Assembly: GCF_020172665.1 (NCBI RefSeq)
Contig: NZ_CP083985.1
Span: 812,402-876,401 of the forward strand
Length of the DNA: 64,000 nucleotides
Direction of reading: 5' to 3'
From: [Mycobacterium] zoologicum
Lineage (GTDB): Bacteria > Actinomycetota > Actinomycetes > Mycobacteriales > Mycobacteriaceae
Shown here: positions 1 through 64,000 of the stretch, piece by piece
Numbering within the stretch: position 1 is the first letter of the stretch
Layout of the letters: every line of letters starts with the position of its first letter
Notes under the pieces: model-generated
What the model was told of the DNA's origin: nothing
The model's input: the letters and a program-made list of their open reading frames with translations, nothing else
The model's database searches: none
Translations under genes and position numbers: made by a program

Positions 1-1
1 G

Positions 2-1195
2 CCCGGGCGTCGGGGCCTGGAGCTGGAGACCGACCTGCGCGCCAGCCTCAACGTCGCCGACGCCAAGGCCCGCGGCAACGGTGCGCAGATCGTGATGATC
101 GGCATCCTGCCCACTCTGATGCCCGACCACCTCACCGGGGCCTGGATGAGTGATACGGCCCGGTATGCCGCGCTCAACGATTCGGTGGTCGCCGCGCGCG
201 GTGAGGACATCGTCATCGACATCGACGGCCCCGAGCCGCTGACACTGCAGACTGCGTCGATCGCGCCGGAGTCGGCGTGCACCAGTATGCAGCTGCACCT
301 TCAGGTGTCGCCGGAGGAGTTCGCCGGCCACTGGAACGCCGCCCAGGCGTTGGCCGGCCCGCAGTTGGCGCTGGGCGCCAACTCCCCGTACTTCTTCGGC
401 CATCAGCTGTGGGCGGAGACCCGCGTCGAGTTGTTCGCCCAATCCACCGACACCCGGCCCGAGGAGCTCAAGAAGCAGGGGGTCCGCCCCAGGGTGTGGT
501 TCGGGGAGCGGTGGATCGACTCGATCTTCGACCTGTTCGAGGAGAACGTGCGCTACTTCCCGTCGCTGCTGCCAGAAGTCTCCGACGAGAACCCGGTCGC
601 CGAGCTGGCGTGCGGACGGACCCCGCAGCTCTCCGAGCTGCGTCTGCACAACGGGACGGTGTACCGGTGGAACCGCCCCGTCTACGACGTCGTCGACGGA
701 CGGCCGCACCTGCGGGTGGAGAACCGGGTCCTGCCGTCGGGACCGACGGTCGCCGACATGCTGGCCAACGCGCTGTTCTATTACGGCCTGCTGTGCGTCC
801 TGGCTCGGGAGCAGCGCCCGCTGTGGACCCGGCTGGGCTTCGCGACTGCTCACGACAACTTTCGCCGGGCGGCCCGACACGGGATGGCCGCGCGGCTGTA
901 CTGGCCGGGCCTGGGCGAGGTCGGCATGGGGGAACTGACCCGACGGGAGCTGCTGCCGTTGGCACGCCGGGGCCTGGCTGACTGGGGCGTCGCCGCGGAG
1001 GTGGCCGACCGGTTCCTCGGCATCATCGAGGGCCGGATCGCCACCGGGCGAAACGGCGCCGCGTGGCAGGTGTCGACGGTCACGGCGTTGCAGGCCCGGG
1101 GGATGAGCCGGCCGGACGCGCTGGCCGAGATGCTGGGGCGATACTGCACGCACATGCACACCAACCGGCCGGTGCACACTTGGGAACTAAGCTGA
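2..1195 (+). CDS. glutamate-cysteine ligase family protein (5' end missing)
   Basis: The frame is open from the window edge, so the N-terminus lies upstream; about 397 C-terminal residues are present. The central segment GANSPYFFG, followed by WAETRVELF and VWFGERW, is typical of the actinobacterial GCS2-type carboxylate-amine ligases that join glutamate to an amine such as cysteine using ATP. The usual length is about 480 residues, so roughly 80 are missing. The stop lies 5 nt before the nfo start, which suggests co-transcription. The exact amine substrate cannot be read from the sequence. It is not obviously EgtA of ergothioneine synthesis, and the annotation rests on motif memory alone. 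Confidence 0.8.
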
Positions 1196-1200
1196 CGGCC

Positions 1201-1959
1201 GTGTTGATCGGATCCCATGTGCGCCCGGCCGATCCGCTGGCCGCCGCGCAGGCCGAGGGCGCCGATGTGGTGCAGATCTTCCTCGGCAACCCGCAGAGCT
1301 GGAAGCCGCCCAAACCCCGCGAGGACGCCGAGCAGCTGCGACGGGCGGCGCTGCCGATCTACGTGCACGCGCCGTACCTGATCAACGTCGCCTCGCCCAA
1401 CAACAAGGTGCGCATCCCGTCGCGCACCGTGCTGCAGCAGACCTGCGACGCCGCCGCCGACATCGGTGCGGAGGCCGTGATCGTGCACGGCGGGCACGTC
1501 ACCGCCGACGACTCCGACCCGCAGGCCGGGTTCGTCCGCTGGCGCAAGGCGCTGGATCAGTTGGAGACGACGGTCCCGGTGTATCTGGAGAACACCGCCG
1601 GCGGTGAGCATGCGATGGCCCGGCACTTCGACACCATCGCCAAGCTGTGGGACCACATCGGCAACACCGGCGTCGGGTTCTGCCTGGACACCTGCCACAC
1701 CTGGGCGGCCGGGGAGGCCCTGCCCGACGCGGTGCAGCGCATCAAGGCCATCACCGGGCGCATCGACCTGGTGCACTGCAACGATTCCAAGGATGCGGCC
1801 GGCTCGGGCCGCGACCGGCACGCCAACTTCGGCACCGGCCAGATCGACCCGGACCTGCTGGTGGCCGTGGTCAAAGCCGCCGGCGCCCCGGTGATCTGCG
1901 AGACCTCCGAGGAGGGCCGCGCGGCTGATATCGCATTCCTCAAGGAGCGCGTCGGCTGA
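1201..1959 (+). CDS. nfo: deoxyribonuclease IV (AP endonuclease, Nfo/End)
   Basis: This is a 252-residue zinc-dependent endonuclease IV that cleaves 5' to abasic sites during base-excision repair. The family signatures are all visible: the N-terminal [33 protein letters not shown] and [17 protein letters not shown], which carry the metal-binding His, Asp and Glu residues. Length matches M. tuberculosis End (Rv0670, 252 aa). I start at GTG 1201; TTG 1204 is the alternative. It follows the ligase gene by 5 nt. Gene order here to fadE8 matches M. tuberculosis except that lpqP is absent. Confidence 0.95.
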
Positions 1960-2110
1960 TCGAGCCGTCCTCCCGAGCCGGACGAGCAGAGACCGTTCAC
2001 CCTGTTATCGTCTGCTGATCATCCAAACCGACTGATTCTCTCACCGATGAATGACAATTAGTTGGTGATGTGTTAAAACTACTTGAGCTCGCCGAAGAGC
2101 CCAACAAGCT

Positions 2111-2165
2111 ACGGCGGTCACGGCCTGGAACCTCCCGACCTCGGGCCGTGACCGCCGTTTCAATT
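2111..2165 (+). terminator. strong intrinsic terminator-like hairpin after nfo
   Basis: A perfect 15-bp inverted repeat ACGGCGGTCACGGCC (2111-2125) and its complement (2144-2158) encloses an 18-nt loop and is followed by a T-rich stretch (TTTCAATTTT). It sits between nfo and fadE8 and should separate the two transcription units. The rest of 1960-2225 shows no convincing gene. Confidence 0.75.
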
Positions 2166-2180
2166 TTGACCACATCAATA

Positions 2181-2220
2181 ATTACAGAGTCTTGTGCGTA
2201 TGTGACGAATCTGTAATACT
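2181..2220 (+). promoter_or_regulatory. fadE8 promoter with 8-bp palindromic operator
   Basis: ATTACAGA (2181-2188) and its exact complement TCTGTAAT (2210-2217) are 21 nt apart. They bracket a possible -35 TTGTGC (2192-2197) and overlap a possible -10 TAATAC (2214-2219). The fadE8 ATG at 2226 lies about 6 nt beyond the -10, so the mRNA is probably leaderless. The PaaX-type regulator in the same operon (4829-5554) is a reasonable but untested candidate to bind here. Confidence 0.5.
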
Positions 2221-2225
2221 CGGGC

Positions 2226-3866
2226 ATGGCCGACACGCATATCGTCACCAACCAAGTCGCTCCCCTACAGGGCTACAACCCGGCGACCTCACCGGTGCTC
2301 ATCGAGGCGCTGATCCGCGAGGGTGGGCAGTGGGGCGTCGACGAGGTCACCGACCTCGGCGCCATCTCCGGATCGAAGCAGGCCCAGCGCTGGGCGGAGC
2401 TCGCCGATCGCAACCGGCCCGTCCTGCACACCCACGACATCGTCGGAAATCGAATCGACGAAGTGGAGTACGACCCGGGCTATCACGAGCTGATGCGCAC
2501 CGCGATCGAGCACGGCCTGCACGCCGCGCCGTGGGCCGACCCGCGCCCGGGTGCCCACGTGGTGCGCGCCGCCCAGACCGGCGTCTGGACCGCCGAACCC
2601 GGCCACATGTGCCCGATCTCGATGACCTACGCGGTGATCCCCGCGCTGCGCTATAACCAGGAGCTGTCCAAGACCTACGAGCCGCTGCTGACCAGCCGGG
2701 TCTACGACCCGGAGCTGGCGATCCCGGCGGACAAGGCCGGCCTCACCGCGGGCATGTCGATGACCGAGAAGCAGGGCGGTTCCGACGTGCGGGCCGGAAC
2801 CACCCAGGCGGTGGCCAACGGTGACGGCAGCTACACCCTGACCGGGCACAAATGGTTCACCTCCGCGCCGATGGGCGACATCTTCCTGGTGCTGGCCCAG
2901 GCGCCCGGCGGGCTGAGCTGTTTCTTTTTGCCCAGGATTCTCCCGGACGGCACCCGCAACCGGATGCGGCTGCAGCGGCTCAAGGACAAGCTCGGCAACC
3001 ACGCCAACGCCTCCAGCGAGGTCGAGTATGACGGGGCCACCGCCTGGCTGGTGGGCGAGGAGGGCCGCGGCGTCTCGGTCATCATCGAGATGGTCAACCT
3101 CACCCGGCTGGACTGCGCTCTGGGTAGCGCCACCAGCATGCGGATGGGCCTGGCCCGCGCCACCTACCACGCCCAGCACCGAAAGGCCTTCGGCGCCTAC
3201 TTGATCGACCAACCAGCGATGCGCAACGTGCTGGCCGACCTGGCGGTGGAGGCCGAAGCGGCCACCATCGTGACCATGCGGATGGCCGGCGCCACCGATC
3301 GCGCGGTCCAGGGTGATGACCGGGAGGCCCTGCTGCGCCGGATCGGCCTGGCGGCTACCAAGTACTGGGTGTGCAAGCGCGCTACCCCGCACGCCGCCGA
3401 GGCGATGGAATGCCTGGGCGGCAACGGTTACATCGAGGACTCGCTGATGCCGCGGCTGTACCGGGAGGCGCCGTTGATGGGCATCTGGGAGGGCTCGGGC
3501 AACGTCAGCGCACTGGACACGTTGCGCGCGTTGGCAACCCAGCCCGACTCGGTGGCGGTGCTCTTCGACGAGCTGGCCGGCCCGGCAGCCGATGACCGCC
3601 GGCTGGGCTCGCACGTGGCGAACCTCAAGGCGACGCTGAGCGAGCTCGGGGACCTCGACGCGGCGCAGTACCGGGCCCGCAAGATCGCCGAGGACATCTG
3701 CCTGGCGCTGCAAGGTGCGCTGCTGGTGCGCCACGGCCACCCGGCCGTCGCCGAAACCTTCCTGGCCACCCGTTTCGGCGGACAGTGGGGCGGGGCGTTC
3801 GGTACGCTCCCGACGGGCCTGGATATCGGGCCGATCCTGGAGCGTGCCTTGGTGAAAGGCTCGTAA
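2226..3866 (+). CDS. fadE8: acyl-CoA dehydrogenase FadE8 (AidB-like)
   Basis: This 546-residue flavoprotein belongs to the AidB branch of acyl-CoA dehydrogenases and should introduce a trans double bond next to an acyl-CoA thioester with FAD. The flavin/substrate loop MTEKQGGSDVR and a C-terminal IWEGSGN, which holds the catalytic-type Glu, are present. Length agrees with M. tuberculosis FadE8 (about 542 aa). It opens an operon with echA4, a regulator and echA5, the same order as Rv0672-Rv0675. The physiological substrate is not known to me; AidB itself binds DNA, but I see nothing here that decides for that role. Confidence 0.9.
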   Translation: MADTHIVTNQVAPLQGYNPATSPVLIEALIREGGQWGVDEVTDLGAISGSKQAQRWAELADRNRPVLHTHDIVGNRIDEVEYDPGYHELMRTAIEHGLHAAPWADPRPGAHVVRAAQTGVWTAEPGHMCPISMTYAVIPALRYNQELSKTYEPLLTSRVYDPELAIPADKAGLTAGMSMTEKQGGSDVRAGTTQAVANGDGSYTLTGHKWFTSAPMGDIFLVLAQAPGGLSCFFLPRILPDGTRNRMRLQRLKDKLGNHANASSEVEYDGATAWLVGEEGRGVSVIIEMVNLTRLDCALGSATSMRMGLARATYHAQHRKAFGAYLIDQPAMRNVLADLAVEAEAATIVTMRMAGATDRAVQGDDREALLRRIGLAATKYWVCKRATPHAAEAMECLGGNGYIEDSLMPRLYREAPLMGIWEGSGNVSALDTLRALATQPDSVAVLFDELAGPAADDRRLGSHVANLKATLSELGDLDAAQYRARKIAEDICLALQGALLVRHGHPAVAETFLATRFGGQWGGAFGTLPTGLDIGPILERALVKGS

Positions 3867-3890
3867 AGGGGCTAAGGCAAAGGCGGTTTC

Positions 3891-4826
3891 ATGCGACACC
3901 ACATCGCGCCCGTTGAGTTCGATAATCTGCGCACGATGACCTACGAGGTCACCGACCGGATAGCCCGAATCACCTTCAACCGCCCCGAGCACGGTAACGC
4001 GATCACCGCCGACACCCCGCTGGAACTGTCGGCGCTGGTGGAGCGCGCCGACCTGGACCCGAACGTGCACGTCATCCTGGTGTCGGGCCGCGGCGAGGGG
4101 TTCTGTGCGGGCTTCGACCTGGGCGCCTACGCCGAAGGCTCGTCGTCGGCGGGCGGTGAGAACTATCGCGGCAGCGTGCTCGACGGCAAAATCCAGGCCG
4201 CCAACCATCGCCCGGACCAGCCCTGGGATCCGATGGTCGACTACCAGATGATGAGCCGGTTCGTCCGCGGGTTCGCCGCGCTGATGCACGCCGACAAACC
4301 GACGGTGGTCAAGATCCACGGCTACTGCGTGGCCGGCGGCACCGACATCGCGCTGCACGCCGACCAGGTGATCGCGGCCTCCGACGCCAAGATCGGCTAC
4401 CCGCCGACCCGGGTATGGGGAGTGCCGGCCGCCGGGTTGTGGGCGCACCGGCTCGGCGACCAGCGCGCCAAACGCCTTCTGCTGACCGGAGATTGCATCA
4501 CCGGCGCGCAGGCCGCCGAATGGGGCCTGGCCATCGAGGCCCCCGGCCCGGCGGACCTCGAGGAGCGCACCGAGCGACTGGTGGCCCGCATCGCCGCGAT
4601 GCCCGTCAACCAGCTCATCATGGCCAAGCTGGCGTTGAACACCGCGCTGCTGCAACAGGGGGTGGCCACCAGCCGGATGGTCAGCACCGTCTTCGACGGG
4701 GTGGCCCGCCACACCCGGGAGGGGCACGCGTTCGTCGCCGACGCGGTGGCGCACGGCTTCCGCGACGCGGTCCGCCACCGCGACGAGCCGTTCGGCGACT
4801 ACGGGCGAAGCACGTCCGGGGTATAG
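3891..4826 (+). CDS. echA4: enoyl-CoA hydratase/isomerase family protein EchA4
   Basis: This is a 311-residue crotonase-fold protein, closely similar to M. tuberculosis EchA4 (Rv0673, about 312 aa) along its length. The oxyanion-hole segments GRGEGFCAGFDL and KIHGYCVAGGTDIALHADQ are present. However, the two glutamates used by classic hydratases appear replaced: TDIA at the first site, and IGYPP without Glu at the second. It may therefore be an isomerase, hydrolase or another crotonase activity rather than a true hydratase. It lies 24 nt after fadE8 and 2 nt before the regulator gene. Confidence 0.88.
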   Translation: MRHHIAPVEFDNLRTMTYEVTDRIARITFNRPEHGNAITADTPLELSALVERADLDPNVHVILVSGRGEGFCAGFDLGAYAEGSSSAGGENYRGSVLDGKIQAANHRPDQPWDPMVDYQMMSRFVRGFAALMHADKPTVVKIHGYCVAGGTDIALHADQVIAASDAKIGYPPTRVWGVPAAGLWAHRLGDQRAKRLLLTGDCITGAQAAEWGLAIEAPGPADLEERTERLVARIAAMPVNQLIMAKLALNTALLQQGVATSRMVSTVFDGVARHTREGHAFVADAVAHGFRDAVRHRDEPFGDYGRSTSGV

Positions 4827-4828
4827 GC

Positions 4829-5554
4829 ATGCACGGTGTTCAGGACCGGATGACGGCACGTTCGGTGGTGCTTTCACTGCTGCTGGGGGCGCACCCGGCA
4901 TCGGCGACTCCGGCTGAATTGCTCAGGCTGACAGCGGGGCTGGTCAAGGAGACCGCCATGCGGGTGGCATTGACCCGGATGGTCGCCGCGGGTGACCTGA
5001 TCCGCTCCGCCGACGGCTACGGCCTCTCTGAGCGTCTGCTCGATCGCCAGCGCCGACAGGACGAGGCGCTGAATCCGACGACGCGGGATTGGCACGGCGA
5101 CTGGATCGCGGTGGTGGTCACCAGCATCGGCAGTGATGCCAGGACCCGCGCGGCGCTGCGCTCCGGACTCACTTCCCTGCGGTTCGCCGAACTGCGCGAA
5201 GGGATTTGGATGCGCCCGGACAATATCGCCGTCGAGCTCGGCCCCGAGCTCGGCGTGCACACCCGAACGCTCACCGCGCGCGATGAACACCCCGCCGAGC
5301 TCGCCGCCACACTGTGGGATCTGACCGAATGGGCCGACACCGGCCGCGGGTTGCTCAAGGTGATGGCCGATGCCGATGGCATTCCCGATCGCTTCGCGGT
5401 CGCCGCCGCGATGGTTCGGCACCTGCGCCGCGACCCGGTGCTGCCGCCGGAGCTGCTCCCGGCGGATTGGCCCGGGCAGCGACTGCGTGACCGGTACTCC
5501 GAATTCGTCGCCGAGCTGACGTCGCGGCGCCAAGCGGGGCAGGTGGAGAGATGA
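4829..5554 (+). CDS. PaaX-family transcriptional regulator (Rv0674-like)
   Basis: This 241-residue protein resembles M. tuberculosis Rv0674. An N-terminal winged-helix region (MTARSVVLSLLLG to VALTRMVAAGDL) is followed by the central and C-terminal domains of PaaX-type repressors, which usually sense aryl- or acyl-CoA thioesters. ATG 4829 is 2 nt after the echA4 stop; ATG 4850 is an alternative start. Its stop overlaps the echA5 start by 4 nt, so it belongs to the fadE8-echA4-echA5 operon. It may control the palindromic site at 2181-2217. Confidence 0.8.
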   Translation: MHGVQDRMTARSVVLSLLLGAHPASATPAELLRLTAGLVKETAMRVALTRMVAAGDLIRSADGYGLSERLLDRQRRQDEALNPTTRDWHGDWIAVVVTSIGSDARTRAALRSGLTSLRFAELREGIWMRPDNIAVELGPELGVHTRTLTARDEHPAELAATLWDLTEWADTGRGLLKVMADADGIPDRFAVAAAMVRHLRRDPVLPPELLPADWPGQRLRDRYSEFVAELTSRRQAGQVER

Positions 5555-6315
5555 CAGATGCGGTGCGGGTGGAGCGCAGCGGTGCGATCACCACCGTGAT
5601 CCTGAACCGGCCGCAGGCGCGCAACGCCGTCGACGGGCCGACCGCGGCCAAGCTGTATCAGGCCTTCGACGAATTCGACCGCGACGACACCGCGTCGGTG
5701 GCCGTGCTCTGGGGCGACAACGGAACCTTCTGTGCCGGAGCCGATCTCAAGGCGCTCGGGACCGCCGACTCCAACCAGACCCACCGCAGCGGACCCGGCC
5801 CGATGGGCCCCACCAGGATGGTGCTGTCCAAACCGGTGATCGCCGCGGTGAGCGGCTACGCGGTGGCCGGCGGACTGGAACTCGCGCTCTGGTGCGACCT
5901 GCGCGTCGTCGAGACCGACGCCGTCTTCGGGGTGTTCTGCCGCCGTTGGGGGGTGCCGCTGATCGACGGTGGCACGGTGCGACTGCCTCGGCTGATCGGC
6001 CACAGCCGCGCCATGGACATGATCCTGACCGGGCGGGCGGTGGACGCCGCCGAGGCCCAAGCGATCGGACTGGCCAATCGGGTGGTGCCCAGCGGTGACG
6101 CACGCCGGGCTGCCGAGCAGCTGGCGGCCGAACTCGCCGAGCTGCCGCAGGGCTGCCTGCGCTCCGATCGGCTCTCGGCGCTGAACCAGTGGGGGATGAG
6201 CGAAACCGATGCGATGGCACAGGAATTCGAGAGCATCGAGCGGGTAGCCGAAGAAGCCTTGAAAGGTGCGGGCCGGTTCGCCAAAGGCGCGGGCCGGCAC
6301 GGCGCCAGGACTTGA
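5551..6315 (+). CDS. echA5: enoyl-CoA hydratase family protein EchA5
   Basis: This is a 254-residue crotonase with the substrate loop FCAGADLKAL and the second loop SGYAVAGGLELALWCDL. The first catalytic Glu of hydratases (GLELA) is kept, but the second position reads FGVFCRRWG without the expected Glu. The start codon overlaps the upstream stop in an ATGA arrangement. It closes the fadE8 operon as in M. tuberculosis, but the mmpS5-mmpL5-mmpR genes that follow there are absent; the next genes are convergent. Confidence 0.88.
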   Translation: MTDAVRVERSGAITTVILNRPQARNAVDGPTAAKLYQAFDEFDRDDTASVAVLWGDNGTFCAGADLKALGTADSNQTHRSGPGPMGPTRMVLSKPVIAAVSGYAVAGGLELALWCDLRVVETDAVFGVFCRRWGVPLIDGGTVRLPRLIGHSRAMDMILTGRAVDAAEAQAIGLANRVVPSGDARRAAEQLAAELAELPQGCLRSDRLSALNQWGMSETDAMAQEFESIERVAEEALKGAGRFAKGAGRHGART

Positions 6316-6322
6316 AGCCTGA

Positions 6323-6739
6323 TCAGCGCCGGTCGGTGATGGTGTTGCCCGAACCCCGGTCGTCCAGCTTCGGGTCGCCGCTGCGGTAGGCCACCGAGTT
6401 GTTGATCCCGCTGATCGTCAGCTCTGTCTCCACCCGGTCGACGCTGATCCGGTTGTCGGCACCGGCGACTGTCACCGTCGCGCAGCGGCCACGAACCGTC
6501 AGCCGGTTGTTGGACCCGGTCACGTTCAGTGACTTGCCGTCGGCGCAGTTCAGCTCCGAGGTGGTCCCGAACGAGTCGTAGGTGATCGTGTTGATGAATC
6601 GCCCGTCATAGTTCTTCGAGATCCGGGCCGACCGGTGCGGCGGTTCGGATTCGCAGCCGGCCGTACCGGCGATCAGTGCCAGCAGCGTGACACCGGCGAG
6701 CAGGATCGTCCAGGAATTTCGGGTGTGGCCGTGGGTCAC
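6323..6739 (-). CDS. DUF3060 lipoprotein (Rv0679c-like)
   Basis: This is a predicted 138-residue lipoprotein. Residues 1-29 form a signal peptide with a hydrophobic core (TILLAGVTLLALIAG) and a lipobox ending in Cys29 (TAGC). The mature part carries DUF3060-type repeats of asparagine-rich beta strands (VTGSNNRLTVRG, VAGADNRISV, ISGINNSVAY). The start is GTG 6739, which overlaps the stop of the upstream gene in a GTGA junction, so the two are translationally coupled. It corresponds to the Rv0679c/Rv0680c pair of M. tuberculosis. The function is unknown; an envelope-surface location is likely. Confidence 0.82.
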   Translation of the reverse strand: MTHGHTRNSWTILLAGVTLLALIAGTAGCESEPPHRSARISKNYDGRFINTITYDSFGTTSELNCADGKSLNVTGSNNRLTVRGRCATVTVAGADNRISVDRVETELTISGINNSVAYRSGDPKLDDRGSGNTITDRR

Positions 6740-7098
6740 GCCGGTACGCGCGCGAGCCGGTTGGTCATCCCCAGCTCGCGTCCGCGGTCGTACAGGAACG
6801 GGTCGCCGTTGTGGTAGTAGACGGTCTGGTCGTAGCCGTACACCGTGACGTCGTTGACGATGTTCTCGGCGATCACGGTGTTCTGCGAACCCTGCATGGT
6901 CACCGCCCAGCAGTCCCCGAAGGCGTACACGGTGTTGTTCACCCCGTTGATGAACAGTGTGCCGCCCTGGCAGTCCAGCGAACGGGTCTCGTGCACCCCG
7001 TAGACGTGGATGTCGCCGGGCACGGCGGTCGCCTCGGCGGCACCGAACAAACCGGCCCCGACGCACAGCATTGCTGCACACAGTGCGGTCGATTTCAT
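6736..7098 (-). CDS. secreted DUF3060 protein (Rv0680c-like)
   Basis: This 120-residue protein has an N-terminal signal sequence (MKSTALCAAMLCVGAGLFGAA) and an AxA-like cleavage region near residue 26. The mature region repeats the DUF3060 pattern (LFINGVNNTVYAFGDC, MQGSQNTVIAENI, VYGYDQTVYYHNG), consistent with a small beta-helical exported protein. A purine-rich ribosome site precedes ATG 7098. It is the first gene of a two-gene operon with the lipoprotein at 6323-6739 and is divergent from the TetR gene at 7253. No enzymatic motif is seen. Confidence 0.82.
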   Translation of the reverse strand: MKSTALCAAMLCVGAGLFGAAEATAVPGDIHVYGVHETRSLDCQGGTLFINGVNNTVYAFGDCWAVTMQGSQNTVIAENIVNDVTVYGYDQTVYYHNGDPFLYDRGRELGMTNRLARVPA

Positions 7099-7252
7099 CT
7101 TCGGCCCCTCTCGCCGGTCCCAACTGGTGCCAAAGCTTACGTCGCGGCGGCTCGGCCGTACCGCGGTTCCCCCGGTTATCCGTGGATTAGAGTTCTGTGC
7201 TGATCTCCCGTCGGTTCCCCAGCCGGACCACACGATCCGAAGGGCGTACGCC

Positions 7253-7882
7253 ATGCCAGCTCGATCAGACCCGCCGTCGGCGGGCGGGCGGCTACGCGCC
7301 AACGGAAAATCCGGGGCGCGGCCGGTCAAGCTGAGCCGCGAGATCATCGTCAACGCCGCGCTGAACTTCCTGGACCGCGAGGGCTGGGACGCACTGACCA
7401 TCAACGCGCTGGCCACCCAGCTGGGCACCAAGGGCCCGTCGCTGTACAACCACGTGCACAGTCTCAACGACCTGCGCCGAGCGATGCGGATGCGGGTCAT
7501 CGACGACCTGCTGGAGATGCTCACCCAGGTCGGTAAGGGTCGCAGCGGCGACGACGCGGTGCTGGTGATGGCCGGCGCCTACCGCAGCTACGCCCACCAC
7601 CACCCCGGCCGCTATTCGGCGTTCACCCGGATGCCGCTGGGCGGCGACGACCCGGAGTACACGGCGGCGGCCACCCGCGCCGCGGCCCCGGTGATCGAGG
7701 TGCTGATGTCCTACGGGCTCGAAGGGGAGCGGGCGTTTCACGCTGCCCTGGAGTTCTGGGCGGCCATGCACGGCTTCGTGCTGCTGGAGATGACCGGGGT
7801 GATGGACGACGTCGACACCGAGGCGGTATTCGCCGACATGGTGCGCCGGTTGGCCTCGGCCATGGACGGCCGTACCGCCTGA
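7253..7882 (+). CDS. TetR-family transcriptional regulator (Rv0681-like)
   Basis: This 209-residue TetR regulator has an N-terminal helix-turn-helix (AALNFLDREGWDALTINALATQLG, then SLYNHVHSLNDLRRAM) and a TetR_C_33-type ligand domain. It matches Rv0681 in position, directly upstream of rpsL. ATG 7253 is chosen from the homologue's extent. A possible -10 TAGAGT lies at 7188-7193. It is divergent from the DUF3060 pair, which it might control along with itself. The ligand is unknown. Confidence 0.85.
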   Translation: MPARSDPPSAGGRLRANGKSGARPVKLSREIIVNAALNFLDREGWDALTINALATQLGTKGPSLYNHVHSLNDLRRAMRMRVIDDLLEMLTQVGKGRSGDDAVLVMAGAYRSYAHHHPGRYSAFTRMPLGGDDPEYTAAATRAAAPVIEVLMSYGLEGERAFHAALEFWAAMHGFVLLEMTGVMDDVDTEAVFADMVRRLASAMDGRTA

Positions 7883-7927
7883 TACCCAGCGGGCGGAAGG
7901 GGCCACAGGGGATACAGGGGCCGCGCT

Positions 7928-7957
7928 TTGACCTGCCGGAGTGCTGACGGGTATCGT
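7928..7957 (+). promoter_or_regulatory. candidate sigma-A promoter of the str operon
   Basis: TTGACC (7928-7933) and TATCGT (7952-7957) are separated by 18 nt and fit the mycobacterial sigma-A pattern with a TANNNT -10 box. They lie 189 nt upstream of rpsL in the 264-nt gap after the TetR gene, which holds no gene that I can support. Confidence 0.55.
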
Positions 7958-8146
7958 GGTAGCTCGTGCCTGGCCACATAGGCGCGTTTGGAGACATAAC
8001 GCGCGCGGCCGGGCCCAATTCGCGTGTCCATTATGCAGCGGAGAAATCCGCAGTGGCCCATGCGACACGCCCGACCGCGGGATAAGCGGTAGGGCACAGG
8101 ACTGCACGTTTTACAGAGTTTGAACAGCGATAGAGGAAGCCGGTAG

Positions 8147-8521
8147 ATGCCAACCATTCAGCAGCTGGTCCGCAAGGGTCGCCGCGACAAGGTCGCCAAG
8201 GTCAAGACCGCGGCCCTCAAGGGCAGCCCGCAGCGTCGAGGCGTGTGCACCCGCGTGTACACCACCACCCCGAAGAAGCCGAACTCGGCGCTTCGTAAGG
8301 TCGCCCGCGTGAAGCTGACCAGCCAGGTCGAGGTCACCGCCTACATCCCGGGTGAGGGTCACAACCTGCAGGAGCACTCGATGGTGCTGGTGCGTGGCGG
8401 CCGGGTGAAGGACCTCCCCGGTGTGCGCTACAAGATCATCCGCGGCTCGCTGGACACCCAGGGAGTCAAGAACCGCAAGCAGGCCCGCAGCCGCTACGGC
8501 GCGAAGAAGGAGAAGAGCTGA
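8147..8521 (+). CDS. rpsL: 30S ribosomal protein S12
   Basis: This is a 124-residue S12, highly conserved and of normal length. It forms part of the ribosomal decoding centre. The [15 protein letters not shown] segment includes Lys43, and RVKDLPG includes Lys88. These are the two positions where mutations give streptomycin resistance, and both are wild type here. It is the first gene of the str operon, and its stop codon shares one base with the rpsG start. Confidence 0.99.
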
Positions 8522-8991
8522 TGCCGCGCAAGGGTCCCGCTCCCAAGCGTCCGCTGGTTTCCGACCCGGTCTACGGGTCGCAGCTGGTCACCCAGCTGGT
8601 CAACAAGATCCTGATGGACGGCAAGAAGTCCCTGGCCGAGCGCATCGTCTACGGCGCGCTGGAGCAGGCGCGCGACAAGACCGGTACCGACCCGGTCGTG
8701 ACGCTCAAGCGCGCGCTGGACAACGTCAAGCCGGCCCTGGAGGTCCGCAGCCGCCGCGTCGGTGGCGCCACCTACCAGGTGCCCGTCGAGGTGCGGCCGG
8801 ACCGCTCCACCACGCTGGCGCTGCGCTGGCTGGTGAGCTTCTCCAAGGCCCGCCGCGAGAAGACCATGATCGAGCGCCTGGCCAACGAGATCCTCGACGC
8901 CAGCAACGGCCTGGGTGCCGCCGTCAAGCGACGCGAGGACACCCACAAGATGGCCGAGGCGAACCGGGCCTTCGCGCACTACCGCTGGTGA
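8521..8991 (+). CDS. rpsG: 30S ribosomal protein S7
   Basis: This is a 156-residue S7, a primary 16S rRNA binding protein that nucleates assembly of the small-subunit head. It opens [20 protein letters not shown] and contains the conserved [14 protein letters not shown] and ALRWL segments. The ATG overlaps the rpsL stop by one nucleotide, which indicates translational coupling. Length matches other mycobacterial S7 proteins. Confidence 0.99.
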
Positions 8992-9065
8992 TCACGCCGG
9001 CCTGACCCGCCGGGACCAGCTACAAACAAGCAACTGAAGTAACGACAAAGAGTGGGAAGACTGCT

Positions 9066-11168
9066 GTGGCACAGGACGTGCTCACCGACCTGAACAAGGT
9101 CCGCAACATCGGCATCATGGCGCACATCGACGCCGGTAAGACGACGACGACCGAGCGGATCCTCTATTACACCGGGGTCAACTACAAGATCGGCGAGACG
9201 CACGACGGCGCCTCCACCACCGACTGGATGGAGCAGGAGCAGGAGCGCGGCATCACCATCACCTCCGCCGCGGTGACCTGCTTCTGGAACAAGAACCAGA
9301 TCAACATCATCGACACCCCGGGACACGTCGACTTCACCGTCGAGGTGGAGCGGTCCCTGCGAGTGCTCGATGGCGCCGTCGCCGTGTTCGACGGCAAGGA
9401 GGGTGTCGAGCCGCAGTCCGAGCAGGTGTGGCGCCAGGCCGACAAGTACGACGTCCCGCGCATCTGCTTCGTCAACAAGATGGACAAGCTGGGTGCGGAC
9501 TTCTACTTCACCGTGCGCACCATCGAGGAGCGCCTGGGTGCCCGTCCGCTGGTGATCCAGCTGCCGATCGGCTCCGAGAACGACTTCGAGGGCATCGTCG
9601 ACCTGGTCGAGATGAACGCCAAGGTGTGGCGCGGCGAGACCAAGCTCGGTGAGACCTACGAGACCATCGAGATCCCGTCCGACCTGGCCGACAAGGCCGA
9701 CGAGTACCGGACCGCGCTGCTGGAGGCCGTCGCCGAGACCGACGAGGCCCTGCTGGAGAAGTACCTCGGCGGCGAGGAGCTCTCGATCGAGGAGATCAAG
9801 GGCGGCATCCGCAAGCTGACCGTCACCTCCGAGCTGTACCCGGTGCTGTGCGGCAGCGCCTTTAAGAACAAGGGTGTCCAGCCGATGCTGGACGCGGTGG
9901 TCGACTACCTGCCGTCGCCGCTGGACGTCGAGTCGGTGCAGGGCCACGTGCCCGGCAAAGAGGACGAGGTCATCAGCCGCAAGCCCAGCACCGACGAGCC
10001 GTTCGCCGCGCTGGCGTTCAAGATCGCGGTGCACCCGTTCTTCGGCAAGCTGACCTACGTGCGGGTGTACTCGGGCAAGGTCGAGTCCGGTGCCCAGGTG
10101 GTCAACTCCACCAAGGGCAAGAAGGAGCGGCTCGGCAAGCTGTTCCAGATGCACTCCAACAAGGAGAACCCGGTCGAGTCGGTCTCCGCCGGCCACATCT
10201 ACGCGGTGATCGGCTTGAAGGACACCACCACCGGTGACACGCTGTGCGACCCGGCCAACCAGATCGTGCTGGAGTCGATGACGTTCCCGGCGCCGGTCAT
10301 CGAGGTCGCCATCGAGCCCAAGACCAAGAGCGACCAGGAGAAGCTGGGTCTGGCCATCCAGAAGCTGGCCGAAGAAGACCCCACCTTCAAGGTGCACCTG
10401 GACCAGGAGACCGGCCAGACCGTGATCGGCGGCATGGGCGAGCTGCACCTGGACATCCTGGTGGACCGGATGCGCCGCGAGTTCAAGGTCGAGGCCAACG
10501 TCGGCAAGCCGCAGGTGGCCTACAAGGAGACCATCCGCAAAAAGGTCGAGAAGGTCGAGTACACCCACAAGAAGCAGACCGGTGGGTCGGGCCAGTTCGC
10601 GAAGGTCCTCATCGACATCGAGCCGTTCACCGGCGAGGACGGTGCGACCTACGAGTTCGAGAACAAGGTCACCGGTGGCCGCGTGCCCCGCGAGTACATC
10701 CCGGCGGTCGACGCCGGCGCCCAGGACGCCATGCAGTACGGCATCCTGGCCGGCTACCCGCTGGTCAACATCAAGGTCACACTGACCGATGGTGCCTACC
10801 ACGACGTCGACTCCTCGGAGATGGCGTTCAAGGTGGCCGGTTCGCAGGCGCTGAAGAAGGCTGCCGCGGCAGCCCAGCCGGTGATCCTGGAACCGATCAT
10901 GGCCGTCGAGGTCACCACGCCCGAGGATTACATGGGCGACGTGATCGGCGACCTGAACTCCCGCCGTGGTCAGATCCAGGCCATGGAGGAGCGCAGCGGT
11001 GCGCGCGTCGTCAAGGCGCAGGTGCCGTTGTCGGAGATGTTCGGCTACGTCGGCGACCTCCGGTCGAAGACCCAGGGCCGGGCGAACTACTCCATGGTGT
11101 TCGACTCCTACGCCGAAGTGCCGGCGCAGGTGGCGAAGGAGATTATCGCGAAGGCAACGGGCGAGTAA
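9066..11168 (+). CDS. fusA: elongation factor G
   Basis: This is a 700-residue translational GTPase that drives ribosomal translocation. The GTPase motifs are clear: AHIDAGKT (19-26), DTPGH (83-87) and NKMD (137-140), with domains II-V following to the C-terminus. The start is GTG 9066, giving the expected length of fusA1 (about 701 aa). It is the third gene of the str operon, 74 nt after rpsG. Confidence 0.99.
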
Positions 11169-11258
11169 CTAGCTACAAACCCGCGCCGCTACGGTGGCAC
11201 AAACGAAAAAGATCAATCCTGCTGTAACCCAGCACCAACAAGTCCAGGAGGACAAGAA

Positions 11259-12449
<1,191 letters not shown>

Positions 12450-12471
12450 TACCTGTTCTGACAGACAAGAG

Positions 12472-12498
12472 CCCCCGGCCGATCGGCCGGGGGTTTTT
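12472..12498 (+). terminator. intrinsic terminator of the str operon
   Basis: CCCCCGGCC (12472-12480), a GATC loop and GGCCGGGGG (12485-12493) form a 9-bp GC hairpin directly followed by five T residues. This is a classic rho-independent terminator, 22 nt after tuf. Confidence 0.95.
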
Positions 12499-12537
12499 GT
12501 TGTGCCGGATGTGTGGTTCGGCCGGAACGCCGGGATC

Positions 12538-13400
<863 letters not shown>

Positions 13401-13436
13401 TCGTTCTGCCCGACCAGGAGAACGAGGGGGACCCAC

Positions 13437-14615
13437 GTGCCCGAGCACGGAATCGTGATCGTCGGTGGCGGCCTGGCGGCCGTGCGTACCGCCGAGGAGC
13501 TGCGACGCGAGGAGTACTCCGGGCCCATCACGATCGTCTCCGATGAGACCCGCCCGCCCTATGACAGGCCGCCGCTGACCAAAGAGGTGCTGCGCGGCGA
13601 GCGTGACGACACCACCCTGGAACCGCCGGAGTTCTACGCCACCCACGACATCGACCTGCGCCTGGGCTGTGGCGCCCGTGGCGTCGACACCGAGGCCCGC
13701 ACGGTGACGCTGGCCGACGGCAGCACCCTGGCCTACGCCCAGCTCGTCATCGCCACCGGGCTGGTGCCGCGGCGCATCCCGAGCCTCGGCGACCTGGACG
13801 GTATCCGGGTGGTCCGCTCCTTCGAGGACAGCTTGCTGCTGCGCGGTGACGCGGCCGCCGCGCGTCGCGCCGTGGTGGTCGGCGCCGGTTTCATCGGGTC
13901 CGAGGCGGCTGCCAGCCTGCGCAAGCTCGGTGTGGGCGTGGTGATCGTCGAGCCTCAGCCGACTCCGTTGGCGGCGGTGCTGGGCACCCAGATCGGTGAG
14001 ATGGTGGCGCGGCTGCACCGGGCCAACGGCGTCGACGTGCGCTGCGGGGTCGGAGTCGCCGAGGTCCGCGGCGACGGGCGCGTGGAGACGGTGGTGCTCG
14101 ACGACGGCTCGGAGCTGGCCGCCGATCTGGTGGTGCTCGGTGTGGGTTCGACACCGGCGACCGGCTGGCTGGACGGCAGCGGCATCGAGGTCGGAAACGG
14201 CGTGCTCTGCGATGCGATCGGGCGCACCAGCGCACCCGATGTGTGGGCCGTCGGCGACGTCGCGTTCTGGCGTGGTCATGACGGGCACCAGTCGCGCGTG
14301 GAGCATTGGAGCAACGTGGTCACCCAGGTGCGGGTGATGGTGCCCAACATGCTGGGCCGCGAGTCTCTGCACGACGTGGCGGTGCCCGGGTACTTCTGGA
14401 GTGACCAGTACGACGTCAAGATCCAGTGCCTGGGTGAGCCGGGGGCAGGCGACACCGTGCACGTGGTCGAGGACGATGGGCACAAGTTCCTGGCCTACTA
14501 CGAGCGCGACGGCGTGCTGGCCGGTGTGGTCGGCGGCGGCCGGCCCGGCAAGGTGATGGCGATGCGCGCCAAGATCGCCGCGCGGGCCCCGATCTCCGAG
14601 GTGCTCGCCACCTAG
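13437..14615 (+). CDS. FAD-dependent ferredoxin reductase (Rv0688-like)
   Basis: This 392-residue FAD/NAD(P)-dependent oxidoreductase has two Rossmann motifs: IVGGGLAAVRTAEEL near the N-terminus for FAD and VVVGAGFIGSEAAASL in the middle for NAD(P)H. It also has the family segment PPYDRPPLTKEVL and a C-terminal ferredoxin-reductase dimer domain. It probably passes electrons to a ferredoxin that serves a cytochrome P450 or other oxygenase, but no ferredoxin gene is nearby. It follows the SDR by 36 nt, as Rv0688 follows Rv0687. GTG 13437 has a GAGGGGG ribosome site. Confidence 0.9.
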   Translation: MPEHGIVIVGGGLAAVRTAEELRREEYSGPITIVSDETRPPYDRPPLTKEVLRGERDDTTLEPPEFYATHDIDLRLGCGARGVDTEARTVTLADGSTLAYAQLVIATGLVPRRIPSLGDLDGIRVVRSFEDSLLLRGDAAAARRAVVVGAGFIGSEAAASLRKLGVGVVIVEPQPTPLAAVLGTQIGEMVARLHRANGVDVRCGVGVAEVRGDGRVETVVLDDGSELAADLVVLGVGSTPATGWLDGSGIEVGNGVLCDAIGRTSAPDVWAVGDVAFWRGHDGHQSRVEHWSNVVTQVRVMVPNMLGRESLHDVAVPGYFWSDQYDVKIQCLGEPGAGDTVHVVEDDGHKFLAYYERDGVLAGVVGGGRPGKVMAMRAKIAARAPISEVLAT

Positions 14616-14628
14616 GGGAGTCGCCTCC

Positions 14629-14679
14629 TTCGCCCCCTCGCGTCGCCCCCCTTCGCCCTCTCGCGTCGCCCCCCCTTCG
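14629..14679. repeat. pyrimidine-rich tandem duplication (about 23 bp)
   Basis: Two near-identical units beginning TTCGCCC, with CTCGCGTCGCCCC in the middle, lie at 14629-14651 and 14652-14675. The start of a third follows at 14676-14679. The strand is almost all C and T apart from CG steps. It directly abuts the palindromic element at 14681. Confidence 0.7.
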
Positions 14680-14680
14680 T

Positions 14681-14739
14681 CGAGCGTGCACAAATGTCGA
14701 CCCCGACCTGGGGAAATACCGGATGCTTGTGCACGCTCG
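14681..14739. repeat. 59-bp palindromic intergenic element, copy 1
   Basis: CGAGCGTGCACAA (14681-14693) and its perfect complement TTGTGCACGCTCG (14727-14739) enclose 33 bp. A 58-bp element with nearly the same arms occurs at 30869-30926, so this looks like a small interspersed repeat family rather than a chance hairpin. It lies between the ferredoxin reductase and the kinase-like gene. Confidence 0.75.
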
Positions 14740-14750
14740 CGCAATCGACC

Positions 14751-14767
14751 GGAGAACGCTATTCTCC
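14751..14767 (+). promoter_or_regulatory. operator GGAGAA-N5-TTCTCC over a -10 box
   Basis: GGAGAACGCTATTCTCC is a 6-bp palindrome with a 5-nt centre. It contains a TANNNT -10 box (TATTCT, 14760-14765) and lies 26 nt before the kinase-like gene. It shares GAGAA-N5-TTCTC with the sites at 47378 and 31757 and closely with those at 30786 and 56657. Confidence 0.65.
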
Positions 14768-14792
14768 ATACAGAGATCGGGAGGTGCAGGCG

Positions 14793-15839
14793 ATGGCGGA
14801 TGTGCAGGGATCACGACTCGATGAAGCCGCGTTGGGCCGCTGGCTCGACTCCGCCGGCGCCCCCGGCAACGGCGAGATGCCGCGGCTGGAACCGCTGTCC
14901 GGCGGCTCGCAGAATGCGCTCTACCGGGTGGCCGGTCGCGGGGCGCCGATGGTGTTGCGGATGCCCGGCGCCCGCGCCGACGCGGCCCGCCTCGACGGCC
15001 TGCGCCGCGAGATCCGGCTGGTGCGCGCGCTGGCCGGCACCGACGTGCCGCATGCCGCGCTGATCGCCGCCGACGACGCCGGCGATGTGCTGGGCCAGCC
15101 CTGCTACGTGATGGCCGAGGTCCACGGCTGGAACTCCACCGGCAACGCCTGGCCGGCACCGTTCGACACCGACCTGGATGCCCGTCGCGGTCTGGCTTTC
15201 GAGTTGGTGGACGGCGCGGCACGGCTGGGCCGGGTGGACTGGCGCGCCCAGGGCCTCGACGGGTTCGGCCGCCCGGACGGATTCCACGAGCGCCAGGTCG
15301 GCCGCTGGCTGGCCTTCCTGAACAACTACCGGGTGCGCGAGCTGCCCGGCCTGGACGAGGCCGCCGACTGGCTGCGCGCCAACCGTCCGGCGCACTACAC
15401 CCCGGGCATCATGCACGGCGACTACCAGTTCGCCAACGTGATGTACGGCCACGGCGCCCCGGCGAAGCTGGTCGCGATCATCGACTGGGAGATGACGACC
15501 ATCGGTGATCCGCTGCTGGATCTGGCCTGGGCGCTGCTCGGCTACGACGGCGAAAACCCGCGCACCGAAGGCTATTACGCCGACCTGGCCGGGATGCCGA
15601 CCCGATCCGAGCTGCTGGAGCACTACGAGCGGGTGAGCGGGCGCTCCACCGAGAACATCGACTACTACCTGGTGCTGGCGAACTTCAAGCTCGGGATCGT
15701 GCTGGAGAAGACGTACGCGGCCTCGGTGAACAGTGACAAGGTCGACCCGGCGGTCGCGGCGGCGATGGGCCCGATGATCCCGCAGCTGATCGCCGCAGCC
15801 GCCGATCTCGCCCGCTCCCTACCCGCGAAGCGAGCGTGA
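14793..15839 (+). CDS. APH-family acyl-CoA kinase-like protein (ACAD10/11 kinase-domain type)
   Basis: This 348-residue protein has the aminoglycoside-phosphotransferase fold. The Brenner loop HGDYQFAN spans 208-215 and the metal-binding Asp lies in IIDWE (229-233); SGGSQNALYRV near residue 36 is the nucleotide-binding strand. It is followed by an SDR after 1 nt and then by a dehydrogenase with ACAD10/11-like motifs. In animals that kinase and dehydrogenase are fused, and they phosphorylate and then eliminate the hydroxyl of 4-hydroxyacyl-CoAs. I infer the same chemistry here rather than antibiotic resistance. ATG 14793 has GGGAGG 7 nt upstream; GTG 14784 is an alternative. Confidence 0.8.
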   Translation: MADVQGSRLDEAALGRWLDSAGAPGNGEMPRLEPLSGGSQNALYRVAGRGAPMVLRMPGARADAARLDGLRREIRLVRALAGTDVPHAALIAADDAGDVLGQPCYVMAEVHGWNSTGNAWPAPFDTDLDARRGLAFELVDGAARLGRVDWRAQGLDGFGRPDGFHERQVGRWLAFLNNYRVRELPGLDEAADWLRANRPAHYTPGIMHGDYQFANVMYGHGAPAKLVAIIDWEMTTIGDPLLDLAWALLGYDGENPRTEGYYADLAGMPTRSELLEHYERVSGRSTENIDYYLVLANFKLGIVLEKTYAASVNSDKVDPAVAAAMGPMIPQLIAAAADLARSLPAKRA

Positions 15840-15840
15840 G

Positions 15841-16599
15841 ATGGGTTACGCCGACGCGCTGTTCGACCTGACCGACCGGGTGGTGCTGGTCACCGGCGGC
15901 AGCCGCGGGCTGGGCCGGGAGATGGCGCTGGCCGCCGCGCACTGCGGCGCCGACGTGGTGATCGCCAGCCGCAAGCTGGAGGCGTGTCAGGCGACCGCCG
16001 CAGAGATCGAGGCGCAGACCGGGCGCAGCGCCATGCCCTATGCGGTGCACGTCGGGCGCTGGGATCAGCTCGACGGACTGGTCGACGCGGTGTATCAGCG
16101 GTTCGGGCGGGTTGACGTGCTGGTCAACAACGCCGGCATGTCGCCGGTGTACGACAAGCAGACCGACGTCACCGAGAAGATGTTCGACGCCGTGGTCAAC
16201 CTCAACCTCAAGGGCCCGTTTCGGTTGTCCGCGTTGGTCGGTGAGCGGATGCTGGCCGCCGGGCGGGGGTCGATCGTCAACGTCAGCACACACGGTTCGC
16301 TGCGCCCGCACCCGTCGTTCATCCCCTATGCCGCATCCAAGGCCGGGCTCAACGCCATGACCGAGGCGCTGGCTCAGGCCTTCGGCCCCACGGTGCGGGT
16401 GAACACCTTGATGCCCGGGCCGTTCCTGACCGACATCTCCAAGGCGTGGAACTTCGGCGACGCCAACCCGTTCCGCGGCCACGCGTTGCAGCGGGCTGGA
16501 GAGCCAGTCGAGATCATCGGTGCCGCACTGTTTTTGATGTCGGATGCGTCCAGCTTCACCACCGGCTCGATCCTGCGGGCCGACGGCGGCATTCCGTAA
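15841..16599 (+). CDS. short-chain dehydrogenase/reductase
   Basis: This is a 252-residue SDR with TGGSRGLG for the cofactor, NNAG, a catalytic Ser in NVSTHGS and YAASK. The classical C-terminal FTTGSILRADGG closes the protein. It lies between the kinase-like gene (1-nt gap) and the ACAD10/11-like dehydrogenase (14-nt gap), so it probably oxidises or reduces a hydroxyacyl- or ketoacyl-CoA in the same pathway. An Arg after the first beta-strand (IASRK) favours NADP over NAD. The exact substrate is unknown. Confidence 0.85.
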   Translation: MGYADALFDLTDRVVLVTGGSRGLGREMALAAAHCGADVVIASRKLEACQATAAEIEAQTGRSAMPYAVHVGRWDQLDGLVDAVYQRFGRVDVLVNNAGMSPVYDKQTDVTEKMFDAVVNLNLKGPFRLSALVGERMLAAGRGSIVNVSTHGSLRPHPSFIPYAASKAGLNAMTEALAQAFGPTVRVNTLMPGPFLTDISKAWNFGDANPFRGHALQRAGEPVEIIGAALFLMSDASSFTTGSILRADGGIP

Positions 16600-16613
16600 G
16601 AGAGGATTTCGAC

Positions 16614-17912
16614 ATGGCATGGGATTTCTCCACCGAACCGGAGTTCCAGGAGAAGCTGGACTGGATCCGGGCATTCGTGCGCGACGAGGTCGAACCGCTT
16701 GAGGTGCTGTTCCCGGGCTGCGAATACCTGCCGCTGGACGACCAGCGCCGCAAGATTGTGGACCCGCTCAAGCAGCGGGTGCGCGAACAGGGGCTGTGGG
16801 CACCGCATCTGGGCCCCGAACTGGGCGGTCAGGGTTTCGGCGCGGTCAAGCTGACGCTGATCAACGAGATCCTGGGCCGGTCCAGCTGGGCGCCGATCGT
16901 GTTCGGCACCCAGGCCCCCGACACCGGCAACGCCGAGATCCTGGCCCGGTTCGGCACCCAGGCCCAGAAGGACAGCTACCTGGCCGGCCTGCTGTCCGGG
17001 GAGATCTTCTCCTGCTTCTCGATGACCGAACCGCAGGGCGGGGCCGACCCGCGGGTGTTCACCACCAAAGCCGTGCGCGACGGCGACCACTGGGTGATCA
17101 GCGGGCGAAAGTACTTCTCCTCCAACGCCTCGGTGGCGTCGTTCTTCATCGTGGTGGCGATCACCGACCCGGACGTGCCGGTGCACCGCGGGGCGTCGAC
17201 GTTTTTGATACCGGCCGGCACTCCGGGTCTGAACATCGAGGCCACCCATCACCTGGTCGGCTCGCAGCACCACGAGGCCGGGCATTCGCTGGTGCGTTAC
17301 GACGACGTGCGGGTGCCGGCGGAGGCCATCCTCGGTGAGCCCGGCCAGGGCTTCGCAATCCTGCAGAACCGGCTCGCCGGTGGGCGACTGCACCACGCGA
17401 TGCGGTCCATCGGGGTGGCCCAGCGCGCCGTGGACATGATGGCCCGCCGCGCCAAAAGCCGCTTCACCCAAGGCAGTTCACTGGCCGACAAGCAACTGGT
17501 GCAGGAGTTCATCGCCGACTCCTACGCCGAGCTGATCCCGTTCCGGCTGACGGTGCTGCACGCCGCCTGGCTGATCGACACCGCGGGCGAGGAGGCGGCC
17601 CGCGCCGAGATCGGGGTCTGCAAGATCCTGGCCTCGCAGGTGCTCAAGTCGATCGGCCTGCGCGCCATCCAGGTACACGGCGCGATGGGCCTGACCGAGC
17701 AGCTCCCGCTGGTCAACGTGCTGCTCGGCGGGGTCGCGCTCGGGCTGGCCGACGGCCCCACCGAGGCGCACAAGGTGAACCTGGCCCGGCTGCTGCTCAA
17801 GGGCTACGACGCCGAGGACCCGGAGTGGCCCAGCGAGTTCCTGGACAACCGCATCGAGGCAGCCCGGGCCAAGTACGGCGACCTGGTCGACCGGATCCCC
17901 GCGGTGCCATGA
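16614..17912 (+). CDS. acyl-CoA dehydrogenase, ACAD10/ACAD11-like
   Basis: This is a 432-residue acyl-CoA dehydrogenase. Flavin and substrate loops are SMTEPQGGADPR and ISGRKYFSSNAS. Two C-terminal segments, GGRLHHAMRSIG and LADGPTEAHKVN, resemble ACAD10/ACAD11 (GPGRIHHCMRT and LADGPDEVH, from memory). Where classic enzymes carry the helix-G glutamate this protein has Gly, as in that subfamily. Together with the kinase-like gene at 14793 it probably handles phosphorylated 4-hydroxyacyl-CoAs. ATG 16614 is 14 nt after the SDR stop. The stop overlaps the region of the next regulator's start. Confidence 0.85.
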   Translation: MAWDFSTEPEFQEKLDWIRAFVRDEVEPLEVLFPGCEYLPLDDQRRKIVDPLKQRVREQGLWAPHLGPELGGQGFGAVKLTLINEILGRSSWAPIVFGTQAPDTGNAEILARFGTQAQKDSYLAGLLSGEIFSCFSMTEPQGGADPRVFTTKAVRDGDHWVISGRKYFSSNASVASFFIVVAITDPDVPVHRGASTFLIPAGTPGLNIEATHHLVGSQHHEAGHSLVRYDDVRVPAEAILGEPGQGFAILQNRLAGGRLHHAMRSIGVAQRAVDMMARRAKSRFTQGSSLADKQLVQEFIADSYAELIPFRLTVLHAAWLIDTAGEEAARAEIGVCKILASQVLKSIGLRAIQVHGAMGLTEQLPLVNVLLGGVALGLADGPTEAHKVNLARLLLKGYDAEDPEWPSEFLDNRIEAARAKYGDLVDRIPAVP

Positions 17913-17919
17913 GCTCGCC

Positions 17920-18516
17920 GTGAACAGGGTCGACGCCGCCGTCCACCGGGCGCTCGACGACCGCCAGCAACTGGCCACCGCCGAGGTGGAGCGCATCCTG
18001 TCGGCCGCGGTGACGGTGCTGGCACGGGTCGCGCCCGAGGAGCCCCGGGTCAGCGACATCGTCGCCGAGGCCGGCTCGTCGAACAAGGCGTTCTACCGCT
18101 ACTTCGCCGGCAAGGACGAACTGTTCCAGGCGGTGATGGAACGCGGGGTCGGAATCGTCGTCTCCTATCTGGCGCACCAGTTGGCCAAGGAATCCACGCC
18201 CGCGGCTCAGATCGCCCGATGGATACGGGGTACGGTGGCGCAGGTGTCCGATCCGCACCTGTTGAGCCTGAGCCGAGCGGCCAGCACCCGACTGAGCACG
18301 GCCGGGGTCTCCGATGACCAGATCCTGGCACCACTGCGCGATCTGCTCACCGAACCGGTTGCGGCGCTGGGGAGTTCGGACCCGCGCCGGGATGCCGATG
18401 TGGTGTTCACCGCCACGCTGGCGACCATGCGCCGCTACCTGGGCGGCGCCGCCGCACCCAAGCGTGCCGACGTCGACCACCTGGTGCAATTCTGCCTACG
18501 AGGACTGGGAGCCTGA
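17920..18516 (+). CDS. TetR-family transcriptional regulator
   Basis: This is a 198-residue TetR protein. The N-terminal region ILSAAVTVLARVAPEEPRVSDIVAEAG followed by NKAFYRYFAGKDELF is the DNA-binding helix-turn-helix, and the remainder is a helical ligand-binding domain. GTG 17920 follows the dehydrogenase by 7 nt, and its stop shares one base with the next gene. It is embedded in the kinase-SDR-dehydrogenase operon and probably senses an acyl-CoA intermediate of that pathway. No dedicated palindrome is seen immediately upstream because the genes are packed. Confidence 0.85.
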   Translation: MNRVDAAVHRALDDRQQLATAEVERILSAAVTVLARVAPEEPRVSDIVAEAGSSNKAFYRYFAGKDELFQAVMERGVGIVVSYLAHQLAKESTPAAQIARWIRGTVAQVSDPHLLSLSRAASTRLSTAGVSDDQILAPLRDLLTEPVAALGSSDPRRDADVVFTATLATMRRYLGGAAAPKRADVDHLVQFCLRGLGA

Positions 18517-19484
18517 TGCACGCGATCGTCTGCGAACAGTACGGACCGCCGGAAAGCCTTGTGCTCAAAGAGCTTCCCGACCCGACGCTCGCACCGGGCA
18601 CCCTGGTGGTGCGGGTGCGTGCGGCGGCGGTGAACTTCCCCGACGTGCTGCTGATCGACGGTAGGTACCAGCTGAAGATCCCGCCGCCGTTCACCCCGGG
18701 CAGCGAGCTCGCCGGTGACGTGATCGCGGTCGGCGACGGTGTCGAGTTCGCGCCGGGCGACCGGGTGGCGGGGGCGTCATTCGTGGGCGGGTTCGCCGAG
18801 CAGGCGCTGGTACCCGCCGCGGCGGTGAGCGCCATCCCCGATGGAATCGACTACGCGGCGGCCGCCGGTTTCGGCGTCACCTACCGCACCGCCTATCACG
18901 CACTGCGCTCGGTGGCCCAAGTGCGCCAAGGTGATTGGGTGGTGGTGCTGGGCGCGGCCGGTGGTGTTGGCCTGGCCGCGGTCGATCTAGGTGTGGCGCT
19001 GGGGGCGAAAGTGCTTGCCGCGGCCTCGAGTCCGGACAAGCTGGCGGTGTGCACCGAACGGGGCGCCGAAGCAGTGATCGACTACGAGCGCGAAGACCTC
19101 AAGACCAGGATCCGTGAGATCACCGGCGACGGCGCGCAGGCGGTGCTCGACCCGGTGGGTGGGCCGTATGCAGAGCCGGCGCTGCGCAGCCTGGCCCGCG
19201 GCGGGCGGTTCGTCACGCTCGGCTACGCCGCCGGGTCCATCCCGGCCATCCCGCTGAACCTGGTGATGCTCAAGGGGATCGCCGTGGTCGGCATGGAGAT
19301 CCGCACCTTCGCCACCGACTTCCCGCAGGAGAACGAACGCGACCTCGCCGAACTGCAGCAGCTGTTCGCCAGCGGCAGGGTCAGCCCGTACATCGGTGCG
19401 CGCTTCCCGCTCGCCGAGACCGCCCAAGCGTTGCGCTACGTGGCCGACCGCAAGGCCATCGGCAAAGTGATCATCGACATCTGA
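18516..19484 (+). CDS. NADPH:quinone oxidoreductase-like MDR protein
   Basis: This is a 322-residue medium-chain dehydrogenase/reductase of the quinone oxidoreductase group. It starts MHAIVCEQYGPPESLVL and has the nucleotide-binding loop VVVLGAAGGVGLAAV. The zinc-ligand Cys and His residues of alcohol dehydrogenases are not evident, so it should reduce quinones or conjugated enoyl/enone substrates with NADPH. The ATG overlaps the TetR stop by one base. It is the last gene of the operon starting at 14793 and overlaps the convergent lipocalin-like gene by 14 bp. Confidence 0.85.
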   Translation: MHAIVCEQYGPPESLVLKELPDPTLAPGTLVVRVRAAAVNFPDVLLIDGRYQLKIPPPFTPGSELAGDVIAVGDGVEFAPGDRVAGASFVGGFAEQALVPAAAVSAIPDGIDYAAAAGFGVTYRTAYHALRSVAQVRQGDWVVVLGAAGGVGLAAVDLGVALGAKVLAAASSPDKLAVCTERGAEAVIDYEREDLKTRIREITGDGAQAVLDPVGGPYAEPALRSLARGGRFVTLGYAAGSIPAIPLNLVMLKGIAVVGMEIRTFATDFPQENERDLAELQQLFASGRVSPYIGARFPLAETAQALRYVADRKAIGKVIIDI

Positions 19485-19860
19485 CCCACACCAGCGAATT
19501 GTCGCTCTTCACACCGTCATTCGTGGTGGTCGCCGACAGGGTGAGCCGGTCGCCGTCGACGCGGGCCTGCCGCAGCTGCGGCGCCGCCAGCAGCTCCGGC
19601 AGTATCGACACACTAACCCGGTGATGCACGGTCGCGGTGTCCTCGTCGACGTCGAACCGGCCGCCGTAGGCTATGTAGCCGTCCAGCTCGGCGTCGTCGC
19701 CGCCGCTCAGTTGCGCGGACATGTACCCGTCCGCGGTGTAGAGGATCAGGCCGCGCGGTGCGGTGCCCAGCGGATACGACACCGCGCCGGTCTGGGTGTC
19801 ACGGGATTCGAAGGACGACAACTCCCAGCCGCCCAACAGTGCCTCGCGCAGAGAACTCAT
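19471..19860 (-). CDS. lipocalin-like domain protein
   Basis: This is a 129-residue protein with the pattern of the small lipocalin-like (PF13924-type) family: LLGGWELSSFE, GLILYTADGYMSAQL, and a C-terminal LSATTTNDG strand. Such proteins form a beta-barrel that probably binds a small hydrophobic ligand. The ATG overlaps the carboxyltransferase stop by one base, so the two are expressed together. No signal peptide is seen, so it should be cytosolic. Its role next to a carboxyltransferase is not established. Confidence 0.75.
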   Translation of the reverse strand: MSSLREALLGGWELSSFESRDTQTGAVSYPLGTAPRGLILYTADGYMSAQLSGGDDAELDGYIAYGGRFDVDEDTATVHHRVSVSILPELLAAPQLRQARVDGDRLTLSATTTNDGVKSDNSLVWVRCR

Positions 19861-21350
19861 CAGGCCATGATGACGGTGCGCTGCACCGGCTCGGCGGCCG
19901 CCTGACGACTGCGCAGCCCGCGCCGCAGCGCGTACAGCAGCACGTCGCGGGTCTCGCGGGGGTCGATCAGCTCGTCGAAGCCCAGCTGCGAGGCGGAGTG
20001 ATACGACGCCTGCAACTCGGTGGCGGCCAGCTTGGCGGCCAGATCCTCACCGGCGTGCGAGGCGGAACTGAGTGCGGCCGCACTCATCGCGCCCATCGTC
20101 GCGCCCGGATAGGCGAATGTGGCGACCTGGTTGTCGAAGCCGAGCAGTGACATCACCATGGACCCGAAGCCGTAGGCCTTGCGCAGTGTCAGATGCAGTT
20201 TCACGGTGCTGGCCGCGGTCTGGGCGGCGAACATCCGGGCGCCGGCCCGCAGCACCCCGGTGCGCTCCGAGCGGCTGCCCGGCAGCATGCCGGGGTTGTC
20301 GGTCAGGAACACGATCGGCAAGTGGAACGAGTCGGCCACCTGGATGAAGTGGGCGGCCTTGTCGGCGGCGTCGGCGTCGATCGAGCCGGCCAGCACCTGC
20401 GGCTGGTTGGCCACCACCGCCACCGGGTGCCCGCCCAGGTGGGCCAGCGCGCAGATGATCGCCCGGCCGAAGCGCGGCTGCACCTCGAACCAGTCCGGCC
20501 GGTCGAAGACGACGTCGAGCACCGAACGCATGTCATAGACCCGGCGGTTGTCCCGCGAGACGATGTCGAGCAGCTCGGGAGTCGCCCGGGGCTCACTCTC
20601 CGACCCGGCGGGCAACGCCGCGGGGTAGGACCACGCGCTGGACGGGAAGTAGGCCAGGTACCGGCGGATGTCGTCGAGCACGGCTGCGTCGTCGTCGGCG
20701 ATGTTGTGGATGACGCCGCTGGGCAGGGCCACCTCGGGGCCGCCCAGGTCTTCCTTGGTGATGTCTTCGCCGGTCGACTCTTTGACAACCGGCGGCCCGG
20801 CGGTGAAGATCGCGCCGTGCGGGCTCATGATCCGGAAGTCGCAGACCGGCGCGACCAGCGCGCCGTGCCCGGCCGACGGCCCCAGCACCGCGGCGACCGT
20901 CGGCACCCGGCCCGAACACTGCGCCTGGGCGATCAGGTCGGTCGGGGTGCGGCCGTAGTGCTCACCGGTGGGCCGGAATCCGGCGCCTTCGAGCAACATC
21001 ACCAGCGGGATCTTGTCGCGCAGCGCCAGTTCGGCGATGCGGTACCGCTTGGCGTTGCCGCCGGGGCCGATGCTGCCCGCCAGCGTGGTGAAGTCCTCGG
21101 CGCCGACCATCACCGGGGCGCCGTTGACCAGACCGGAGCCCACCACGATCCCGTCGGCCGGGATCTCGCCGCCGACCATCGACCCCAGCTCCCGGAAGGT
21201 GCCCGGGTCCAGCAGGTGCGCGATCCGGGCGCGCGCGTCGAGCTTGCCCTTCCCGCGGTGTTTGGCCAACCGCTCGGGCCCGCCCATGCCACGGGTGCGC
21301 TGGCGCCGCCGGTCCAGGTCTTCCAGCGTCTCCTGCCAGCTGTTCGTCAT
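19860..21350 (-). CDS. acyl-CoA carboxylase beta (carboxyltransferase) subunit
   Basis: This is a 496-residue carboxyltransferase of the propionyl/methylcrotonyl-CoA carboxylase beta family. N- and C-terminal crotonase-like halves are recognisable through LEGAGFRPTGEHYG and, in the second half, LTDNPGMLPGSRSE and FAYPGATMGAMSA. It would transfer CO2 from biotin to an acyl-CoA. No biotin carboxylase/BCCP alpha subunit lies in this window, so it must share one encoded elsewhere. ATG 21350 is favoured by an upstream GAAAGG; ATG 21374 is possible. Its context, with a B12 mutase 4 kb away, suggests branched dicarboxylyl-CoA metabolism. Confidence 0.88.
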   Translation of the reverse strand: MTNSWQETLEDLDRRRQRTRGMGGPERLAKHRGKGKLDARARIAHLLDPGTFRELGSMVGGEIPADGIVVGSGLVNGAPVMVGAEDFTTLAGSIGPGGNAKRYRIAELALRDKIPLVMLLEGAGFRPTGEHYGRTPTDLIAQAQCSGRVPTVAAVLGPSAGHGALVAPVCDFRIMSPHGAIFTAGPPVVKESTGEDITKEDLGGPEVALPSGVIHNIADDDAAVLDDIRRYLAYFPSSAWSYPAALPAGSESEPRATPELLDIVSRDNRRVYDMRSVLDVVFDRPDWFEVQPRFGRAIICALAHLGGHPVAVVANQPQVLAGSIDADAADKAAHFIQVADSFHLPIVFLTDNPGMLPGSRSERTGVLRAGARMFAAQTAASTVKLHLTLRKAYGFGSMVMSLLGFDNQVATFAYPGATMGAMSAAALSSASHAGEDLAAKLAATELQASYHSASQLGFDELIDPRETRDVLLYALRRGLRSRQAAAEPVQRTVIMA

Positions 21351-21469
21351 CTGCGACGCCCTTTCGTTGACCATACTGAAATTCTTACTGTAGCGTCTCC
21401 GGGCGTGGGTGGAAGTGACTGCCCGGTCGGGCATCGGTCGATGAGTTCCGTTGCGCCGGAGTGCGACCG

Positions 21470-22531
21470 ATGATCCCCCGGCATCCGCAGGACGTGACGC
21501 GGGAGTGGCTTTCGGGCGCCCTGGGGGTCGAGGTGACCGCCGTCGAGGTGACGCCGGTGGGCACCGGGCAGACCGGGGCCACCTACCGGGTGTCGGCGAG
21601 CTATGCCGGCGGTTCGGCCGGCCTGCCGGAGACCTTCGTGATCAAACTGCCCGCCGGCGACGACGCCGTACGCGATCGGGTGGTGCTGGGCTACCGCAGC
21701 GAATGTGCGTTCTACTCGTCGGTCGCCGATCTGGTCGCGATACCGATCCCGCAGGTCTACCACTGCGAGATCAACGAGGACGCAACCGAATACGCGTTGC
21801 TTCTGGGCGACTGCGCTCCCGCGGTCCAGGGTGATCAGATTGCCGGCTGTGGCGAGCGGCAGGCCCATCTGGCGGTGACCGCACTGGCCGGGTTGCACGC
21901 GCCGACCTGGTGCGACGACCGCTGGCTGACCTTCCCCGGCCTGGCGATGACCCAGCTCGACGAGGCTGGCGCCAAGGGCATGGGCGACATCGCCCGGATG
22001 TGCGCGGCGACATGCGTGGAGCGCCTCGGGGACAAACTCGGCGACGCCGATTGCGCGACGCTGACCGCCGCGCTGGACGTGATCACCCCCTGGGTGTCGG
22101 CGCCGCTGGGCCGGTTCGCGCTGATCCACGGCGACTACCGGCTCGACAACATGCTGTTCAGTCCTGGCGGGGACCGGATCTGGATCGTCGACTGGCAGAC
22201 GCTGGGCGTCGGCCTGCCGGCCCGGGATCTGGCCTTCTTCACCGCCACCAGCCTGGAGCCACAGCTGCGTTCGGCGATCGAGGCCGATCTGGTCACCGCC
22301 TATCACTCCGCGCTGCTGCGTCATGGCGTGACCGGCTACGACCGGGAGACCTGTTGGCGTGACTACCGATTCGGCGTCCTACAGGCACCGCTGATCTGTG
22401 CGCTCGGGTTGGTGTTCGCCAGCGGAACCGACCGCGGCGACGACATGTTCGTGGCCATGCTGCGCCGCGCCTGTCGGGCCGTGCGCGAACTGGAAACGCT
22501 GGAGCTGGTGGAAGAGGTCTGCCGAACATGA
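21470..22531 (+). CDS. second APH-family acyl-CoA kinase-like protein
   Basis: This is a 353-residue kinase-fold protein with HGDYRLDN (220-227) and the metal-binding Asp241 in IVDWQ. TPVGTGQTGATYRV is the glycine-rich strand and FVIKL carries the ATP-contacting Lys. It is divergent from the carboxyltransferase and its stop overlaps the following crotonase gene by 4 nt. It clearly differs from the kinase at 14793, so the window has two APH paralogues next to acyl-CoA genes. A role in phosphorylating hydroxyacyl-CoAs is an inference. ATG 21470 is preferred to GTG 21461. Confidence 0.78.
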   Translation: MIPRHPQDVTREWLSGALGVEVTAVEVTPVGTGQTGATYRVSASYAGGSAGLPETFVIKLPAGDDAVRDRVVLGYRSECAFYSSVADLVAIPIPQVYHCEINEDATEYALLLGDCAPAVQGDQIAGCGERQAHLAVTALAGLHAPTWCDDRWLTFPGLAMTQLDEAGAKGMGDIARMCAATCVERLGDKLGDADCATLTAALDVITPWVSAPLGRFALIHGDYRLDNMLFSPGGDRIWIVDWQTLGVGLPARDLAFFTATSLEPQLRSAIEADLVTAYHSALLRHGVTGYDRETCWRDYRFGVLQAPLICALGLVFASGTDRGDDMFVAMLRRACRAVRELETLELVEEVCRT

Positions 22532-23346
22532 ACGCTGCAGCGCCGCGGCCACCGGAGGGGGATTGGCTGGGCACGCCGTTCCTGACGTTTCGGCGGGAGG
22601 GCCCGATCGCGGTCTGCACGCTGGACCGCCCCGAAGCCCGCAACGCGATGACGCCCGCGATGTACTTCGGTATCCGCTACGCCGTCGGCCGGGTCAATGA
22701 GGACCCCGACCTGGCCGGGCTGCTGATCACCGGCACCGGCGACGTGTTCGCCCCCGGCGGCGACATGGGCGGCGGCGGGGCGGATGACTGGATCACCTTC
22801 GGGTCCGCGCTGGGGATGGACGTCACCCCGTTCGACGCGCTGCGCAGCTCGGTCAAGCCGGTGGTCTCGGCGGTCAACGGACTGTGCCAGGGCGGCGGGC
22901 TGCAGATCGCCCTGTGTAGCGACGTCGCCGTGGTCAGCGACCGGGCCACGTTCCGGGTGCCCGAGCTGTTCCGCGGCATCGCCGACACCTACTACAGCCA
23001 GATGCTGGCGCGGGTCGTCGGCCCCGTCCGCACCCGAGATCTGATGTTCACCGGCCGCACGTTCGGCGCGCAGGAGGCACTCGAGTGGGGAATGATCGCG
23101 CGGGTGGTCCCGCACGACGAGTTGTTGGGCGCCGCGCACGACGTGCTGGCCCAGTGCTGCCGGACCGCGCCGGCGGCGCGGGCGGTGGTCAAGGCGACGC
23201 TGGATTCCTACCTGGGTCTGTATGACCGGATCGGGATGAGCAACAGCCTGGGCGCGCCGGAGGCCGTCGAGGGCTTTCGGGCGTTCAAGGAGCGCCGGTC
23301 ACCGGAGTGGGTGCATCCGGCGTTGCGGATCGACGGACGATTATAA
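22528..23346 (+). CDS. enoyl-CoA hydratase/isomerase family protein
   Basis: This is a 272-residue crotonase-fold protein with the substrate loops GDVFAPGGDMGGG and VNGLCQGGGLQIALCSDV. The first hydratase glutamate is replaced by Gln (GLQIA), while the second is present (RVPELFRG). It could be an isomerase or a hydratase with altered activity. Its start overlaps the kinase-like gene in ATGA, so the two products probably act on the same acyl-CoA. It ends at a 12-bp palindrome, AATGAGCTCATT (23346-23357). Confidence 0.85.
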   Translation: MNAAAPRPPEGDWLGTPFLTFRREGPIAVCTLDRPEARNAMTPAMYFGIRYAVGRVNEDPDLAGLLITGTGDVFAPGGDMGGGGADDWITFGSALGMDVTPFDALRSSVKPVVSAVNGLCQGGGLQIALCSDVAVVSDRATFRVPELFRGIADTYYSQMLARVVGPVRTRDLMFTGRTFGAQEALEWGMIARVVPHDELLGAAHDVLAQCCRTAPAARAVVKATLDSYLGLYDRIGMSNSLGAPEAVEGFRAFKERRSPEWVHPALRIDGRL

Positions 23347-23357
23347 ATGAGCTCATT
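23346..23357. promoter_or_regulatory. 12-bp perfect palindrome at the start of the yrbE upstream region
   Basis: AATGAGCTCATT overlaps the crotonase stop codon. AATGAG recurs at 23371-23376, preceded by GAG, so a half-site GAGAATGAG is present there. The 121-nt gap before the permease genes also holds a -10-like TAGTAT (23423-23428). It is probably a regulatory region, but no factor can be named. Confidence 0.35.
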
Positions 23358-23467
23358 GCTCTAAAGCGAGAATGAGTGTGCATAAAAATCAGAAGCACAT
23401 ATCGCAGAATCGATGAATCGGTTAGTATCCTCTGGCATCAGTACGGATCGGTCGGAGGAGCCCGCGT

Positions 23468-24277
23468 ATGGCGATGAGGGACCTGGTCGCCCGGTGGTCC
23501 CCGAACGAGGTCATGGGCCGTCTCGCCGGGCCGATGGAAGCCGTCGGCGGCCTGTTCTCGATGTCGGTTGACGCGGTGAAATTCCTGTTCCAGCGCCCGT
23601 TCCAGTTCCGTGAGTTCCTCGACCAGTCCTGGTTCGTGGCCCGGGTGTCGCTGGCGCCCACCCTGCTGGTGGCGATCCCATTCACCGTGCTGGTCAGCTT
23701 CATCCTGAACATCCTGCTGCGCGAACTCGGCGCGGCCGATCTGTCCGGCGCCGGTGCGGCGTTCGGGGCGGTCACCCAGGTCGGGCCGATGGTGACGGTG
23801 CTGATCGTGGCCGGCGCCGGGGCCACCGCGATGTGCGCCGACCTGGGCTCGCGCACCATCCGCGAAGAGATCGACGCCATGGAGGTACTCGGCATCAACC
23901 CGGTGCAGCGGTTGGTGACGCCGCGGATGTTGGCCGCCGGGCTGGTCGCGCTGCTGCTCAACAGCCTGGTCGTGATCATCGGCATCCTCGGCGGCTACGC
24001 CTTCTCCGTCTTCGTCCAAGACGTCAACCCGGGTGCGTTCGCGGCCGGGCTGACCCTGCTCACCGGCGTGCCGGAGCTGATCATCTCCTGCATCAAGGCG
24101 GCATTGTTCGGTCTGATCGCCGGGATGGTCGCCTGCTACCGCGGCCTGACCATCTCCGGCGGCGGCGCCAAGGCCGTCGGCAACGCGGTGAACGAGACCG
24201 TGGTCTACGCATTCATGTCGCTGTTCGTGGTGAACGTGGTGGTCACCGCGATCGGCATCAAGATGACGGCGCGCTGA
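23468..24277 (+). CDS. YrbE4A-like MlaE-family ABC permease
   Basis: This is a 269-residue integral membrane protein of the YrbE/MlaE permease family, the membrane half of Mce lipid importers. Several long hydrophobic segments and the conserved cytoplasmic loop REEIDAMEVLGINPVQRLVTPR are visible. It resembles M. tuberculosis YrbE4A of the cholesterol importer closely (RRPFQFREFLDQ-like N-terminus, AVNETVVYAF near the end). GGAGGAG lies just upstream of ATG 23468. No mceA-F genes follow the pair, which is unusual. Confidence 0.9.
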   Translation: MAMRDLVARWSPNEVMGRLAGPMEAVGGLFSMSVDAVKFLFQRPFQFREFLDQSWFVARVSLAPTLLVAIPFTVLVSFILNILLRELGAADLSGAGAAFGAVTQVGPMVTVLIVAGAGATAMCADLGSRTIREEIDAMEVLGINPVQRLVTPRMLAAGLVALLLNSLVVIIGILGGYAFSVFVQDVNPGAFAAGLTLLTGVPELIISCIKAALFGLIAGMVACYRGLTISGGGAKAVGNAVNETVVYAFMSLFVVNVVVTAIGIKMTAR

Positions 24278-24280
24278 GCC

Positions 24281-25135
24281 ATGGCGCTGCGTGCCCTGTC
24301 GGCCGTCTACCCGGGAGTCACCCGGCAGCTGCGGCGCCCGATCGCCGCGCTCGGGAGCATCGGCGACCACACCCTGTTCTACGGCCGCGCGATCGGCACC
24401 ACCCCGTTCGCGCTGACCCGGTACCGCCGGGAGGTCATCCGGCTGATCGCCGAGATCAGCATGGGCACCGGGACGCTGGCGATGATCGGCGGCACCGTGG
24501 TGATCGTCGGATTCCTCACGCTGGCCGCCGGCGGCACGCTGGCCGTGCAGGGCTACAGCTCGCTGGGCAACATCGGCATCGAGGCGCTCACCGGATTTTT
24601 GGCGGCGTTCATCAACGTCCGGATCTCGGCGCCGGTGGTCGCCGGCATCGGGCTGGCCGCCACCTTCGGCGCCGGGGTGACCGCGCAGCTCGGGGCGATG
24701 CGCATCAACGAGGAGATCGACGCGCTGGAATCGATGGCGATCCGCCCGATCGCCTACCTGGTCAGCACCCGGATCGTGGCGGGGTTGTTCGCGATCACCC
24801 CGCTGTACGCGATCGCGGTGATCCTGTCGTTCATCGCCAGCCGGTTCACCACGGTCTTTCTGTTCGGGCAGTCGGCCGGCCTGTACGACCACTACTTCCG
24901 GACGTTCCTGAACCCGATCGACCTGCTCTGGTCGTTCCTGCAGGCGTTCCTGATGGCGATCACGATCCTGTTGATCCACACCTATTTCGGCTATTTCGCC
25001 GCCGGCGGCCCGGCGGGAGTCGGGGTGGCGGTGGGCAACGCGGTGCGCACGTCGCTGATCGTGGTGGTGTCGGTGACGCTGCTGGTGTCGCTGTCGGTCT
25101 ACGGCGCCAGCGGCAACTTCAACCTGGCCGGATAA
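24281..25135 (+). CDS. YrbE4B-like MlaE-family ABC permease
   Basis: This is a 284-residue partner permease with hydrophobic segments throughout and the family loop INEEIDALESMAIRPIAYLVSTR. The central GYSSLGNIGIEALTGFLAAF and the C-terminal YGASGNFNLAG match YrbE4B well. It starts 3 nt after the YrbE4A-like gene, as in mce operons. After it, instead of mceA, comes an 80-nt gap with a promoter and then a B12-dependent mutase. The pair may work with Mce proteins and the MceG ATPase encoded elsewhere. Confidence 0.9.
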   Translation: MALRALSAVYPGVTRQLRRPIAALGSIGDHTLFYGRAIGTTPFALTRYRREVIRLIAEISMGTGTLAMIGGTVVIVGFLTLAAGGTLAVQGYSSLGNIGIEALTGFLAAFINVRISAPVVAGIGLAATFGAGVTAQLGAMRINEEIDALESMAIRPIAYLVSTRIVAGLFAITPLYAIAVILSFIASRFTTVFLFGQSAGLYDHYFRTFLNPIDLLWSFLQAFLMAITILLIHTYFGYFAAGGPAGVGVAVGNAVRTSLIVVVSVTLLVSLSVYGASGNFNLAG

Positions 25136-25178
25136 TCACCCCGCGCCGTGCGGAGACGACTCGGAGGGCACGGTGGTA

Positions 25179-25207
25179 TTGGCATTCTCATTTTTTGGAA
25201 GTACCGT
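25179..25207 (+). promoter_or_regulatory. promoter of the mutase operon (near-leaderless)
   Basis: TTGGCA (25179-25184) and TACCGT (25202-25207) are 17 nt apart. The predicted start site (about 25214) is 1-2 nt from the mutase ATG at 25216, so the transcript should be almost leaderless. A half-site of the GAGAATG motif is present on the minus strand within the spacer. Confidence 0.6.
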
Positions 25208-25215
25208 ATCCATTG

Positions 25216-26793
<1,578 letters not shown>

Positions 26794-27204
26794 ATGACTA
26801 CTTCTTCCCCGACCCGGGTGCTGGTCGCCAAACCCGGTCTGGACGGCCATGATCGGGGCGCCAAGATCGTCGCCCGCACCCTGCGTGACGCCGGCTTCGA
26901 GGTCATCTACACCGGCATCCGGCAGAAGGTGGAGGATATCGTGTCCACCGCACTGCAGGAGGACGTGGCGGTGATCGGGTTGAGCATCCTCTCCGGCGCG
27001 CACGTCGCCCTGACCGCCCGCGTCATCGAGGGGCTGCACGCCGCCGACGCCGCCGACATCGCGGTGGTCGTGGGCGGCACCATCCCTCAGGCCGACGTGC
27101 CCAAGCTGACCGCGCTGGGTGCGGCGGCGGTGTTCCCCACCGGAACGTCGTTGGACGACTTGGTGACCGGCGTCCGGCAGGTCGTCGCGAAAGCGGAGGT
27201 GTGA
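26794..27204 (+). CDS. acyl-CoA mutase small (B12-binding) subunit
   Basis: This is a 136-residue cobalamin-binding domain that begins directly after the large-subunit stop. GLDGHDRGAK contains the DxHxxG signature whose His replaces the lower axial ligand of B12. SILSGAH and VVGGTIPQAD are the other family segments. It pairs with the 525-residue subunit to form a two-component mutase. No MeaB/ArgK-type chaperone gene is present alongside. Confidence 0.92.
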   Translation: MTTSSPTRVLVAKPGLDGHDRGAKIVARTLRDAGFEVIYTGIRQKVEDIVSTALQEDVAVIGLSILSGAHVALTARVIEGLHAADAADIAVVVGGTIPQADVPKLTALGAAAVFPTGTSLDDLVTGVRQVVAKAEV

Positions 27205-27208
27205 CGGT

Positions 27209-28165
27209 ATGCGGTTGGGGGTGATGATCGGGGCCGAGCGCGGCGACATGGCCCGCAAGGTCACCAAGCTGATCTCCGACATCGAGTGGGCCGACTCGGC
27301 GGGACTGTCGACGGCGTGGATGCCGCAGGTGCCCGACGACTTCGACCTGCTGACCATGGTCGCGCTGATGGCCTCGCACTCGACCCGGATCGAACTCGGC
27401 ACCGCGGTGGTGCCGTTGCAGGCCCAGCATCCGATCGCCCTTGCGCGTCAAGCGCTTTCGGTGAACGCCATCTCGGGAGGCCGGCTGGCGCTGGGGGTCG
27501 GGCCGTCGCACCACTGGATCATCCGCGACATGCTCGGCCTGCCCTACGACAAGCCGGCCGCCTACACCCGCGACTACCTGCAGGTGCTGGGCGCCGCCCT
27601 GTCGGGGCCCGGCCCCGTTGACGTGGAGAACGATCACTTCACCGTGCACAATCCCACTGCGCTGGGCGCGGATTCGCCGATGCCGGTGCTGGTGGCCGCG
27701 CTCGGTCCGGTGATGCTGCAGATCGCCGGTGAGCACGCCGACGGCACGTCGCTGTGGATGGCCGACGAGAAGGCCATCGCCGAGCACATCGCGCCGAAGA
27801 TCAACAAGGCCGCCGCCGAGGCGGGCAAGCCCGCACCGCGCATTGTCGCCGGTATCCCGGTCACGTTGTGCGCCAACAGCGAGATCGAGGCCGCCAAGGA
27901 GCGTGCGAATCGGATTCTGGCCGAGGCCGAGACCTCGCCCAACTACCAGCGGCTGCTGGACCGGGGTTCGGCCCGCGATGTGGGAGACTTGTGCGCGGCG
28001 GGTGATGAGGAGTCGATCCTCAAGCGATTCAGGCAGTTCGCCGACGCCGGGGTCACCGACCTGTCGGTGCGGCTGCTGCCGATCGGCGACACCCGTGACG
28101 AGCTGGTGGCGTCGAAGTACCGGACCCGTGAGGTGATCGCGGAGCTGGGCAAGGAGTTTCGGTGA
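27209..28165 (+). CDS. LLM-class F420-dependent oxidoreductase
   Basis: This is a 318-residue luciferase-like monooxygenase-family protein. The TIM-barrel pattern MRLGVMIGAERGD, ELGTAVVPLQAQHPIALARQALS and RLALGVGPSHHW fits the mycobacterial F420-using subgroup. Such enzymes transfer hydride between F420 and alcohols, aldehydes or enones. It follows the mutase small subunit by 4 nt and its stop overlaps the CoA-transferase start, so it belongs to the same operon. The substrate is not deducible. Confidence 0.85.
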   Translation: MRLGVMIGAERGDMARKVTKLISDIEWADSAGLSTAWMPQVPDDFDLLTMVALMASHSTRIELGTAVVPLQAQHPIALARQALSVNAISGGRLALGVGPSHHWIIRDMLGLPYDKPAAYTRDYLQVLGAALSGPGPVDVENDHFTVHNPTALGADSPMPVLVAALGPVMLQIAGEHADGTSLWMADEKAIAEHIAPKINKAAAEAGKPAPRIVAGIPVTLCANSEIEAAKERANRILAEAETSPNYQRLLDRGSARDVGDLCAAGDEESILKRFRQFADAGVTDLSVRLLPIGDTRDELVASKYRTREVIAELGKEFR

Positions 28166-29187
28166 GCGGACCACTGTCGGGGATTCGCATCCTCGAAGTG
28201 GGGGTAATGCTGGCCGGGCCGTACGCCACCATGCTGCTTGCCGATCTCGGGGCCGAGGTCATCAAGATCGAGCCGCCGGGTGGGGAGATCTCGCGGCAGG
28301 TCGGCCCGAGCTACTTCGCCAGCCTCAACCGCAACAAGTCCAGCATTCAGCTGGACCTCCGGTCGCCGGAGGGGCAGGCCCGGTTGGGCGAGCTGGTGGC
28401 CGAATCCCATGCGCTGCTGGTGAATATGAAACCGTCGGTGATCCGCCGGCTGGGGCTGACCTATGACGCACTGTCGCGCTTCAACCCGCGGATCGTGTGT
28501 GTGGCGCTGACCGGCTTCGGCCTGGACGGCGGGGACGAGCCGGCCTTCGACTACGTGATCCAGGCGGCCACCGGGGTGGCGGCCATGACCGGCGACCCTT
28601 CCGGGCCCCCAATGCTGCCGGGCTACTCCTCGGCGGACAACTCCACCGGGCTCACGGCGGCGCTGGGACTGCTGGCCCAGATCGTCAGTGGCCGCGGCGG
28701 TCAGGTGGAGGTATCGCTGCTGGACGTGATGTTGTCCCAGCTGAACTATCGGGCGTCGGCGTATCTCAACGACGGCTTGGTGCCGCAACGCTATGCCCAC
28801 GGCGCGCACTCGTACTACGTTCCCGCGCAGCTCTTTCCGACTGCCAACGGGTACTTGGCACTGTTCGTCACCCACGACGGGTTCTGGAAATCCTTCGCGG
28901 TGGAGGCCGGCCTGCAGGGCTTCACCACCATGGAGGAACGCGTCGCCCGGCGCGAGGAGGTGCTGGCCGTGGTGACCGAGGCGCTCGCGGCCGACACCGC
29001 AGCCGGTTGGGAGCGCCGGCTGCGGCCACTCGGGGTGCCCGCGGCCGCCGTGCGTACCCTGCCCGAAGCGCTGGCCGAGCATCCCGAAATGGTTGTTCAG
29101 GCAGGCGATTTCCGGCTGGTGGGCAGCCCGATCCGCGTGGCGGGGTACGAGCCGTCCTACCGGCCGGCGCCGGAACTGGAAGACTGA
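28162..29187 (+). CDS. CaiB/BaiF-type class III CoA-transferase
   Basis: This is a 341-residue family III CoA-transferase or racemase. The N-terminal ILEVGVMLAGPYATMLLADLGAEVIKIE is the CoA-binding fold, and the catalytic Asp is in FDYVIQAATG. It probably moves CoA between acids, or acts on 2-methylacyl-CoA. At 341 residues it is somewhat shorter than the usual 380-400. The GTG start overlaps the LLM gene stop by 4 nt. It ends at a hairpin shared with the convergent thiolase gene. Confidence 0.85.
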   Translation: MSGPLSGIRILEVGVMLAGPYATMLLADLGAEVIKIEPPGGEISRQVGPSYFASLNRNKSSIQLDLRSPEGQARLGELVAESHALLVNMKPSVIRRLGLTYDALSRFNPRIVCVALTGFGLDGGDEPAFDYVIQAATGVAAMTGDPSGPPMLPGYSSADNSTGLTAALGLLAQIVSGRGGQVEVSLLDVMLSQLNYRASAYLNDGLVPQRYAHGAHSYYVPAQLFPTANGYLALFVTHDGFWKSFAVEAGLQGFTTMEERVARREEVLAVVTEALAADTAAGWERRLRPLGVPAAAVRTLPEALAEHPEMVVQAGDFRLVGSPIRVAGYEPSYRPAPELED

Positions 29188-29200
29188 GCCCCCGGCTCAG
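29184..29200. terminator. hairpin shared by two convergent stop codons
   Basis: CTGAGCC (29184-29190), a CCC loop and GGCTCAG (29194-29200) form a 7-bp hairpin. It covers the TGA of the CoA-transferase and the stop of the convergent thiolase. It lacks a U-tract but may act as a bidirectional terminator. Confidence 0.45.
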
Positions 29201-30351
29201 ACCGTGACGATCGTCGCCGACGCCGTGCCCGGCGCCCCGTAGACCTGCGCAAAGCCCACCTTGGGCTCACCCGGAACCTGGCGTTCGCCGGCTTGGCCGC
29301 GCAGTTGCAGCACCAGCTCGTGCAGTTGCCGCAGTCCGGAGGCCCCGATCGGCTCGCCGTTGGCGATCAGCCCGCCGTCGGTGTTGACCGGCAGCGACCC
29401 ACCGATCTCGGTGGCGCCGTCGGCGAGCAGCTTCTCCTGGTCGCCGTGGGCGCAGAACCCGCACTCTGCCATGTGGATGACCTCGGCGCCCGCGTCGGTG
29501 TCCTGCAACTGCACCACGTCGACGTCTTCCGGTGCCACACCGGCGATTTCGAACGCAGCCTTGGCGGCATGGACAGTCGGCGCGACGTCTTCTTCGATCG
29601 GGGCCGAGGTGCCGTGCACCTCATAGGCGCCGAAGGTGCGGGTGCGGATCTCGGTGGCCTTGAGGTACACCGGCTTGTCGGTGTAGCGGTGCGCGATGTC
29701 CGCACGGCACATGATGACCGCGGCGGCACCCTCGTCGGGCGCGCAGAACATGTACTGGGTCAGCGGATAATTCAGCACCGTCGAGCCCAAGATCGCGTCT
29801 TCGGACATCGGCTTGCGCCGGAACGCATTCGGGTTCAATGCGCCGTTGCGGAAGTTCTTGGCGGCCACTTTGGCCAGCGTCTGCTGCGAGATCCCGTGGT
29901 CGTGCAGGTAGCGGTTGGCCTTCATGCCGAAGAACTTGGTGGTGACGAACTGACCGTTCTCGGCGTACCAGGCCGGCAGCGCCAGCTTGGCCGGATCGTC
30001 GGTGAACGCCCCGCGGGGGTGCTTGTCCATGCCGATCGCGATACCGATGTCGTACTTGCCGGAGCGGATGTTGTCGGCGCAGACCTGGGTGGCCGTCGCC
30101 GCCGTCGCGCAGGCGTTGAACACGTTGGTGAACGGGATGCCGGTGAGCCCGACCAGCCGCGTCACCGCGTCCGGGTTGGAGATCTCGTAGCTGCCGCCGA
30201 CACCGAATTGGATGTCGCTCCACTGTATTCCGGCATCGGCCAGGGCGGTGTGGATCGCCTCGGCGCCCATCTGCATGGCGGACTTGTCGAACCGGCCGAA
30301 CGGGTGCAGTCCGACGCCGATGATCGCCACATCGTTGGTGTTTGCGGTCAT
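29197..30351 (-). CDS. SCP2-type thiolase / lipid-transfer protein
   Basis: This is a 384-residue thiolase-fold protein of the SCP2/Ltp group. The nucleophile-type Cys81 lies in FNACATAATAT, and VNTDGGLIANGEPIGASGLRQL near the end supplies the other active-site loop. In actinobacteria such proteins act as thiolases or, with a DUF35 partner, as steroid side-chain aldolases (Ltp2-DUF35). The DUF35 gene directly upstream on the same strand strongly suggests a complex. ATG 30351 is 17 nt before its 3' neighbour on this strand. Confidence 0.87.
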   Translation of the reverse strand: MTANTNDVAIIGVGLHPFGRFDKSAMQMGAEAIHTALADAGIQWSDIQFGVGGSYEISNPDAVTRLVGLTGIPFTNVFNACATAATATQVCADNIRSGKYDIGIAIGMDKHPRGAFTDDPAKLALPAWYAENGQFVTTKFFGMKANRYLHDHGISQQTLAKVAAKNFRNGALNPNAFRRKPMSEDAILGSTVLNYPLTQYMFCAPDEGAAAVIMCRADIAHRYTDKPVYLKATEIRTRTFGAYEVHGTSAPIEEDVAPTVHAAKAAFEIAGVAPEDVDVVQLQDTDAGAEVIHMAECGFCAHGDQEKLLADGATEIGGSLPVNTDGGLIANGEPIGASGLRQLHELVLQLRGQAGERQVPGEPKVGFAQVYGAPGTASATIVTV

Positions 30352-30365
30352 GTCGCGGTTCTCCT

Positions 30366-30794
30366 TCAGACGGGCTGGAAAGCCCAGGTGACAACTTCGG
30401 TGCCGTCGTCCTCGACGTAGAACGGCACCATGGTCAGCTCGACGGGCATGCCGAATTTCAGCTTGGCGGGGTCGGATTCGGTCAGGCGGGCCTCTACTTG
30501 CACCACATCGCCGAGCCGGATCAGGCCGACGCCGAACGGGGTGAATCCCTCGGCGGTCTCCCCGCCGGCGTAGGGCAGCTTCGGGACGAAGCCCTGGGTG
30601 GTCCAAGCCTCCAACGTGCCCTGACGGGGCAGCAGCAGGTCGCTCATCTGGCCGCCGCTGCAGCGCGGGCAGTGGTCCTGGCGGGGCCAGACCGTCGCCG
30701 CGCAGTCGGCGCACTGGCTGCCGATGAGGGCCGGGTTCTCGTCGGGGAAGTTGGTGACGTCGGGAGCCAGTGCCCTGCGCTTTGTGGAAATCAC
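30366..30794 (-). CDS. DUF35 OB-fold/zinc-ribbon partner protein
   Basis: This is a 142-residue DUF35 protein. A rubredoxin-like zinc ribbon is formed by Cys28, Cys31, Cys42 and Cys45 (CADC and CPRC), followed by an OB-fold. These proteins accompany SCP2-type thiolases and aldolases, for example Ltp2 of steroid catabolism, and are needed for activity. It starts at GTG 30794, which lies inside the palindrome-like GAGAACGTGATTTCC (30786-30800, minus strand). It is the first gene of a two-gene operon. Confidence 0.88.
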   Translation of the reverse strand: MISTKRRALAPDVTNFPDENPALIGSQCADCAATVWPRQDHCPRCSGGQMSDLLLPRQGTLEAWTTQGFVPKLPYAGGETAEGFTPFGVGLIRLGDVVQVEARLTESDPAKLKFGMPVELTMVPFYVEDDGTEVVTWAFQPV

Positions 30795-30800
30795 GTTCTC
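30786..30800 (-). promoter_or_regulatory. GAGAA-N5-TTTCC site over the DUF35 start
   Basis: On the minus strand GAGAACGTGATTTCC overlaps the GTG start codon at 30794. It agrees with 12 of 15 positions of the motif GAGAAYGYTATTCTC found at 14752 and 47379. Confidence 0.45.
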
Positions 30801-30868
30801 AATTAGAGCATACGACGCTGCGTGTTGGGTAGCGCGGGATGGCCTCGGCTATGGACCCACCCCCGGCG

Positions 30869-30926
30869 CGACCGTGCAGAACCGTCCGCGTCGACCCGGC
30901 GTGTCGCGTACTTTTCTGCACGCTCG
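30869..30926. repeat. 58-bp palindromic intergenic element, copy 2
   Basis: CGACCGTGCAGAA (30869-30881) and TTCTGCACGCTCG (30914-30926) are complementary at 12 of 13 positions and enclose 32 bp. Arm sequence and total length match the element at 14681-14739, while the inner sequence differs. It lies between the DUF35 gene and the 3' end of the TetR gene. Confidence 0.7.
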
Positions 30927-30927
30927 C

Positions 30928-30979
30928 GGGAAAAGCGGGAGGAAAAGCGGGAGGAAAAGCGGGAGGAAAAACGGGAGGA
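30928..30979. repeat. 12-bp tandem repeat GGGAGGAAAAGC
   Basis: Units at 30937-30948 and 30949-30960 are identical, 30961-30972 differs by one base, and partial units lie at both ends (30928-30936 and 30973-30979). The array ends immediately before the TetR stop codon (30981-30983) and adjoins the palindromic element. Confidence 0.85.
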
Positions 30980-30980
30980 A

Positions 30981-31631
30981 TCAGGTGGCCAGGCCGTGGG
31001 CGCAGAAGTCCCAGACCTCGTCGCTGGTGATCGGACGCGCGGCCGGATCGTCCGAGTCGGCGGCGGACTGCGCGACGAACATGACGGTCTGCATGGTCAT
31101 CGCCGCCATCCGCCGGGCGTTGACCCCCGGTCGCAGCTCGCCGGCCTCGGCGGCGGCTTCCATCAACTCGGTGAGCATCCCGAGCAGCGGGGTGAACGCC
31201 ACCCGGACCTCGGTGGGGTGGGTGACCAGTAGCCGGGGCGCGAAGTCGGTGAACAGTGGCCGTTTGGCGATCGGGTCCGGCCGGGACAGGTCGAAGAGCA
31301 GCTCGACGGCCACCTTCAGCTGTTCCAGCGGGCTCGTCTTGTTCTCGGTGGCGGCGCGGATCTGGTCGGCGGTGCGGGTCAGTGCATCTTCGAAGAGCGC
31401 CAGCAGAAGTTCGTGTTTGCCGTTGAACTGCAGGTAGAAGCTGCGCAACGACTGCCGGGAGCGCTCGACGACCTCTTGGACGGTGAAGTCGGTGCTGCCC
31501 TTTTCGATGATGATGGACTGGGCGGCGTCCAGGAACCGCTGAACACGCTGGGCGGCGCGCAGCCGCGCGGTCTTGATCGACCGCTCAACCGCCCGCTGCT
31601 TCCAGACCGGTTCCTCTTCGGGGTTGCTCAC
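30981..31631 (-). CDS. TetR-family regulator, candidate regulator of the GAGAA-N5-TTCTC sites
   Basis: This is a 216-residue TetR protein with a charged N-terminal extension (SNPEEEPVWKQRAVERSIKTA). The helix-turn-helix follows (FLDAAQSIIIEKGSTDFTVQEVVERS, then RSFYLQFNGKHELL). GTG 31631 is chosen; longer in-frame versions lack support. It is divergent from the crotonase at 31805, and the gap contains GAGAACGGTCTTCTC (31757-31771) and GGGAAG-N7-CTTCCC (31732-31750). TetR proteins usually bind their own divergent promoter, so it is the best candidate for the window-wide motif. Confidence 0.82.
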   Translation of the reverse strand: MSNPEEEPVWKQRAVERSIKTARLRAAQRVQRFLDAAQSIIIEKGSTDFTVQEVVERSRQSLRSFYLQFNGKHELLLALFEDALTRTADQIRAATENKTSPLEQLKVAVELLFDLSRPDPIAKRPLFTDFAPRLLVTHPTEVRVAFTPLLGMLTELMEAAAEAGELRPGVNARRMAAMTMQTVMFVAQSAADSDDPAARPITSDEVWDFCAHGLAT

Positions 31632-31756
31632 CAGCAGCTCCGACGGTTGCCTTTTTGGGAGAACACCACTGCACCCTACCGGAGAATTGCCCCATTCCGG
31701 GGCCGGTCGTCGGCGCTCTGCCATCCCGTTGGGGAAGATGGTAACTTCCCAGGAAT

Positions 31757-31771
31757 GAGAACGGTCTTCTC
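31757..31771 (+). promoter_or_regulatory. GAGAA-N5-TTCTC operator in the TetR/crotonase divergent gap
   Basis: GAGAACGGTCTTCTC is a perfect 5-bp palindrome around a 5-nt centre. It lies 34 nt upstream of the crotonase ATG (31805) and 126 nt from the divergent TetR start. A second palindrome, GGGAAG-N7-CTTCCC, is at 31732-31750. Confidence 0.6.
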
Positions 31772-31804
31772 GTACAGCTGACCCACACGAGGTGAAGGAA
31801 GCCC

Positions 31805-32587
31805 ATGTACATCGACTACGAGGTTGCCGAGAAGATCGCGACCATCACCCTGAACCGCCCCGAGGCGGCGAACGCCCAGAACGCCGAACTGCTCGATGAG
31901 CTCGATGCGGCCTGGACCCGCGCCGCCGACGACGACGACGTCGCGGTGATCGTGCTACGCGCCAACGGCAAGCACTTCTCGGCCGGCCACGACCTCAAGG
32001 GTGGTGGCCCGGTGCCGGACAAGATCACCTTGGAGTTCATCTACAAACACGAATGCAAGCGCTACCTGGAGTACACCCTGCGGTGGCGCAACGTGCCCAA
32101 GCCCTCCATCGCCTCGGTGCAGGGCCGGTGCATCTCCGGCGGGCTGATGCTGTGCTGGCCGTGCGACCTGATCATCGCCTCCGATGACGCCCAGTTCTCC
32201 GACCCGGTGGTGCTGATGGGGATCGGCGGCGTCGAATACCACGGCCACACCTGGGAATTGGGGCCGCGCAAGGCCAAGGAGATGCTGTTCACCGGCCGGG
32301 CGATGACCGCGCAGGAGGCCGAGCAGACCGGGATGGTCAACAAGGTGGTGCCGCGTGATGAGCTCGACGGCGAGACTCGCCGGCTGGCCGAGCACATCGC
32401 CACCATGCCGTCATTCGCGCTGCGGCAGGCCAAGCGGGCGGTCAACCAGACCCTCGATGTGCAGGGCTTCCACTCGGCGATCCAAACCGCCTTCGACATC
32501 CACGAGACCGGGCACGGCAACGCGCTGTCGGTGTGCGGGTGGCCGGTGCTGGTCGACCTTGAGCAGATGAAGGCGAAGGTCGACTGA
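31805..32587 (+). CDS. enoyl-CoA hydratase/isomerase family protein
   Basis: This is a 260-residue crotonase-fold protein with ANGKHFSAGHDLKGG and QGRCISGGLMLCWPCDL as oxyanion-hole loops. Both hydratase-type glutamates are absent (GLMLC at the first site, SDPVVLMG at the second), so hydration is doubtful; isomerase, lyase or hydrolase activity is possible. ATG 31805 is preceded by GGTGAAGGAAG. It is a single gene under the operator at 31757, divergent from its likely TetR regulator, and is followed by the vapBC pair. Confidence 0.85.
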   Translation: MYIDYEVAEKIATITLNRPEAANAQNAELLDELDAAWTRAADDDDVAVIVLRANGKHFSAGHDLKGGGPVPDKITLEFIYKHECKRYLEYTLRWRNVPKPSIASVQGRCISGGLMLCWPCDLIIASDDAQFSDPVVLMGIGGVEYHGHTWELGPRKAKEMLFTGRAMTAQEAEQTGMVNKVVPRDELDGETRRLAEHIATMPSFALRQAKRAVNQTLDVQGFHSAIQTAFDIHETGHGNALSVCGWPVLVDLEQMKAKVD

Positions 32588-32613
32588 CAGGTCAGGGGCA
32601 GAGTTCATCGAGG

Positions 32614-32642
32614 ATATCCTTTTCTCCTTCATTGGATATACT
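32614..32642 (+). promoter_or_regulatory. vapBC promoter with 6-bp palindromic operator
   Basis: ATATCC (32614-32619) and GGATAT (32634-32639) form an inverted repeat with a 14-nt spacer that overlaps a -10 TATACT (32637-32642). The vapB ATG at 32649 is 6 nt beyond the -10, so the mRNA is probably leaderless. Autorepression by the VapBC complex would fit. Confidence 0.6.
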
Positions 32643-32648
32643 TGACGG

Positions 32649-32858
32649 ATGACGAAGCGGCTGATTGACGTCGACGACGACAAGCTCGAGCAGGTACGGC
32701 TGCTGCTCGGTACGTCGACGGCCAAGGCGACGGTGAACGAGGCCCTGGCGGAGGTGTTGGCGCTCGCTCAGCGCCGTCAGGCCCTGCTCCACCCTGAGGC
32801 GGTAGCAGGCAGTGCGGAGCTGGCCGCCGACGAGCAGCGCAGGTCTGCGTGGGCCTAA
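32649..32858 (+). CDS. vapB: VapB-type antitoxin
   Basis: This is a 69-residue antitoxin. The ribbon-helix-helix N-terminus (TKRLIDVDDDKLEQVRLLLG, then ATVNEALAEVL) binds DNA, and the acidic/aromatic tail (ELAADEQRRSAWA) should wrap the toxin. It overlaps the vapC start by 10 nt, the normal arrangement for these pairs. A palindrome upstream suggests autoregulation. The pair sits between catabolic operons and may be a transferred module. Confidence 0.88.
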   Translation: MTKRLIDVDDDKLEQVRLLLGTSTAKATVNEALAEVLALAQRRQALLHPEAVAGSAELAADEQRRSAWA

Positions 32859-33271
32859 GAGCCCATTTTCTCGGCGACACCTCCGCCGTCGCTCGGGTGA
32901 CCAAGCCGACTGTGGCGCAGCGACTTCTCCCGCTGATGGAGGCCGGGCTGGTGGCGCGATGCACCGTCACCGACCTCGAAGCAGGAGTCAGCGCGCGCAA
33001 CGGGCTGGACTGGAAACGCACCCGGCAAGCTCGGTCACTCTGGCCTCAGGCGACCATCGATCAGGCGGTCATGGACCGAGCGTTCGAGGTGCAAGGGGTG
33101 CTCGCCGCGGAAGGCCTGCACCGTGCGGTGAAGCTCGGTGATCTGCTCATCGCCGCGGCTGCCGAACGCGCCCGACTCGTGGTGCTGCACTACGACCGTG
33201 ACTTCGATCGGATAGCGGCCGTCACCGGTCAGCCCACGGAATGGGTGGCGCCGCCAGGGACCGTCGACTAG
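32849..33271 (+). CDS. vapC: VapC-type PIN-domain ribonuclease toxin
   Basis: This is a 140-residue PIN-domain toxin that cleaves RNA, in known cases tRNA or rRNA. The acidic metal-binding residues expected of the family are visible: Asp10 (GDTSAVARV), Glu44 (TDLEAGVSAR), Asp98 (KLGDLLIAA) and an Asp cluster at 116-120 (YDRDFD). It starts at GTG 32849 inside vapB. The RNA target cannot be predicted. It converges on the acyl-CoA ligase gene 18 nt later. Confidence 0.9.
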   Translation: MGLRAHFLGDTSAVARVTKPTVAQRLLPLMEAGLVARCTVTDLEAGVSARNGLDWKRTRQARSLWPQATIDQAVMDRAFEVQGVLAAEGLHRAVKLGDLLIAAAAERARLVVLHYDRDFDRIAAVTGQPTEWVAPPGTVD

Positions 33272-33289
33272 GGGATGCGCCGCCGGGGT

Positions 33290-34750
33290 TCAGACCAACC
33301 GCTCGCGCAGCTCCCGTTTGAGCACCTTGCCGTAGCTGTTCTTCGGCAACGCGTCGACGAACTCGTAGCGCTTCGGGCGCTTGAACCGGGCGATGCGCTC
33401 GAGCAGATGGGTGTCCAGCTCAGCGGCGGACACCTTGCCGACGACGAACGCGACCACGATCTCGCCCCACTCCGGATCGGGGGTGCCCACCACCGCCGCC
33501 TCTGCGACGCCGGGGTGGCACAGCAACGCCTCCTCGACCTCGCGCGGATAGATGTTGCTGCCGCCGCTGATGACTACGTCCTTGGACCGGTCACGCAGGG
33601 TCAGGTAACCGCGGTCGTCGAAGGAGCCCTTGTCGCCGGTGAACAGCCAGCCGTCACGCAGCGCCTCGGCGGTGGCGGCGGGATTGTTCCAGTAGCCGGC
33701 CATCACCACCTCACCGCGACAGACGATCTCGCCGACTTCGCCGGTCGGTGCGACGCTGCCGTCCTCACGCAGCACCGCGACCTGAACTCCGGTGCGCGCC
33801 CGGCCGACCGAAGCCAGGACGGCGTCGTCGCCGCTGTGGTCGGCGCGGGTCAGGCCGGTGATGGTCATCGGTGCCTCGCCCTGACCGTAGAGCTGGGCGA
33901 ACACCGGCCCGAACGCGGCCATCGCCTTCTTCAGGTTGCCCAGGTACATCGGCCCGCCGCCGTAGATGATCGTGCGCAGATTCGCCGGGCACGCCCGTCC
34001 GGTGTCCACCAGGCGGGCCACCATGGTCGGCGCCAGAAACGCGGTGGCGCCCGGATGGTGATCGCACAGATCGAGAAACTCGCCCGCGTCGAACGCCCCC
34101 GATGCGGGCACCACCTGCCGGGCGCCGCGCAGCACATACGGTGCGATGTAGAGCCCGGACCCGTGCGACATCGGGGCGCCGTGGATCAGCGAGCAGTGCT
34201 CGTCGGGGTCATCCAGGTCGGCCAGGTGCGCGTGCGTCATGGCCATCAGGTTGCGGTGGGTCAGCACTGCGCCCTTGGAGCGTCCGGTGGTGCCGCTGGT
34301 GTAGAACAGCCACGCCGGCTGCGACGGGTCCGATTCTGGTGGCGCGGCGGGTGCGGCGTTGAATCGGTCCAGATAGGTTGCGCTGCCGATGGTTTCGACT
34401 GCCGTAGCGGAGCTCAGGCCCGGTGCCAGTTTCGGCGAGGCGAACGCCATGCGCGCGCCGGCGTCGTCGAGGATCTGGGCCATCTCGCGCGGGTGCAGCT
34501 TGTAGTTGAGCGGGACCACCACGCACTCCGCGGCCCAGGTGGCGAACATCAGCTCGATGATCTCCGGACGGTTCTCACTGGCGATCGCGATCCGCGCCCC
34601 CGGTGGCACCTGCTGCCGCAGTGACGTCGCCAATCTCCGTGCGCGATCGGCCAGTTCGCGCCAGGTGTGCAGACAGCGCTCGCCGCTGTAGACCGCGCCG
34701 TGATCGCCGAATCGGGTCGCGGCCTGGTCCAGACACGCGAACAGATTCAC
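33290..34750 (-). CDS. acyl-CoA synthetase (FadD-type AMP-forming ligase)
   Basis: This is a 486-residue adenylate-forming enzyme. The ATP loop FYTSGTTGRSKG spans 149-160, the hinge region contains SKDVVISGGSNIYPREVE, and the catalytic Lys is in LPKNSYGKVLKREL. It activates a carboxylic acid to its CoA thioester. GTG 34750 overlaps the stop of the upstream SDR by 4 nt. It is the last gene of a minus-strand operon that runs from 39369: SMP-30-like protein, GntR, ligase, SDR, ligase. Substrate preference cannot be read reliably. Confidence 0.88.
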   Translation of the reverse strand: MNLFACLDQAATRFGDHGAVYSGERCLHTWRELADRARRLATSLRQQVPPGARIAIASENRPEIIELMFATWAAECVVVPLNYKLHPREMAQILDDAGARMAFASPKLAPGLSSATAVETIGSATYLDRFNAAPAAPPESDPSQPAWLFYTSGTTGRSKGAVLTHRNLMAMTHAHLADLDDPDEHCSLIHGAPMSHGSGLYIAPYVLRGARQVVPASGAFDAGEFLDLCDHHPGATAFLAPTMVARLVDTGRACPANLRTIIYGGGPMYLGNLKKAMAAFGPVFAQLYGQGEAPMTITGLTRADHSGDDAVLASVGRARTGVQVAVLREDGSVAPTGEVGEIVCRGEVVMAGYWNNPAATAEALRDGWLFTGDKGSFDDRGYLTLRDRSKDVVISGGSNIYPREVEEALLCHPGVAEAAVVGTPDPEWGEIVVAFVVGKVSAAELDTHLLERIARFKRPKRYEFVDALPKNSYGKVLKRELRERLV

Positions 34751-35520
34751 CGCTGAACCCAGTCGGAGTCGAGCCCGAAGTCCGACAGGTATTTCGTGGA
34801 GCTCCAGCCGCCGTCGACGACGATGGTCTGGCCGTTGATGAACGAGCCTGCCTCCGAACACAGGAAGGCGACGGTGCCGGCGATGTCCTCTACCCGGCCC
34901 AGCCGCGGAGCCGGCGTCATCTCGGTGTTGATCTTGCGGAACCGTGGGTCATCGAGGCGCTTTTCGACCATCGGGGTGACCGTGACGCCCGGTGCCACCG
35001 CATTGCACCGGATGCCCTGGGCGCCGTACTGGCAGGCGATGTGGGTGGTCAGCGCGGTCAGTCCGCCCTTGGCCGCCGAGTACGCCCCGCCGCGCAGGCC
35101 GCCGACCACCGCGAAGGTGGAAGTGACGTTGATGATCGCCGAGCCCGGCGTCAGGTGGCCGAGCACCTCCCGGGTCAGCCGAAACGGCGCGCGCAGCATC
35201 AGATTCAGGAACTGGTCCAGGGATTCGTCGTCGGTCTCGTGCAGCGGCTTGGGGCTGCCGACCCCGGCGTTGTTGATCAGGTAGTCGATCCGGCCCCACC
35301 GGGACAGCGCGGCGTCGACGATACGTTGCGGGGAGTCGTCGGCGGTGAGGTCCACGGCCAGGGTGGCGACGCGATCGGGGTCTCCCACCGCAGCCGCCAG
35401 ATCGGCCAGCCGCTGCTCATCGCGGCCGGTGCCCAATACCGCCATGCCGGCCTCGGCAAGTTTTGTGGCACAGCCGAATCCGATGCCGCTGCTGGCGCCC
35501 GTCACAATCGCCACCTGCAT
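34747..35520 (-). CDS. short-chain dehydrogenase/reductase
   Basis: This is a 257-residue SDR. TGASSGIG near the N-terminus, NNAG in the middle, IINVTSTF as the Ser-bearing strand and YSAAKGG as the catalytic Tyr-Lys motif are all present, with GQTIVVDGGW at the end. An alcohol or 3-hydroxyacyl-CoA oxidation is likely. ATG 35520 lies 2 nt after the upstream ligase stop, and its own stop overlaps the next ligase start, so it lies between two acyl-CoA ligases in one operon. Confidence 0.88.
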   Translation of the reverse strand: MQVAIVTGASSGIGFGCATKLAEAGMAVLGTGRDEQRLADLAAAVGDPDRVATLAVDLTADDSPQRIVDAALSRWGRIDYLINNAGVGSPKPLHETDDESLDQFLNLMLRAPFRLTREVLGHLTPGSAIINVTSTFAVVGGLRGGAYSAAKGGLTALTTHIACQYGAQGIRCNAVAPGVTVTPMVEKRLDDPRFRKINTEMTPAPRLGRVEDIAGTVAFLCSEAGSFINGQTIVVDGGWSSTKYLSDFGLDSDWVQR

Positions 35521-35522
35521 GG

Positions 35523-37037
35523 TCACGTCCCTCCGATCAGAGTCGCCCGGATCTGTTGTTTGACGACCTTGCCGGCGTCGTTCTTGGGCAGTGCATCCCA
35601 GACCAGCACCTGCTCGGGGGCTTTGAACCGCGCCACCCCGCGCTCGGCCAGCAGGGCTCGCAGCTCGGCGACGTCGGGTGCGGTGTCGGCGGCTGCGACG
35701 ATCACCGCGCAGGCCCGCTCCCCGGTGCGCGGATCGGGCAGCCCGACGACGGCGATCTCGGCGATGCCCGGATGGCCGGCCAGGATGTCTTCGACCTCGC
35801 GCGCGGAGATGTTCTCCCCGTTGCGGATGATCACGTCCTTGAGCCGGCCGGTGATCAGCAGATAGTCGCCGTCGACCCAGCGGCCCAGATCGCCGGTGGC
35901 GAAATAGCCGTCGCCGTCGAAGCACGGGCCCTCGGAGTGCAGGTAGCCCACCAGCATCTGCGGCCCCCGCACCCAGACCTCGCCTTCGCCGGGGGGAGCG
36001 CCGGGGTGGGCGACCAGCTTGATGTCGGCGGACCCGGCCCGGCCGTCGGTCTGCGCGGCATAGCTGCGCTCATCGGGGCCGAGAGCGCCGATGGTGGTGA
36101 CCGGAACCTCGCTGGACCCGTACACCCGGGTGACGGCGGCGTTGGAGAAGTAGTCGGCGGCCTCGCGGATCAGCGATTCGGGAACCGATGCGCCGCCGCA
36201 GACGAATACCTTCAGGTCCGGCAGCCGGGTTCCGGCGCGGCGGGCCGCGGCCAGCAGTTGCGCCAGAAACGGTGTCGCCCCGGCGATGTGCGTGCACTTC
36301 TCGGTGAGCATCAGCGCTACCGCCTCATCGGCGTCCCAGGTGTCCATCAGTATCGCGGTGGTGCCGAGCAGCAGCGGCGCCTCGAACGCGTAGATCGATC
36401 CGCCGATGTGCGCGATGGGGGAGGGCACCAGAAAGCGGTCGCCCGGCGCGATCAGCCAGTGCTCGCCCAGTTGGGCCAGCAACGCGTGAATCGAATTATG
36501 ACTGTGCAGCACGCCTTTCGCCTGGCCAGTGGTCCCCGAGGTGTACAGCAACAGTCGAACCGCAGCGGGGTCCAGTGTCGGCAAAACCGCGTCATCGCCG
36601 CCCTCGAACAAGCCTTCGTAGCCGGCCGGATCGCCGCGCACCAGCACCACCTCGGGCGGGTCGACCAGGGCGGCGCTGACCCGGGCCAGCATGGCCGCGT
36701 AGTCGTGGCCGCGGAATTCACTCGGCGCGAACAGCATTCGGGAGCGGGAGTCGACGAGGATGAACTCCAGCTCGGCCTCCCGCAGTGACGGCAGGATCGG
36801 GTTGACCACCATCCCGGACAGTGTCGCGGCCAGGTAGACGACGGCGGCCTCGTGCCAGTTGGGCAGCATGAACGACACCACGCTGCCGGTCGGCATTCTC
36901 GCCAGCATCGTCTTCGCCAGCGCCGTCGCGCGGGTCTGCAGATCCCGGCAGGTCAGCCGGATCTCGCCGTCCACCACAAGAACCCGGTCGGGGGTTTGTT
37001 CGGCGGCCCGCGCCAGGGCATCGGCCAGCGTCGTCAC
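35523..37037 (-). CDS. acyl-CoA synthetase (AMP-forming ligase)
   Basis: This is a 504-residue adenylate-forming ligase with YTSGTTGQAKG (165-175), the motif GRLKDVIIRNGENISAREVE and a catalytic Lys in LPKNDAGKVVKQQI. It resembles the cyclohexanecarboxylate/short-chain ligase group and is clearly distinct from the ligase at 33290. GTG 37037 overlaps the GntR stop by 4 nt. Two ligases in one operon suggest that two carboxylates, or two stages of one pathway, need activation. Confidence 0.88.
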   Translation of the reverse strand: MTTLADALARAAEQTPDRVLVVDGEIRLTCRDLQTRATALAKTMLARMPTGSVVSFMLPNWHEAAVVYLAATLSGMVVNPILPSLREAELEFILVDSRSRMLFAPSEFRGHDYAAMLARVSAALVDPPEVVLVRGDPAGYEGLFEGGDDAVLPTLDPAAVRLLLYTSGTTGQAKGVLHSHNSIHALLAQLGEHWLIAPGDRFLVPSPIAHIGGSIYAFEAPLLLGTTAILMDTWDADEAVALMLTEKCTHIAGATPFLAQLLAAARRAGTRLPDLKVFVCGGASVPESLIREAADYFSNAAVTRVYGSSEVPVTTIGALGPDERSYAAQTDGRAGSADIKLVAHPGAPPGEGEVWVRGPQMLVGYLHSEGPCFDGDGYFATGDLGRWVDGDYLLITGRLKDVIIRNGENISAREVEDILAGHPGIAEIAVVGLPDPRTGERACAVIVAAADTAPDVAELRALLAERGVARFKAPEQVLVWDALPKNDAGKVVKQQIRATLIGGT

Positions 37038-37762
37038 GGGCCGCTGACCCGGTGCAGCGTCATCGAATACCGGTAGTCGTCACCGGCATGGGTGTTCACC
37101 GTGACCTGGGCGACCTCGTCCTCGGAGGTGGTGTAGGTGCGCTGCATCTGCAGGGCTGCGGTGCCGGGTCCGACACGCAGCGCCTCGGCCAGTTCCGGGC
37201 CGACGATCACCGCGCGGATGTGCTGGCGCACCTCGACGACGCTGACCCCGAACACGTCCTCGATCAGCGGAAAGATCGGGCCGGCATGCCGCTGCAGCAG
37301 CCGGCCCACGCCGGCGAACGTCCGGTTGATGTAGTACTCGGTGCGGCAGATCGGCGCGTCCTGGCCATCGACGCGTCGAATACCGCGCACCGCAAGCCAT
37401 TCGGCGCCCATCGGCAGGCCGGTGCGGGCGGCGATCTCCTCGTCGACGGTGACCATGGCGTTGGAGTCGATCTCGAATGACGAACCGGCGGCAAACGCGA
37501 CCAGGTCGTTAATCGACACCACGTCCTGGGCGTAGCAGCTCGTCGCGGTGCGGGGAACCACCACGGTGCCTGCCCGGGGCCGCGAGACCACCAGGTTGTC
37601 CTCGCGCAGCCGCCGCAGTGCTTCGCGGACGGTGTAGCGGCTGACCGAGAACCGGTCGCACAGTTCGTGTTCGGTGGGCAGCTGCGAGCCGACCGGATAC
37701 ACCCCTTCGGCGATCTCCTTGCGCAGCTCCCGCGCGACGCGCAGGTAGCGATGGTCGGTCAC
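37034..37762 (-). CDS. GntR-family regulator with UTRA domain
   Basis: This is a 242-residue HutC-type GntR repressor. Residues 1-75 form the winged helix (YLRVARELRKEIAEGVYPVGSQLPTE, then SRYTVREALRRL), and the rest is a UTRA ligand-binding domain. It lies inside the operon between the SMP-30-like gene and the ligase, overlapping both by 4 nt, so it probably regulates this operon and perhaps the divergent one at 39492. Ligands of the family are small metabolites; the one here is unknown. Confidence 0.9.
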   Translation of the reverse strand: MTDHRYLRVARELRKEIAEGVYPVGSQLPTEHELCDRFSVSRYTVREALRRLREDNLVVSRPRAGTVVVPRTATSCYAQDVVSINDLVAFAAGSSFEIDSNAMVTVDEEIAARTGLPMGAEWLAVRGIRRVDGQDAPICRTEYYINRTFAGVGRLLQRHAGPIFPLIEDVFGVSVVEVRQHIRAVIVGPELAEALRVGPGTAALQMQRTYTTSEDEVAQVTVNTHAGDDYRYSMTLHRVSGP

Positions 37763-39369
37763 GATCGGGCCGGCCGTAGGGCCAGTACGCTGCCGTCGCC
37801 GTCGGCCGAGACGTACAGGGTGCCGTCGCGGCCACGGGCGATGCCGGGGAACGGACCCTGGGGACCGGAGAACGGTGGCATGCCCCGCAGTGGTTTGGGT
37901 GTGACGCCCGGCGGCGGCCCGATCGGCAGCCCGTCGGCGATCACCTGCCGCGCACCGGTTTCAAGGTCGACGGCCAACACCTGGCGGGCGCCGGCGTCCA
38001 CGATGTAGAGCGTGCGGTCGGCCAGCAGCAGGCCTTGGGGCCGCACCAGGTCGTCGACCACCGTCTCGGTGCTGCCTGCGCCGCCGGTCCCGATGCGCAC
38101 CACCCGTCCGGCGCCGGACTCGGCTACCAGGTAACTGCCGTCTTCGGTCAGGGCGATCCCGATCGGACGCGCCAGATCCTGCGCCAGCACGTCGACCGTC
38201 CCGCCGCGCACCGCCAGCACCCGGCCGGTGCCGAACTCGGTGACCACCACACCGGCCGAACCGACCACCACGCCGTAAAGCTGGTCGAAGCCGTCGGCGA
38301 GCACCTCGCTGTGCGAGCGCGCCGGGACGTACCGGCTGACCTGACCGCCGGACGTGGTGACGACGAATTCGCCGGGGCCGACGGCGGTCACGCCACGGAC
38401 GAAGCCGGGATAGCCTGGGCTGAACAGCATTCCGAGTGTCTCGAGCCGGCCGCCGGTGCCGACCGCGTAGAAGTAGGTGCCGTCGGCGACGTAGAGCTTG
38501 CCGGCGCCGTCGACGGTGAGGTCCAGCGGCCAGTTCAGTCCGCCGGGCAGTATCGCGGTGGTCGTGCCGCCGGCGATCTCGGTGACCTCGCCGGTGAAGT
38601 TGGAGACGAACAGCCGGCCGTCGGCGAAGGTGCAGTTGTCCAGGCCCGGCGTCAGTTGCGCCAGCACGGTGCGCTCGCCGGTGCGCGGGTCGATGCGCAA
38701 CACCTGGCCGCTGGCCGCCTGGGTGGAGACGATGCAGCCGTCGACGTCGAACTTGACCGAGTCGGGAACCCCCAGATCACCGATGACCCGTTGTGGCACA
38801 GCGTCATCGGCGAACGGATCGATCCGCCAGATCTCGTTGGCGGTCATCACCGGGAAGTAGAGCAGGCCGTCGGGTCCGACCTCCATGGCGTTGGGTGACG
38901 GCAGGTTCTCGGCCAGCATGCGAGGCGCGCCGGTGGCCCGGTCCAGTTCCATCAGCCGCCCGCCGTCGCGGCATTCCCCGACGAACAGGTGATCTCCCGA
39001 AGATGAGCGGTGCACGGTGATCCCGTTGGCGCACGGCAGGCCGTCGCACAGCACGCGGCCGGCGCCGGACGGGTCGAGCACGCTGACCCGGCCATCCATC
39101 ACCTCGGTGGCATACAGATTGCCGGCGCCGTCGAACGCCACGTCGTCGGGCGCCACGACGTCGCCGCTGCGCGCGCTCACCACGGCGAGCTCGCCGGTGT
39201 GCACGTCCAGCGCGCTGATCTGGCTGCCGGTCACCTGGGCGACGTAGACCCGGCCGTCGGGACCGGTCCGCAGGCCGTTGGCGCCGAACAGCCGACTCGG
39301 TTCGGTGAGGCGTTCCAGCCGCCAGCCCGGCGCGACCGTGGGGCTGGCGAGCACTTCGCGGGGGACCAT
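37759..39369 (-). CDS. SMP-30/NHL-type beta-propeller protein (possible lactonase)
   Basis: This is a 536-residue protein built from repeated beta-propeller blades (GANGLRTGPDGRVYVAQ, VAPDDVAFDGAGNLYATE, SPNAMEVGPDGLLYFP, and similar segments to the end). The SMP-30/gluconolactonase group holds metal-dependent lactonases and esterases. At about 530 residues it is nearly twice the usual single propeller of 300, so it may contain two propellers. No signal peptide is seen from ATG 39369. It is the first gene of the minus-strand operon; a lactone-opening role for the pathway is possible but unproven. Confidence 0.75.
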   Translation of the reverse strand: MVPREVLASPTVAPGWRLERLTEPSRLFGANGLRTGPDGRVYVAQVTGSQISALDVHTGELAVVSARSGDVVAPDDVAFDGAGNLYATEVMDGRVSVLDPSGAGRVLCDGLPCANGITVHRSSSGDHLFVGECRDGGRLMELDRATGAPRMLAENLPSPNAMEVGPDGLLYFPVMTANEIWRIDPFADDAVPQRVIGDLGVPDSVKFDVDGCIVSTQAASGQVLRIDPRTGERTVLAQLTPGLDNCTFADGRLFVSNFTGEVTEIAGGTTTAILPGGLNWPLDLTVDGAGKLYVADGTYFYAVGTGGRLETLGMLFSPGYPGFVRGVTAVGPGEFVVTTSGGQVSRYVPARSHSEVLADGFDQLYGVVVGSAGVVVTEFGTGRVLAVRGGTVDVLAQDLARPIGIALTEDGSYLVAESGAGRVVRIGTGGAGSTETVVDDLVRPQGLLLADRTLYIVDAGARQVLAVDLETGARQVIADGLPIGPPPGVTPKPLRGMPPFSGPQGPFPGIARGRDGTLYVSADGDGSVLALRPARS

Positions 39370-39491
39370 GACTTCGGACGCTATCAAGAATGCGTTAGTC
39401 CAGACAATAGTGGGGACAGATGCGTACCCGAGCCTTGACGCACCAATAAGCACTGCGGAATAGTGTTCTTTACTACGCAGAACGGAGTATT

Positions 39492-40658
39492 TTGTCCGAA
39501 CAAAACACGGTCGGGGTCCCGGCGGCCGGACCGCTGCGCGGCGTGACCGTCGTCGACCTGACGACGATGGTGATGGGGCCGTACTGCACGCAGATCATGG
39601 CCGACATGGGGGCCGACGTCGTCAAGGTCGAGCCACCCGAGGGCGACGCCACCCGCTACATCTCCGCGGGCCCGGCCCCGGACATGAGCGGGGTGTTCGT
39701 CAACGTCAACCGCGGCAAACGCAGCGTCGTGCTGGACCTGCGCACCGATGCCGGCAAGGAGGCGATCGCGGCGCTGATCGCCCGCGCCGACGTGTTCATC
39801 CACTCCATGCGGGCCAAGGCGATCGCCAAACTGGGCCTGGATTACGACGACGTGGCCGCGCTCAACCCGGGCATCGTCTACACCAACTGCTACGGCTACT
39901 CCCGGCGCGGTCCCGACGGCGACCGGCCGGCCTACGACGACACCATCCAGGCCGAATGCGGACTGCCCGCCGTGCAACAACAACTCACCGGCCGGGCCGA
40001 CTACGTGGGCACCATCATGGCCGACAAGATCGCCGGGCTGACCGCGCTTTACGCCACGATGATGGCGCTGTTCCACCGGGAACGCACCGGGCAGGGCCAA
40101 GAGGTCGAGGTCGCGATGTTCGAGACCATGGCCTCGTTCATGCTCGTCGAACACGCCAACGGCGCCATGTTCGACCCGCCGCTGGGTCCGGCGGTCTACC
40201 CGCGCACCGTGGCACCCAACCGGCGCCCATATGAGACCAGCGACGGCCAGATCGCCGCACTGATCTACAACGACAAGCACTGGAACGCCTTCATCGCCGC
40301 CGTCGAGCCGTCCTGGGCGTCCGACCAGTACGCCACCCTGGCGCAACGGGCCCGCCAGATCGACACCGTCTACGGGCTGTTGGCGCAGACCATCAAGGGG
40401 CGCAGCACGCAGGAGTGGCTGACGCTGTTCCGGGAGCTGGAGATACCGGCCGCCCCGCTGAACAGCCCGGGTGACCTGTTCGACGACCCGCACCTCAACG
40501 CCGTCGGACTGTTCGAAACCGTTGACACCTCGCATGGCCCGGTGCGTTTCCCCGGGGTGCCGACCTGGATGTCGCAGACCCCCGGCCGGGTCGGTGGGCC
40601 GGCGCCGGAGCTGGGCGCCCACACCGCGGCGGTGCTGACCGAACTGGGCCTGGTGTGA
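39492..40658 (+). CDS. CaiB/BaiF-type class III CoA-transferase
   Basis: This is a 388-residue CoA-transferase. The N-terminal GVTVVDLTTMVMGPYCTQIMADMGADVVKVE and NRGKRSVVLDL segments are family hallmarks, and the catalytic Asp is in YDDTIQAECG. It starts at TTG 39492, with GGAG 4 nt upstream; no ATG or GTG fits better. It opens the long plus-strand run of catabolic genes and is divergent from the SMP-30-like gene. The 122-nt gap has TTGACG (39435) and TAGTGT (39461) elements with a long 20-nt spacer. Confidence 0.88.
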   Translation: MSEQNTVGVPAAGPLRGVTVVDLTTMVMGPYCTQIMADMGADVVKVEPPEGDATRYISAGPAPDMSGVFVNVNRGKRSVVLDLRTDAGKEAIAALIARADVFIHSMRAKAIAKLGLDYDDVAALNPGIVYTNCYGYSRRGPDGDRPAYDDTIQAECGLPAVQQQLTGRADYVGTIMADKIAGLTALYATMMALFHRERTGQGQEVEVAMFETMASFMLVEHANGAMFDPPLGPAVYPRTVAPNRRPYETSDGQIAALIYNDKHWNAFIAAVEPSWASDQYATLAQRARQIDTVYGLLAQTIKGRSTQEWLTLFRELEIPAAPLNSPGDLFDDPHLNAVGLFETVDTSHGPVRFPGVPTWMSQTPGRVGGPAPELGAHTAAVLTELGLV

Positions 40659-40660
40659 GC

Positions 40661-41812
40661 ATGGATTTCGAGATGGGCGCGCGCGCCGACGAACTTCGCG
40701 GACAGCTGCGGGAGTTGATCGCGGCCGAGCTGCCGTCGGAGTTTCCGGGTGCGTTCACCGACGACCCCGCCGACCTGGCTGCGGCACAACGCTTCTGCCG
40801 GACACTGGCCGAACGCGAACTGCTCTGCCTGTCCTGGCCGTCCGAGTTCGGCGGGGCGGACGCGTCGGTGTGGGAGCAGACCGTGGTGCGCGAGGAGATG
40901 TGGGCGCATCACGAACCGCGCGGCGCCCAATACATGGGGGTGAACTGGGTCGGGCCGATCATCATGCGGCACGGCACATCCGAGCAACAACGCCGCCACC
41001 TGCCGCCGATCGCGGCCGGCGAGGTGATCTGGTGCCAGGGGTTCTCCGAGCCCGAGGCCGGCTCGGACCTGGCGTCGCTGCGCACCTTCGCCCGCCGCGA
41101 CGGTGACGGCTGGCTGATCAACGGTCAGAAGATCTGGACCTCCTACGCCACCATGGCGCAGTGGTGTTTCCTGCTGGCCCGCACCACCCGGGTGGGCGAG
41201 GGCGGGGCCCAGCGAAAACAGCAGGGCCTGACCATATTCCTGGTCCCGATGGACAATCCGGCGATCACCGTCCGCCCGATCCGCACCATGATGGGCCCGC
41301 ACCACCTCAACGAGGTGTTCTTCGACGACCTGCGGGTCACCGACGCCGACGTGCTCGGCGAGGTGGACGCCGGCTGGTCGATCGTGGCCGACGTGATGGC
41401 CTTCGAGCGGGTCGGGATCGCCCGCTACGCGCGCTGCGAACGCCTGCTGGCCGCAGCACCGCAGGCACTCGGGAAGCGCTGGGACACCCTGCCCGCCGAG
41501 CTGGTGGCGCGCTGGATGCGCATGCTCACGCACTGCCGGCGGGCCCGGCTGATGGCCTACCGGGTGGTGGCGCTGCAGGCCGGCGGTCAGGTCTCGCCCG
41601 GTGATGCCGCCGCCTACCGGATCGCGGTCACCCGACTGGACCAGGAGAGCGCCGAGGTGCTGGCCGAGATCGCCGCCGAAGCCGACGATCAGTGGTTCCG
41701 CGCCGAGGTCGACGACCACTGGCGTTACTCGCAGGCGGCGACGGTGTCCTCCGGCAGCATCGAGATGCAGCGCATCCTGCTGTCCCGTGCCCTGCTGGCG
41801 GTGGCGCGATGA
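40661..41812 (+). CDS. acyl-CoA dehydrogenase, catalytic (large) subunit of a heteromeric pair
   Basis: This is a 383-residue dehydrogenase with the flavin loops GFSEPEAGSDLASLRT and INGQKIWTSYA and a catalytic-position Glu in AFERVGIAR. The C-terminal YEGT-type Glu of MCAD is absent (VSSGSIEMQR), as in isovaleryl-type enzymes. The next gene encodes a shorter homologue without this Glu, so the pair should form an alpha2-beta2 enzyme like the steroid FadE pairs. ATG 40661 is chosen; GTG 40655 overlaps the upstream stop. Confidence 0.88.
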   Translation: MDFEMGARADELRGQLRELIAAELPSEFPGAFTDDPADLAAAQRFCRTLAERELLCLSWPSEFGGADASVWEQTVVREEMWAHHEPRGAQYMGVNWVGPIIMRHGTSEQQRRHLPPIAAGEVIWCQGFSEPEAGSDLASLRTFARRDGDGWLINGQKIWTSYATMAQWCFLLARTTRVGEGGAQRKQQGLTIFLVPMDNPAITVRPIRTMMGPHHLNEVFFDDLRVTDADVLGEVDAGWSIVADVMAFERVGIARYARCERLLAAAPQALGKRWDTLPAELVARWMRMLTHCRRARLMAYRVVALQAGGQVSPGDAAAYRIAVTRLDQESAEVLAEIAAEADDQWFRAEVDDHWRYSQAATVSSGSIEMQRILLSRALLAVAR

Positions 41813-42726
41813 ACCTCGAACTCGGTTTGGATGCAATCGAATACGGACAATCCGCCCGGCGGGCATTCGAAGCGGCCGGCGGCGACGAGCTGGTGATCCG
41901 TGCCGACGCCGATCCCGCCGGTCGCGACGGCCTGCTGGGCCCGGTCCTGCGTCAACTGGGTGCATTCGATCTACGGCCCCGCACCGACGCCGACGAACTC
42001 GAAGCGGCCGCGGCGCTGTGCCGCAGCGCCGGCTACCACTGCGTGCCCTACCCGGTCGCCGAATGCCTTGCAGCACCGGCCGATCTGGATGTCGACGGGC
42101 TGATCATCATCGATGAGCACGCCCCCGCCGCCGCGGTGGCCGGGCTGGACAAGCGCTGGGTCGCGGTCACGCTGGGCGGGGCGCGCAGCGCGGTGGTGGT
42201 GCAGTCTGCGGTCCGGCCGGCGTTGGTGGCCGATCTGACGTTGACCGGCATCTCCGGCGACGGCGCCGCCGATGTCGCGCTCGGCCTGGTACTGCCGGCC
42301 TGGACTCTGCTGGGAATGCTCGACCGGGCAATGGATCTCACCGTGGAGCATGTGCGGCTGCGCGAACAGTTCGGCCAGCCGCTGTCGCGGTTCCAGGGCG
42401 TGCAGTTCCAGCTGACCGACGCCGAGGTGGAGCGGGCCGGACTGGAGATGCTGGCCAAGTACGCCCTGGCGAGCATCGCGGCCGGGCGGCCCGAGGCGGT
42501 CGACGACGCGCTCGCGACAAGGGCCGCGGCACTGGAGGCCGCCGAGGTGGTATTCCGGGTCTGCCACCAGCTGCATGGTGCCGTCGGCTTCTGCGACGAG
42601 ACGGTGCTGTCCTGGCTGTCGCGCTACAGCCAACCGCTGCGCCGACTGCCGTGGGGACTCTCCCGCACTCGAGATCTGCTGGTGCAGCGCGCCGGGAGAG
42701 CCGGGTTGAGGGGGCTCTACGCATGA
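41809..42726 (+). CDS. acyl-CoA dehydrogenase-like small subunit
   Basis: This is a 305-residue homologue of acyl-CoA dehydrogenases, shortened in the N-terminal and middle domains. The helix-G position reads LPAWTLLGML, without the catalytic Glu. The FAD-contacting REQFGQPLSRFQGVQ and LHGAVGFCDETVLSW segments are kept. In actinobacterial heteromeric dehydrogenases such a subunit completes the FAD site of the catalytic partner. The ATG overlaps the large-subunit stop in ATGA, and its own end overlaps the next crotonase gene. Confidence 0.83.
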   Translation: MNLELGLDAIEYGQSARRAFEAAGGDELVIRADADPAGRDGLLGPVLRQLGAFDLRPRTDADELEAAAALCRSAGYHCVPYPVAECLAAPADLDVDGLIIIDEHAPAAAVAGLDKRWVAVTLGGARSAVVVQSAVRPALVADLTLTGISGDGAADVALGLVLPAWTLLGMLDRAMDLTVEHVRLREQFGQPLSRFQGVQFQLTDAEVERAGLEMLAKYALASIAAGRPEAVDDALATRAAALEAAEVVFRVCHQLHGAVGFCDETVLSWLSRYSQPLRRLPWGLSRTRDLLVQRAGRAGLRGLYA

Positions 42727-43505
42727 AATACGACCTGCCGCAGGAGATCACCGTCACCGGTGACGGACCGATTCGCACGGTCACGATCAACCGCCCCGCC
42801 GAACTGAACAGTGTCAACGCCAACCTGCACTGGGGCCTGGCCAACGTGTGGCGTCAGATCGCCGCCGACAAGCAGGCCCGGGTCGTGGTGCTCACCGGCG
42901 CGGGCCGGGCGTTCTCCGCAGGCGGCGACCTGAACTGGATCGAGACGTTCCTCGACGACGAGGCGGCCCGTGACGAGAGCATCCGCGAGGGCGCCCAGAT
43001 CGTCGAGGAGATGCTGCGGTTTCCCCTGCCGATCATCGCGGCCGTCAACGGCCCCGCCGTCGGCCTGGGCTGCAGCGTGGCCCTGCTCTGCGACATCGTG
43101 CTGATCTCGCAGACAGCCTATTTCGCCGACCCGCACGTGGCGGTCGGGCTGGTGGCCGGCGACGGCGGGGCCGCACTGTGGCCGCTGCTCACCCCGATCC
43201 TGCGGTCGCGCGAATACCTCTACACCGGCGACCGGATCGACGCCGCCACCGCCGTCGAGCTCGGGCTGGCCAGCCGGACGGTGGCGCCCGAGGAGTTGCA
43301 CGCCCAAGCCCAGCAGTTGGCGCAACGGCTGGCCGCCCAGCCGCCGGAGGCGCTGCAGGGCACCAAGCGGGTGGTCAACATGTACCTGTCGCAGGTTCTC
43401 GGCGGGCCGCTGCAGGCCGGGTTCGCCGCCGAGGTCGCCACCATGAAGACCGACGAACACCGCCGCCGGCTCTTGGCCGTCAAGAACCGGGCGAGCAGAA
43501 CATGA
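42723..43505 (+). CDS. enoyl-CoA hydratase/isomerase family protein
   Basis: This is a 260-residue crotonase-fold protein with GAGRAFSAGGDLNWIE and VNGPAVGLGCSVALLCDI. The two classic hydratase glutamates are replaced (GCSVA; ADPHVAVGL with His), so another crotonase reaction is possible. It lies between two heteromeric dehydrogenase pairs, overlapping its neighbours by 4 nt on each side. It probably handles the unsaturated product of one of them. Confidence 0.85.
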   Translation: MKYDLPQEITVTGDGPIRTVTINRPAELNSVNANLHWGLANVWRQIAADKQARVVVLTGAGRAFSAGGDLNWIETFLDDEAARDESIREGAQIVEEMLRFPLPIIAAVNGPAVGLGCSVALLCDIVLISQTAYFADPHVAVGLVAGDGGAALWPLLTPILRSREYLYTGDRIDAATAVELGLASRTVAPEELHAQAQQLAQRLAAQPPEALQGTKRVVNMYLSQVLGGPLQAGFAAEVATMKTDEHRRRLLAVKNRASRT

Positions 43506-44659
43506 CCGAGGACTTCCGCGGCCACGTACGCCAGTGGTGTCGCGAGAACATTCCCGCCGACTGGCGCCGCAGTCAGACCGGGGTGAGCGAAGCCGAGTTC
43601 GTCGCCTTCCAACGGAGCTGGTTCGCCACCCTGCACAGCGCCGGCTTCGCGGTGCCGCACTGGCCGCGGGAGTGGGGCGGCGGCATGTCGGTGGCCGATC
43701 AGGCCGTGCTGTACCAGGAATTGGCCGCCCACGACGCACCCCGGCTGGTGCTGGCGTTCGTCGGCATCCACCACGCGGCGGCCACCCTGCTGGCCGCGGG
43801 CACACAGGAGCAGCAACGGCGGCATCTGCCGGCGGTCTGCGACGGCGAGATCTGGGTGCAGGGCTTCTCCGAACCCGAAGCGGGCTCGGATCTGGCGTCG
43901 CTGCGTACCACCGCCCGCCGGGTGGGCGACGACTATGTGGTCAACGGCCAGAAGCTCTGGGCCAGCGGCGCCCGGCACGCCCAATGGTGCCTGCTGCTGG
44001 CCCGTACCGACCCGGATGCCCCCAAGCGCAAGGGCATCTCGTATTTCCTGCTGGACATGTCCAGCCCCGGTGTGCAGGTGCGGCCGATCCGAAACGCAGT
44101 GGGCGACGACCATTTCTGCGAGATCTTCCTCGACGACGTGCTGATCCCCGCGGCGAATCTGATCGGCGCGGAGAACGCCGGATGGCAGGTGGCGCAGGCG
44201 ACGCTGGGCGCCGAACGCGGACTGACCATGCTGGAGCTGGCCGAGCGGCTGGGAGGCGCGGGTTTTCGCCGGCTGGTGCAGGCCGCCCCCAAACACGACC
44301 CGGTGGTGGCGGATCGGCTGGCGCAGTTGGAGATCGAGATCACCGGGCTGCGGGCGATGTGCCGACAGCTGGTGCATGACGTCGAGGCGGGCCGCGCCGG
44401 GCCGGCCGACGCCTCGATCGTGAAGCTGTTCTACAGCGAACTGCTGCAACGGGTCACCGACTTCGGCGCCGAGATCGGTGGGCCCGCCGCCCACACCGTG
44501 CTGGCCAAACCGGCGTCGGGCGGCTGGGAGTCCGGCGCCTGGGTGCTGGACTTCATCGGATCCTGGGAGTGGACCATCCCGGGCGGCTCCAGCGAGATCC
44601 AGCGCACCATCATCGGCGAGCGCGGCCTGGGCCTACCGCGAGAACCGAGTGTGCCCTGA
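43502..44659 (+). CDS. acyl-CoA dehydrogenase, catalytic (large) subunit of a second heteromeric pair
   Basis: This is a 385-residue dehydrogenase. Loops GFSEPEAGSDLASLRT and VNGQKLWASGA bind flavin and substrate, and a catalytic-position Glu lies in GAERGLTML. The C-terminal motif is IPGGSSEIQRTIIGERGLGLPR. It is followed, with a 1-nt overlap, by a smaller dehydrogenase-like gene, the second such pair in this operon. This arrangement is known for enzymes that act on CoA esters with bulky ring systems; the substrate here is unknown. Confidence 0.88.
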   Translation: MTEDFRGHVRQWCRENIPADWRRSQTGVSEAEFVAFQRSWFATLHSAGFAVPHWPREWGGGMSVADQAVLYQELAAHDAPRLVLAFVGIHHAAATLLAAGTQEQQRRHLPAVCDGEIWVQGFSEPEAGSDLASLRTTARRVGDDYVVNGQKLWASGARHAQWCLLLARTDPDAPKRKGISYFLLDMSSPGVQVRPIRNAVGDDHFCEIFLDDVLIPAANLIGAENAGWQVAQATLGAERGLTMLELAERLGGAGFRRLVQAAPKHDPVVADRLAQLEIEITGLRAMCRQLVHDVEAGRAGPADASIVKLFYSELLQRVTDFGAEIGGPAAHTVLAKPASGGWESGAWVLDFIGSWEWTIPGGSSEIQRTIIGERGLGLPREPSVP

Positions 44660-45648
44660 TGGCAACGGAATTCACCGAGCTGCATGACGACCTGCGGGCC
44701 GTCGCCGCCGACGTGCTTTCCCGGGGCGCGGACTGGACGACGCTGGTCGCGGCGGGCTGGGCTGGGCTGGAGGTACCCGAGGAGCTGGGCGGGTCGGGGG
44801 CGGGCTTCGCCGAGGTCGCAGTGATCTGCGAGGAGCTGGGCCGGGCCGCGGCGAGCACGCCCTACCTCGGCGGCGCGGTGCTGTCCGTCGCTTTGCTGAA
44901 CACCGTGGCCGACAGCGCCGTTCGTGACCCGCTGCTGGCCGGGATCGCCGACGGCACGATCCGCGCGACCGCGGTGCTGGGTGAATTCACCGTCTCGGCC
45001 GACGGCCGGCTGACCGGACGCGCCGACTTCGTGCCGGACGCGGCGGGGGCGGACCGGCTGCTGGTGGCGGCCACCGACGCGGGCGGCGCCGACGTCGTGG
45101 TGGTGGCCGATGACCTGACCGTCAGCGCGCAGCCGCTGCTCGATGAGACCCGCAGCGTCGCCACCGTGACCGCTGACGGCGTCGAGGTCGATGCGGTGCT
45201 GGCCGCCAACCGAACAGCGGCGCTGGGCAATCGGGCGGCGCTGGCGGTGGCCTGCGACAGCCTCGGGCTGGCCGAGGCGATGCTGAAAGCCACGGTGTCC
45301 TACGCGCAGACCCGCACCCAGTTCGGCCGGCCCATCGGATCCTTCCAGGCTGTCAAGCACGCCTGCGCCGACATGCTGGTGAAGAACTCGGTGGCCCGCG
45401 CCTTGATCCGCGAGGCCATCGACGCAGTGCTGGCCGACACCGACGCCGACACCGCTGTGGCGATGGCCAAGTCCTACGCCTGCGGTGCCGCCGTCGACGT
45501 CGTCGGCAAGGCGATGCAGCTGCACGGCGGCATCGGTTACACGTGGGAGAGCGGCATCCACGTCTACCTCAAACGCGCCACGTTCAACCGGTCGCTGTTC
45601 GGTTCACCGGCAGCGCACCGCAGAAAGCTCGCTCACCGATATCAGTAA
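44659..45648 (+). CDS. acyl-CoA dehydrogenase-like small subunit of the second pair
   Basis: This is a 329-residue acyl-CoA dehydrogenase homologue. The helix-G segment reads NRAALAVACDSLG, with no catalytic Glu, while RTQFGRPIGSFQAVKHACADM and MQLHGGIGYTWESGIHVYLKRA are kept. It should be the structural partner of the 385-residue subunit just upstream. The ATG at 44659 shares a base with the upstream stop. A 21-nt gap separates it from the ThDP enzyme. Confidence 0.84.
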   Translation: MATEFTELHDDLRAVAADVLSRGADWTTLVAAGWAGLEVPEELGGSGAGFAEVAVICEELGRAAASTPYLGGAVLSVALLNTVADSAVRDPLLAGIADGTIRATAVLGEFTVSADGRLTGRADFVPDAAGADRLLVAATDAGGADVVVVADDLTVSAQPLLDETRSVATVTADGVEVDAVLAANRTAALGNRAALAVACDSLGLAEAMLKATVSYAQTRTQFGRPIGSFQAVKHACADMLVKNSVARALIREAIDAVLADTDADTAVAMAKSYACGAAVDVVGKAMQLHGGIGYTWESGIHVYLKRATFNRSLFGSPAAHRRKLAHRYQ

Positions 45649-45669
45649 GTACAACAAGGAGTTTCGATC

Positions 45670-47376
45670 ATGGGTGTACCCGTCTATCATCGTATTCTGG
45701 AGCTGTTCGAAGCCGAGGGCGTCAACACGCTGTTCGGCATCCCCGACCCCAACTTCGTGCACATGTTCGTCGAGGCCGAGCAGCGCGGCTGGTCGGTGGT
45801 GGCGCCGCACCACGAGGAGAGCGCCGGGTTCATGGCCGAGGCGGCCTCCCGGATGACCGGGCGGCCCGGGCTGTGCATCGGCACGCTGGGCCCCGGGGTG
45901 GCCAACATCGCCGGGGCGATGATGTGCGCGAAGGTGGAGAACTCCCCGGTGGTGTTCCTGGGTGGCCAGCGGGCCCGAATCACCGAGCGCCGGGTGCGGC
46001 GCGGCCGTATCCAGTTCGTGCGCCAGGAAGAGCTTTTCGCGCCGTCGGTGAAGTACAGCGCGTCCATCGAGTACGCCGACCAGACCGATGAGATCGTGCA
46101 CGAGGCGATCCGCCGCGCCATGTCGGGCACCCCCGGGCCGGCCTACATCGAATACCCGTCGCAGGTGATCCTCGAAGAGCTCGACGTCGCCGGCCCGCCC
46201 GAGCCGCACCGCTACCGGCTGGTGAATCAGCGCGCCGGGGCCGTCGAGCTGGCCCAAGCCGTCGAGATCATCCGCAATGCCGCCAGCCCGATCCTGCTGG
46301 TGGGCCACGGAGTGCACACCTCGCGCACCGGATCGGCGGTGCGTGAGCTCGCCGAGCTGATGGCCTGTCCGGTGATCCAGACCTCCGGTGGCACCGCGTT
46401 CATCCCGGGGCTTGAGGACCGCACCTTCCCGTACGGGTTCTCCAGCGCCGCCGTCGAAGCCGTCGCCGCCTCGGATGTCTGTGTGGCGCTGGGCACCGAG
46501 CTCGGCGAGCCGGTGCACTACGGCACGACTCGGCACTGGGCGGACAAGAACGCCGACCGCAAGTGGATCTACGTCGAGCAGGACCCGCTGGCGATCGGGG
46601 TGAACCGGCCCATCGACGTGCCGCTGGTGGGTGACCTGCGCGGGGTGGTCCCGCAGTTGGTCGAGGCCCTCAAGAAGACCCCGCGCGCCGCGTCGGCCGA
46701 TCTGGCCCGGTGGGTCAAGCAGGACGCCGACCAGCTGGCCGAGCTGGCGGCCACCGCGCCGTCGGGCCGCAGTCCGGTGCACCCGGCGCGCTACGTGGTC
46801 GAGGCCAGCAAGGCGTTCCCCGAGGACGGCATCATGGTCCGCGACGGCGGCGCCACCGTCATCTTCCAGTGGACCTATTCGCAGGCCAAGCCGCACGACG
46901 TGATGTGGAACCAGAACTTCGGGCACCTCGGCACCGGGCTGCCCTATGCCGTGGGAGCCTCGGTGGCCGAAGGCGGCAAGCGGCCGGTGATGCTGCTGAC
47001 CAGCGACTCGGCGTTCCTGTTCCACATCGCCGAGCTGGAGACCGCGGCGCGGCTGAACCTGCCGCTGGTCTGCGTGGTCGGCGTGGACCACCAATGGGGC
47101 CTGGAAGTCGGGGTGTACAAGCGGACCTTCGAGCAGCCGTCGCCGCAGCCGGGGGTGCACTGGAGCAAGAACGTCCGGTTCGACACGATCGCGCAGGGCA
47201 TGGGCTGCCACGGCGAATTCGTCGAGGATGAGGCCGAGATCGGGCCGGCGGTCAAGCGAGCCTTCGCCCGCGGCGGGACCTCGGTGATCCACGTCTGCAT
47301 CGATCCGAAGGCCAACTCCGAGGAGATGCCCAACTACGCGGAATTCCGTACCTGGTACGCGGAGGGCACCCAATAG
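45670..47376 (+). CDS. ThDP-dependent enzyme (acetolactate synthase / 2-hydroxyacyl-CoA lyase superfamily)
   Basis: This is a 568-residue thiamine-diphosphate enzyme with the three domains of the POX/ALS family. The cofactor-activating Glu49 lies in HHEESAGFMAEAASR. The usual GDG-x26-NN metal/diphosphate motif is altered: SDSAF (445-449) keeps the Asp but not the glycines, and VDHQWG (472-477) replaces NN. It may be a carboligase, decarboxylase or 2-hydroxyacyl-CoA lyase. Its place among acyl-CoA genes favours C-C bond cleavage of a 2-hydroxyacyl-CoA, but this is only an inference. ATG 45670 has AAGGAG upstream. Confidence 0.82.
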   Translation: MGVPVYHRILELFEAEGVNTLFGIPDPNFVHMFVEAEQRGWSVVAPHHEESAGFMAEAASRMTGRPGLCIGTLGPGVANIAGAMMCAKVENSPVVFLGGQRARITERRVRRGRIQFVRQEELFAPSVKYSASIEYADQTDEIVHEAIRRAMSGTPGPAYIEYPSQVILEELDVAGPPEPHRYRLVNQRAGAVELAQAVEIIRNAASPILLVGHGVHTSRTGSAVRELAELMACPVIQTSGGTAFIPGLEDRTFPYGFSSAAVEAVAASDVCVALGTELGEPVHYGTTRHWADKNADRKWIYVEQDPLAIGVNRPIDVPLVGDLRGVVPQLVEALKKTPRAASADLARWVKQDADQLAELAATAPSGRSPVHPARYVVEASKAFPEDGIMVRDGGATVIFQWTYSQAKPHDVMWNQNFGHLGTGLPYAVGASVAEGGKRPVMLLTSDSAFLFHIAELETAARLNLPLVCVVGVDHQWGLEVGVYKRTFEQPSPQPGVHWSKNVRFDTIAQGMGCHGEFVEDEAEIGPAVKRAFARGGTSVIHVCIDPKANSEEMPNYAEFRTWYAEGTQ

Positions 47377-47377
47377 A

Positions 47378-47394
47378 CGAGAATGTTATTCTCG
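47378..47394 (+). promoter_or_regulatory. operator CGAGAAT-N3-ATTCTCG over a -10 box
   Basis: CGAGAATGTTATTCTCG is a 7-bp perfect palindrome around 3 nt and contains a TANNNT -10 box (TATTCT, 47387-47392). It lies 46 nt upstream of the dehydrogenase ATG at 47440, immediately after the ThDP gene stop. It is the longest exact match of the GAGAA-N5-TTCTC motif in the window. Confidence 0.7.
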
Positions 47395-47439
47395 TTTTCG
47401 CCTAATGAATTTCCACGCGCTGATGGGCTGGAGGAGAGC

Positions 47440-48630
47440 ATGTCCGGCGGAATGAGCTTCGAGCTGACCGAGGACCAGGAACTGATCCGGAGGTCGGTCG
47501 CCGAACTCGCGGCGAAGTTCGACGATCACTACTGGATGGCCAAGGACCAGGCGCACGAATTCCCGCGGGAGTTCTACGACGCCATCGCCGGCGGCGGCTG
47601 GCTGGGCATGACCATCCCCGAGGAGTTCGGCGGGCACGGGCTGGGCATCACCGAGGCCACCATCCTGGCCGAGGAAGTGGCACGTTCCGGTGGTGGCATG
47701 AACGCCGCCAGCGCCATCCACATGTCGATCTTCGGCATGCAACCGGTCGTGGTCTTCGGCTCGGACGATATGAAAGCCGAAACCCTGCCGCGCATAGTCA
47801 GTGGTGACCTGCATGTGTGCTTCGGCGTCACCGAACCGACTGCGGGTCTTGACACGTCACGGATCACCACGTTCGCCAAGCGTGACGGCAGTGATTATGT
47901 GGTCAACGGCCGCAAGGTCTGGATCTCCAAAGCGCTCGAGTCCGAGAAGATCCTCCTGCTGACCCGCACCGAGTCCCGCGACGACGTGGAGAGGCGTGGG
48001 GGCAAACCCACCGAGGGGCTCACCCTGTTCCTCACCGACATCGACCGCGACCACGTCGACATCAGGCCGATCCCCAAGATGGGCCGAAATGCGGTGTCCT
48101 CCAATGAGGTCTTCATCGACGACCTGCGGGTCCCGGCCGAACACCGGATCGGCGAAGAGGGCAAGGGCTTCTCCTACATCCTGCACGGGCTCAACCCGGA
48201 GCGCATGCTGATCGCCGCCGAGGCCCTCGGCATCGGCCGGGTCGCCCTGGACCGTGCGGTCAAATACGCCAACGAGCGGGTGGTGTTCGACCGGCCGATC
48301 GGCATGAACCAGGGCATCGCGTTCCCGCTCGCCGACTCACTGGCCCGCCTGGACGCCGCCGAGTTGATCCTGCGCAAGGCCACCTGGCTCTACGACAACG
48401 GCAAGTCCTGCGGGCGTGAGGCCAACATGGCCAAATACCTCTGCGCGGACGCCGGTTTCGCCGCGGCCGACCGGGCGCTGCAGACCCACGGGGGAATGGG
48501 CTACTCGGAGGAGTACAACATCTCCCGGTTCTTCCGTGAGTCGCGGCTGATGAAGATCGCGCCGGTCAGCCAGGAGATGATCCTGAACTTCCTCGGCTCG
48601 CACGTCCTCGGCCTGCCGAGGAGCTATTGA
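47440..48630 (+). CDS. acyl-CoA dehydrogenase
   Basis: This is a 396-residue acyl-CoA dehydrogenase with GVTEPTAGLDTSRI and VNGRKVWISKA as flavin/substrate loops. A catalytic-position Glu lies in NPERMLIAAEALG; the MCAD-type C-terminal Glu is absent. QTHGGMGYSEEYNISRF is the conserved FAD-binding helix. ATG 47440 has GGAGGAG upstream. It starts a second transcription unit of the run, under the operator at 47378, and shares one base with the next CoA-transferase start. Confidence 0.88.
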   Translation: MSGGMSFELTEDQELIRRSVAELAAKFDDHYWMAKDQAHEFPREFYDAIAGGGWLGMTIPEEFGGHGLGITEATILAEEVARSGGGMNAASAIHMSIFGMQPVVVFGSDDMKAETLPRIVSGDLHVCFGVTEPTAGLDTSRITTFAKRDGSDYVVNGRKVWISKALESEKILLLTRTESRDDVERRGGKPTEGLTLFLTDIDRDHVDIRPIPKMGRNAVSSNEVFIDDLRVPAEHRIGEEGKGFSYILHGLNPERMLIAAEALGIGRVALDRAVKYANERVVFDRPIGMNQGIAFPLADSLARLDAAELILRKATWLYDNGKSCGREANMAKYLCADAGFAAADRALQTHGGMGYSEEYNISRFFRESRLMKIAPVSQEMILNFLGSHVLGLPRSY

Positions 48631-49811
48631 TGCCCGCACCGCTGGCCGGTGTCACGGTGGTGGCGCTGGAACAGGCGGTGTCGGCCCCGATGTGCACCCG
48701 CGCACTGGCGGACTTCGGGGCGCGCGTCATCAAGGTCGAGAACCCCGACGGCGGTGACTTCGCCCGCTACTACGACGACGTGGTTGCTGGCCAGGCAGCA
48801 CACTTCGTCTGGGTCAACCGGGGCAAGGAATCGGTGACGCTGGACCTGAAAAGCGAAGCGGGACGAGACATCCTGCACCGGCTACTGGACCGCGCCGACG
48901 TGCTGGTGTCCAATCTGGCCCCCGGCGCCACCGCGCGACTGGGCCTGTCGGCGGCCGACATGGCGCGCCGGCACCCGAAAGTGATCAGCCTCGAGATCGA
49001 CGGCTACGGGGCCGACGGCCCGCTGTCGCACAAGCGGGCCTACGACCTGCTGGTGCAGGCCGAGTCCGGAGTGTGCTCGGTGACCGGAAACCCCGGCGCC
49101 CCAGCCAAACCCGGGCCGCCGGTCGCCGACGTCACCAGTGGCCTGTACGCCGCGCTGTCGATCATGGCGGTGCTGATCGGCCGTGACCGCAGCGCACCCG
49201 CGCCGTCGGTGACCGTGAGCCTGTTCGACACCATGGCCGAGATGATGGGCTACCACCTGACCTATGCGCGGCACTCCGGCATCGACCAGCAGCCGCTGGG
49301 CATGAGTTCACCGGCCGTCGCCCCCTACGGCGCATATGCGACCGGCGACGGGCACACCGTGGTGCTGGGCACCACCAACGACCGGGAGTGGCAGCGGCTG
49401 GCCCGCGAACTGCTGGGCCGCAACGACCTCGCCGACGACCCGCGCTTCGCCGGCAACGCCGACCGGGTGGCGCATCGCGCGATCCTGGACGAGGCGATCG
49501 CGGCGTGGTGCGCCCGACACGATCTGGCGCACATCCAGGACGCCGCCGACGCGGCCGGAATCGGCAACTCCCGCTACAACCTGCCCAGCGACGTGCTGGC
49601 GCATCCGCAACTGGCGCAGCGCGATCGGTGGCGCAATATCGAGACCCCGGCCGGGCAGATCCCGTCGCTGCTGCCGCCGCCGGTGATCGCCGGCTACGAC
49701 CCGCCGATGGGCGCGGTGCCGGGCCTGGGCCAACACACCGATGCGGTGCTGGGCGAACTGGGATTGACCGACGCCGAGATCGCCGGCCTGCGCGACAGCG
49801 GTGCGATCTGA
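48630..49811 (+). CDS. CaiB/BaiF-type class III CoA-transferase
   Basis: This is a 393-residue CoA-transferase or acyl-CoA racemase. GVTVVALEQAVSAPMCTRALADFGARVIKVE and NRGKESVTLDLKSE mark the family, and the catalytic Asp is in YDLLVQAESGVCSVTG. SRYNLPSDVLAHPQL near the C-terminus is also typical. ATG 48630 overlaps the dehydrogenase stop by one base, and its stop overlaps the next crotonase by one base. In this context it may load CoA onto a carboxylate from an already activated pathway intermediate. Confidence 0.88.
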   Translation: MPAPLAGVTVVALEQAVSAPMCTRALADFGARVIKVENPDGGDFARYYDDVVAGQAAHFVWVNRGKESVTLDLKSEAGRDILHRLLDRADVLVSNLAPGATARLGLSAADMARRHPKVISLEIDGYGADGPLSHKRAYDLLVQAESGVCSVTGNPGAPAKPGPPVADVTSGLYAALSIMAVLIGRDRSAPAPSVTVSLFDTMAEMMGYHLTYARHSGIDQQPLGMSSPAVAPYGAYATGDGHTVVLGTTNDREWQRLARELLGRNDLADDPRFAGNADRVAHRAILDEAIAAWCARHDLAHIQDAADAAGIGNSRYNLPSDVLAHPQLAQRDRWRNIETPAGQIPSLLPPPVIAGYDPPMGAVPGLGQHTDAVLGELGLTDAEIAGLRDSGAI

Positions 49812-50605
49812 TGAGCGCCGAACCCGTCCTGCTGCGCGCTGACCGCGGCGGGGTGCGCACGCTCACCCTCAACCGGCCCGCCCGCAAGAACGCGATCAAC
49901 CCGGAGCTGTGGCGGCAGTTGCGCGACGCGCTGCGCGACGCCGCCGACGACCCGGACCTGCGGGTGCTGGTGATCACCGGCGCCGGCGGTGCGTTCTGCT
50001 CGGGTGCGGACATCGGCACCGGAGACGACTCCCACCCGGTGGAGAAGCTGCGCCGGCTCTCCGACGTCGCACTGGCCCTGCATGCGCTGACGATCCCCAC
50101 CATCGCGAAGGTCGACGGCGTGGCCGTGGGCGCCGGCTGGAACCTCGCGCTGGGCTGCGACCTGGTGGTAGCGACCCCGGAATCGACGTTCTGCCAGATC
50201 TTCTCCAAACGCGGGCTCTCGATCGACCTGGGTGGGTCCTGGCTGCTGCCCAAACTCGTCGGGCTGCAGCAGGCCAAGCGGCTGGCGCTGCTCGCCGAGA
50301 CCATCGACGCCGCCGAAGCGCAGGCACTGAACCTGGTGACCTGGGTGGTGGGAGCCGAGGAGCTCGACGGATTCGTCGACGACCTGACCACCCGGCTGGC
50401 CGCCGGGCCGCCGCGGGCCCTGGCGCAGACCAAGGCGTTGCTCAACCAGGGCGCCGATGCCACCCTGGCCGAGGCGCTGGCAGGCGAAACACGTTCCCAG
50501 ATACTCAATTTCGCGGGCACCGACGCCGCGGAGGCCTACGCGGCATTCGCCGAGAAGCGCACGCCGCGCTTCACCGGCGGATGGCCGACGAAACCGAAGG
50601 AGTAG
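49811..50605 (+). CDS. enoyl-CoA hydratase/isomerase family protein
   Basis: This is a 264-residue crotonase-fold protein with GAGGAFCSGADIGTG and VDGVAVGAGWNLALGCDL. The first catalytic Glu is replaced by Asn (GWNLA), and the second region reads FSKRGLSIDLGGSW. The latter resembles PaaG/MenB-like members that use an Asp or Ser, so isomerase or ring-cleaving activity should be considered besides hydration. It overlaps the CoA-transferase stop and precedes the thiolase by 5 nt. Confidence 0.85.
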   Translation: MSAEPVLLRADRGGVRTLTLNRPARKNAINPELWRQLRDALRDAADDPDLRVLVITGAGGAFCSGADIGTGDDSHPVEKLRRLSDVALALHALTIPTIAKVDGVAVGAGWNLALGCDLVVATPESTFCQIFSKRGLSIDLGGSWLLPKLVGLQQAKRLALLAETIDAAEAQALNLVTWVVGAEELDGFVDDLTTRLAAGPPRALAQTKALLNQGADATLAEALAGETRSQILNFAGTDAAEAYAAFAEKRTPRFTGGWPTKPKE

Positions 50606-50610
50606 ACCAG

Positions 50611-51756
50611 ATGCGAGCAACGGTGATCGTCGGCGCGGTACGCACCCCCGTCGGCAGACGCAACGGCGGCCTGGCCGGCACCCACGCCGCGGACCTGTCC
50701 GCGATCGTGCTCAACGAACTGATGGATCGCACCGAAACCGACCCGGACGTCGTCGACGACGTGGTGTGGGGCTGCGTCTCGCAGGTCGGCGACCAGTCGT
50801 CCAACATCGGCCGGTACGCGGTGCTGGCCGCGGGCTGGCCGGAGAGCATCCCGGGCACCACTGTCAACCGGGCCTGCGGGTCGAGTCAGCAGGCGCTGGA
50901 CTTCGCGGTGCAGGCGGTGATGTCGGGTCAGCAGGACATCGTGGTGGCCGGCGGGGTGGAGGTGATGAGCCGGGTGCCGCTGGGGGCCGCGCGCGCCACC
51001 GGAGAGCCCTACGGGCCGAAAGCCCTTGCCCGCTATGACGGATTCCAGTTCAACCAGGGCATCGGTGCCGAGATGATCTGCGAGAAGTGGGGTTTCGACC
51101 GAGCCAAAGTCGACGAGTACGCGGCGCGCTCGCATGAGCGGGCCGCCGCCGCGCAGGACGCCGGGGCGTTCGCCGATCAGATCGTGCCGGTCGCCACCGA
51201 TGCCGGCGTCGTGGACGCCGACGAGGGCATCCGCCGCGGCACCACGCCCGAGAAGCTGGCCGGGCTCAAGCCGGCGTTCCGCGACGACGGGCTGATCCAC
51301 GCCGGCAACTCCTCGCAGATATCCGACGGTGCCGCAGCGCTTTTGGTGATGACCGAAGAGGAGGCCGCCCGCCGCGGGCTGACCCCGCTGGTGCGCTACA
51401 CCGCCGGCGCGGTGATCGGCGCCGACCCGGTGCTGATGCTCACCGGTCCCATCCCGGCGACGGCGAAGGTGCTCAAGCGGGCCGGGCTGGGCATCGACGA
51501 GATCGGCGTGTTCGAGGTCAACGAGGCGTTCGCTCCGGTGCCGATGGCCTGGCAGGCCGAGACCGGCGCCGCGCAGGAGCGGCTCAATCCGCTGGGCGGG
51601 GCGATCGCGCTGGGTCATCCACTGGGCGCCTCCGGTGCGGTGCTGATGACCCGGATGATTCATCACATGCGCGACAACGGGATTCGCTACGGGCTGCAGA
51701 CCATGTGCGAAGGCGGCGGGACCGCCAACGCCACTATCGTCGAGCTGGTCGGTTAG
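50611..51756 (+). CDS. acetyl-CoA acyltransferase (thiolase)
   Basis: This is a 381-residue degradative-type thiolase. The active-site nucleophile Cys89 is in [11 protein letters not shown], His336 is in GHPLGASGA and the general-base Cys366 is in TMCEGGGT, a complete catalytic set. It cleaves a 3-ketoacyl-CoA with CoA. GGAG lies just upstream of ATG 50611. Together with the flanking dehydrogenases, CoA-transferase and crotonase it completes a full beta-oxidation round in this operon, except for an obvious 3-hydroxyacyl-CoA dehydrogenase. Confidence 0.93.
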
Positions 51757-51765
51757 GGCCGGCGC

Positions 51766-52914
51766 ATGCACCGGGATCTGTTCACGCCAGACCACGAGGC
51801 GTTTCGCGCCCTGGCCCGCGACTTCGTTGCCAAGCACGTCGTACCCGAATACCCCAAATGGGAGAAGGCCGGCCGGATGCCGCGCTCGGTCTTCGAGCAC
51901 CTGGGCTCACTGGGGATGCTGGGCATGTCCATTCCCGAGGAGTACGGCGGCGGCGGCGTCGACGACTACCGCTACAACGTGGTGCTGCAGGAGGAGGCGG
52001 CCCGCGCCCTGGTCACGCTGTCCACGGTGCGCACCCAGCTCGAGGTGATTCTGCCGTACTTCCTGCGTTACGCCGACGCCGAGCAGCGGGCCCGGTGGTT
52101 CCCCGGGCTGGCCGCCGGGAAGCTGCTGACGGCCATCGCGATGACCGAACCCGGCACCGGATCGGATCTGGCCGGCATGCGCACCACCGCGGTGCGGGAC
52201 GGCGATCACTACGTCCTCAACGGCGCCAAGACCTTCATCACCGGCGGTATTCAGGCCGACCTGGTGATCGTGGTGGCCCGCACCGCCACCGACCCCGACA
52301 ACCGGCGCAACGGGTTGACGCTGCTGGTGGTCGAGGACGGGATGCCGGGCTTCGAGCGGGGCCGCGAACTGGACAAGATGGGCTGCAAGGTCCAGGACAC
52401 CGCCGAGCTGTCGTTCGCCGACGTTCGGGTGCCGGTGGCCAACCGGCTGGGGGATGAGGGCGCGGCATTCGGCTACCTCGGGCACAACCTCGCCCAGGAA
52501 CGTCTGACCGTCGCCGTGGGCTCGGTGGCCCAGGCCCGTTCGGCGCTGGCCGCGGCGATCGACTATGTGCAGAACCGCAATGTGTTCGGGTCGTCGGTGG
52601 CGTCGTTCCAGAACACCAAGTTCGAGTTGGCCGCGGTCTCCACCGAGATCGAGGCCGCCCAGTGCATGCTCGACCGGGCCGTCATCGACCACGTCGAGGG
52701 ACGGCTGTCGGGGGCCGATGCTGCGCGCACGAAACTGTTCTGCACCGAGATGCAGGCCCGGGTGGTGGACCGTTGTCTGCAGCTGTTCGGCGGCTACGGC
52801 TACATGATGGAGTACCCGATCGCGCGCCTGTACACCGATGCGCGGGTGGCCCGGATCTATGCCGGGACTTCGGAGGTGATGAAGGTGATCATCGCCAAAT
52901 CGCTCGGGTTGTAA
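51766..52914 (+). CDS. acyl-CoA dehydrogenase
   Basis: This is a 382-residue acyl-CoA dehydrogenase. AMTEPGTGSDLAGMRT and LNGAKTFITGG are the flavin/substrate loops. The MCAD-type catalytic position is Ala (YAGTSEVMKVIIAKSLGL), and a Glu in AQERLTVAVGS occupies the isovaleryl-type position. This favours long- or branched-chain substrates. ATG 51766 is 9 nt after the thiolase stop. It is the last gene of the 47440-52914 operon. Confidence 0.9.
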   Translation: MHRDLFTPDHEAFRALARDFVAKHVVPEYPKWEKAGRMPRSVFEHLGSLGMLGMSIPEEYGGGGVDDYRYNVVLQEEAARALVTLSTVRTQLEVILPYFLRYADAEQRARWFPGLAAGKLLTAIAMTEPGTGSDLAGMRTTAVRDGDHYVLNGAKTFITGGIQADLVIVVARTATDPDNRRNGLTLLVVEDGMPGFERGRELDKMGCKVQDTAELSFADVRVPVANRLGDEGAAFGYLGHNLAQERLTVAVGSVAQARSALAAAIDYVQNRNVFGSSVASFQNTKFELAAVSTEIEAAQCMLDRAVIDHVEGRLSGADAARTKLFCTEMQARVVDRCLQLFGGYGYMMEYPIARLYTDARVARIYAGTSEVMKVIIAKSLGL

Positions 52915-52944
52915 GCCGGGGAGAAAAATTCTTCGATGAGACCC

Positions 52945-52993
52945 TTGTCACAATGGCCCTAACCAACCTACTGTGTGTTCACTTGGTTGGTTA
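52945..52993 (+). promoter_or_regulatory. TetR promoter with 9-bp palindromic operator
   Basis: TTGTCA (52945-52950) and TACTGT (52969-52974), 18 nt apart, form a promoter. TAACCAACC (52960-52968) and its exact complement GGTTGGTTA (52985-52993) flank the -10 box with a 16-nt spacer. The adjacent TetR gene at 53011 most likely represses itself here. Confidence 0.7.
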
Positions 52994-53010
52994 CCCCCCG
53001 AAGGAGACCG

Positions 53011-53619
53011 GTGACGTCACCCCGGCCGTACGCCACACTTCTCGCCAAAGGTGAGGACCGCAGGCAGCGGATTCTGCTGGCCGCTGAGCATCTGCTGGCC
53101 CGGAACGGCTGGCGCAACACCTCGCTTGCGCAGATCGCCCGGATCGCCGGCGTCAGCGCGGCCGGCCTGCTGCACCACTTCGCGTCCAAGGAACAACTGC
53201 TGCACGCCGTGCTCGACGCCCGCGACGCCGACGACGACATCCACGCCGACCGCGGCGGCGACCTGATCGAAGAGATCCAGCGGGTGGCCGAACGGTTCAC
53301 CAGGGCGCCAGAGCTGGTCGGCACGTTCACCGTGCTGCTCGCCGAGAACGTCCAGCCCGAGGCGCCTCTGCACGACCGGATGCTGGAGCGCTACCGCAGC
53401 TCGCTGGAGATCGTCGCCGACCTGATTCGGCGCGGCATGGCCGCCGGCCGCTATCGCACAGACCTCGACGCGGACGCCAAGGCCGCGGAGATCATCGCAT
53501 TTGTCAACGGAATGGAGATGTCATGGCTGCTGGATCCTTCAATACCTCTGACCGACGTGTTCACGGGGTACGCGGAATCGCTGGCGCGAGATTTCGCTCC
53601 GCAGGGAGTCGTGCGGTGA
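53011..53619 (+). CDS. TetR-family transcriptional regulator
   Basis: This is a 202-residue TetR repressor. ILLAAEHLLARNGWRNTSLAQIARIAGVS followed by AGLLHHFASKEQLLHAVLD is a textbook helix-turn-helix. The C-terminal domain should bind an acyl-type ligand. GTG 53011 is fixed by AAGGAG at 53001-53006. A perfect 9-bp palindrome overlaps its promoter, and its stop overlaps the next gene by 4 nt, so it is autoregulated together with one or two small proteins of unknown function. Confidence 0.88.
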   Translation: MTSPRPYATLLAKGEDRRQRILLAAEHLLARNGWRNTSLAQIARIAGVSAAGLLHHFASKEQLLHAVLDARDADDDIHADRGGDLIEEIQRVAERFTRAPELVGTFTVLLAENVQPEAPLHDRMLERYRSSLEIVADLIRRGMAAGRYRTDLDADAKAAEIIAFVNGMEMSWLLDPSIPLTDVFTGYAESLARDFAPQGVVR

Positions 53620-54143
53620 ACACCGCCGAGTCCGAATCCCGGTACCGGTTCGACGTCGTCGGCGGCAGCGCCACCGACGTGGTCGCCGCAGCCGGCGGAT
53701 GGCTATACGACCGGGCGGCGGCCGGCTGGGACGTGACCGTGCTGCTGCGCGACGTCGGCGACACCCGGCCGCTGGAGATCCTCGGTGTGCGGGCGCTGGA
53801 GCTGGCGTCGGTGCTCAAACAGTGGGAGCAGTGGCCGCACCCGCAGACCATCGCGGTGTGCGCCGAGATGTTCGCGCGCGACGACCGGGTGCGCGACGGA
53901 GTGCGCGACGCCCTGGAACACGGCGGCACCGAGGTCATCCTGTGGGGTGCGGTGCCGGCGGAACTGGACTCCGACGTCGACATGCGCGAGCACCGGCTCA
54001 GCGCGGCCGCCCGGGTGTTCAAGGCCCAGGCGCTGATGGCGGCCGGCGCAGACCCGGCGGCAGCCACCGCGCGCGTCGAGCTGTTCCGGCGCGGCCCGGC
54101 GGAGTGTCCCTCGGTGGCCGCGGACCTGAGCCCGGCCAGCTGA
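53616..54143 (+). CDS. hypothetical protein
   Basis: This is a 175-residue protein that I do not recognise. It is soluble, acidic and alpha/beta in appearance: YRFDVVGGSATDVVAAAGGWLYDRAAAGWDVTVLL at the N-terminus and a helical middle with LKQWEQWPHPQTIAVCAEMF. No signal peptide or membrane segment is seen. GTG 53616 overlaps the TetR stop by 4 nt, which fixes it as part of the TetR operon. The GC bias and reading-frame length support a real gene. Confidence 0.65.
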   Translation: MNTAESESRYRFDVVGGSATDVVAAAGGWLYDRAAAGWDVTVLLRDVGDTRPLEILGVRALELASVLKQWEQWPHPQTIAVCAEMFARDDRVRDGVRDALEHGGTEVILWGAVPAELDSDVDMREHRLSAAARVFKAQALMAAGADPAAATARVELFRRGPAECPSVAADLSPAS

Positions 54144-54159
54144 GCTCCGCAACCCGGCG

Positions 54160-54816
54160 TTGACCGACATCGAGCCTGAGGCACTGTCGCGTTCCCTGGT
54201 GCTGGTGACCGACTACCGGGTGCCCGACCCGAGCCGGGTCTGGCCGCTGCTGGAACGCCAGCGCGACGCCCTGGCCCACCTGGGAGCCCGGCACGTACTC
54301 GTCTACACCTCGGCGGTCGATCCCGGCCGGGTACTGGCGGTGCTGGCCATCCGCGCCGAGCAGCCGGTGGTCGACATCCTGCGCAACCGGGCGTTCATGC
54401 AGTGGTTCGACGCCGTGGGCGTCGACGACATCCCGGCGGTGTTCGCCGGCTCACTGGTGGAACGCATCGCGGTCGGGGACGGTGACCCCAGTCCGACCCA
54501 ACAATCCGCCGAACCGCCGGAGGCAGTGGTGGCCGCGGTAGCCGAAGTCGCCGACGCCGCGACGCTGATCGCCCACGTGCACGCCACCGCCCACGACTTC
54601 GCCGCGGCGGGAATCCGGAAGGTCCTGGTATTCCAGGCTTTCGACAACCCCCGCGAGGTGTTCATGCTGCAGGAGACCACCGAGGAGGTGGCCGCCGCTA
54701 GAGCGGGCGCCTGGATCAGCCAACCGGCCTTCTCCGACGACTGGATCACCCGGGCGGGGGTGGGGGTCTATCCGCCGGTGTTCGTCGGCCACCTGGCGCA
54801 CCTGATGCGCATCTGA
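54160..54816 (+). CDS. hypothetical protein
   Basis: This is a 218-residue protein of unknown function. Two similar halves can be seen: VYTSAVDPGRVLAVLAIRAEQPVVDILRN with FMQWFDAVGVDDIPAVFAG, and VLVFQAFDNPREVFMLQETTEEVAAA with GVGVYPPVFVGHL. This suggests a tandem dimeric alpha/beta-barrel (monooxygenase-like) fold. TTG 54160 is the only reasonable start. It follows the previous gene by 16 nt, and its stop abuts the convergent small gene within the palindrome TGATCA. Confidence 0.6.
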   Translation: MTDIEPEALSRSLVLVTDYRVPDPSRVWPLLERQRDALAHLGARHVLVYTSAVDPGRVLAVLAIRAEQPVVDILRNRAFMQWFDAVGVDDIPAVFAGSLVERIAVGDGDPSPTQQSAEPPEAVVAAVAEVADAATLIAHVHATAHDFAAAGIRKVLVFQAFDNPREVFMLQETTEEVAAARAGAWISQPAFSDDWITRAGVGVYPPVFVGHLAHLMRI

Positions 54817-55122
54817 TCAGTCGCTGGCCGGCAGCGGCTTGGCTTCTTTGATCGACATCGGCACCGTGCCGATGCTCAACGTGCCCGCGCCGGCCTTGGT
54901 GACCAGCACCTCGGCGCCGGCGTCGTCGACGTAGCGCTTGCCCATCACCGCACCCGCGGCGAACTCCGGGTCCAAGCTCGCGTCCCCGCCTGCCGTGTCG
55001 GAGTCGAGCGGCACCATCGGGGCACCGCCGGCGCGCAGCTCATCGAGACTGTCGGCGGTCTTGACCACGATCACCTGGGTGTCGCAGACCTGACTCTTCA
55101 GGCGGGTACCGGACTTGATCAT
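54817..55122 (-). CDS. small conserved-looking protein downstream of an acyl-CoA ligase
   Basis: This is a 101-residue protein that I cannot assign. It starts MIKSGTRLKSQVCDTQVIVVK and contains GAPMVPLDS and VMGKRYVDDAGAEVLVTKAG, a pattern of short beta strands with a single Cys. The ATG overlaps the ligase stop by 4 nt, so it is translated with the ligase and may be a small partner or binding protein. It has no signal peptide. The reading frame is well supported by the coupling. Confidence 0.65.
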   Translation of the reverse strand: MIKSGTRLKSQVCDTQVIVVKTADSLDELRAGGAPMVPLDSDTAGGDASLDPEFAAGAVMGKRYVDDAGAEVLVTKAGAGTLSIGTVPMSIKEAKPLPASD

Positions 55123-56633
55123 TGTGCCCCTTCGATATCGGCATTTTGCAGGTCGGAGACGATGTCGCGACGCAGCACCTTGCCGGTCGGCGTCGTCGGC
55201 AGTTCGGGGCGGAAGATGATCCGGTCCGGGGTCCGGGACCCGCGCAGCTGCTCTCGAACATACTCTCGCAGGACGGCGGGATCCGGCGACTTCCCGGGCG
55301 CGGGGACCACACACGCCACGATGATCTGGCCCCACTCCGGGTCGGGTGCCCCCACCACCGCGACCTGGCTGACCTCGGGGTGTTCGACCAGCACGTCCTC
55401 GATCTCGGCGGGGGCGATGTTCTCGCCACCGCGGATGATGGTGTCGTCGGAACGCCCGATGATGAACAGGTAGCCCTCGTCGTCGAGCACGGCCAGGTCG
55501 CGGGTGGGGAACCAGCCGTCGGCGTCGAGCACCGATCCGATGCCGGTGTAGGTGCCCGAGACCTGTTCGCCGCGCACGAACAGCTCGCCGGGCTGCCCGG
55601 CTGGTACCGGCCGTCCGTCGTCGTCGCGGATCACCACCTCCAGGCCCGGAACCGGCCGGCCCACCGAACCCAGCCGCCTGCGCACCGCCTCGTCGCCGGA
55701 CTCGTACGCCTCGCGGTGGTCCTCGGGGGTGAGCACCGTGACCGTGGAGCTGGTCTCGGTCAGGCCGTAGGCGTTGACGAAGCCCACCTGCGGCAGCAGG
55801 TCCAGGGCCCGACGGACCAGCGGCAGTGCCACTTTCGAACCGCCGTAGGCGAGGTTGCGCAAGGTGGGCAGCGCAGTGGGGTGGGCTTCGAGTTCGGCGA
55901 CGATGCGCTCCAGCATGGTCGGCACGACGGTGGCGGTGGTGACCCGCTCGCCCGCGACCAGCCGGATCCACTCGGGGGCACTGAACCGCCTCAGGTACAC
56001 CATCTTTCGGCCGGCATACAGGTTGCTCAGTGCGGCGCCGACGCCGGCGACGTGATAGGGGGGGACGCAGATCAGTGCGGCGTCGGATGCGTCGGCCGAA
56101 CCGAACTCCACCGTGCCGGTGACATAACTGGTCAGGTTGTTGTGGGTCAGCTCAACGGCTTTGGGTCGCGAGGTGGTGCCGGAGGTGAACAGGATGACTG
56201 CGACGTCGTCGGGGTCGGGCCACTGCACGTCGGGTGCGGTGGTACGGGCGGCCGCGCAGAATTCATCCGAATCCATCAGCGCCACACCGACGTCGCCCGC
56301 TTCGCTGATCAGGTCGCGGTACTCTTTGTCCACCACGACCAGCGGCGCCGGCAGACGGTCGATCAGCTCGCGCAGCGCCGGGCCGCTGAGCCGGTAGTTC
56401 AACGGGGCGAACGGCTGTCCGGCGCGCGCCGCGGAGAACAGCAGCAGCGGCAGCATGTCGCCGCCCATCCCGACATAGGCCACACTGCGCGCCCCGGTGG
56501 CGTTGATGACGCCCGCGCCGGCGTCGGCCAGCGCGTTGAGTTCGGCGGTGGTGTGACGGGCGGTCTCGGAGACGACGGCAACCCGGTCGGGGTCGCCGGA
56601 CATGGCCATCTCCAGCAACAACGAAATGCTCAC
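55119..56633 (-). CDS. acyl-CoA synthetase (FadD-type AMP-forming ligase)
   Basis: This is a 504-residue adenylate-forming ligase. The ATP loop reads FTSGTTSRPK (149-158), slightly unusual in having SR where most members have GR or GL. FIIGRSDDTIIRGGENIAPAEIE and LPTTPTGKVLRRDI supply the hinge and catalytic Lys. GTG 56633 is the start. It is divergent from the 56744 gene, and the gap holds a GAGAA-type palindrome. It forms a two-gene operon with the small protein at 54817. Confidence 0.88.
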   Translation of the reverse strand: MSISLLLEMAMSGDPDRVAVVSETARHTTAELNALADAGAGVINATGARSVAYVGMGGDMLPLLLFSAARAGQPFAPLNYRLSGPALRELIDRLPAPLVVVDKEYRDLISEAGDVGVALMDSDEFCAAARTTAPDVQWPDPDDVAVILFTSGTTSRPKAVELTHNNLTSYVTGTVEFGSADASDAALICVPPYHVAGVGAALSNLYAGRKMVYLRRFSAPEWIRLVAGERVTTATVVPTMLERIVAELEAHPTALPTLRNLAYGGSKVALPLVRRALDLLPQVGFVNAYGLTETSSTVTVLTPEDHREAYESGDEAVRRRLGSVGRPVPGLEVVIRDDDGRPVPAGQPGELFVRGEQVSGTYTGIGSVLDADGWFPTRDLAVLDDEGYLFIIGRSDDTIIRGGENIAPAEIEDVLVEHPEVSQVAVVGAPDPEWGQIIVACVVPAPGKSPDPAVLREYVREQLRGSRTPDRIIFRPELPTTPTGKVLRRDIVSDLQNADIEGAQ

Positions 56634-56656
56634 CGTGCGGCTCCGGTAACCGTCAT

Positions 56657-56671
56657 GAGAACGACATTATC
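56657..56671. promoter_or_regulatory. GAGAA-N5-TTATC site in a divergent promoter
   Basis: GAGAACGACATTATC lies between the divergent ligase (56633) and crotonase (56744) genes. It matches 12 of 15 positions of GAGAAYGYTATTCTC and runs into a TANNNT -10 box (TATCAT, 56668-56673). Confidence 0.45.
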
Positions 56672-56743
56672 ATTTTTCGGTAGTTTCGATACCGTCTGCG
56701 TCGGTCTGCTGGGCCTTTTCCGTCGCCTACCCTGACATGCGTC

Positions 56744-57676
56744 ATGATCAGCGTTGTCGACCTCGACGGGGAACCCGACACCGAGCCCGGCGCCGGGATC
56801 GTCATCGCGACCGGATCGAGGTTCGACCCCGCCGACCCTCGGCTCGACCGTGCCACCTTCACCCTGACCGAGCGTGACGACACCGATCGTCGGGTGATCC
56901 GGGTGCCCTCGGTGCCCCGTGCCCTCGCCGAGATCGAGGCCCACTGCCGGGCCCACCCGCACGCCGCCGCGATCTGCGACGACGTGCTGCGCGCCGTCGA
57001 CCCCACCGCGCCCGCGTCGGCCGGGGTGACCACCGAGTCGCTGGCCTACTCGACGCTGCAGGGCGGACCGGAATTCGCGCGGTGGCTCGCCGAGCGGGGG
57101 CCTGCCGAGGTGCCCGAAACACCCGACCCGGTCCTGATCGACCGCGACGGCGACACCTTGACGCTGCGGTTCAACCGGCCCGGGCGCCACAATGCCTTCA
57201 GCAACGCCATGCGCGCCGGACTGCTGGACGGGCTGGCCGTCGCCCAGGCCGACGGCTCGATCAGCGAGGTGGTGCTCAGCGGGACCGGACCGTCGTTCTG
57301 CAGCGGCGGCGACCTCGCCGAGTTCGGCAGGTTCACCGATGTCGCCAGCGCCCATCTGGCGCGCACCCGGTACAGCCCCGCCCTGGCGCTGGACGCACTG
57401 ACCTCCCGGCTCGGAGCTCGTTGCCGCGCCGAGATCCACGGCCAGGTGCTCGGCAGTGGCCTGGAGATGGCCGCCTACTGCGGGCGGGTGACCGCGCACC
57501 CCGACACCGTGCTGGGCCTGCCCGAGCTGAGCCTGGGACTGATCCCCGGCGCCGGCGGCACCGTCAGCATCACCCGCCGGATCGGGCGATGGCGCACCGG
57601 CTATCTGATCCTGTCCGGGCGCACCATCGATGCGCGCACCGCGCTGCGGTGGGGACTGATCGACGAGGTCTCGTGA
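56744..57676 (+). CDS. enoyl-CoA hydratase with N-terminal extension
   Basis: This is a 310-residue protein. The crotonase domain occupies about residues 125-310, with GTGPSFCSGGDLAEFG and IHGQVLGSGLEMAAYCGR. Both hydratase glutamates are present (GLEMA and GLPELSLGLIPGAGG), the only crotonase in this window with the full pair. The first 125 residues (IVIATGSRFDPADPRL to ALAEIEAHCRAHP) form an unassigned extension. GTG of the following CoA-transferase overlaps its stop by 4 nt. Confidence 0.85.
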   Translation: MISVVDLDGEPDTEPGAGIVIATGSRFDPADPRLDRATFTLTERDDTDRRVIRVPSVPRALAEIEAHCRAHPHAAAICDDVLRAVDPTAPASAGVTTESLAYSTLQGGPEFARWLAERGPAEVPETPDPVLIDRDGDTLTLRFNRPGRHNAFSNAMRAGLLDGLAVAQADGSISEVVLSGTGPSFCSGGDLAEFGRFTDVASAHLARTRYSPALALDALTSRLGARCRAEIHGQVLGSGLEMAAYCGRVTAHPDTVLGLPELSLGLIPGAGGTVSITRRIGRWRTGYLILSGRTIDARTALRWGLIDEVS

Positions 57677-58824
57677 GCCTGGCATCCGATTGGGGCGCCT
57701 CGGGATTGGCCTGGCTGACCGGTGCGCCCGACGGGCCGCCCGACTTCTCCCGCGCCGCGGTGCTGGCACACGCCGGGCAGGTGCTGGGCCGGTTGGGCCT
57801 CGGCGTTGATGCCGCATCCCTGTTGGCCGGGCGCGCCGCGCTGCGGGGCTGGACCCGAGCCGGTCGCTGTTCGGCCGGGGGAGCCTCCCGGTTGCTGGCT
57901 GCGACGGATGGCTGGTGGGCGCTCACGCTGTCCCGGCCCGACGACGTCGACGCCGTCGGCGCGCTGATCAGCTCCGATCAGCCCGGCGAACCCTGGGCGG
58001 CGCTGGCCGGTTGGGCTTCCGACAGGCCGGTGGCCGAGGTGGTGGCCCGGGCCCGGCTGCTCGACATCCCCGCGGCGGCGCTGGGGGAGGCCACCGCATT
58101 ACCGGCGGCCATCCGGCCGGCCGGACCACGCGGACCGGCCCGCGGGCCGCGCGGTGCCCTGGTGGTCGACCTGACCTCACTGTGGGCCGGACCGTTGTGC
58201 GGGCGGCTGCTGGCGCAGGCCGGCGCGACGGTGGTCAAGGTCGAAAGTCCGGCCCGCCCGGACGGCAGCCGTTCGGGACCACGCGAGTTCTTCGACTGGG
58301 TGAACGGCGGAAAGCTCTCCTGCGCGGTCGATTTCGACGCCCATCGGGCCTTTCTTGCCCAGCTGCTGGGTGCCGCCGACGTGGTGCTGGAGGGTTCGCG
58401 ACCCGCCGCGCTGGCCCGCCGCGGCCTGGGGCCGTTCGACGTGCCCGCCCGGCCCGGGCGGGTATGGCTGCAGATCACCGCGCACGACGACGGGAATTTC
58501 CCCGGTTTCGGCGACGACGCCGCGGTGGCCGGCGGGCTGGTGGGGTTTGACGAGGCGGGCGGGCCGGTGTTCTGCGGCGACGCCATCGCCGATCCGCTGA
58601 CCGGGATCGAGTCGGCCGTCGCGGTGGTCGATGCGCTGGGGCGCGGCGGCGGTGAGGTGATCGGTGTGTCGCTGGCGTCGGTTGCGGCGGGCTACGCCGC
58701 GTTGCCACTGCACTGCGCCGGCGAGCATCCCGTGCTGGCGCCGCAGCGCCCGCGGATCGAGGCCGCCGGCCCGGCGCTGGGCGCCGACAACGCCCGGGTC
58801 GGGGAGCTGGTGTCGCGGTGCTGA
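57673..58824 (+). CDS. CaiB/BaiF CoA-transferase with atypical domain order
   Basis: This is a 383-residue protein. The canonical CaiB N-terminus (ALVVDLTSLWAGPLCGRLLAQAGATVVKVE and NGGKLSCAVDF) begins only near residue 157, and the catalytic Asp region (FGDDAAVAGGLVGF) follows. The usual C-terminal small domain is then missing, and a 155-residue unassigned region precedes the core. It may be a permuted or split member of the family or a half of a longer two-domain type. The GTG overlaps the hydratase stop, and the end overlaps the amidohydrolase start by 7 nt. Confidence 0.72.
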   Translation: MSLASDWGASGLAWLTGAPDGPPDFSRAAVLAHAGQVLGRLGLGVDAASLLAGRAALRGWTRAGRCSAGGASRLLAATDGWWALTLSRPDDVDAVGALISSDQPGEPWAALAGWASDRPVAEVVARARLLDIPAAALGEATALPAAIRPAGPRGPARGPRGALVVDLTSLWAGPLCGRLLAQAGATVVKVESPARPDGSRSGPREFFDWVNGGKLSCAVDFDAHRAFLAQLLGAADVVLEGSRPAALARRGLGPFDVPARPGRVWLQITAHDDGNFPGFGDDAAVAGGLVGFDEAGGPVFCGDAIADPLTGIESAVAVVDALGRGGGEVIGVSLASVAAGYAALPLHCAGEHPVLAPQRPRIEAAGPALGADNARVGELVSRC

Positions 58825-60170
58825 TCCAGCGGGCCAGGACGCTGGACGGCGCGGGCGTCGACATCCGGCTGGGCGAGACCATCACCGAGGTCGCCGAGGC
58901 GCTACGGCCGCGCCGCGGCGAAGACGTCTACGACGCCGCCGGCGCCACCGTGCTACCCGGGCTGCACGACCACCATCTGCACCTGCGGTCGGCGGCGGCA
59001 GCATGCGAGTCGGTGTGTCTGGGCCCGCCGCAGGTGGGCACTCCTGAGCAGTTCGAGGCTGCGCTGCGGGCCGCCCACGTTGACGACGACGGCTGGGTGC
59101 GCGGCTACGGCTACCACGAATCCGTCGCCGGGGAGCTTGATGCCGCACTGCTGGACCGGATTTCACCCGACGTCCCGGTTCGGGTGGCACACCGCAGCGG
59201 CGCACTGTGGGTACTCAGCTCCACCGGCTTGGCCCGGCTCGGCATGGCCGGGCCCGCCGACGGCCGATTGCTGCGGGCGCACGGCGATCCGGTGCCGCCG
59301 GTGCCGCACCGGGAACCGTCGCTGACCCGGCTGAGTCGCAGGCTGGCCGGCTATGGGGTCACCGGGATCACCGATGCCACACCGGATTTCACGAGCGCTG
59401 ACATCGCCACGTTCGGCGCGGCGCGCCGCCGCGGCGAGCTGCTGCAGCGCCTGCACTGCCTGGCGCCCGCCGGGACCGCCGCGGCGCCCGGCGTCACGCT
59501 CGGCCCGGCCAAGATCATTCTCGACGACGCCCGACTGGACCTCGATGAGCTCACTACGGCGTTGTCGCACAACCACTCCCGTGACCACGGCGTGGCCCTG
59601 CACTGCGTCACCGACGCGCAGCTCACCGTCGCGATCGCGGCATGGCAGAGCGCCGGGACGCACCGCGACGACCGGATCGAGCACGCCGCGGTGGTGCCCG
59701 ACGACCGGCTGGCGGACCTGGCCGCGCTCGGCATCACCGTCGTCACCCAGCCCGGCTTCGTCGCCGAACGCGGCGATAGCTACCTGGCCGACATAACTCC
59801 GGAAGACCACCATGAGCTATGGCGGCTGGAAACATTGCGCCGCAAAGGGATTCCGGTGGCACTGTCCACCGACACACCGTTCGGTGACGGTGATCCCTGG
59901 GCGGCGATGCGCGCCGCGGTGCAGCGGAAGACCCGCGCCGGGGCCGTGCTGGGCGTGGCCGAGGCCGTCACTGCCCGCGAAGCGCTGCAGCTGTTCTGTG
60001 GCCGGGCCGACCGCCCCGCGACGCCGCGCACCATCGCACCCGGCGAACCCGGGGACGTGTGCGTGCTGGCCGGCGGGCCCGAGGAGGTGCTGGCCGCGCT
60101 CGACGCGGATCTGGTCCGGGTGACCGTCGTCGCGGGCGAGGTGGTGCACCAGCGCCTCGGCAGTGTGTAG
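58818..60170 (+). CDS. amidohydrolase-family metal-dependent hydrolase (YtcJ-like)
   Basis: This is a 450-residue amidohydrolase-3-like protein. The metal site begins at PGLHDHHLH (47-55). Later metal-ligand regions include [17 protein letters not shown] and a C-terminal [19 protein letters not shown]. Such enzymes hydrolyse amides, carbamates or cyclic imides, or cleave activated C-C and C-O bonds. GTG 58818 overlaps the CoA-transferase by 7 nt, so it belongs to the hydratase/CoA-transferase operon. The substrate is unknown. Confidence 0.82.
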
Positions 60171-60208
60171 CCTGTCTATGTACTTTGCGGATCAGGGAAG
60201 GCACGGCA

Positions 60209-61114
60209 ATGACGCGTTCGGACAGTGACAAGTGGGACCTGGCCACCAGTGTGGGGGCGACCGCGACCATGGTGGCCGCCCAGCGGGCGCTGGCCAGCTC
60301 ACGGCCGCAGAAGCTGATCGACGACCCGTTCGCGGCGCCGCTGGTGCGCGCGGTGGGCATCGACTTCTTCACTCGCATGGTCGACGGCCAGGTCGACTAC
60401 GCCGAAGGCGACGAATTCGACCCCGACAAGATGAGCCACGGCATGGCGGTACGGACCCGGTTCTTCGACCAGCACTTCCTGGCCGCCACCGAGGCCGGCG
60501 TCCGTCAAGCGGTGATCCTGGCCTCCGGGCTGGACTCCCGCGCCTACCGGCTGGCCTGGCCGGAGGGCACCGTCGTCTACGAGATCGACATGCCCGAGGT
60601 GATCGACTTCAAGACCACCACCCTGGCCGGGCTCGGCGCCGAGCCGACCGCGGAGCGCCGCACGGTCGCCATCGACCTGCGCGACGACTGGCCGAGTGCG
60701 CTCAAGGCCGCCGGATTCGACCCGTCCGCGCCCACCGTGTGGAGCGCCGAGGGCCTGCTGGTCTATTTGCAGCCCGACGCCCAGGACGCGCTGTTCGACA
60801 CCATCACCGGGCTCAGCGCCCCGGGCAGTCGGCTGGCATGCGAGTTCATCCAGGACACCTCGGTGTTCTCCAGCCCGGAGTGGCGCGAGCACCGGGAGAA
60901 GCTGTCCGCGCTGGGGATGGAGGTCGAGATCGGCGATCTGGTCTACCACGGCGAGCGCAGCCACATCGTCGAGTACCTGACCGGTGCCGGCTGGACGGTG
61001 TCGGGCAGGCAGGTCACCGAGCTCTATCACGATGCCGGCCTGCAGTACGGCGACGATGCCCTGGCGGTGGCGTTCGGGGATCTGACGTATCTGAGCGCGG
61101 TGCTGCCGGCCTGA
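60209..61114 (+). CDS. SAM-dependent methyltransferase (TIGR00027 / LCM-type mycobacterial family)
   Basis: This is a 301-residue member of the large mycobacterial family of putative SAM-dependent methyltransferases. [34 protein letters not shown] and [34 protein letters not shown] are typical. AGGGAAGG lies upstream of ATG 60209. The acceptor is unknown; the family is related to leucine carboxyl methyltransferases. It is separated from the amidohydrolase by 38 nt and converges on fic. Confidence 0.9.
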
Positions 61115-61135
61115 GGCGCGATGTCAACCTACGGA

Positions 61136-61154
61136 CTGTGGATTACAAGTCCGT
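61136..61154 (+). repeat. imperfect copy of a tRNA-Lys anticodon-arm segment (attL-like)
   Basis: CTGTGGATTACAAGTCCGT matches the tRNA-Lys segment at 62476-62494 in 17 of 19 positions and in the same orientation. It contains the fic stop codon. Two direct copies flanking fic look like attachment-site repeats. The same stretch also belongs to a hairpin, ACGGACT (61131-61137) / AGTCCGT (61148-61154). Confidence 0.55.
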
Positions 61155-62240
61155 GGGTTCGGGCCGAATTAGCAGGTGCAGAAGCTCTCGGTTGATGAAC
61201 AACCGGTCGCGGCCGACCTTGACGTCTTGGAGCAGGCCCGCTTCGGCCAAGGCTCCGAGCCAGGAGGTGGCGGTCGGGCGCGATACCCCGCAGCGCTCCA
61301 CGACGGTGTTGATCCGGCAGTAGGGCTGTTCGAAGAGGACCGACTGAAACTCAGAGTCTCCGCCGCCCTTGGACACCGCACGTGCCCTTCGTCCGAAGTC
61401 TTCTTGTAGCGCACGGATGGCCGCGATCTTTCGAAGAGTGGACCGCGAAGTCCGTTCGACACCGGTCAGGATGTAGAGGACCCACTCTTCCCAGGCGGAC
61501 TCGGCCGTCACCGAACGAAGGAGTCGGTAGTAGTCGTTCTTCGAGTCGATGAGGTACCGCGACAGATAGAGGACGGGTAACCGGAGCAGGCCGGCGTCCA
61601 CCAAAATCAACATGTTCAAGATCCGCCCAGTCCGCCCGTTGCCGTCAGAGAACGGGTGGATGGCTTCGAACTGATAGTGCGCAGCTGCCATGCGGACCAG
61701 TGGGTCAAGACCGTCCTCACGATGGACGAAGCGTTCCCAATCGCTGAGCTTCTCGGCGACGACGTCACGCCCTTCCGGGGGACTGTAGATGACTTCCGCC
61801 GTTGCGGGGTTCGCGATCCGTATGCCGGGAACGGCGCGGATGTTCATCTCGCGACCTTTGATCGCGCTGCAGACGGCGGCGGCGGTTGCGCTGGTCACTC
61901 CCCGGTCTGTGGCCAGTTCACAGCCGATGCGTAGGGCTGTGCGGTAGCGCAGCGTCTCGCGAGTTGCGGAATCAGCACTTTCATCGTTGTCGAGGTGCCG
62001 GAACAATTCGTCCGTCGTCGTGACGATGTTCTCGATCTCCGAGCTTGCCTGCGCTTCCAGGACGGGAAGCGAGTTGATCAGAACCGTCGGGTCAGGGATC
62101 GAGACGGCGGCCTGATCCAGCTGGGCCAAAGCCTTATTCGCGCTGATCGCAGCCCTGAGGACGGGGCGTGTCTCGAGCTCGTCGGCGTGTGGAGGCGGTG
62201 GCAGTTCGTTGTAAGGACGATCCGGTCGCCAGCTGGTCAT
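61143..62240 (-). CDS. Fic-domain protein with N-terminal inhibitory helix and C-terminal winged helix
   Basis: This is a 365-residue Fic AMP-transferase-type protein. The catalytic motif HPFSDGNGRTGR spans 195-206 with the essential His195. The inhibitory motif SSEIEN (66-71) fits [ST]xxxE[GN], so it is a class II Fic, self-inhibited from its N-terminus. A winged-helix region near residues 310-345 (INTVVERCGVSRPTATSWLGALAEAGLL) suggests DNA binding. It would AMPylate proteins, possibly itself. It is bounded by tRNA-derived direct repeats and uses less GC-biased sequence than its neighbours. Confidence 0.9.
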   Translation of the reverse strand: MTSWRPDRPYNELPPPPHADELETRPVLRAAISANKALAQLDQAAVSIPDPTVLINSLPVLEAQASSEIENIVTTTDELFRHLDNDESADSATRETLRYRTALRIGCELATDRGVTSATAAAVCSAIKGREMNIRAVPGIRIANPATAEVIYSPPEGRDVVAEKLSDWERFVHREDGLDPLVRMAAAHYQFEAIHPFSDGNGRTGRILNMLILVDAGLLRLPVLYLSRYLIDSKNDYYRLLRSVTAESAWEEWVLYILTGVERTSRSTLRKIAAIRALQEDFGRRARAVSKGGGDSEFQSVLFEQPYCRINTVVERCGVSRPTATSWLGALAEAGLLQDVKVGRDRLFINRELLHLLIRPEPTDL

Positions 62241-62269
62241 GGAGTTCTACGATCCCAGCCCGATGGGTC

Positions 62270-62332
62270 ATATGTAAAGTTTCCACGGAAAAATTTACAT
62301 ATCCGGGTCATATGCGAAGTTGGTTTGCATAT
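62270..62332 (-). promoter_or_regulatory. two palindromic operators upstream of fic
   Basis: Palindrome 1 is ATATGTAAA (62270-62278) and TTTACATAT (62294-62302). Palindrome 2 is ATATGCGAA (62310-62318) and TTTGCATAT (62324-62332), with one mismatch. GGGTCATATG is directly repeated 40 bp apart (62265-62274 and 62305-62314). The region is AT-rich and lies just before the fic ATG. The Fic protein's own winged helix is a candidate binder. Confidence 0.6.
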
Positions 62333-62447
62333 CTGCGGACGTCGCAGGTCCGGTCGGCCTCGGGCGCGAATCGGCCGATATGAAAAGCATCACATCGGCC
62401 GGGTTGGGTGCCGGGCGGCTAGGCCGCCGCACCGGCGATGCCTGAAG

Positions 62448-62520
62448 TGCCCCCACCAGGGCTCGAACCTGGGACCTGCGGATTAAAAGTCCGTAGCTCT
62501 ACCAACTGAGCTATAGGGGC
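62448..62520 (-). tRNA. tRNA-Lys (anticodon TTT)
   Basis: This is a 73-nt cloverleaf on the minus strand. The acceptor GCCCCTA pairs with TGGGGGC (one G-U), the D-arm is GCTCAGTTGGTAGAGC, the anticodon loop CTTTTAA gives TTT, and the T-arm carries GGTTCGAGCC. No CCA is encoded. It is divergent from the Glu-Asp-Phe cluster, the same grouping as lysT/gluT-aspT-pheU in M. tuberculosis. Confidence 0.97.
62476..62494 (+). repeat. tRNA-Lys anticodon-arm segment, direct-repeat partner (attR-like)
   Basis: CTGCGGATTAAAAGTCCGT within tRNA-Lys is repeated with two mismatches at 61136-61154. The anticodon arm is a common integrase attachment core. The segment between the copies contains only fic and its regulatory region. 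Confidence 0.55.
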
Positions 62521-62571
62521 CGCGCCGGAACAGGATACTGCCTCCCCGATCCGGCCCGAGCGGGGGCGCGT

Positions 62572-62601
62572 TTGAGGATTGGGCCCACCGTGCCCTAAGC
62601 T
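62572..62601 (+). promoter_or_regulatory. candidate promoter of the tRNA Glu-Asp-Phe cluster
   Basis: TTGAGG (62572-62577) and TAAGCT (62596-62601) are separated by 18 nt, about 54 nt upstream of tRNA-Glu, with a TANNNT -10 box. Confidence 0.45.
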
Positions 62602-62654
62602 AGCCAAGCTCCCAACGTGAAACGTTGCGAGTGCCTCGGAGAGATTCGGTTCTG

Positions 62655-62727
62655 GCCCCCATCGTCTAGTGGCCTAGGACGCCGCCCTTTCACGGCGGTA
62701 GCACGGGTTCGAATCCCGTTGGGGGTA
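62655..62727 (+). tRNA. tRNA-Glu (anticodon TTC)
   Basis: This is a 73-nt cloverleaf. The acceptor GCCCCCA pairs with TGGGGGT, the anticodon stem-loop is CGCCCTTTCACGGCG with anticodon TTC, and the T-loop is GGTTCGAATCC. It is the first of three closely spaced plus-strand tRNAs; CCA is not encoded. Confidence 0.97.
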
Positions 62728-62759
62728 CTCGCATCGCGTGACGGCGGAGCGAACAGCAA

Positions 62760-62833
62760 GGCCCTGTGGCGCAGTTGGTTAGCGCGCCGCCCTGTCACGG
62801 CGGAGGTCGCGGGTTCAAGTCCCGTCAGGGTCG
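62760..62833 (+). tRNA. tRNA-Asp (anticodon GTC)
   Basis: This is a 74-nt cloverleaf. The acceptor GGCCCTG pairs with CAGGGTC, the D-arm is GCGCAGTTGGTTAGCGC, the anticodon loop CTGTCAC gives GTC, and the T-loop is GGTTCAAGTCC. The discriminator is G, as expected for Asp. Confidence 0.97.
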
Positions 62834-62863
62834 CTTTACGCGGCGAGGCACCTGGTGCCTTCC

Positions 62864-62937
62864 GGCCAGGTAGCTCAGTTGGTACGAGCGTCCGCCTGAA
62901 AAGCGGAAGGTCGCCGGTTCGATCCCGGCCCTGGCCA
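62864..62937 (+). tRNA. tRNA-Phe (anticodon GAA)
   Basis: This is a 74-nt cloverleaf. The acceptor GGCCAGG pairs with CCTGGCC, the D-arm is GCTCAGTTGGTACGAGC, the anticodon loop CTGAAAA gives GAA, and the T-loop is GGTTCGATCC. It is the last of the cluster. Confidence 0.97.
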
Positions 62938-63251
62938 CTCAGTTCCGATGCCGAGGCCTGACTTTCAGCTATCGGGGAATCGCCGGGCTTTCGAACAGGG
63001 CGCTTGCTGCCGTCATCGAACAGGATGAGGTGCGCGCGCTGCATATGGGCGTGCTCGGCGAATGCGCGCAGGGTTCGTCGCTGGATTGCCGACAAGATCG
63101 TGGAACCGTAGCTGACGAAGCCAAGCGCGGATCAGCCTGGAGAATCTTTCACCCGTGGTGAAGGATTTGCCCACCCGGGACGTCGATCGGCGCGGTGACG
63201 ATGGCCTGAGCGAGCTGCAACAATCTACTGAAACATTGGTGTTGCAGTAGA
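62938..63251. other. gene-free 314-nt region after the tRNA cluster
   Basis: I find no complete gene here. On the minus strand (about 63000-63095) a short open stretch could encode QRRTLRAFAEHAHMQRAHLILFDDGSK, which may be a remnant of a displaced gene, but it runs straight into the tRNA genes. The right part holds the interlocking inverted repeats at 63215-63252. The position downstream of tRNAs and the loss of coding potential fit an old integration or deletion site. Confidence 0.4.
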
Positions 63252-63252
63252 T
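63215..63252. repeat. two interlocking inverted repeats
   Basis: CTGCAACA (63215-63222) pairs with TGTTGCAG (63240-63247), and ATCTACTG (63223-63230) pairs with CAGTAGAT (63245-63252). The right arms overlap, so only one hairpin can form at a time. The structure touches the stop codon of the minus-strand gene at 63252. Confidence 0.6.
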
Positions 63253-64000
63253 CAGCGCAGGGACCACGACGCGCGGGGGTCCTTGGGCCCCTGGCCATCC
63301 CAAGCCACGAGCTCGAGCTTGCGGAGGGCCTGTAGGTGGCGAGACGCGGTCGGTCGAGCGATCCCGGCCAACTCGGCCACCTGTCCGGTGCTCATAGGGC
63401 GTCCCTCCAGGCGGAGGACGTCAAGCACCTTCCGCGCCGCACTGGACAAGCTTGCTCGGACATCCTCGGGCAGTGCGTCGGCAGACGACAGCACAAGCCG
63501 AACCGATCCGCTGCCCTGTGAGTAGATCGGGTCGGTAAGCCCGAGGGCTCGCATCTCCCCGAATATGCGCTTGATGCCTTCGCCGAGCTCTCGTGCGATG
63601 CCAAGGTCAGAGCAGACTCGGACGATCCGCGGATTGCGAGCGTAGCGGCTGATCGACAGTGGCTTGGACGGATCGGCGAGGCCTGGGAAGCGGCCTGGAT
63701 TTTCGATTTCGATTCGATTCGGGAAGATCTCCACTCGGACGTGATCCCCTGCGATCGAGTAGGACCGGTGGAGTACGGCATTGACGAGTCCCTCAAGCCA
63801 GACGTCGCGCGGGATGATCGGTCGGGGCTCGAAACGGCCGCTTGGTGCGAGGGCCTGAACCTTGGGGATCCACTCTTCGATGAGCTTGGCCGCGCTCGCG
63901 ATTTGTTCTGGGATGGAGCCTTCGCAGCGGACGTCCCCGCCTTCGTACAACGTCATCGCCGCGCCGGTACCGCGGTCAGTGTCGGCGTAGCGCAGCACCC
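63252..64000 (-). CDS. ATP-binding (HATPase_c_4-like) winged-helix regulator, 5' end missing
   Basis: About 249 C-terminal residues are present and the N-terminus lies beyond the right edge. RDVWLEGLVNAVLHRSYSIAGDHVRVEIFPNRIEIENPG and GIARELGEGIKRIFGEM are typical of the AlbA_2/Schlafen-type family with a RecG-like C-terminal ATPase domain. The end (MSTGQVAELAGIARPTASRHLQALRKLELV) is a winged helix. Such proteins are often found in mobile or defence-linked regions and act as regulators. No partner gene is visible. Confidence 0.75.
   Translation of the reverse strand, partial: VLRYADTDRGTGAAMTLYEGGDVRCEGSIPEQIASAAKLIEEWIPKVQALAPSGRFEPRPIIPRDVWLEGLVNAVLHRSYSIAGDHVRVEIFPNRIEIENPGRFPGLADPSKPLSISRYARNPRIVRVCSDLGIARELGEGIKRIFGEMRALGLTDPIYSQGSGSVRLVLSSADALPEDVRASLSSAARKVLDVLRLEGRPMSTGQVAELAGIARPTASRHLQALRKLELVAWDGQGPKDPRASWSLR

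Follow-up and report, generated by a model that had tools for sequence, protein, structure and literature searches.

What does an APH-fold kinase do when it shares an operon with an acyl-CoA dehydrogenase (ACAD) in a mycobacterium? It was only in 2024-2025 that ACAD10 and ACAD11 were assigned the removal of a hydroxyl group through phosphorylation and a flavin-assisted elimination, and the labels "aminoglycoside phosphotransferase" and "acyl-CoA dehydrogenase" on such gene pairs can hide a pathway. In the window (the whole stretch of 64,000 nucleotides that was analysed), the kinase gene (14793-15839; 348 aa; Pfam APH, 103 bits), an SDR oxidoreductase gene (15841-16599; 252 aa; adh_short, 173 bits) and the gene of an ACAD-fold enzyme (16614-17912; 432 aa; Pfam Acyl-CoA_dh_1, _M and _N) are consecutive on the plus strand, with gaps of 1 and 14 nt. 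They are followed on the same strand, after 7 nt, by a TetR-family regulator (17920-18516; TetR_N, 41 bits) and, overlapping it by 1 nt, by a QOR-like reductase of the MDR/zeta-crystallin type (18516-19484; ADH_zinc_N, 91 bits). The arrangement of the first three genes agrees with an earlier note on this DNA, and the motifs quoted there (HGDYQFAN, IIDWE, GGRLHHAMRSIG and LADGPTEAHK) are all found in the operon proteins. We consider it fairly likely that the operon encodes a module for the phosphorylative dehydroxylation of 4-hydroxyacyl-CoA thioesters, in which the kinase and the ACAD probably strip the hydroxyl from fatty-acid-like molecules by way of phosphorylation, as human ACAD10/ACAD11 do.

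The dehydrogenase had been credited with an ACAD10/11-like active site, and alignment bears this out. Asp380 is the counterpart of the catalytic D753 of ACAD11, and Arg253, His261 and Arg264 match its phosphate-pocket residues R626, H634 and R637, on one helix; all seven positions compared are the same in the window ACAD and in ACAD10/11. The published study (PMC12440821) reports that ACAD10/11 were disrupted most by nonconservative substitutions at R626, H634 and R637. Among the relatives of the window ACAD, the best 80 of 566 (hereafter the named relatives) are mostly from actinobacteria, many of them close mycobacteria; the Arg, His, Arg and Asp are kept in all of these 80, and the seven-site pattern reads HRRHHRD in 78 and ERRHHRD in two. 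ACAD11 and 4hr3 were among the nearest solved ACAD folds in a fold search.

Is the kinase the partner of this enzyme or simply its neighbour? An ordinary electron-transferring acyl-CoA dehydrogenase beside a kinase that acts elsewhere, the two being mere neighbours in a lipid-catabolic region, is an unlikely reading, even though ACADs abound in the genome (70 domain matches) and many CoA-metabolism genes lie downstream in the window. Conventional ACADs have a catalytic Glu and an uncharged pocket; in the window ACAD an Asp takes the place of the Glu usual in ordinary ACADs, and Arg, His and Arg occupy positions at which the genome's other aligned ACADs (30 loci, of which L075 and L084 were dropped by length) have mostly neutral residues; an ordinary identity for the protein itself was rejected on these grounds. 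The motif R....R..H..R occurs in three of the 70 ACAD domains of the genome, each at most 2.5 kb from an APH kinase gene, and an APH match lies within that distance of four of the 70, including all three with the ACAD10/11-type motif (ACAD places were taken by motif, with the 9 strongest of 12 APH matches). The codon pattern GR..H.MR has two genome matches, namely the window ACAD and an ACAD at 2.78 Mb. Also telling against an ordinary dehydrogenase, another pair of adjacent APH and ACAD genes in the genome, at 3.13 Mb, combines an ACAD that has the Glu site with a kinase that is without the two Arg positions.

A partnership is further indicated by gene neighbourhood, as the earlier note had supposed. 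A kinase of the window type lies in the locus of 72 of the 80 named relatives (best 80 of 566), which is more than chance and speaks against mere adjacency, although a sample so rich in close mycobacteria makes this count no census; such a kinase was not seen in eight of the 80 loci, nor in one of ten plasmid loci, some of the loci being short. Actinobacteria have relatives of the window ACAD, and so do plasmids of proteobacteria. An annotated phosphotransferase stands near the window-type ACAD in nine of the ten plasmid loci read (taken among 30 listed), and a phosphotransferase gene stands near the LvaC-type ACAD in seven of nine (hand-chosen among 60 listed); family and class counts (62/201 and 55/296) were made by hand from tables of matches. 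The genes that recur beside the ACAD in many or most loci of the named relatives (best 80 of 566) are the kinase, the SDR and the QOR-like gene (a homolog in 59 of the 80), so the QOR-like gene is a recurrent partner that, with a dedicated TetR, completes the operon as proposed earlier. On two Streptomyces plasmids and one Massilia plasmid, a window-type ACAD likewise has a member of the window's SDR subfamily (57-65%) next to it. A fused kinase-ACAD gene was considered and rejected: no single open reading frame with both domains was present in 213 loci, many of them short, or at ten further places, most of which had long open frames.

The kinase itself carries the six-position pattern RERDND as in ACAD11 (catalytic Asp/Asn, metal Asp, R176 and the helix-C Arg-Glu), and 72 of the 73 kinases from the loci of the named relatives (best 80 of 566 ACAD relatives) share it. 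When residues are numbered so as to yield D220, N225 and R176, the Arg adjacent to the helix-C Glu is residue 84, against R86 in the paper, and its match to R86 is unsure; a counterpart of R176 seems from the alignment to be present also in 25-hydroxysteroid kinase (25-HSK). The sequence evidence that the kinase binds CoA is therefore soft, a point against the proposed scheme. It is improbable that the window kinase phosphorylates a non-CoA alcohol, like the Sterolibacterium 25-HSK, with the ACAD acting later in the same pathway. 25-HSK (9fsg) resembles it in being of the APH type and in activating an alcohol for elimination, as the window kinase would, but the substrate of 25-HSK is a steroid and non-CoA; the published text, in the portion available, describes no lyase candidate near its gene. 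In both sequence and fold 9fsg appears to be a weaker match to the window kinase than 3dxp, the kinase model being poor at residues 211-230. The ACAD11 kinase is absent among the matches listed in the kinase fold search, which says nothing either way. That the window kinase modifies an antibiotic is next to impossible: it has the APH fold and weak NCBIfam matches to APH(3') and capreomycin phosphotransferase, but the scores (28.6 bits for a curated cut-off of 205, and 24.3 bits for one of 390) led to rejection of that identity, and the gene belongs to a lipid-CoA operon whose conservation extends over several genera.

How close, then, is the operon to ACAD10/11? We built quick maximum-likelihood trees from hand-chosen rows (48 ACADs and 42 kinases) with SH-aLRT support only, rooted on 8 conventional ACADs and on 3 kinases with long branches; ACAD11, 4HR3 and bacterial proteins retrieved with the 2.78 Mb ACAD stood for the LvaC-type clade. 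The window ACAD and ACAD11 fall in one clade that excludes conventional ACADs (SH-aLRT 99, branch 0.96), so the dehydrogenase does not, in the broad sense, group away from ACAD10/11. Within it, a window-type clade (27 rows, SH-aLRT 97) and an ACAD11/LvaC-type clade (11 rows, SH-aLRT 99) are sisters, and the window ACAD lies outside the clade of ACAD11 and the LvaC-type bacterial proteins in the 48-row tree. The kinases follow suit, the window-type kinase clade matching the window-type ACAD clade: 24 of the 26 kinases chosen from window-type loci, with one unlinked kinase, form a clade of their own (SH-aLRT 99), outside which the partner kinases L057 and L061 fall. The ACAD11 kinase belongs to a different clade (SH-aLRT 98, with long outgroup branches), and the nine ACAD11/LvaC-type kinases form no single clade. 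The window ACAD is 38% identical to ACAD11, and LvaC is 56% identical to ACAD11 and 62% to ACAD10 in the text consulted (PMC11342911), so the substrate may differ. Judged by these alignments and trees, the window ACAD belongs to a lineage that is sister to the LvaC/ACAD10/11 family, and is not the genome's closest counterpart of it; a description of this second lineage was not found in the titles and abstract openings of the open-licence literature. Thus, of the proposal that the operon is a split counterpart of ACAD10/11, the kinase-ACAD partnership and the shared superclade stand; a direct correspondence does not, given the sister position of the ACAD, the separation of its kinase from that of ACAD11, and a closer set elsewhere in the genome.

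That closer set, a kinase-SDR-ACAD locus at 2.78 Mb (L029), has an ACAD that is 55% identical to ACAD11 and lies within the ACAD11 clade, and from sequence it is this locus, not the window operon, that is the genome's LvaC/ACAD10/11-type set. The two have the three-gene composition and the pocket residues in common, but the L029 kinase is outside the window-type clade, and the 14 kb read around L029 held no QOR match and, for TetR, nothing beyond a weak one (35% over 69 residues). Accordingly, the claim that the window operon by itself gives the organism its 4-hydroxyacyl-CoA entry route has to be withdrawn, since a closer counterpart exists; the operon is probably a second version of the route, perhaps with a different substrate range. 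An SDR is present in the sets of both other pocket-motif ACADs of the genome. Next after the third set, at 0.37 Mb, comes a ligase that scores above the cut-off for the steroid-22-oyl-CoA synthetase CasI (1037.7 bits against 900).

Of the known systems, the lva genes of Pseudomonas putida offer the parallel that had been drawn earlier, and it holds: like LvaA, LvaC and LvaD, the window operon has separate, linked APH kinase and ACAD genes with an SDR, here between them, and phosphorylation followed by phosphate elimination is predicted, with the ACAD in a sister clade of the LvaC-type group as sampled in the tree. The window's five genes differ from the lva operon in being without LvaB, for which the 1- and 14-nt gaps leave no room, and without LvaE, no AMP-binding (acyl-CoA synthetase) match being found by Pfam in any of the five, and both absences tell somewhat against the proposed scheme; in place of LvaR there is a TetR gene, which has a palindrome of its own, and the QOR-like gene is additional. 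As lvaB was also not found in P. citronellolis, by the portion of PMC6692424 consulted, LvaB would not be essential to this kind of system. Mammalian ACAD10/ACAD11 share seven ACAD active-site and six kinase positions with the window proteins but join on one fused chain what the window divides between two polypeptides. The putative M. abscessus ACAD 4HR3, which belongs to the ACAD11/LvaC-type clade, is 41% identical to the window ACAD.

By analogy with ACAD10/11 and LvaA/LvaC, the LvaA-like, predicted 4-hydroxyacyl-CoA kinase would phosphorylate the 4-hydroxyl with ATP, and the predicted phosphate-eliminating ACAD, containing FAD, would act on the 4-phosphoacyl-CoA: Asp380 would take the C2 proton, with FAD used transiently, and the phosphate held by Arg253, His261 and Arg264 would be expelled to leave a 2-enoyl-CoA for beta-oxidation. 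More weakly, the SDR may precede both by interconverting 4-oxoacyl-CoA and 4-hydroxyacyl-CoA, as a predicted 4-oxoacyl-CoA reductase or reverse dehydrogenase. The earlier note had left the SDR unexplained; an LvaD-like role fits, the LvaD of the lva operon being described in the accessible part of PMC6692424 as an SDR that reduces levulinyl-CoA to 4-hydroxyvaleryl-CoA. For the QOR-like protein, reduction of an unsaturated intermediate is a possible role, the substrate being at a guess an enoyl- or 2-en-4-oxo-acyl-CoA; the protein scores below the TIGR02824 cut-off (229.4 against 296.8 bits). The SDR and QOR families are both broad, which counts somewhat against the overall scheme.

As a sub-case of this dehydroxylation scheme, it is possible, if something to hold loosely, that the same chemistry serves a bulky gamma-hydroxy acyl-CoA, such as a terpenoid, a steroid fragment or an alicyclic acid, and not a straight-chain 4-hydroxy fatty acid. 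This is favoured by the distinct clade of the ACADs, by the largely distinct clade of their kinases and by the LvaC-type set already in the genome; plasmid relatives lie amid P450, amidohydrolase, LLM oxidoreductase and alpha/beta-hydrolase genes, a Massilia plasmid relative has a bile acid:sodium symporter-family gene nearby, and the CasI-type ligase follows the 0.37 Mb set. However, the conserved neighbours among the best 80 of 566 name no single substrate, and the CasI hint belongs to a different locus. We also propose, tentatively but as a real prospect, a second and separately radiated bacterial lineage with its own kinases, SDR, reductase and, in mycobacteria, TetR switch, which would remove gamma-hydroxyls from acyl-CoAs (probably branched or alicyclic) beyond the reach of LvaA/LvaC and ACAD10/11, a single mycobacterium then operating as many as three dehydroxylation systems at once. 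With its pocket intact, the sister lineage provides independent enzymes on which to test the participation of FAD; its partners, being split, lend themselves to assay more readily than a fusion does, and the operon allows a concrete test of the range of gamma-hydroxy acids that mycobacteria break down.

Finally, how might the operon be controlled? The TetR-family protein, a predicted operon repressor, may act through the palindrome GGAGAA-N5-TTCTCC at 14751-14767, which ends 25 nt before the kinase start codon and is the sole exact match in the genome (one palindromic site, both strands counted); the role of the palindrome as operator is a prediction from sequence conservation, and that of TetR as repressor is suggested more weakly. 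A 13-nt inverted repeat at 14681-14739 was rejected as the operator, no such repeat being present upstream of the kinase in 13 relatives. The presence of the TetR gene (at least 60% identity, same strand) tracks that of the palindrome: among the named relatives (best 80 of 566), a relaxed form with A/G and C/T ends is present a short way upstream of the kinase in 24 of the 27 that bear TetR and in none of the other 53.

The APH kinase (14793-15839), SDR (15841-16599) and acyl-CoA dehydrogenase-fold enzyme (ACAD; 16614-17912) lie in direct succession on the plus strand, separated by 1 nt and 14 nt, in exact agreement with the earlier note, and the motifs quoted there are found in the kinase and the ACAD. 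Since the TetR (17920-18516) and quinone-oxidoreductase-like (QOR; 18516-19484) genes come next on the same strand, a five-gene operon is likely. The genome is complete, at 4,425,202 bases. The closest named carriers of the ACAD gene, among the best 80 of 566 relatives (hereafter the named loci), are Mycolicibacter senuensis (95%), M. sinensis (94%), Mycobacterium sp. UM_WGJ (93%) and M. icosiumassiliensis (92%), which makes the host probably a Mycolicibacter-like mycobacterium. On the 5' side of the operon are ribosomal- and elongation-factor-like genes, identified by eye, a mycofactocin-coupled SDR (384.5 bits against a cut-off of 269) and a ferredoxin-reductase-like gene. Beyond the operon, a second APH/EcKL-like kinase gene, of a different family, occurs within 21461-23346, with a 4-nt overlap between it and an enoyl-CoA-hydratase-like gene. 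A long stretch of CoA-metabolism genes (23833-60170) includes acyl-CoA ligases, several ACADs, an F420-type oxidoreductase, and a mutase N-terminal domain with a 136-aa protein coming after it.

The active site of the ACAD argues for the chemistry that had been proposed. In mouse ACAD11, according to one study (PMC12440821), the 4-phosphate is held by R626, H634 and R637, where nonconservative changes were the most disruptive, with D753 as the base, R631 generally conserved and H597 helpful. When these numbers were transferred through the 2WBI sequence, anchored on the HCMR motif, the aligned counterparts of R626, H634, R637, D753, R631 and H597 in the window ACAD were all identical: Arg253, His261, Arg264, Asp380, Arg258 and His224. 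Across seven pocket sites, 78 of the 80 named relatives (the best 80 of 566) read HRRHHRD and the other two ERRHHRD. Within the genome itself, the ACAD C-terminal domain is matched 70 times; of these matches, all translated, just three carry the R....R..H..R motif, namely the window ACAD and those at 2.78 Mb and 0.37 Mb. All three are among the four ACADs with an APH match within 2.5 kb, a count that used 9 of the genome's 12 APH matches. A degenerate codon pattern for GR..H.MR occurs at two places only in the whole genome, the window ACAD and the 2.78 Mb ACAD. The operon probably performs phosphorylative dehydroxylation.

The family assignment fares less well. In a tree of 48 hand-picked ACADs with SH-aLRT support, the window type (27 rows) and the ACAD11/LvaC type (11 rows) each form a clade of their own, with support of 97 and 99 respectively; together with the 0.37 Mb ACAD they constitute a joint clade (99), set on a long branch away from conventional ACADs. 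The window ACAD is 38% identical to ACAD11, whereas LvaC is reported, in a 2024 paper (PMC11342911), to be 56% identical to ACAD11 and 62% to ACAD10. The operon is thus not the direct split counterpart of ACAD10/ACAD11 suggested by the earlier note, which was probably right about the chemistry and off by one clade about the family. A closer split counterpart, by sequence, is the kinase-SDR-ACAD set at 2.78 Mb (L029, genome 2,776,000-2,790,000; 6084-9095, minus strand); its ACAD shares 55% identity with ACAD11 and falls within the ACAD11/LvaC-type clade.

Naming the operon as supplier of a 4-hydroxyacyl-CoA entry route also overlooks two other sets, the one at 2.78 Mb and an ACAD-kinase-SDR set at 0.37 Mb (L030, genome 360,000-374,000; 5816-10909). 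The latter is followed by an acyl-CoA ligase that exceeds the cut-off for the steroid-22-oyl-CoA synthetase CasI (1037.7 bits against 900), and its ACAD keeps R, H, R and Asp, with Thr at the H633 position; the arrangement hints that phosphorylative dehydroxylation may take part in breaking down steroid side chains. APH proximity yielded a fourth pair (L032, genome 3,124,000-3,137,000; 5057-7275), in which a Glu-type ACAD adjoins an APH-like kinase lacking both Arg positions of the ACAD11 kinase. A further kinase (L031, genome 4,147,000-4,161,000; 6727-7746), 44% identical to the window kinase, groups with a Caulobacter plasmid kinase, and no ACAD match was found within the 14 kb examined around it.

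The kinase phylogeny (42 sequences) is less clean than that of the ACADs: 24 of 26 kinases from window-type loci, with one unlinked kinase of the same genome, form one clade (support 99), outside which lie the ACAD11 kinase and those of LvaC-type loci, nine sequences that do not make a single clade. LvaA itself reportedly shares only 29% identity with the kinase domains of ACAD10/11 (PMC11342911). On a Rhodococcus plasmid (L061), a window-type ACAD stands beside a kinase that groups with kinases of two LvaC-type loci; a second exceptional plasmid kinase (L057) is distant from all others. Similarly, the kinase neighbouring a window-type ACAD in genome G359 is 33% identical to the ACAD11 kinase versus 29% to the window kinase, and both trees show two mycobacterial loci (L045, L163) combining a kinase from one window-type subgroup with an ACAD from another. 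Partner swaps of this kind are consistent with a shared reaction.

Among the same best 80 of 566 relatives, a kinase of the window kind is present in 72 loci, a QOR homolog in 59 and the window SDR type in 30 (the latter two clustered at 42% identity). By identity (47-61%), the window type is also found on plasmids of Rhodococcus, Streptomyces, Variovorax, Massilia, Caulobacter, Sphingomonas and Novosphingobium. Hand inspection found an annotated phosphotransferase near the ACAD at 9/10 window-type and 7/9 LvaC-type plasmid loci, and the window SDR subfamily (57-65%) adjoins the ACAD on two Streptomyces plasmids and one Massilia plasmid. Because in P. putida the reduction of levulinyl-CoA to 4-hydroxyvaleryl-CoA is carried out by an SDR, LvaD (PMC6692424), the window SDR is best read as a putative 4-oxoacyl-CoA reductase, or its reverse. 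The QOR is open to a more speculative reading: reduction of a 2,4-dienoyl-CoA intermediate by FADH2 was put forward in the 2024 paper (PMC11342911), so a reductase specialised for dienoyl or enoyl substrates would be plausible. A gene run on a plasmid of Sphingobium sp. TomTYG64 (L050, 2929-10638) contains an LvaC-type ACAD and kinase along with a 3-hydroxyacyl-CoA dehydrogenase, a putative epoxide hydrolase and a P450.

At the family level, 62 of 201 genomes are of the window type by hand count, the best match of the window ACAD in each lying below 1e-105. At the class level, where five candidates were scored per genome, 197 of 296 genomes match the window-type ACAD profile at 1e-90 or better; among the matches listed, none falls between 1.8e-133 and 7.3e-119, and 55 genomes lie on the window side of that gap by hand count.

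Upstream, a palindrome (GGAGAA-N5-TTCTCC; 14751-14767) ends 25 nt 5' of the kinase as the predicted TetR operator, the sole such site in the genome. Its relaxed form (A/G and C/T at the ends) lies shortly 5' of the kinase in 24 of the 27 TetR-bearing named loci and in none of the other 53, and amounts to 25 sites across all 846,362 bases; those TetR-bearing loci are close relatives, and common descent contributes to the conservation. Adjoining it is a 13-nt perfect inverted repeat (14681-14693 and 14727-14739) with a folding z-score of -4.7 and one genome match for the pattern tried. Because the palindrome tracks the TetR-bearing loci, whereas this repeat was not found 5' of the kinase in 13 relatives, the TetR is probably the operon's own repressor.
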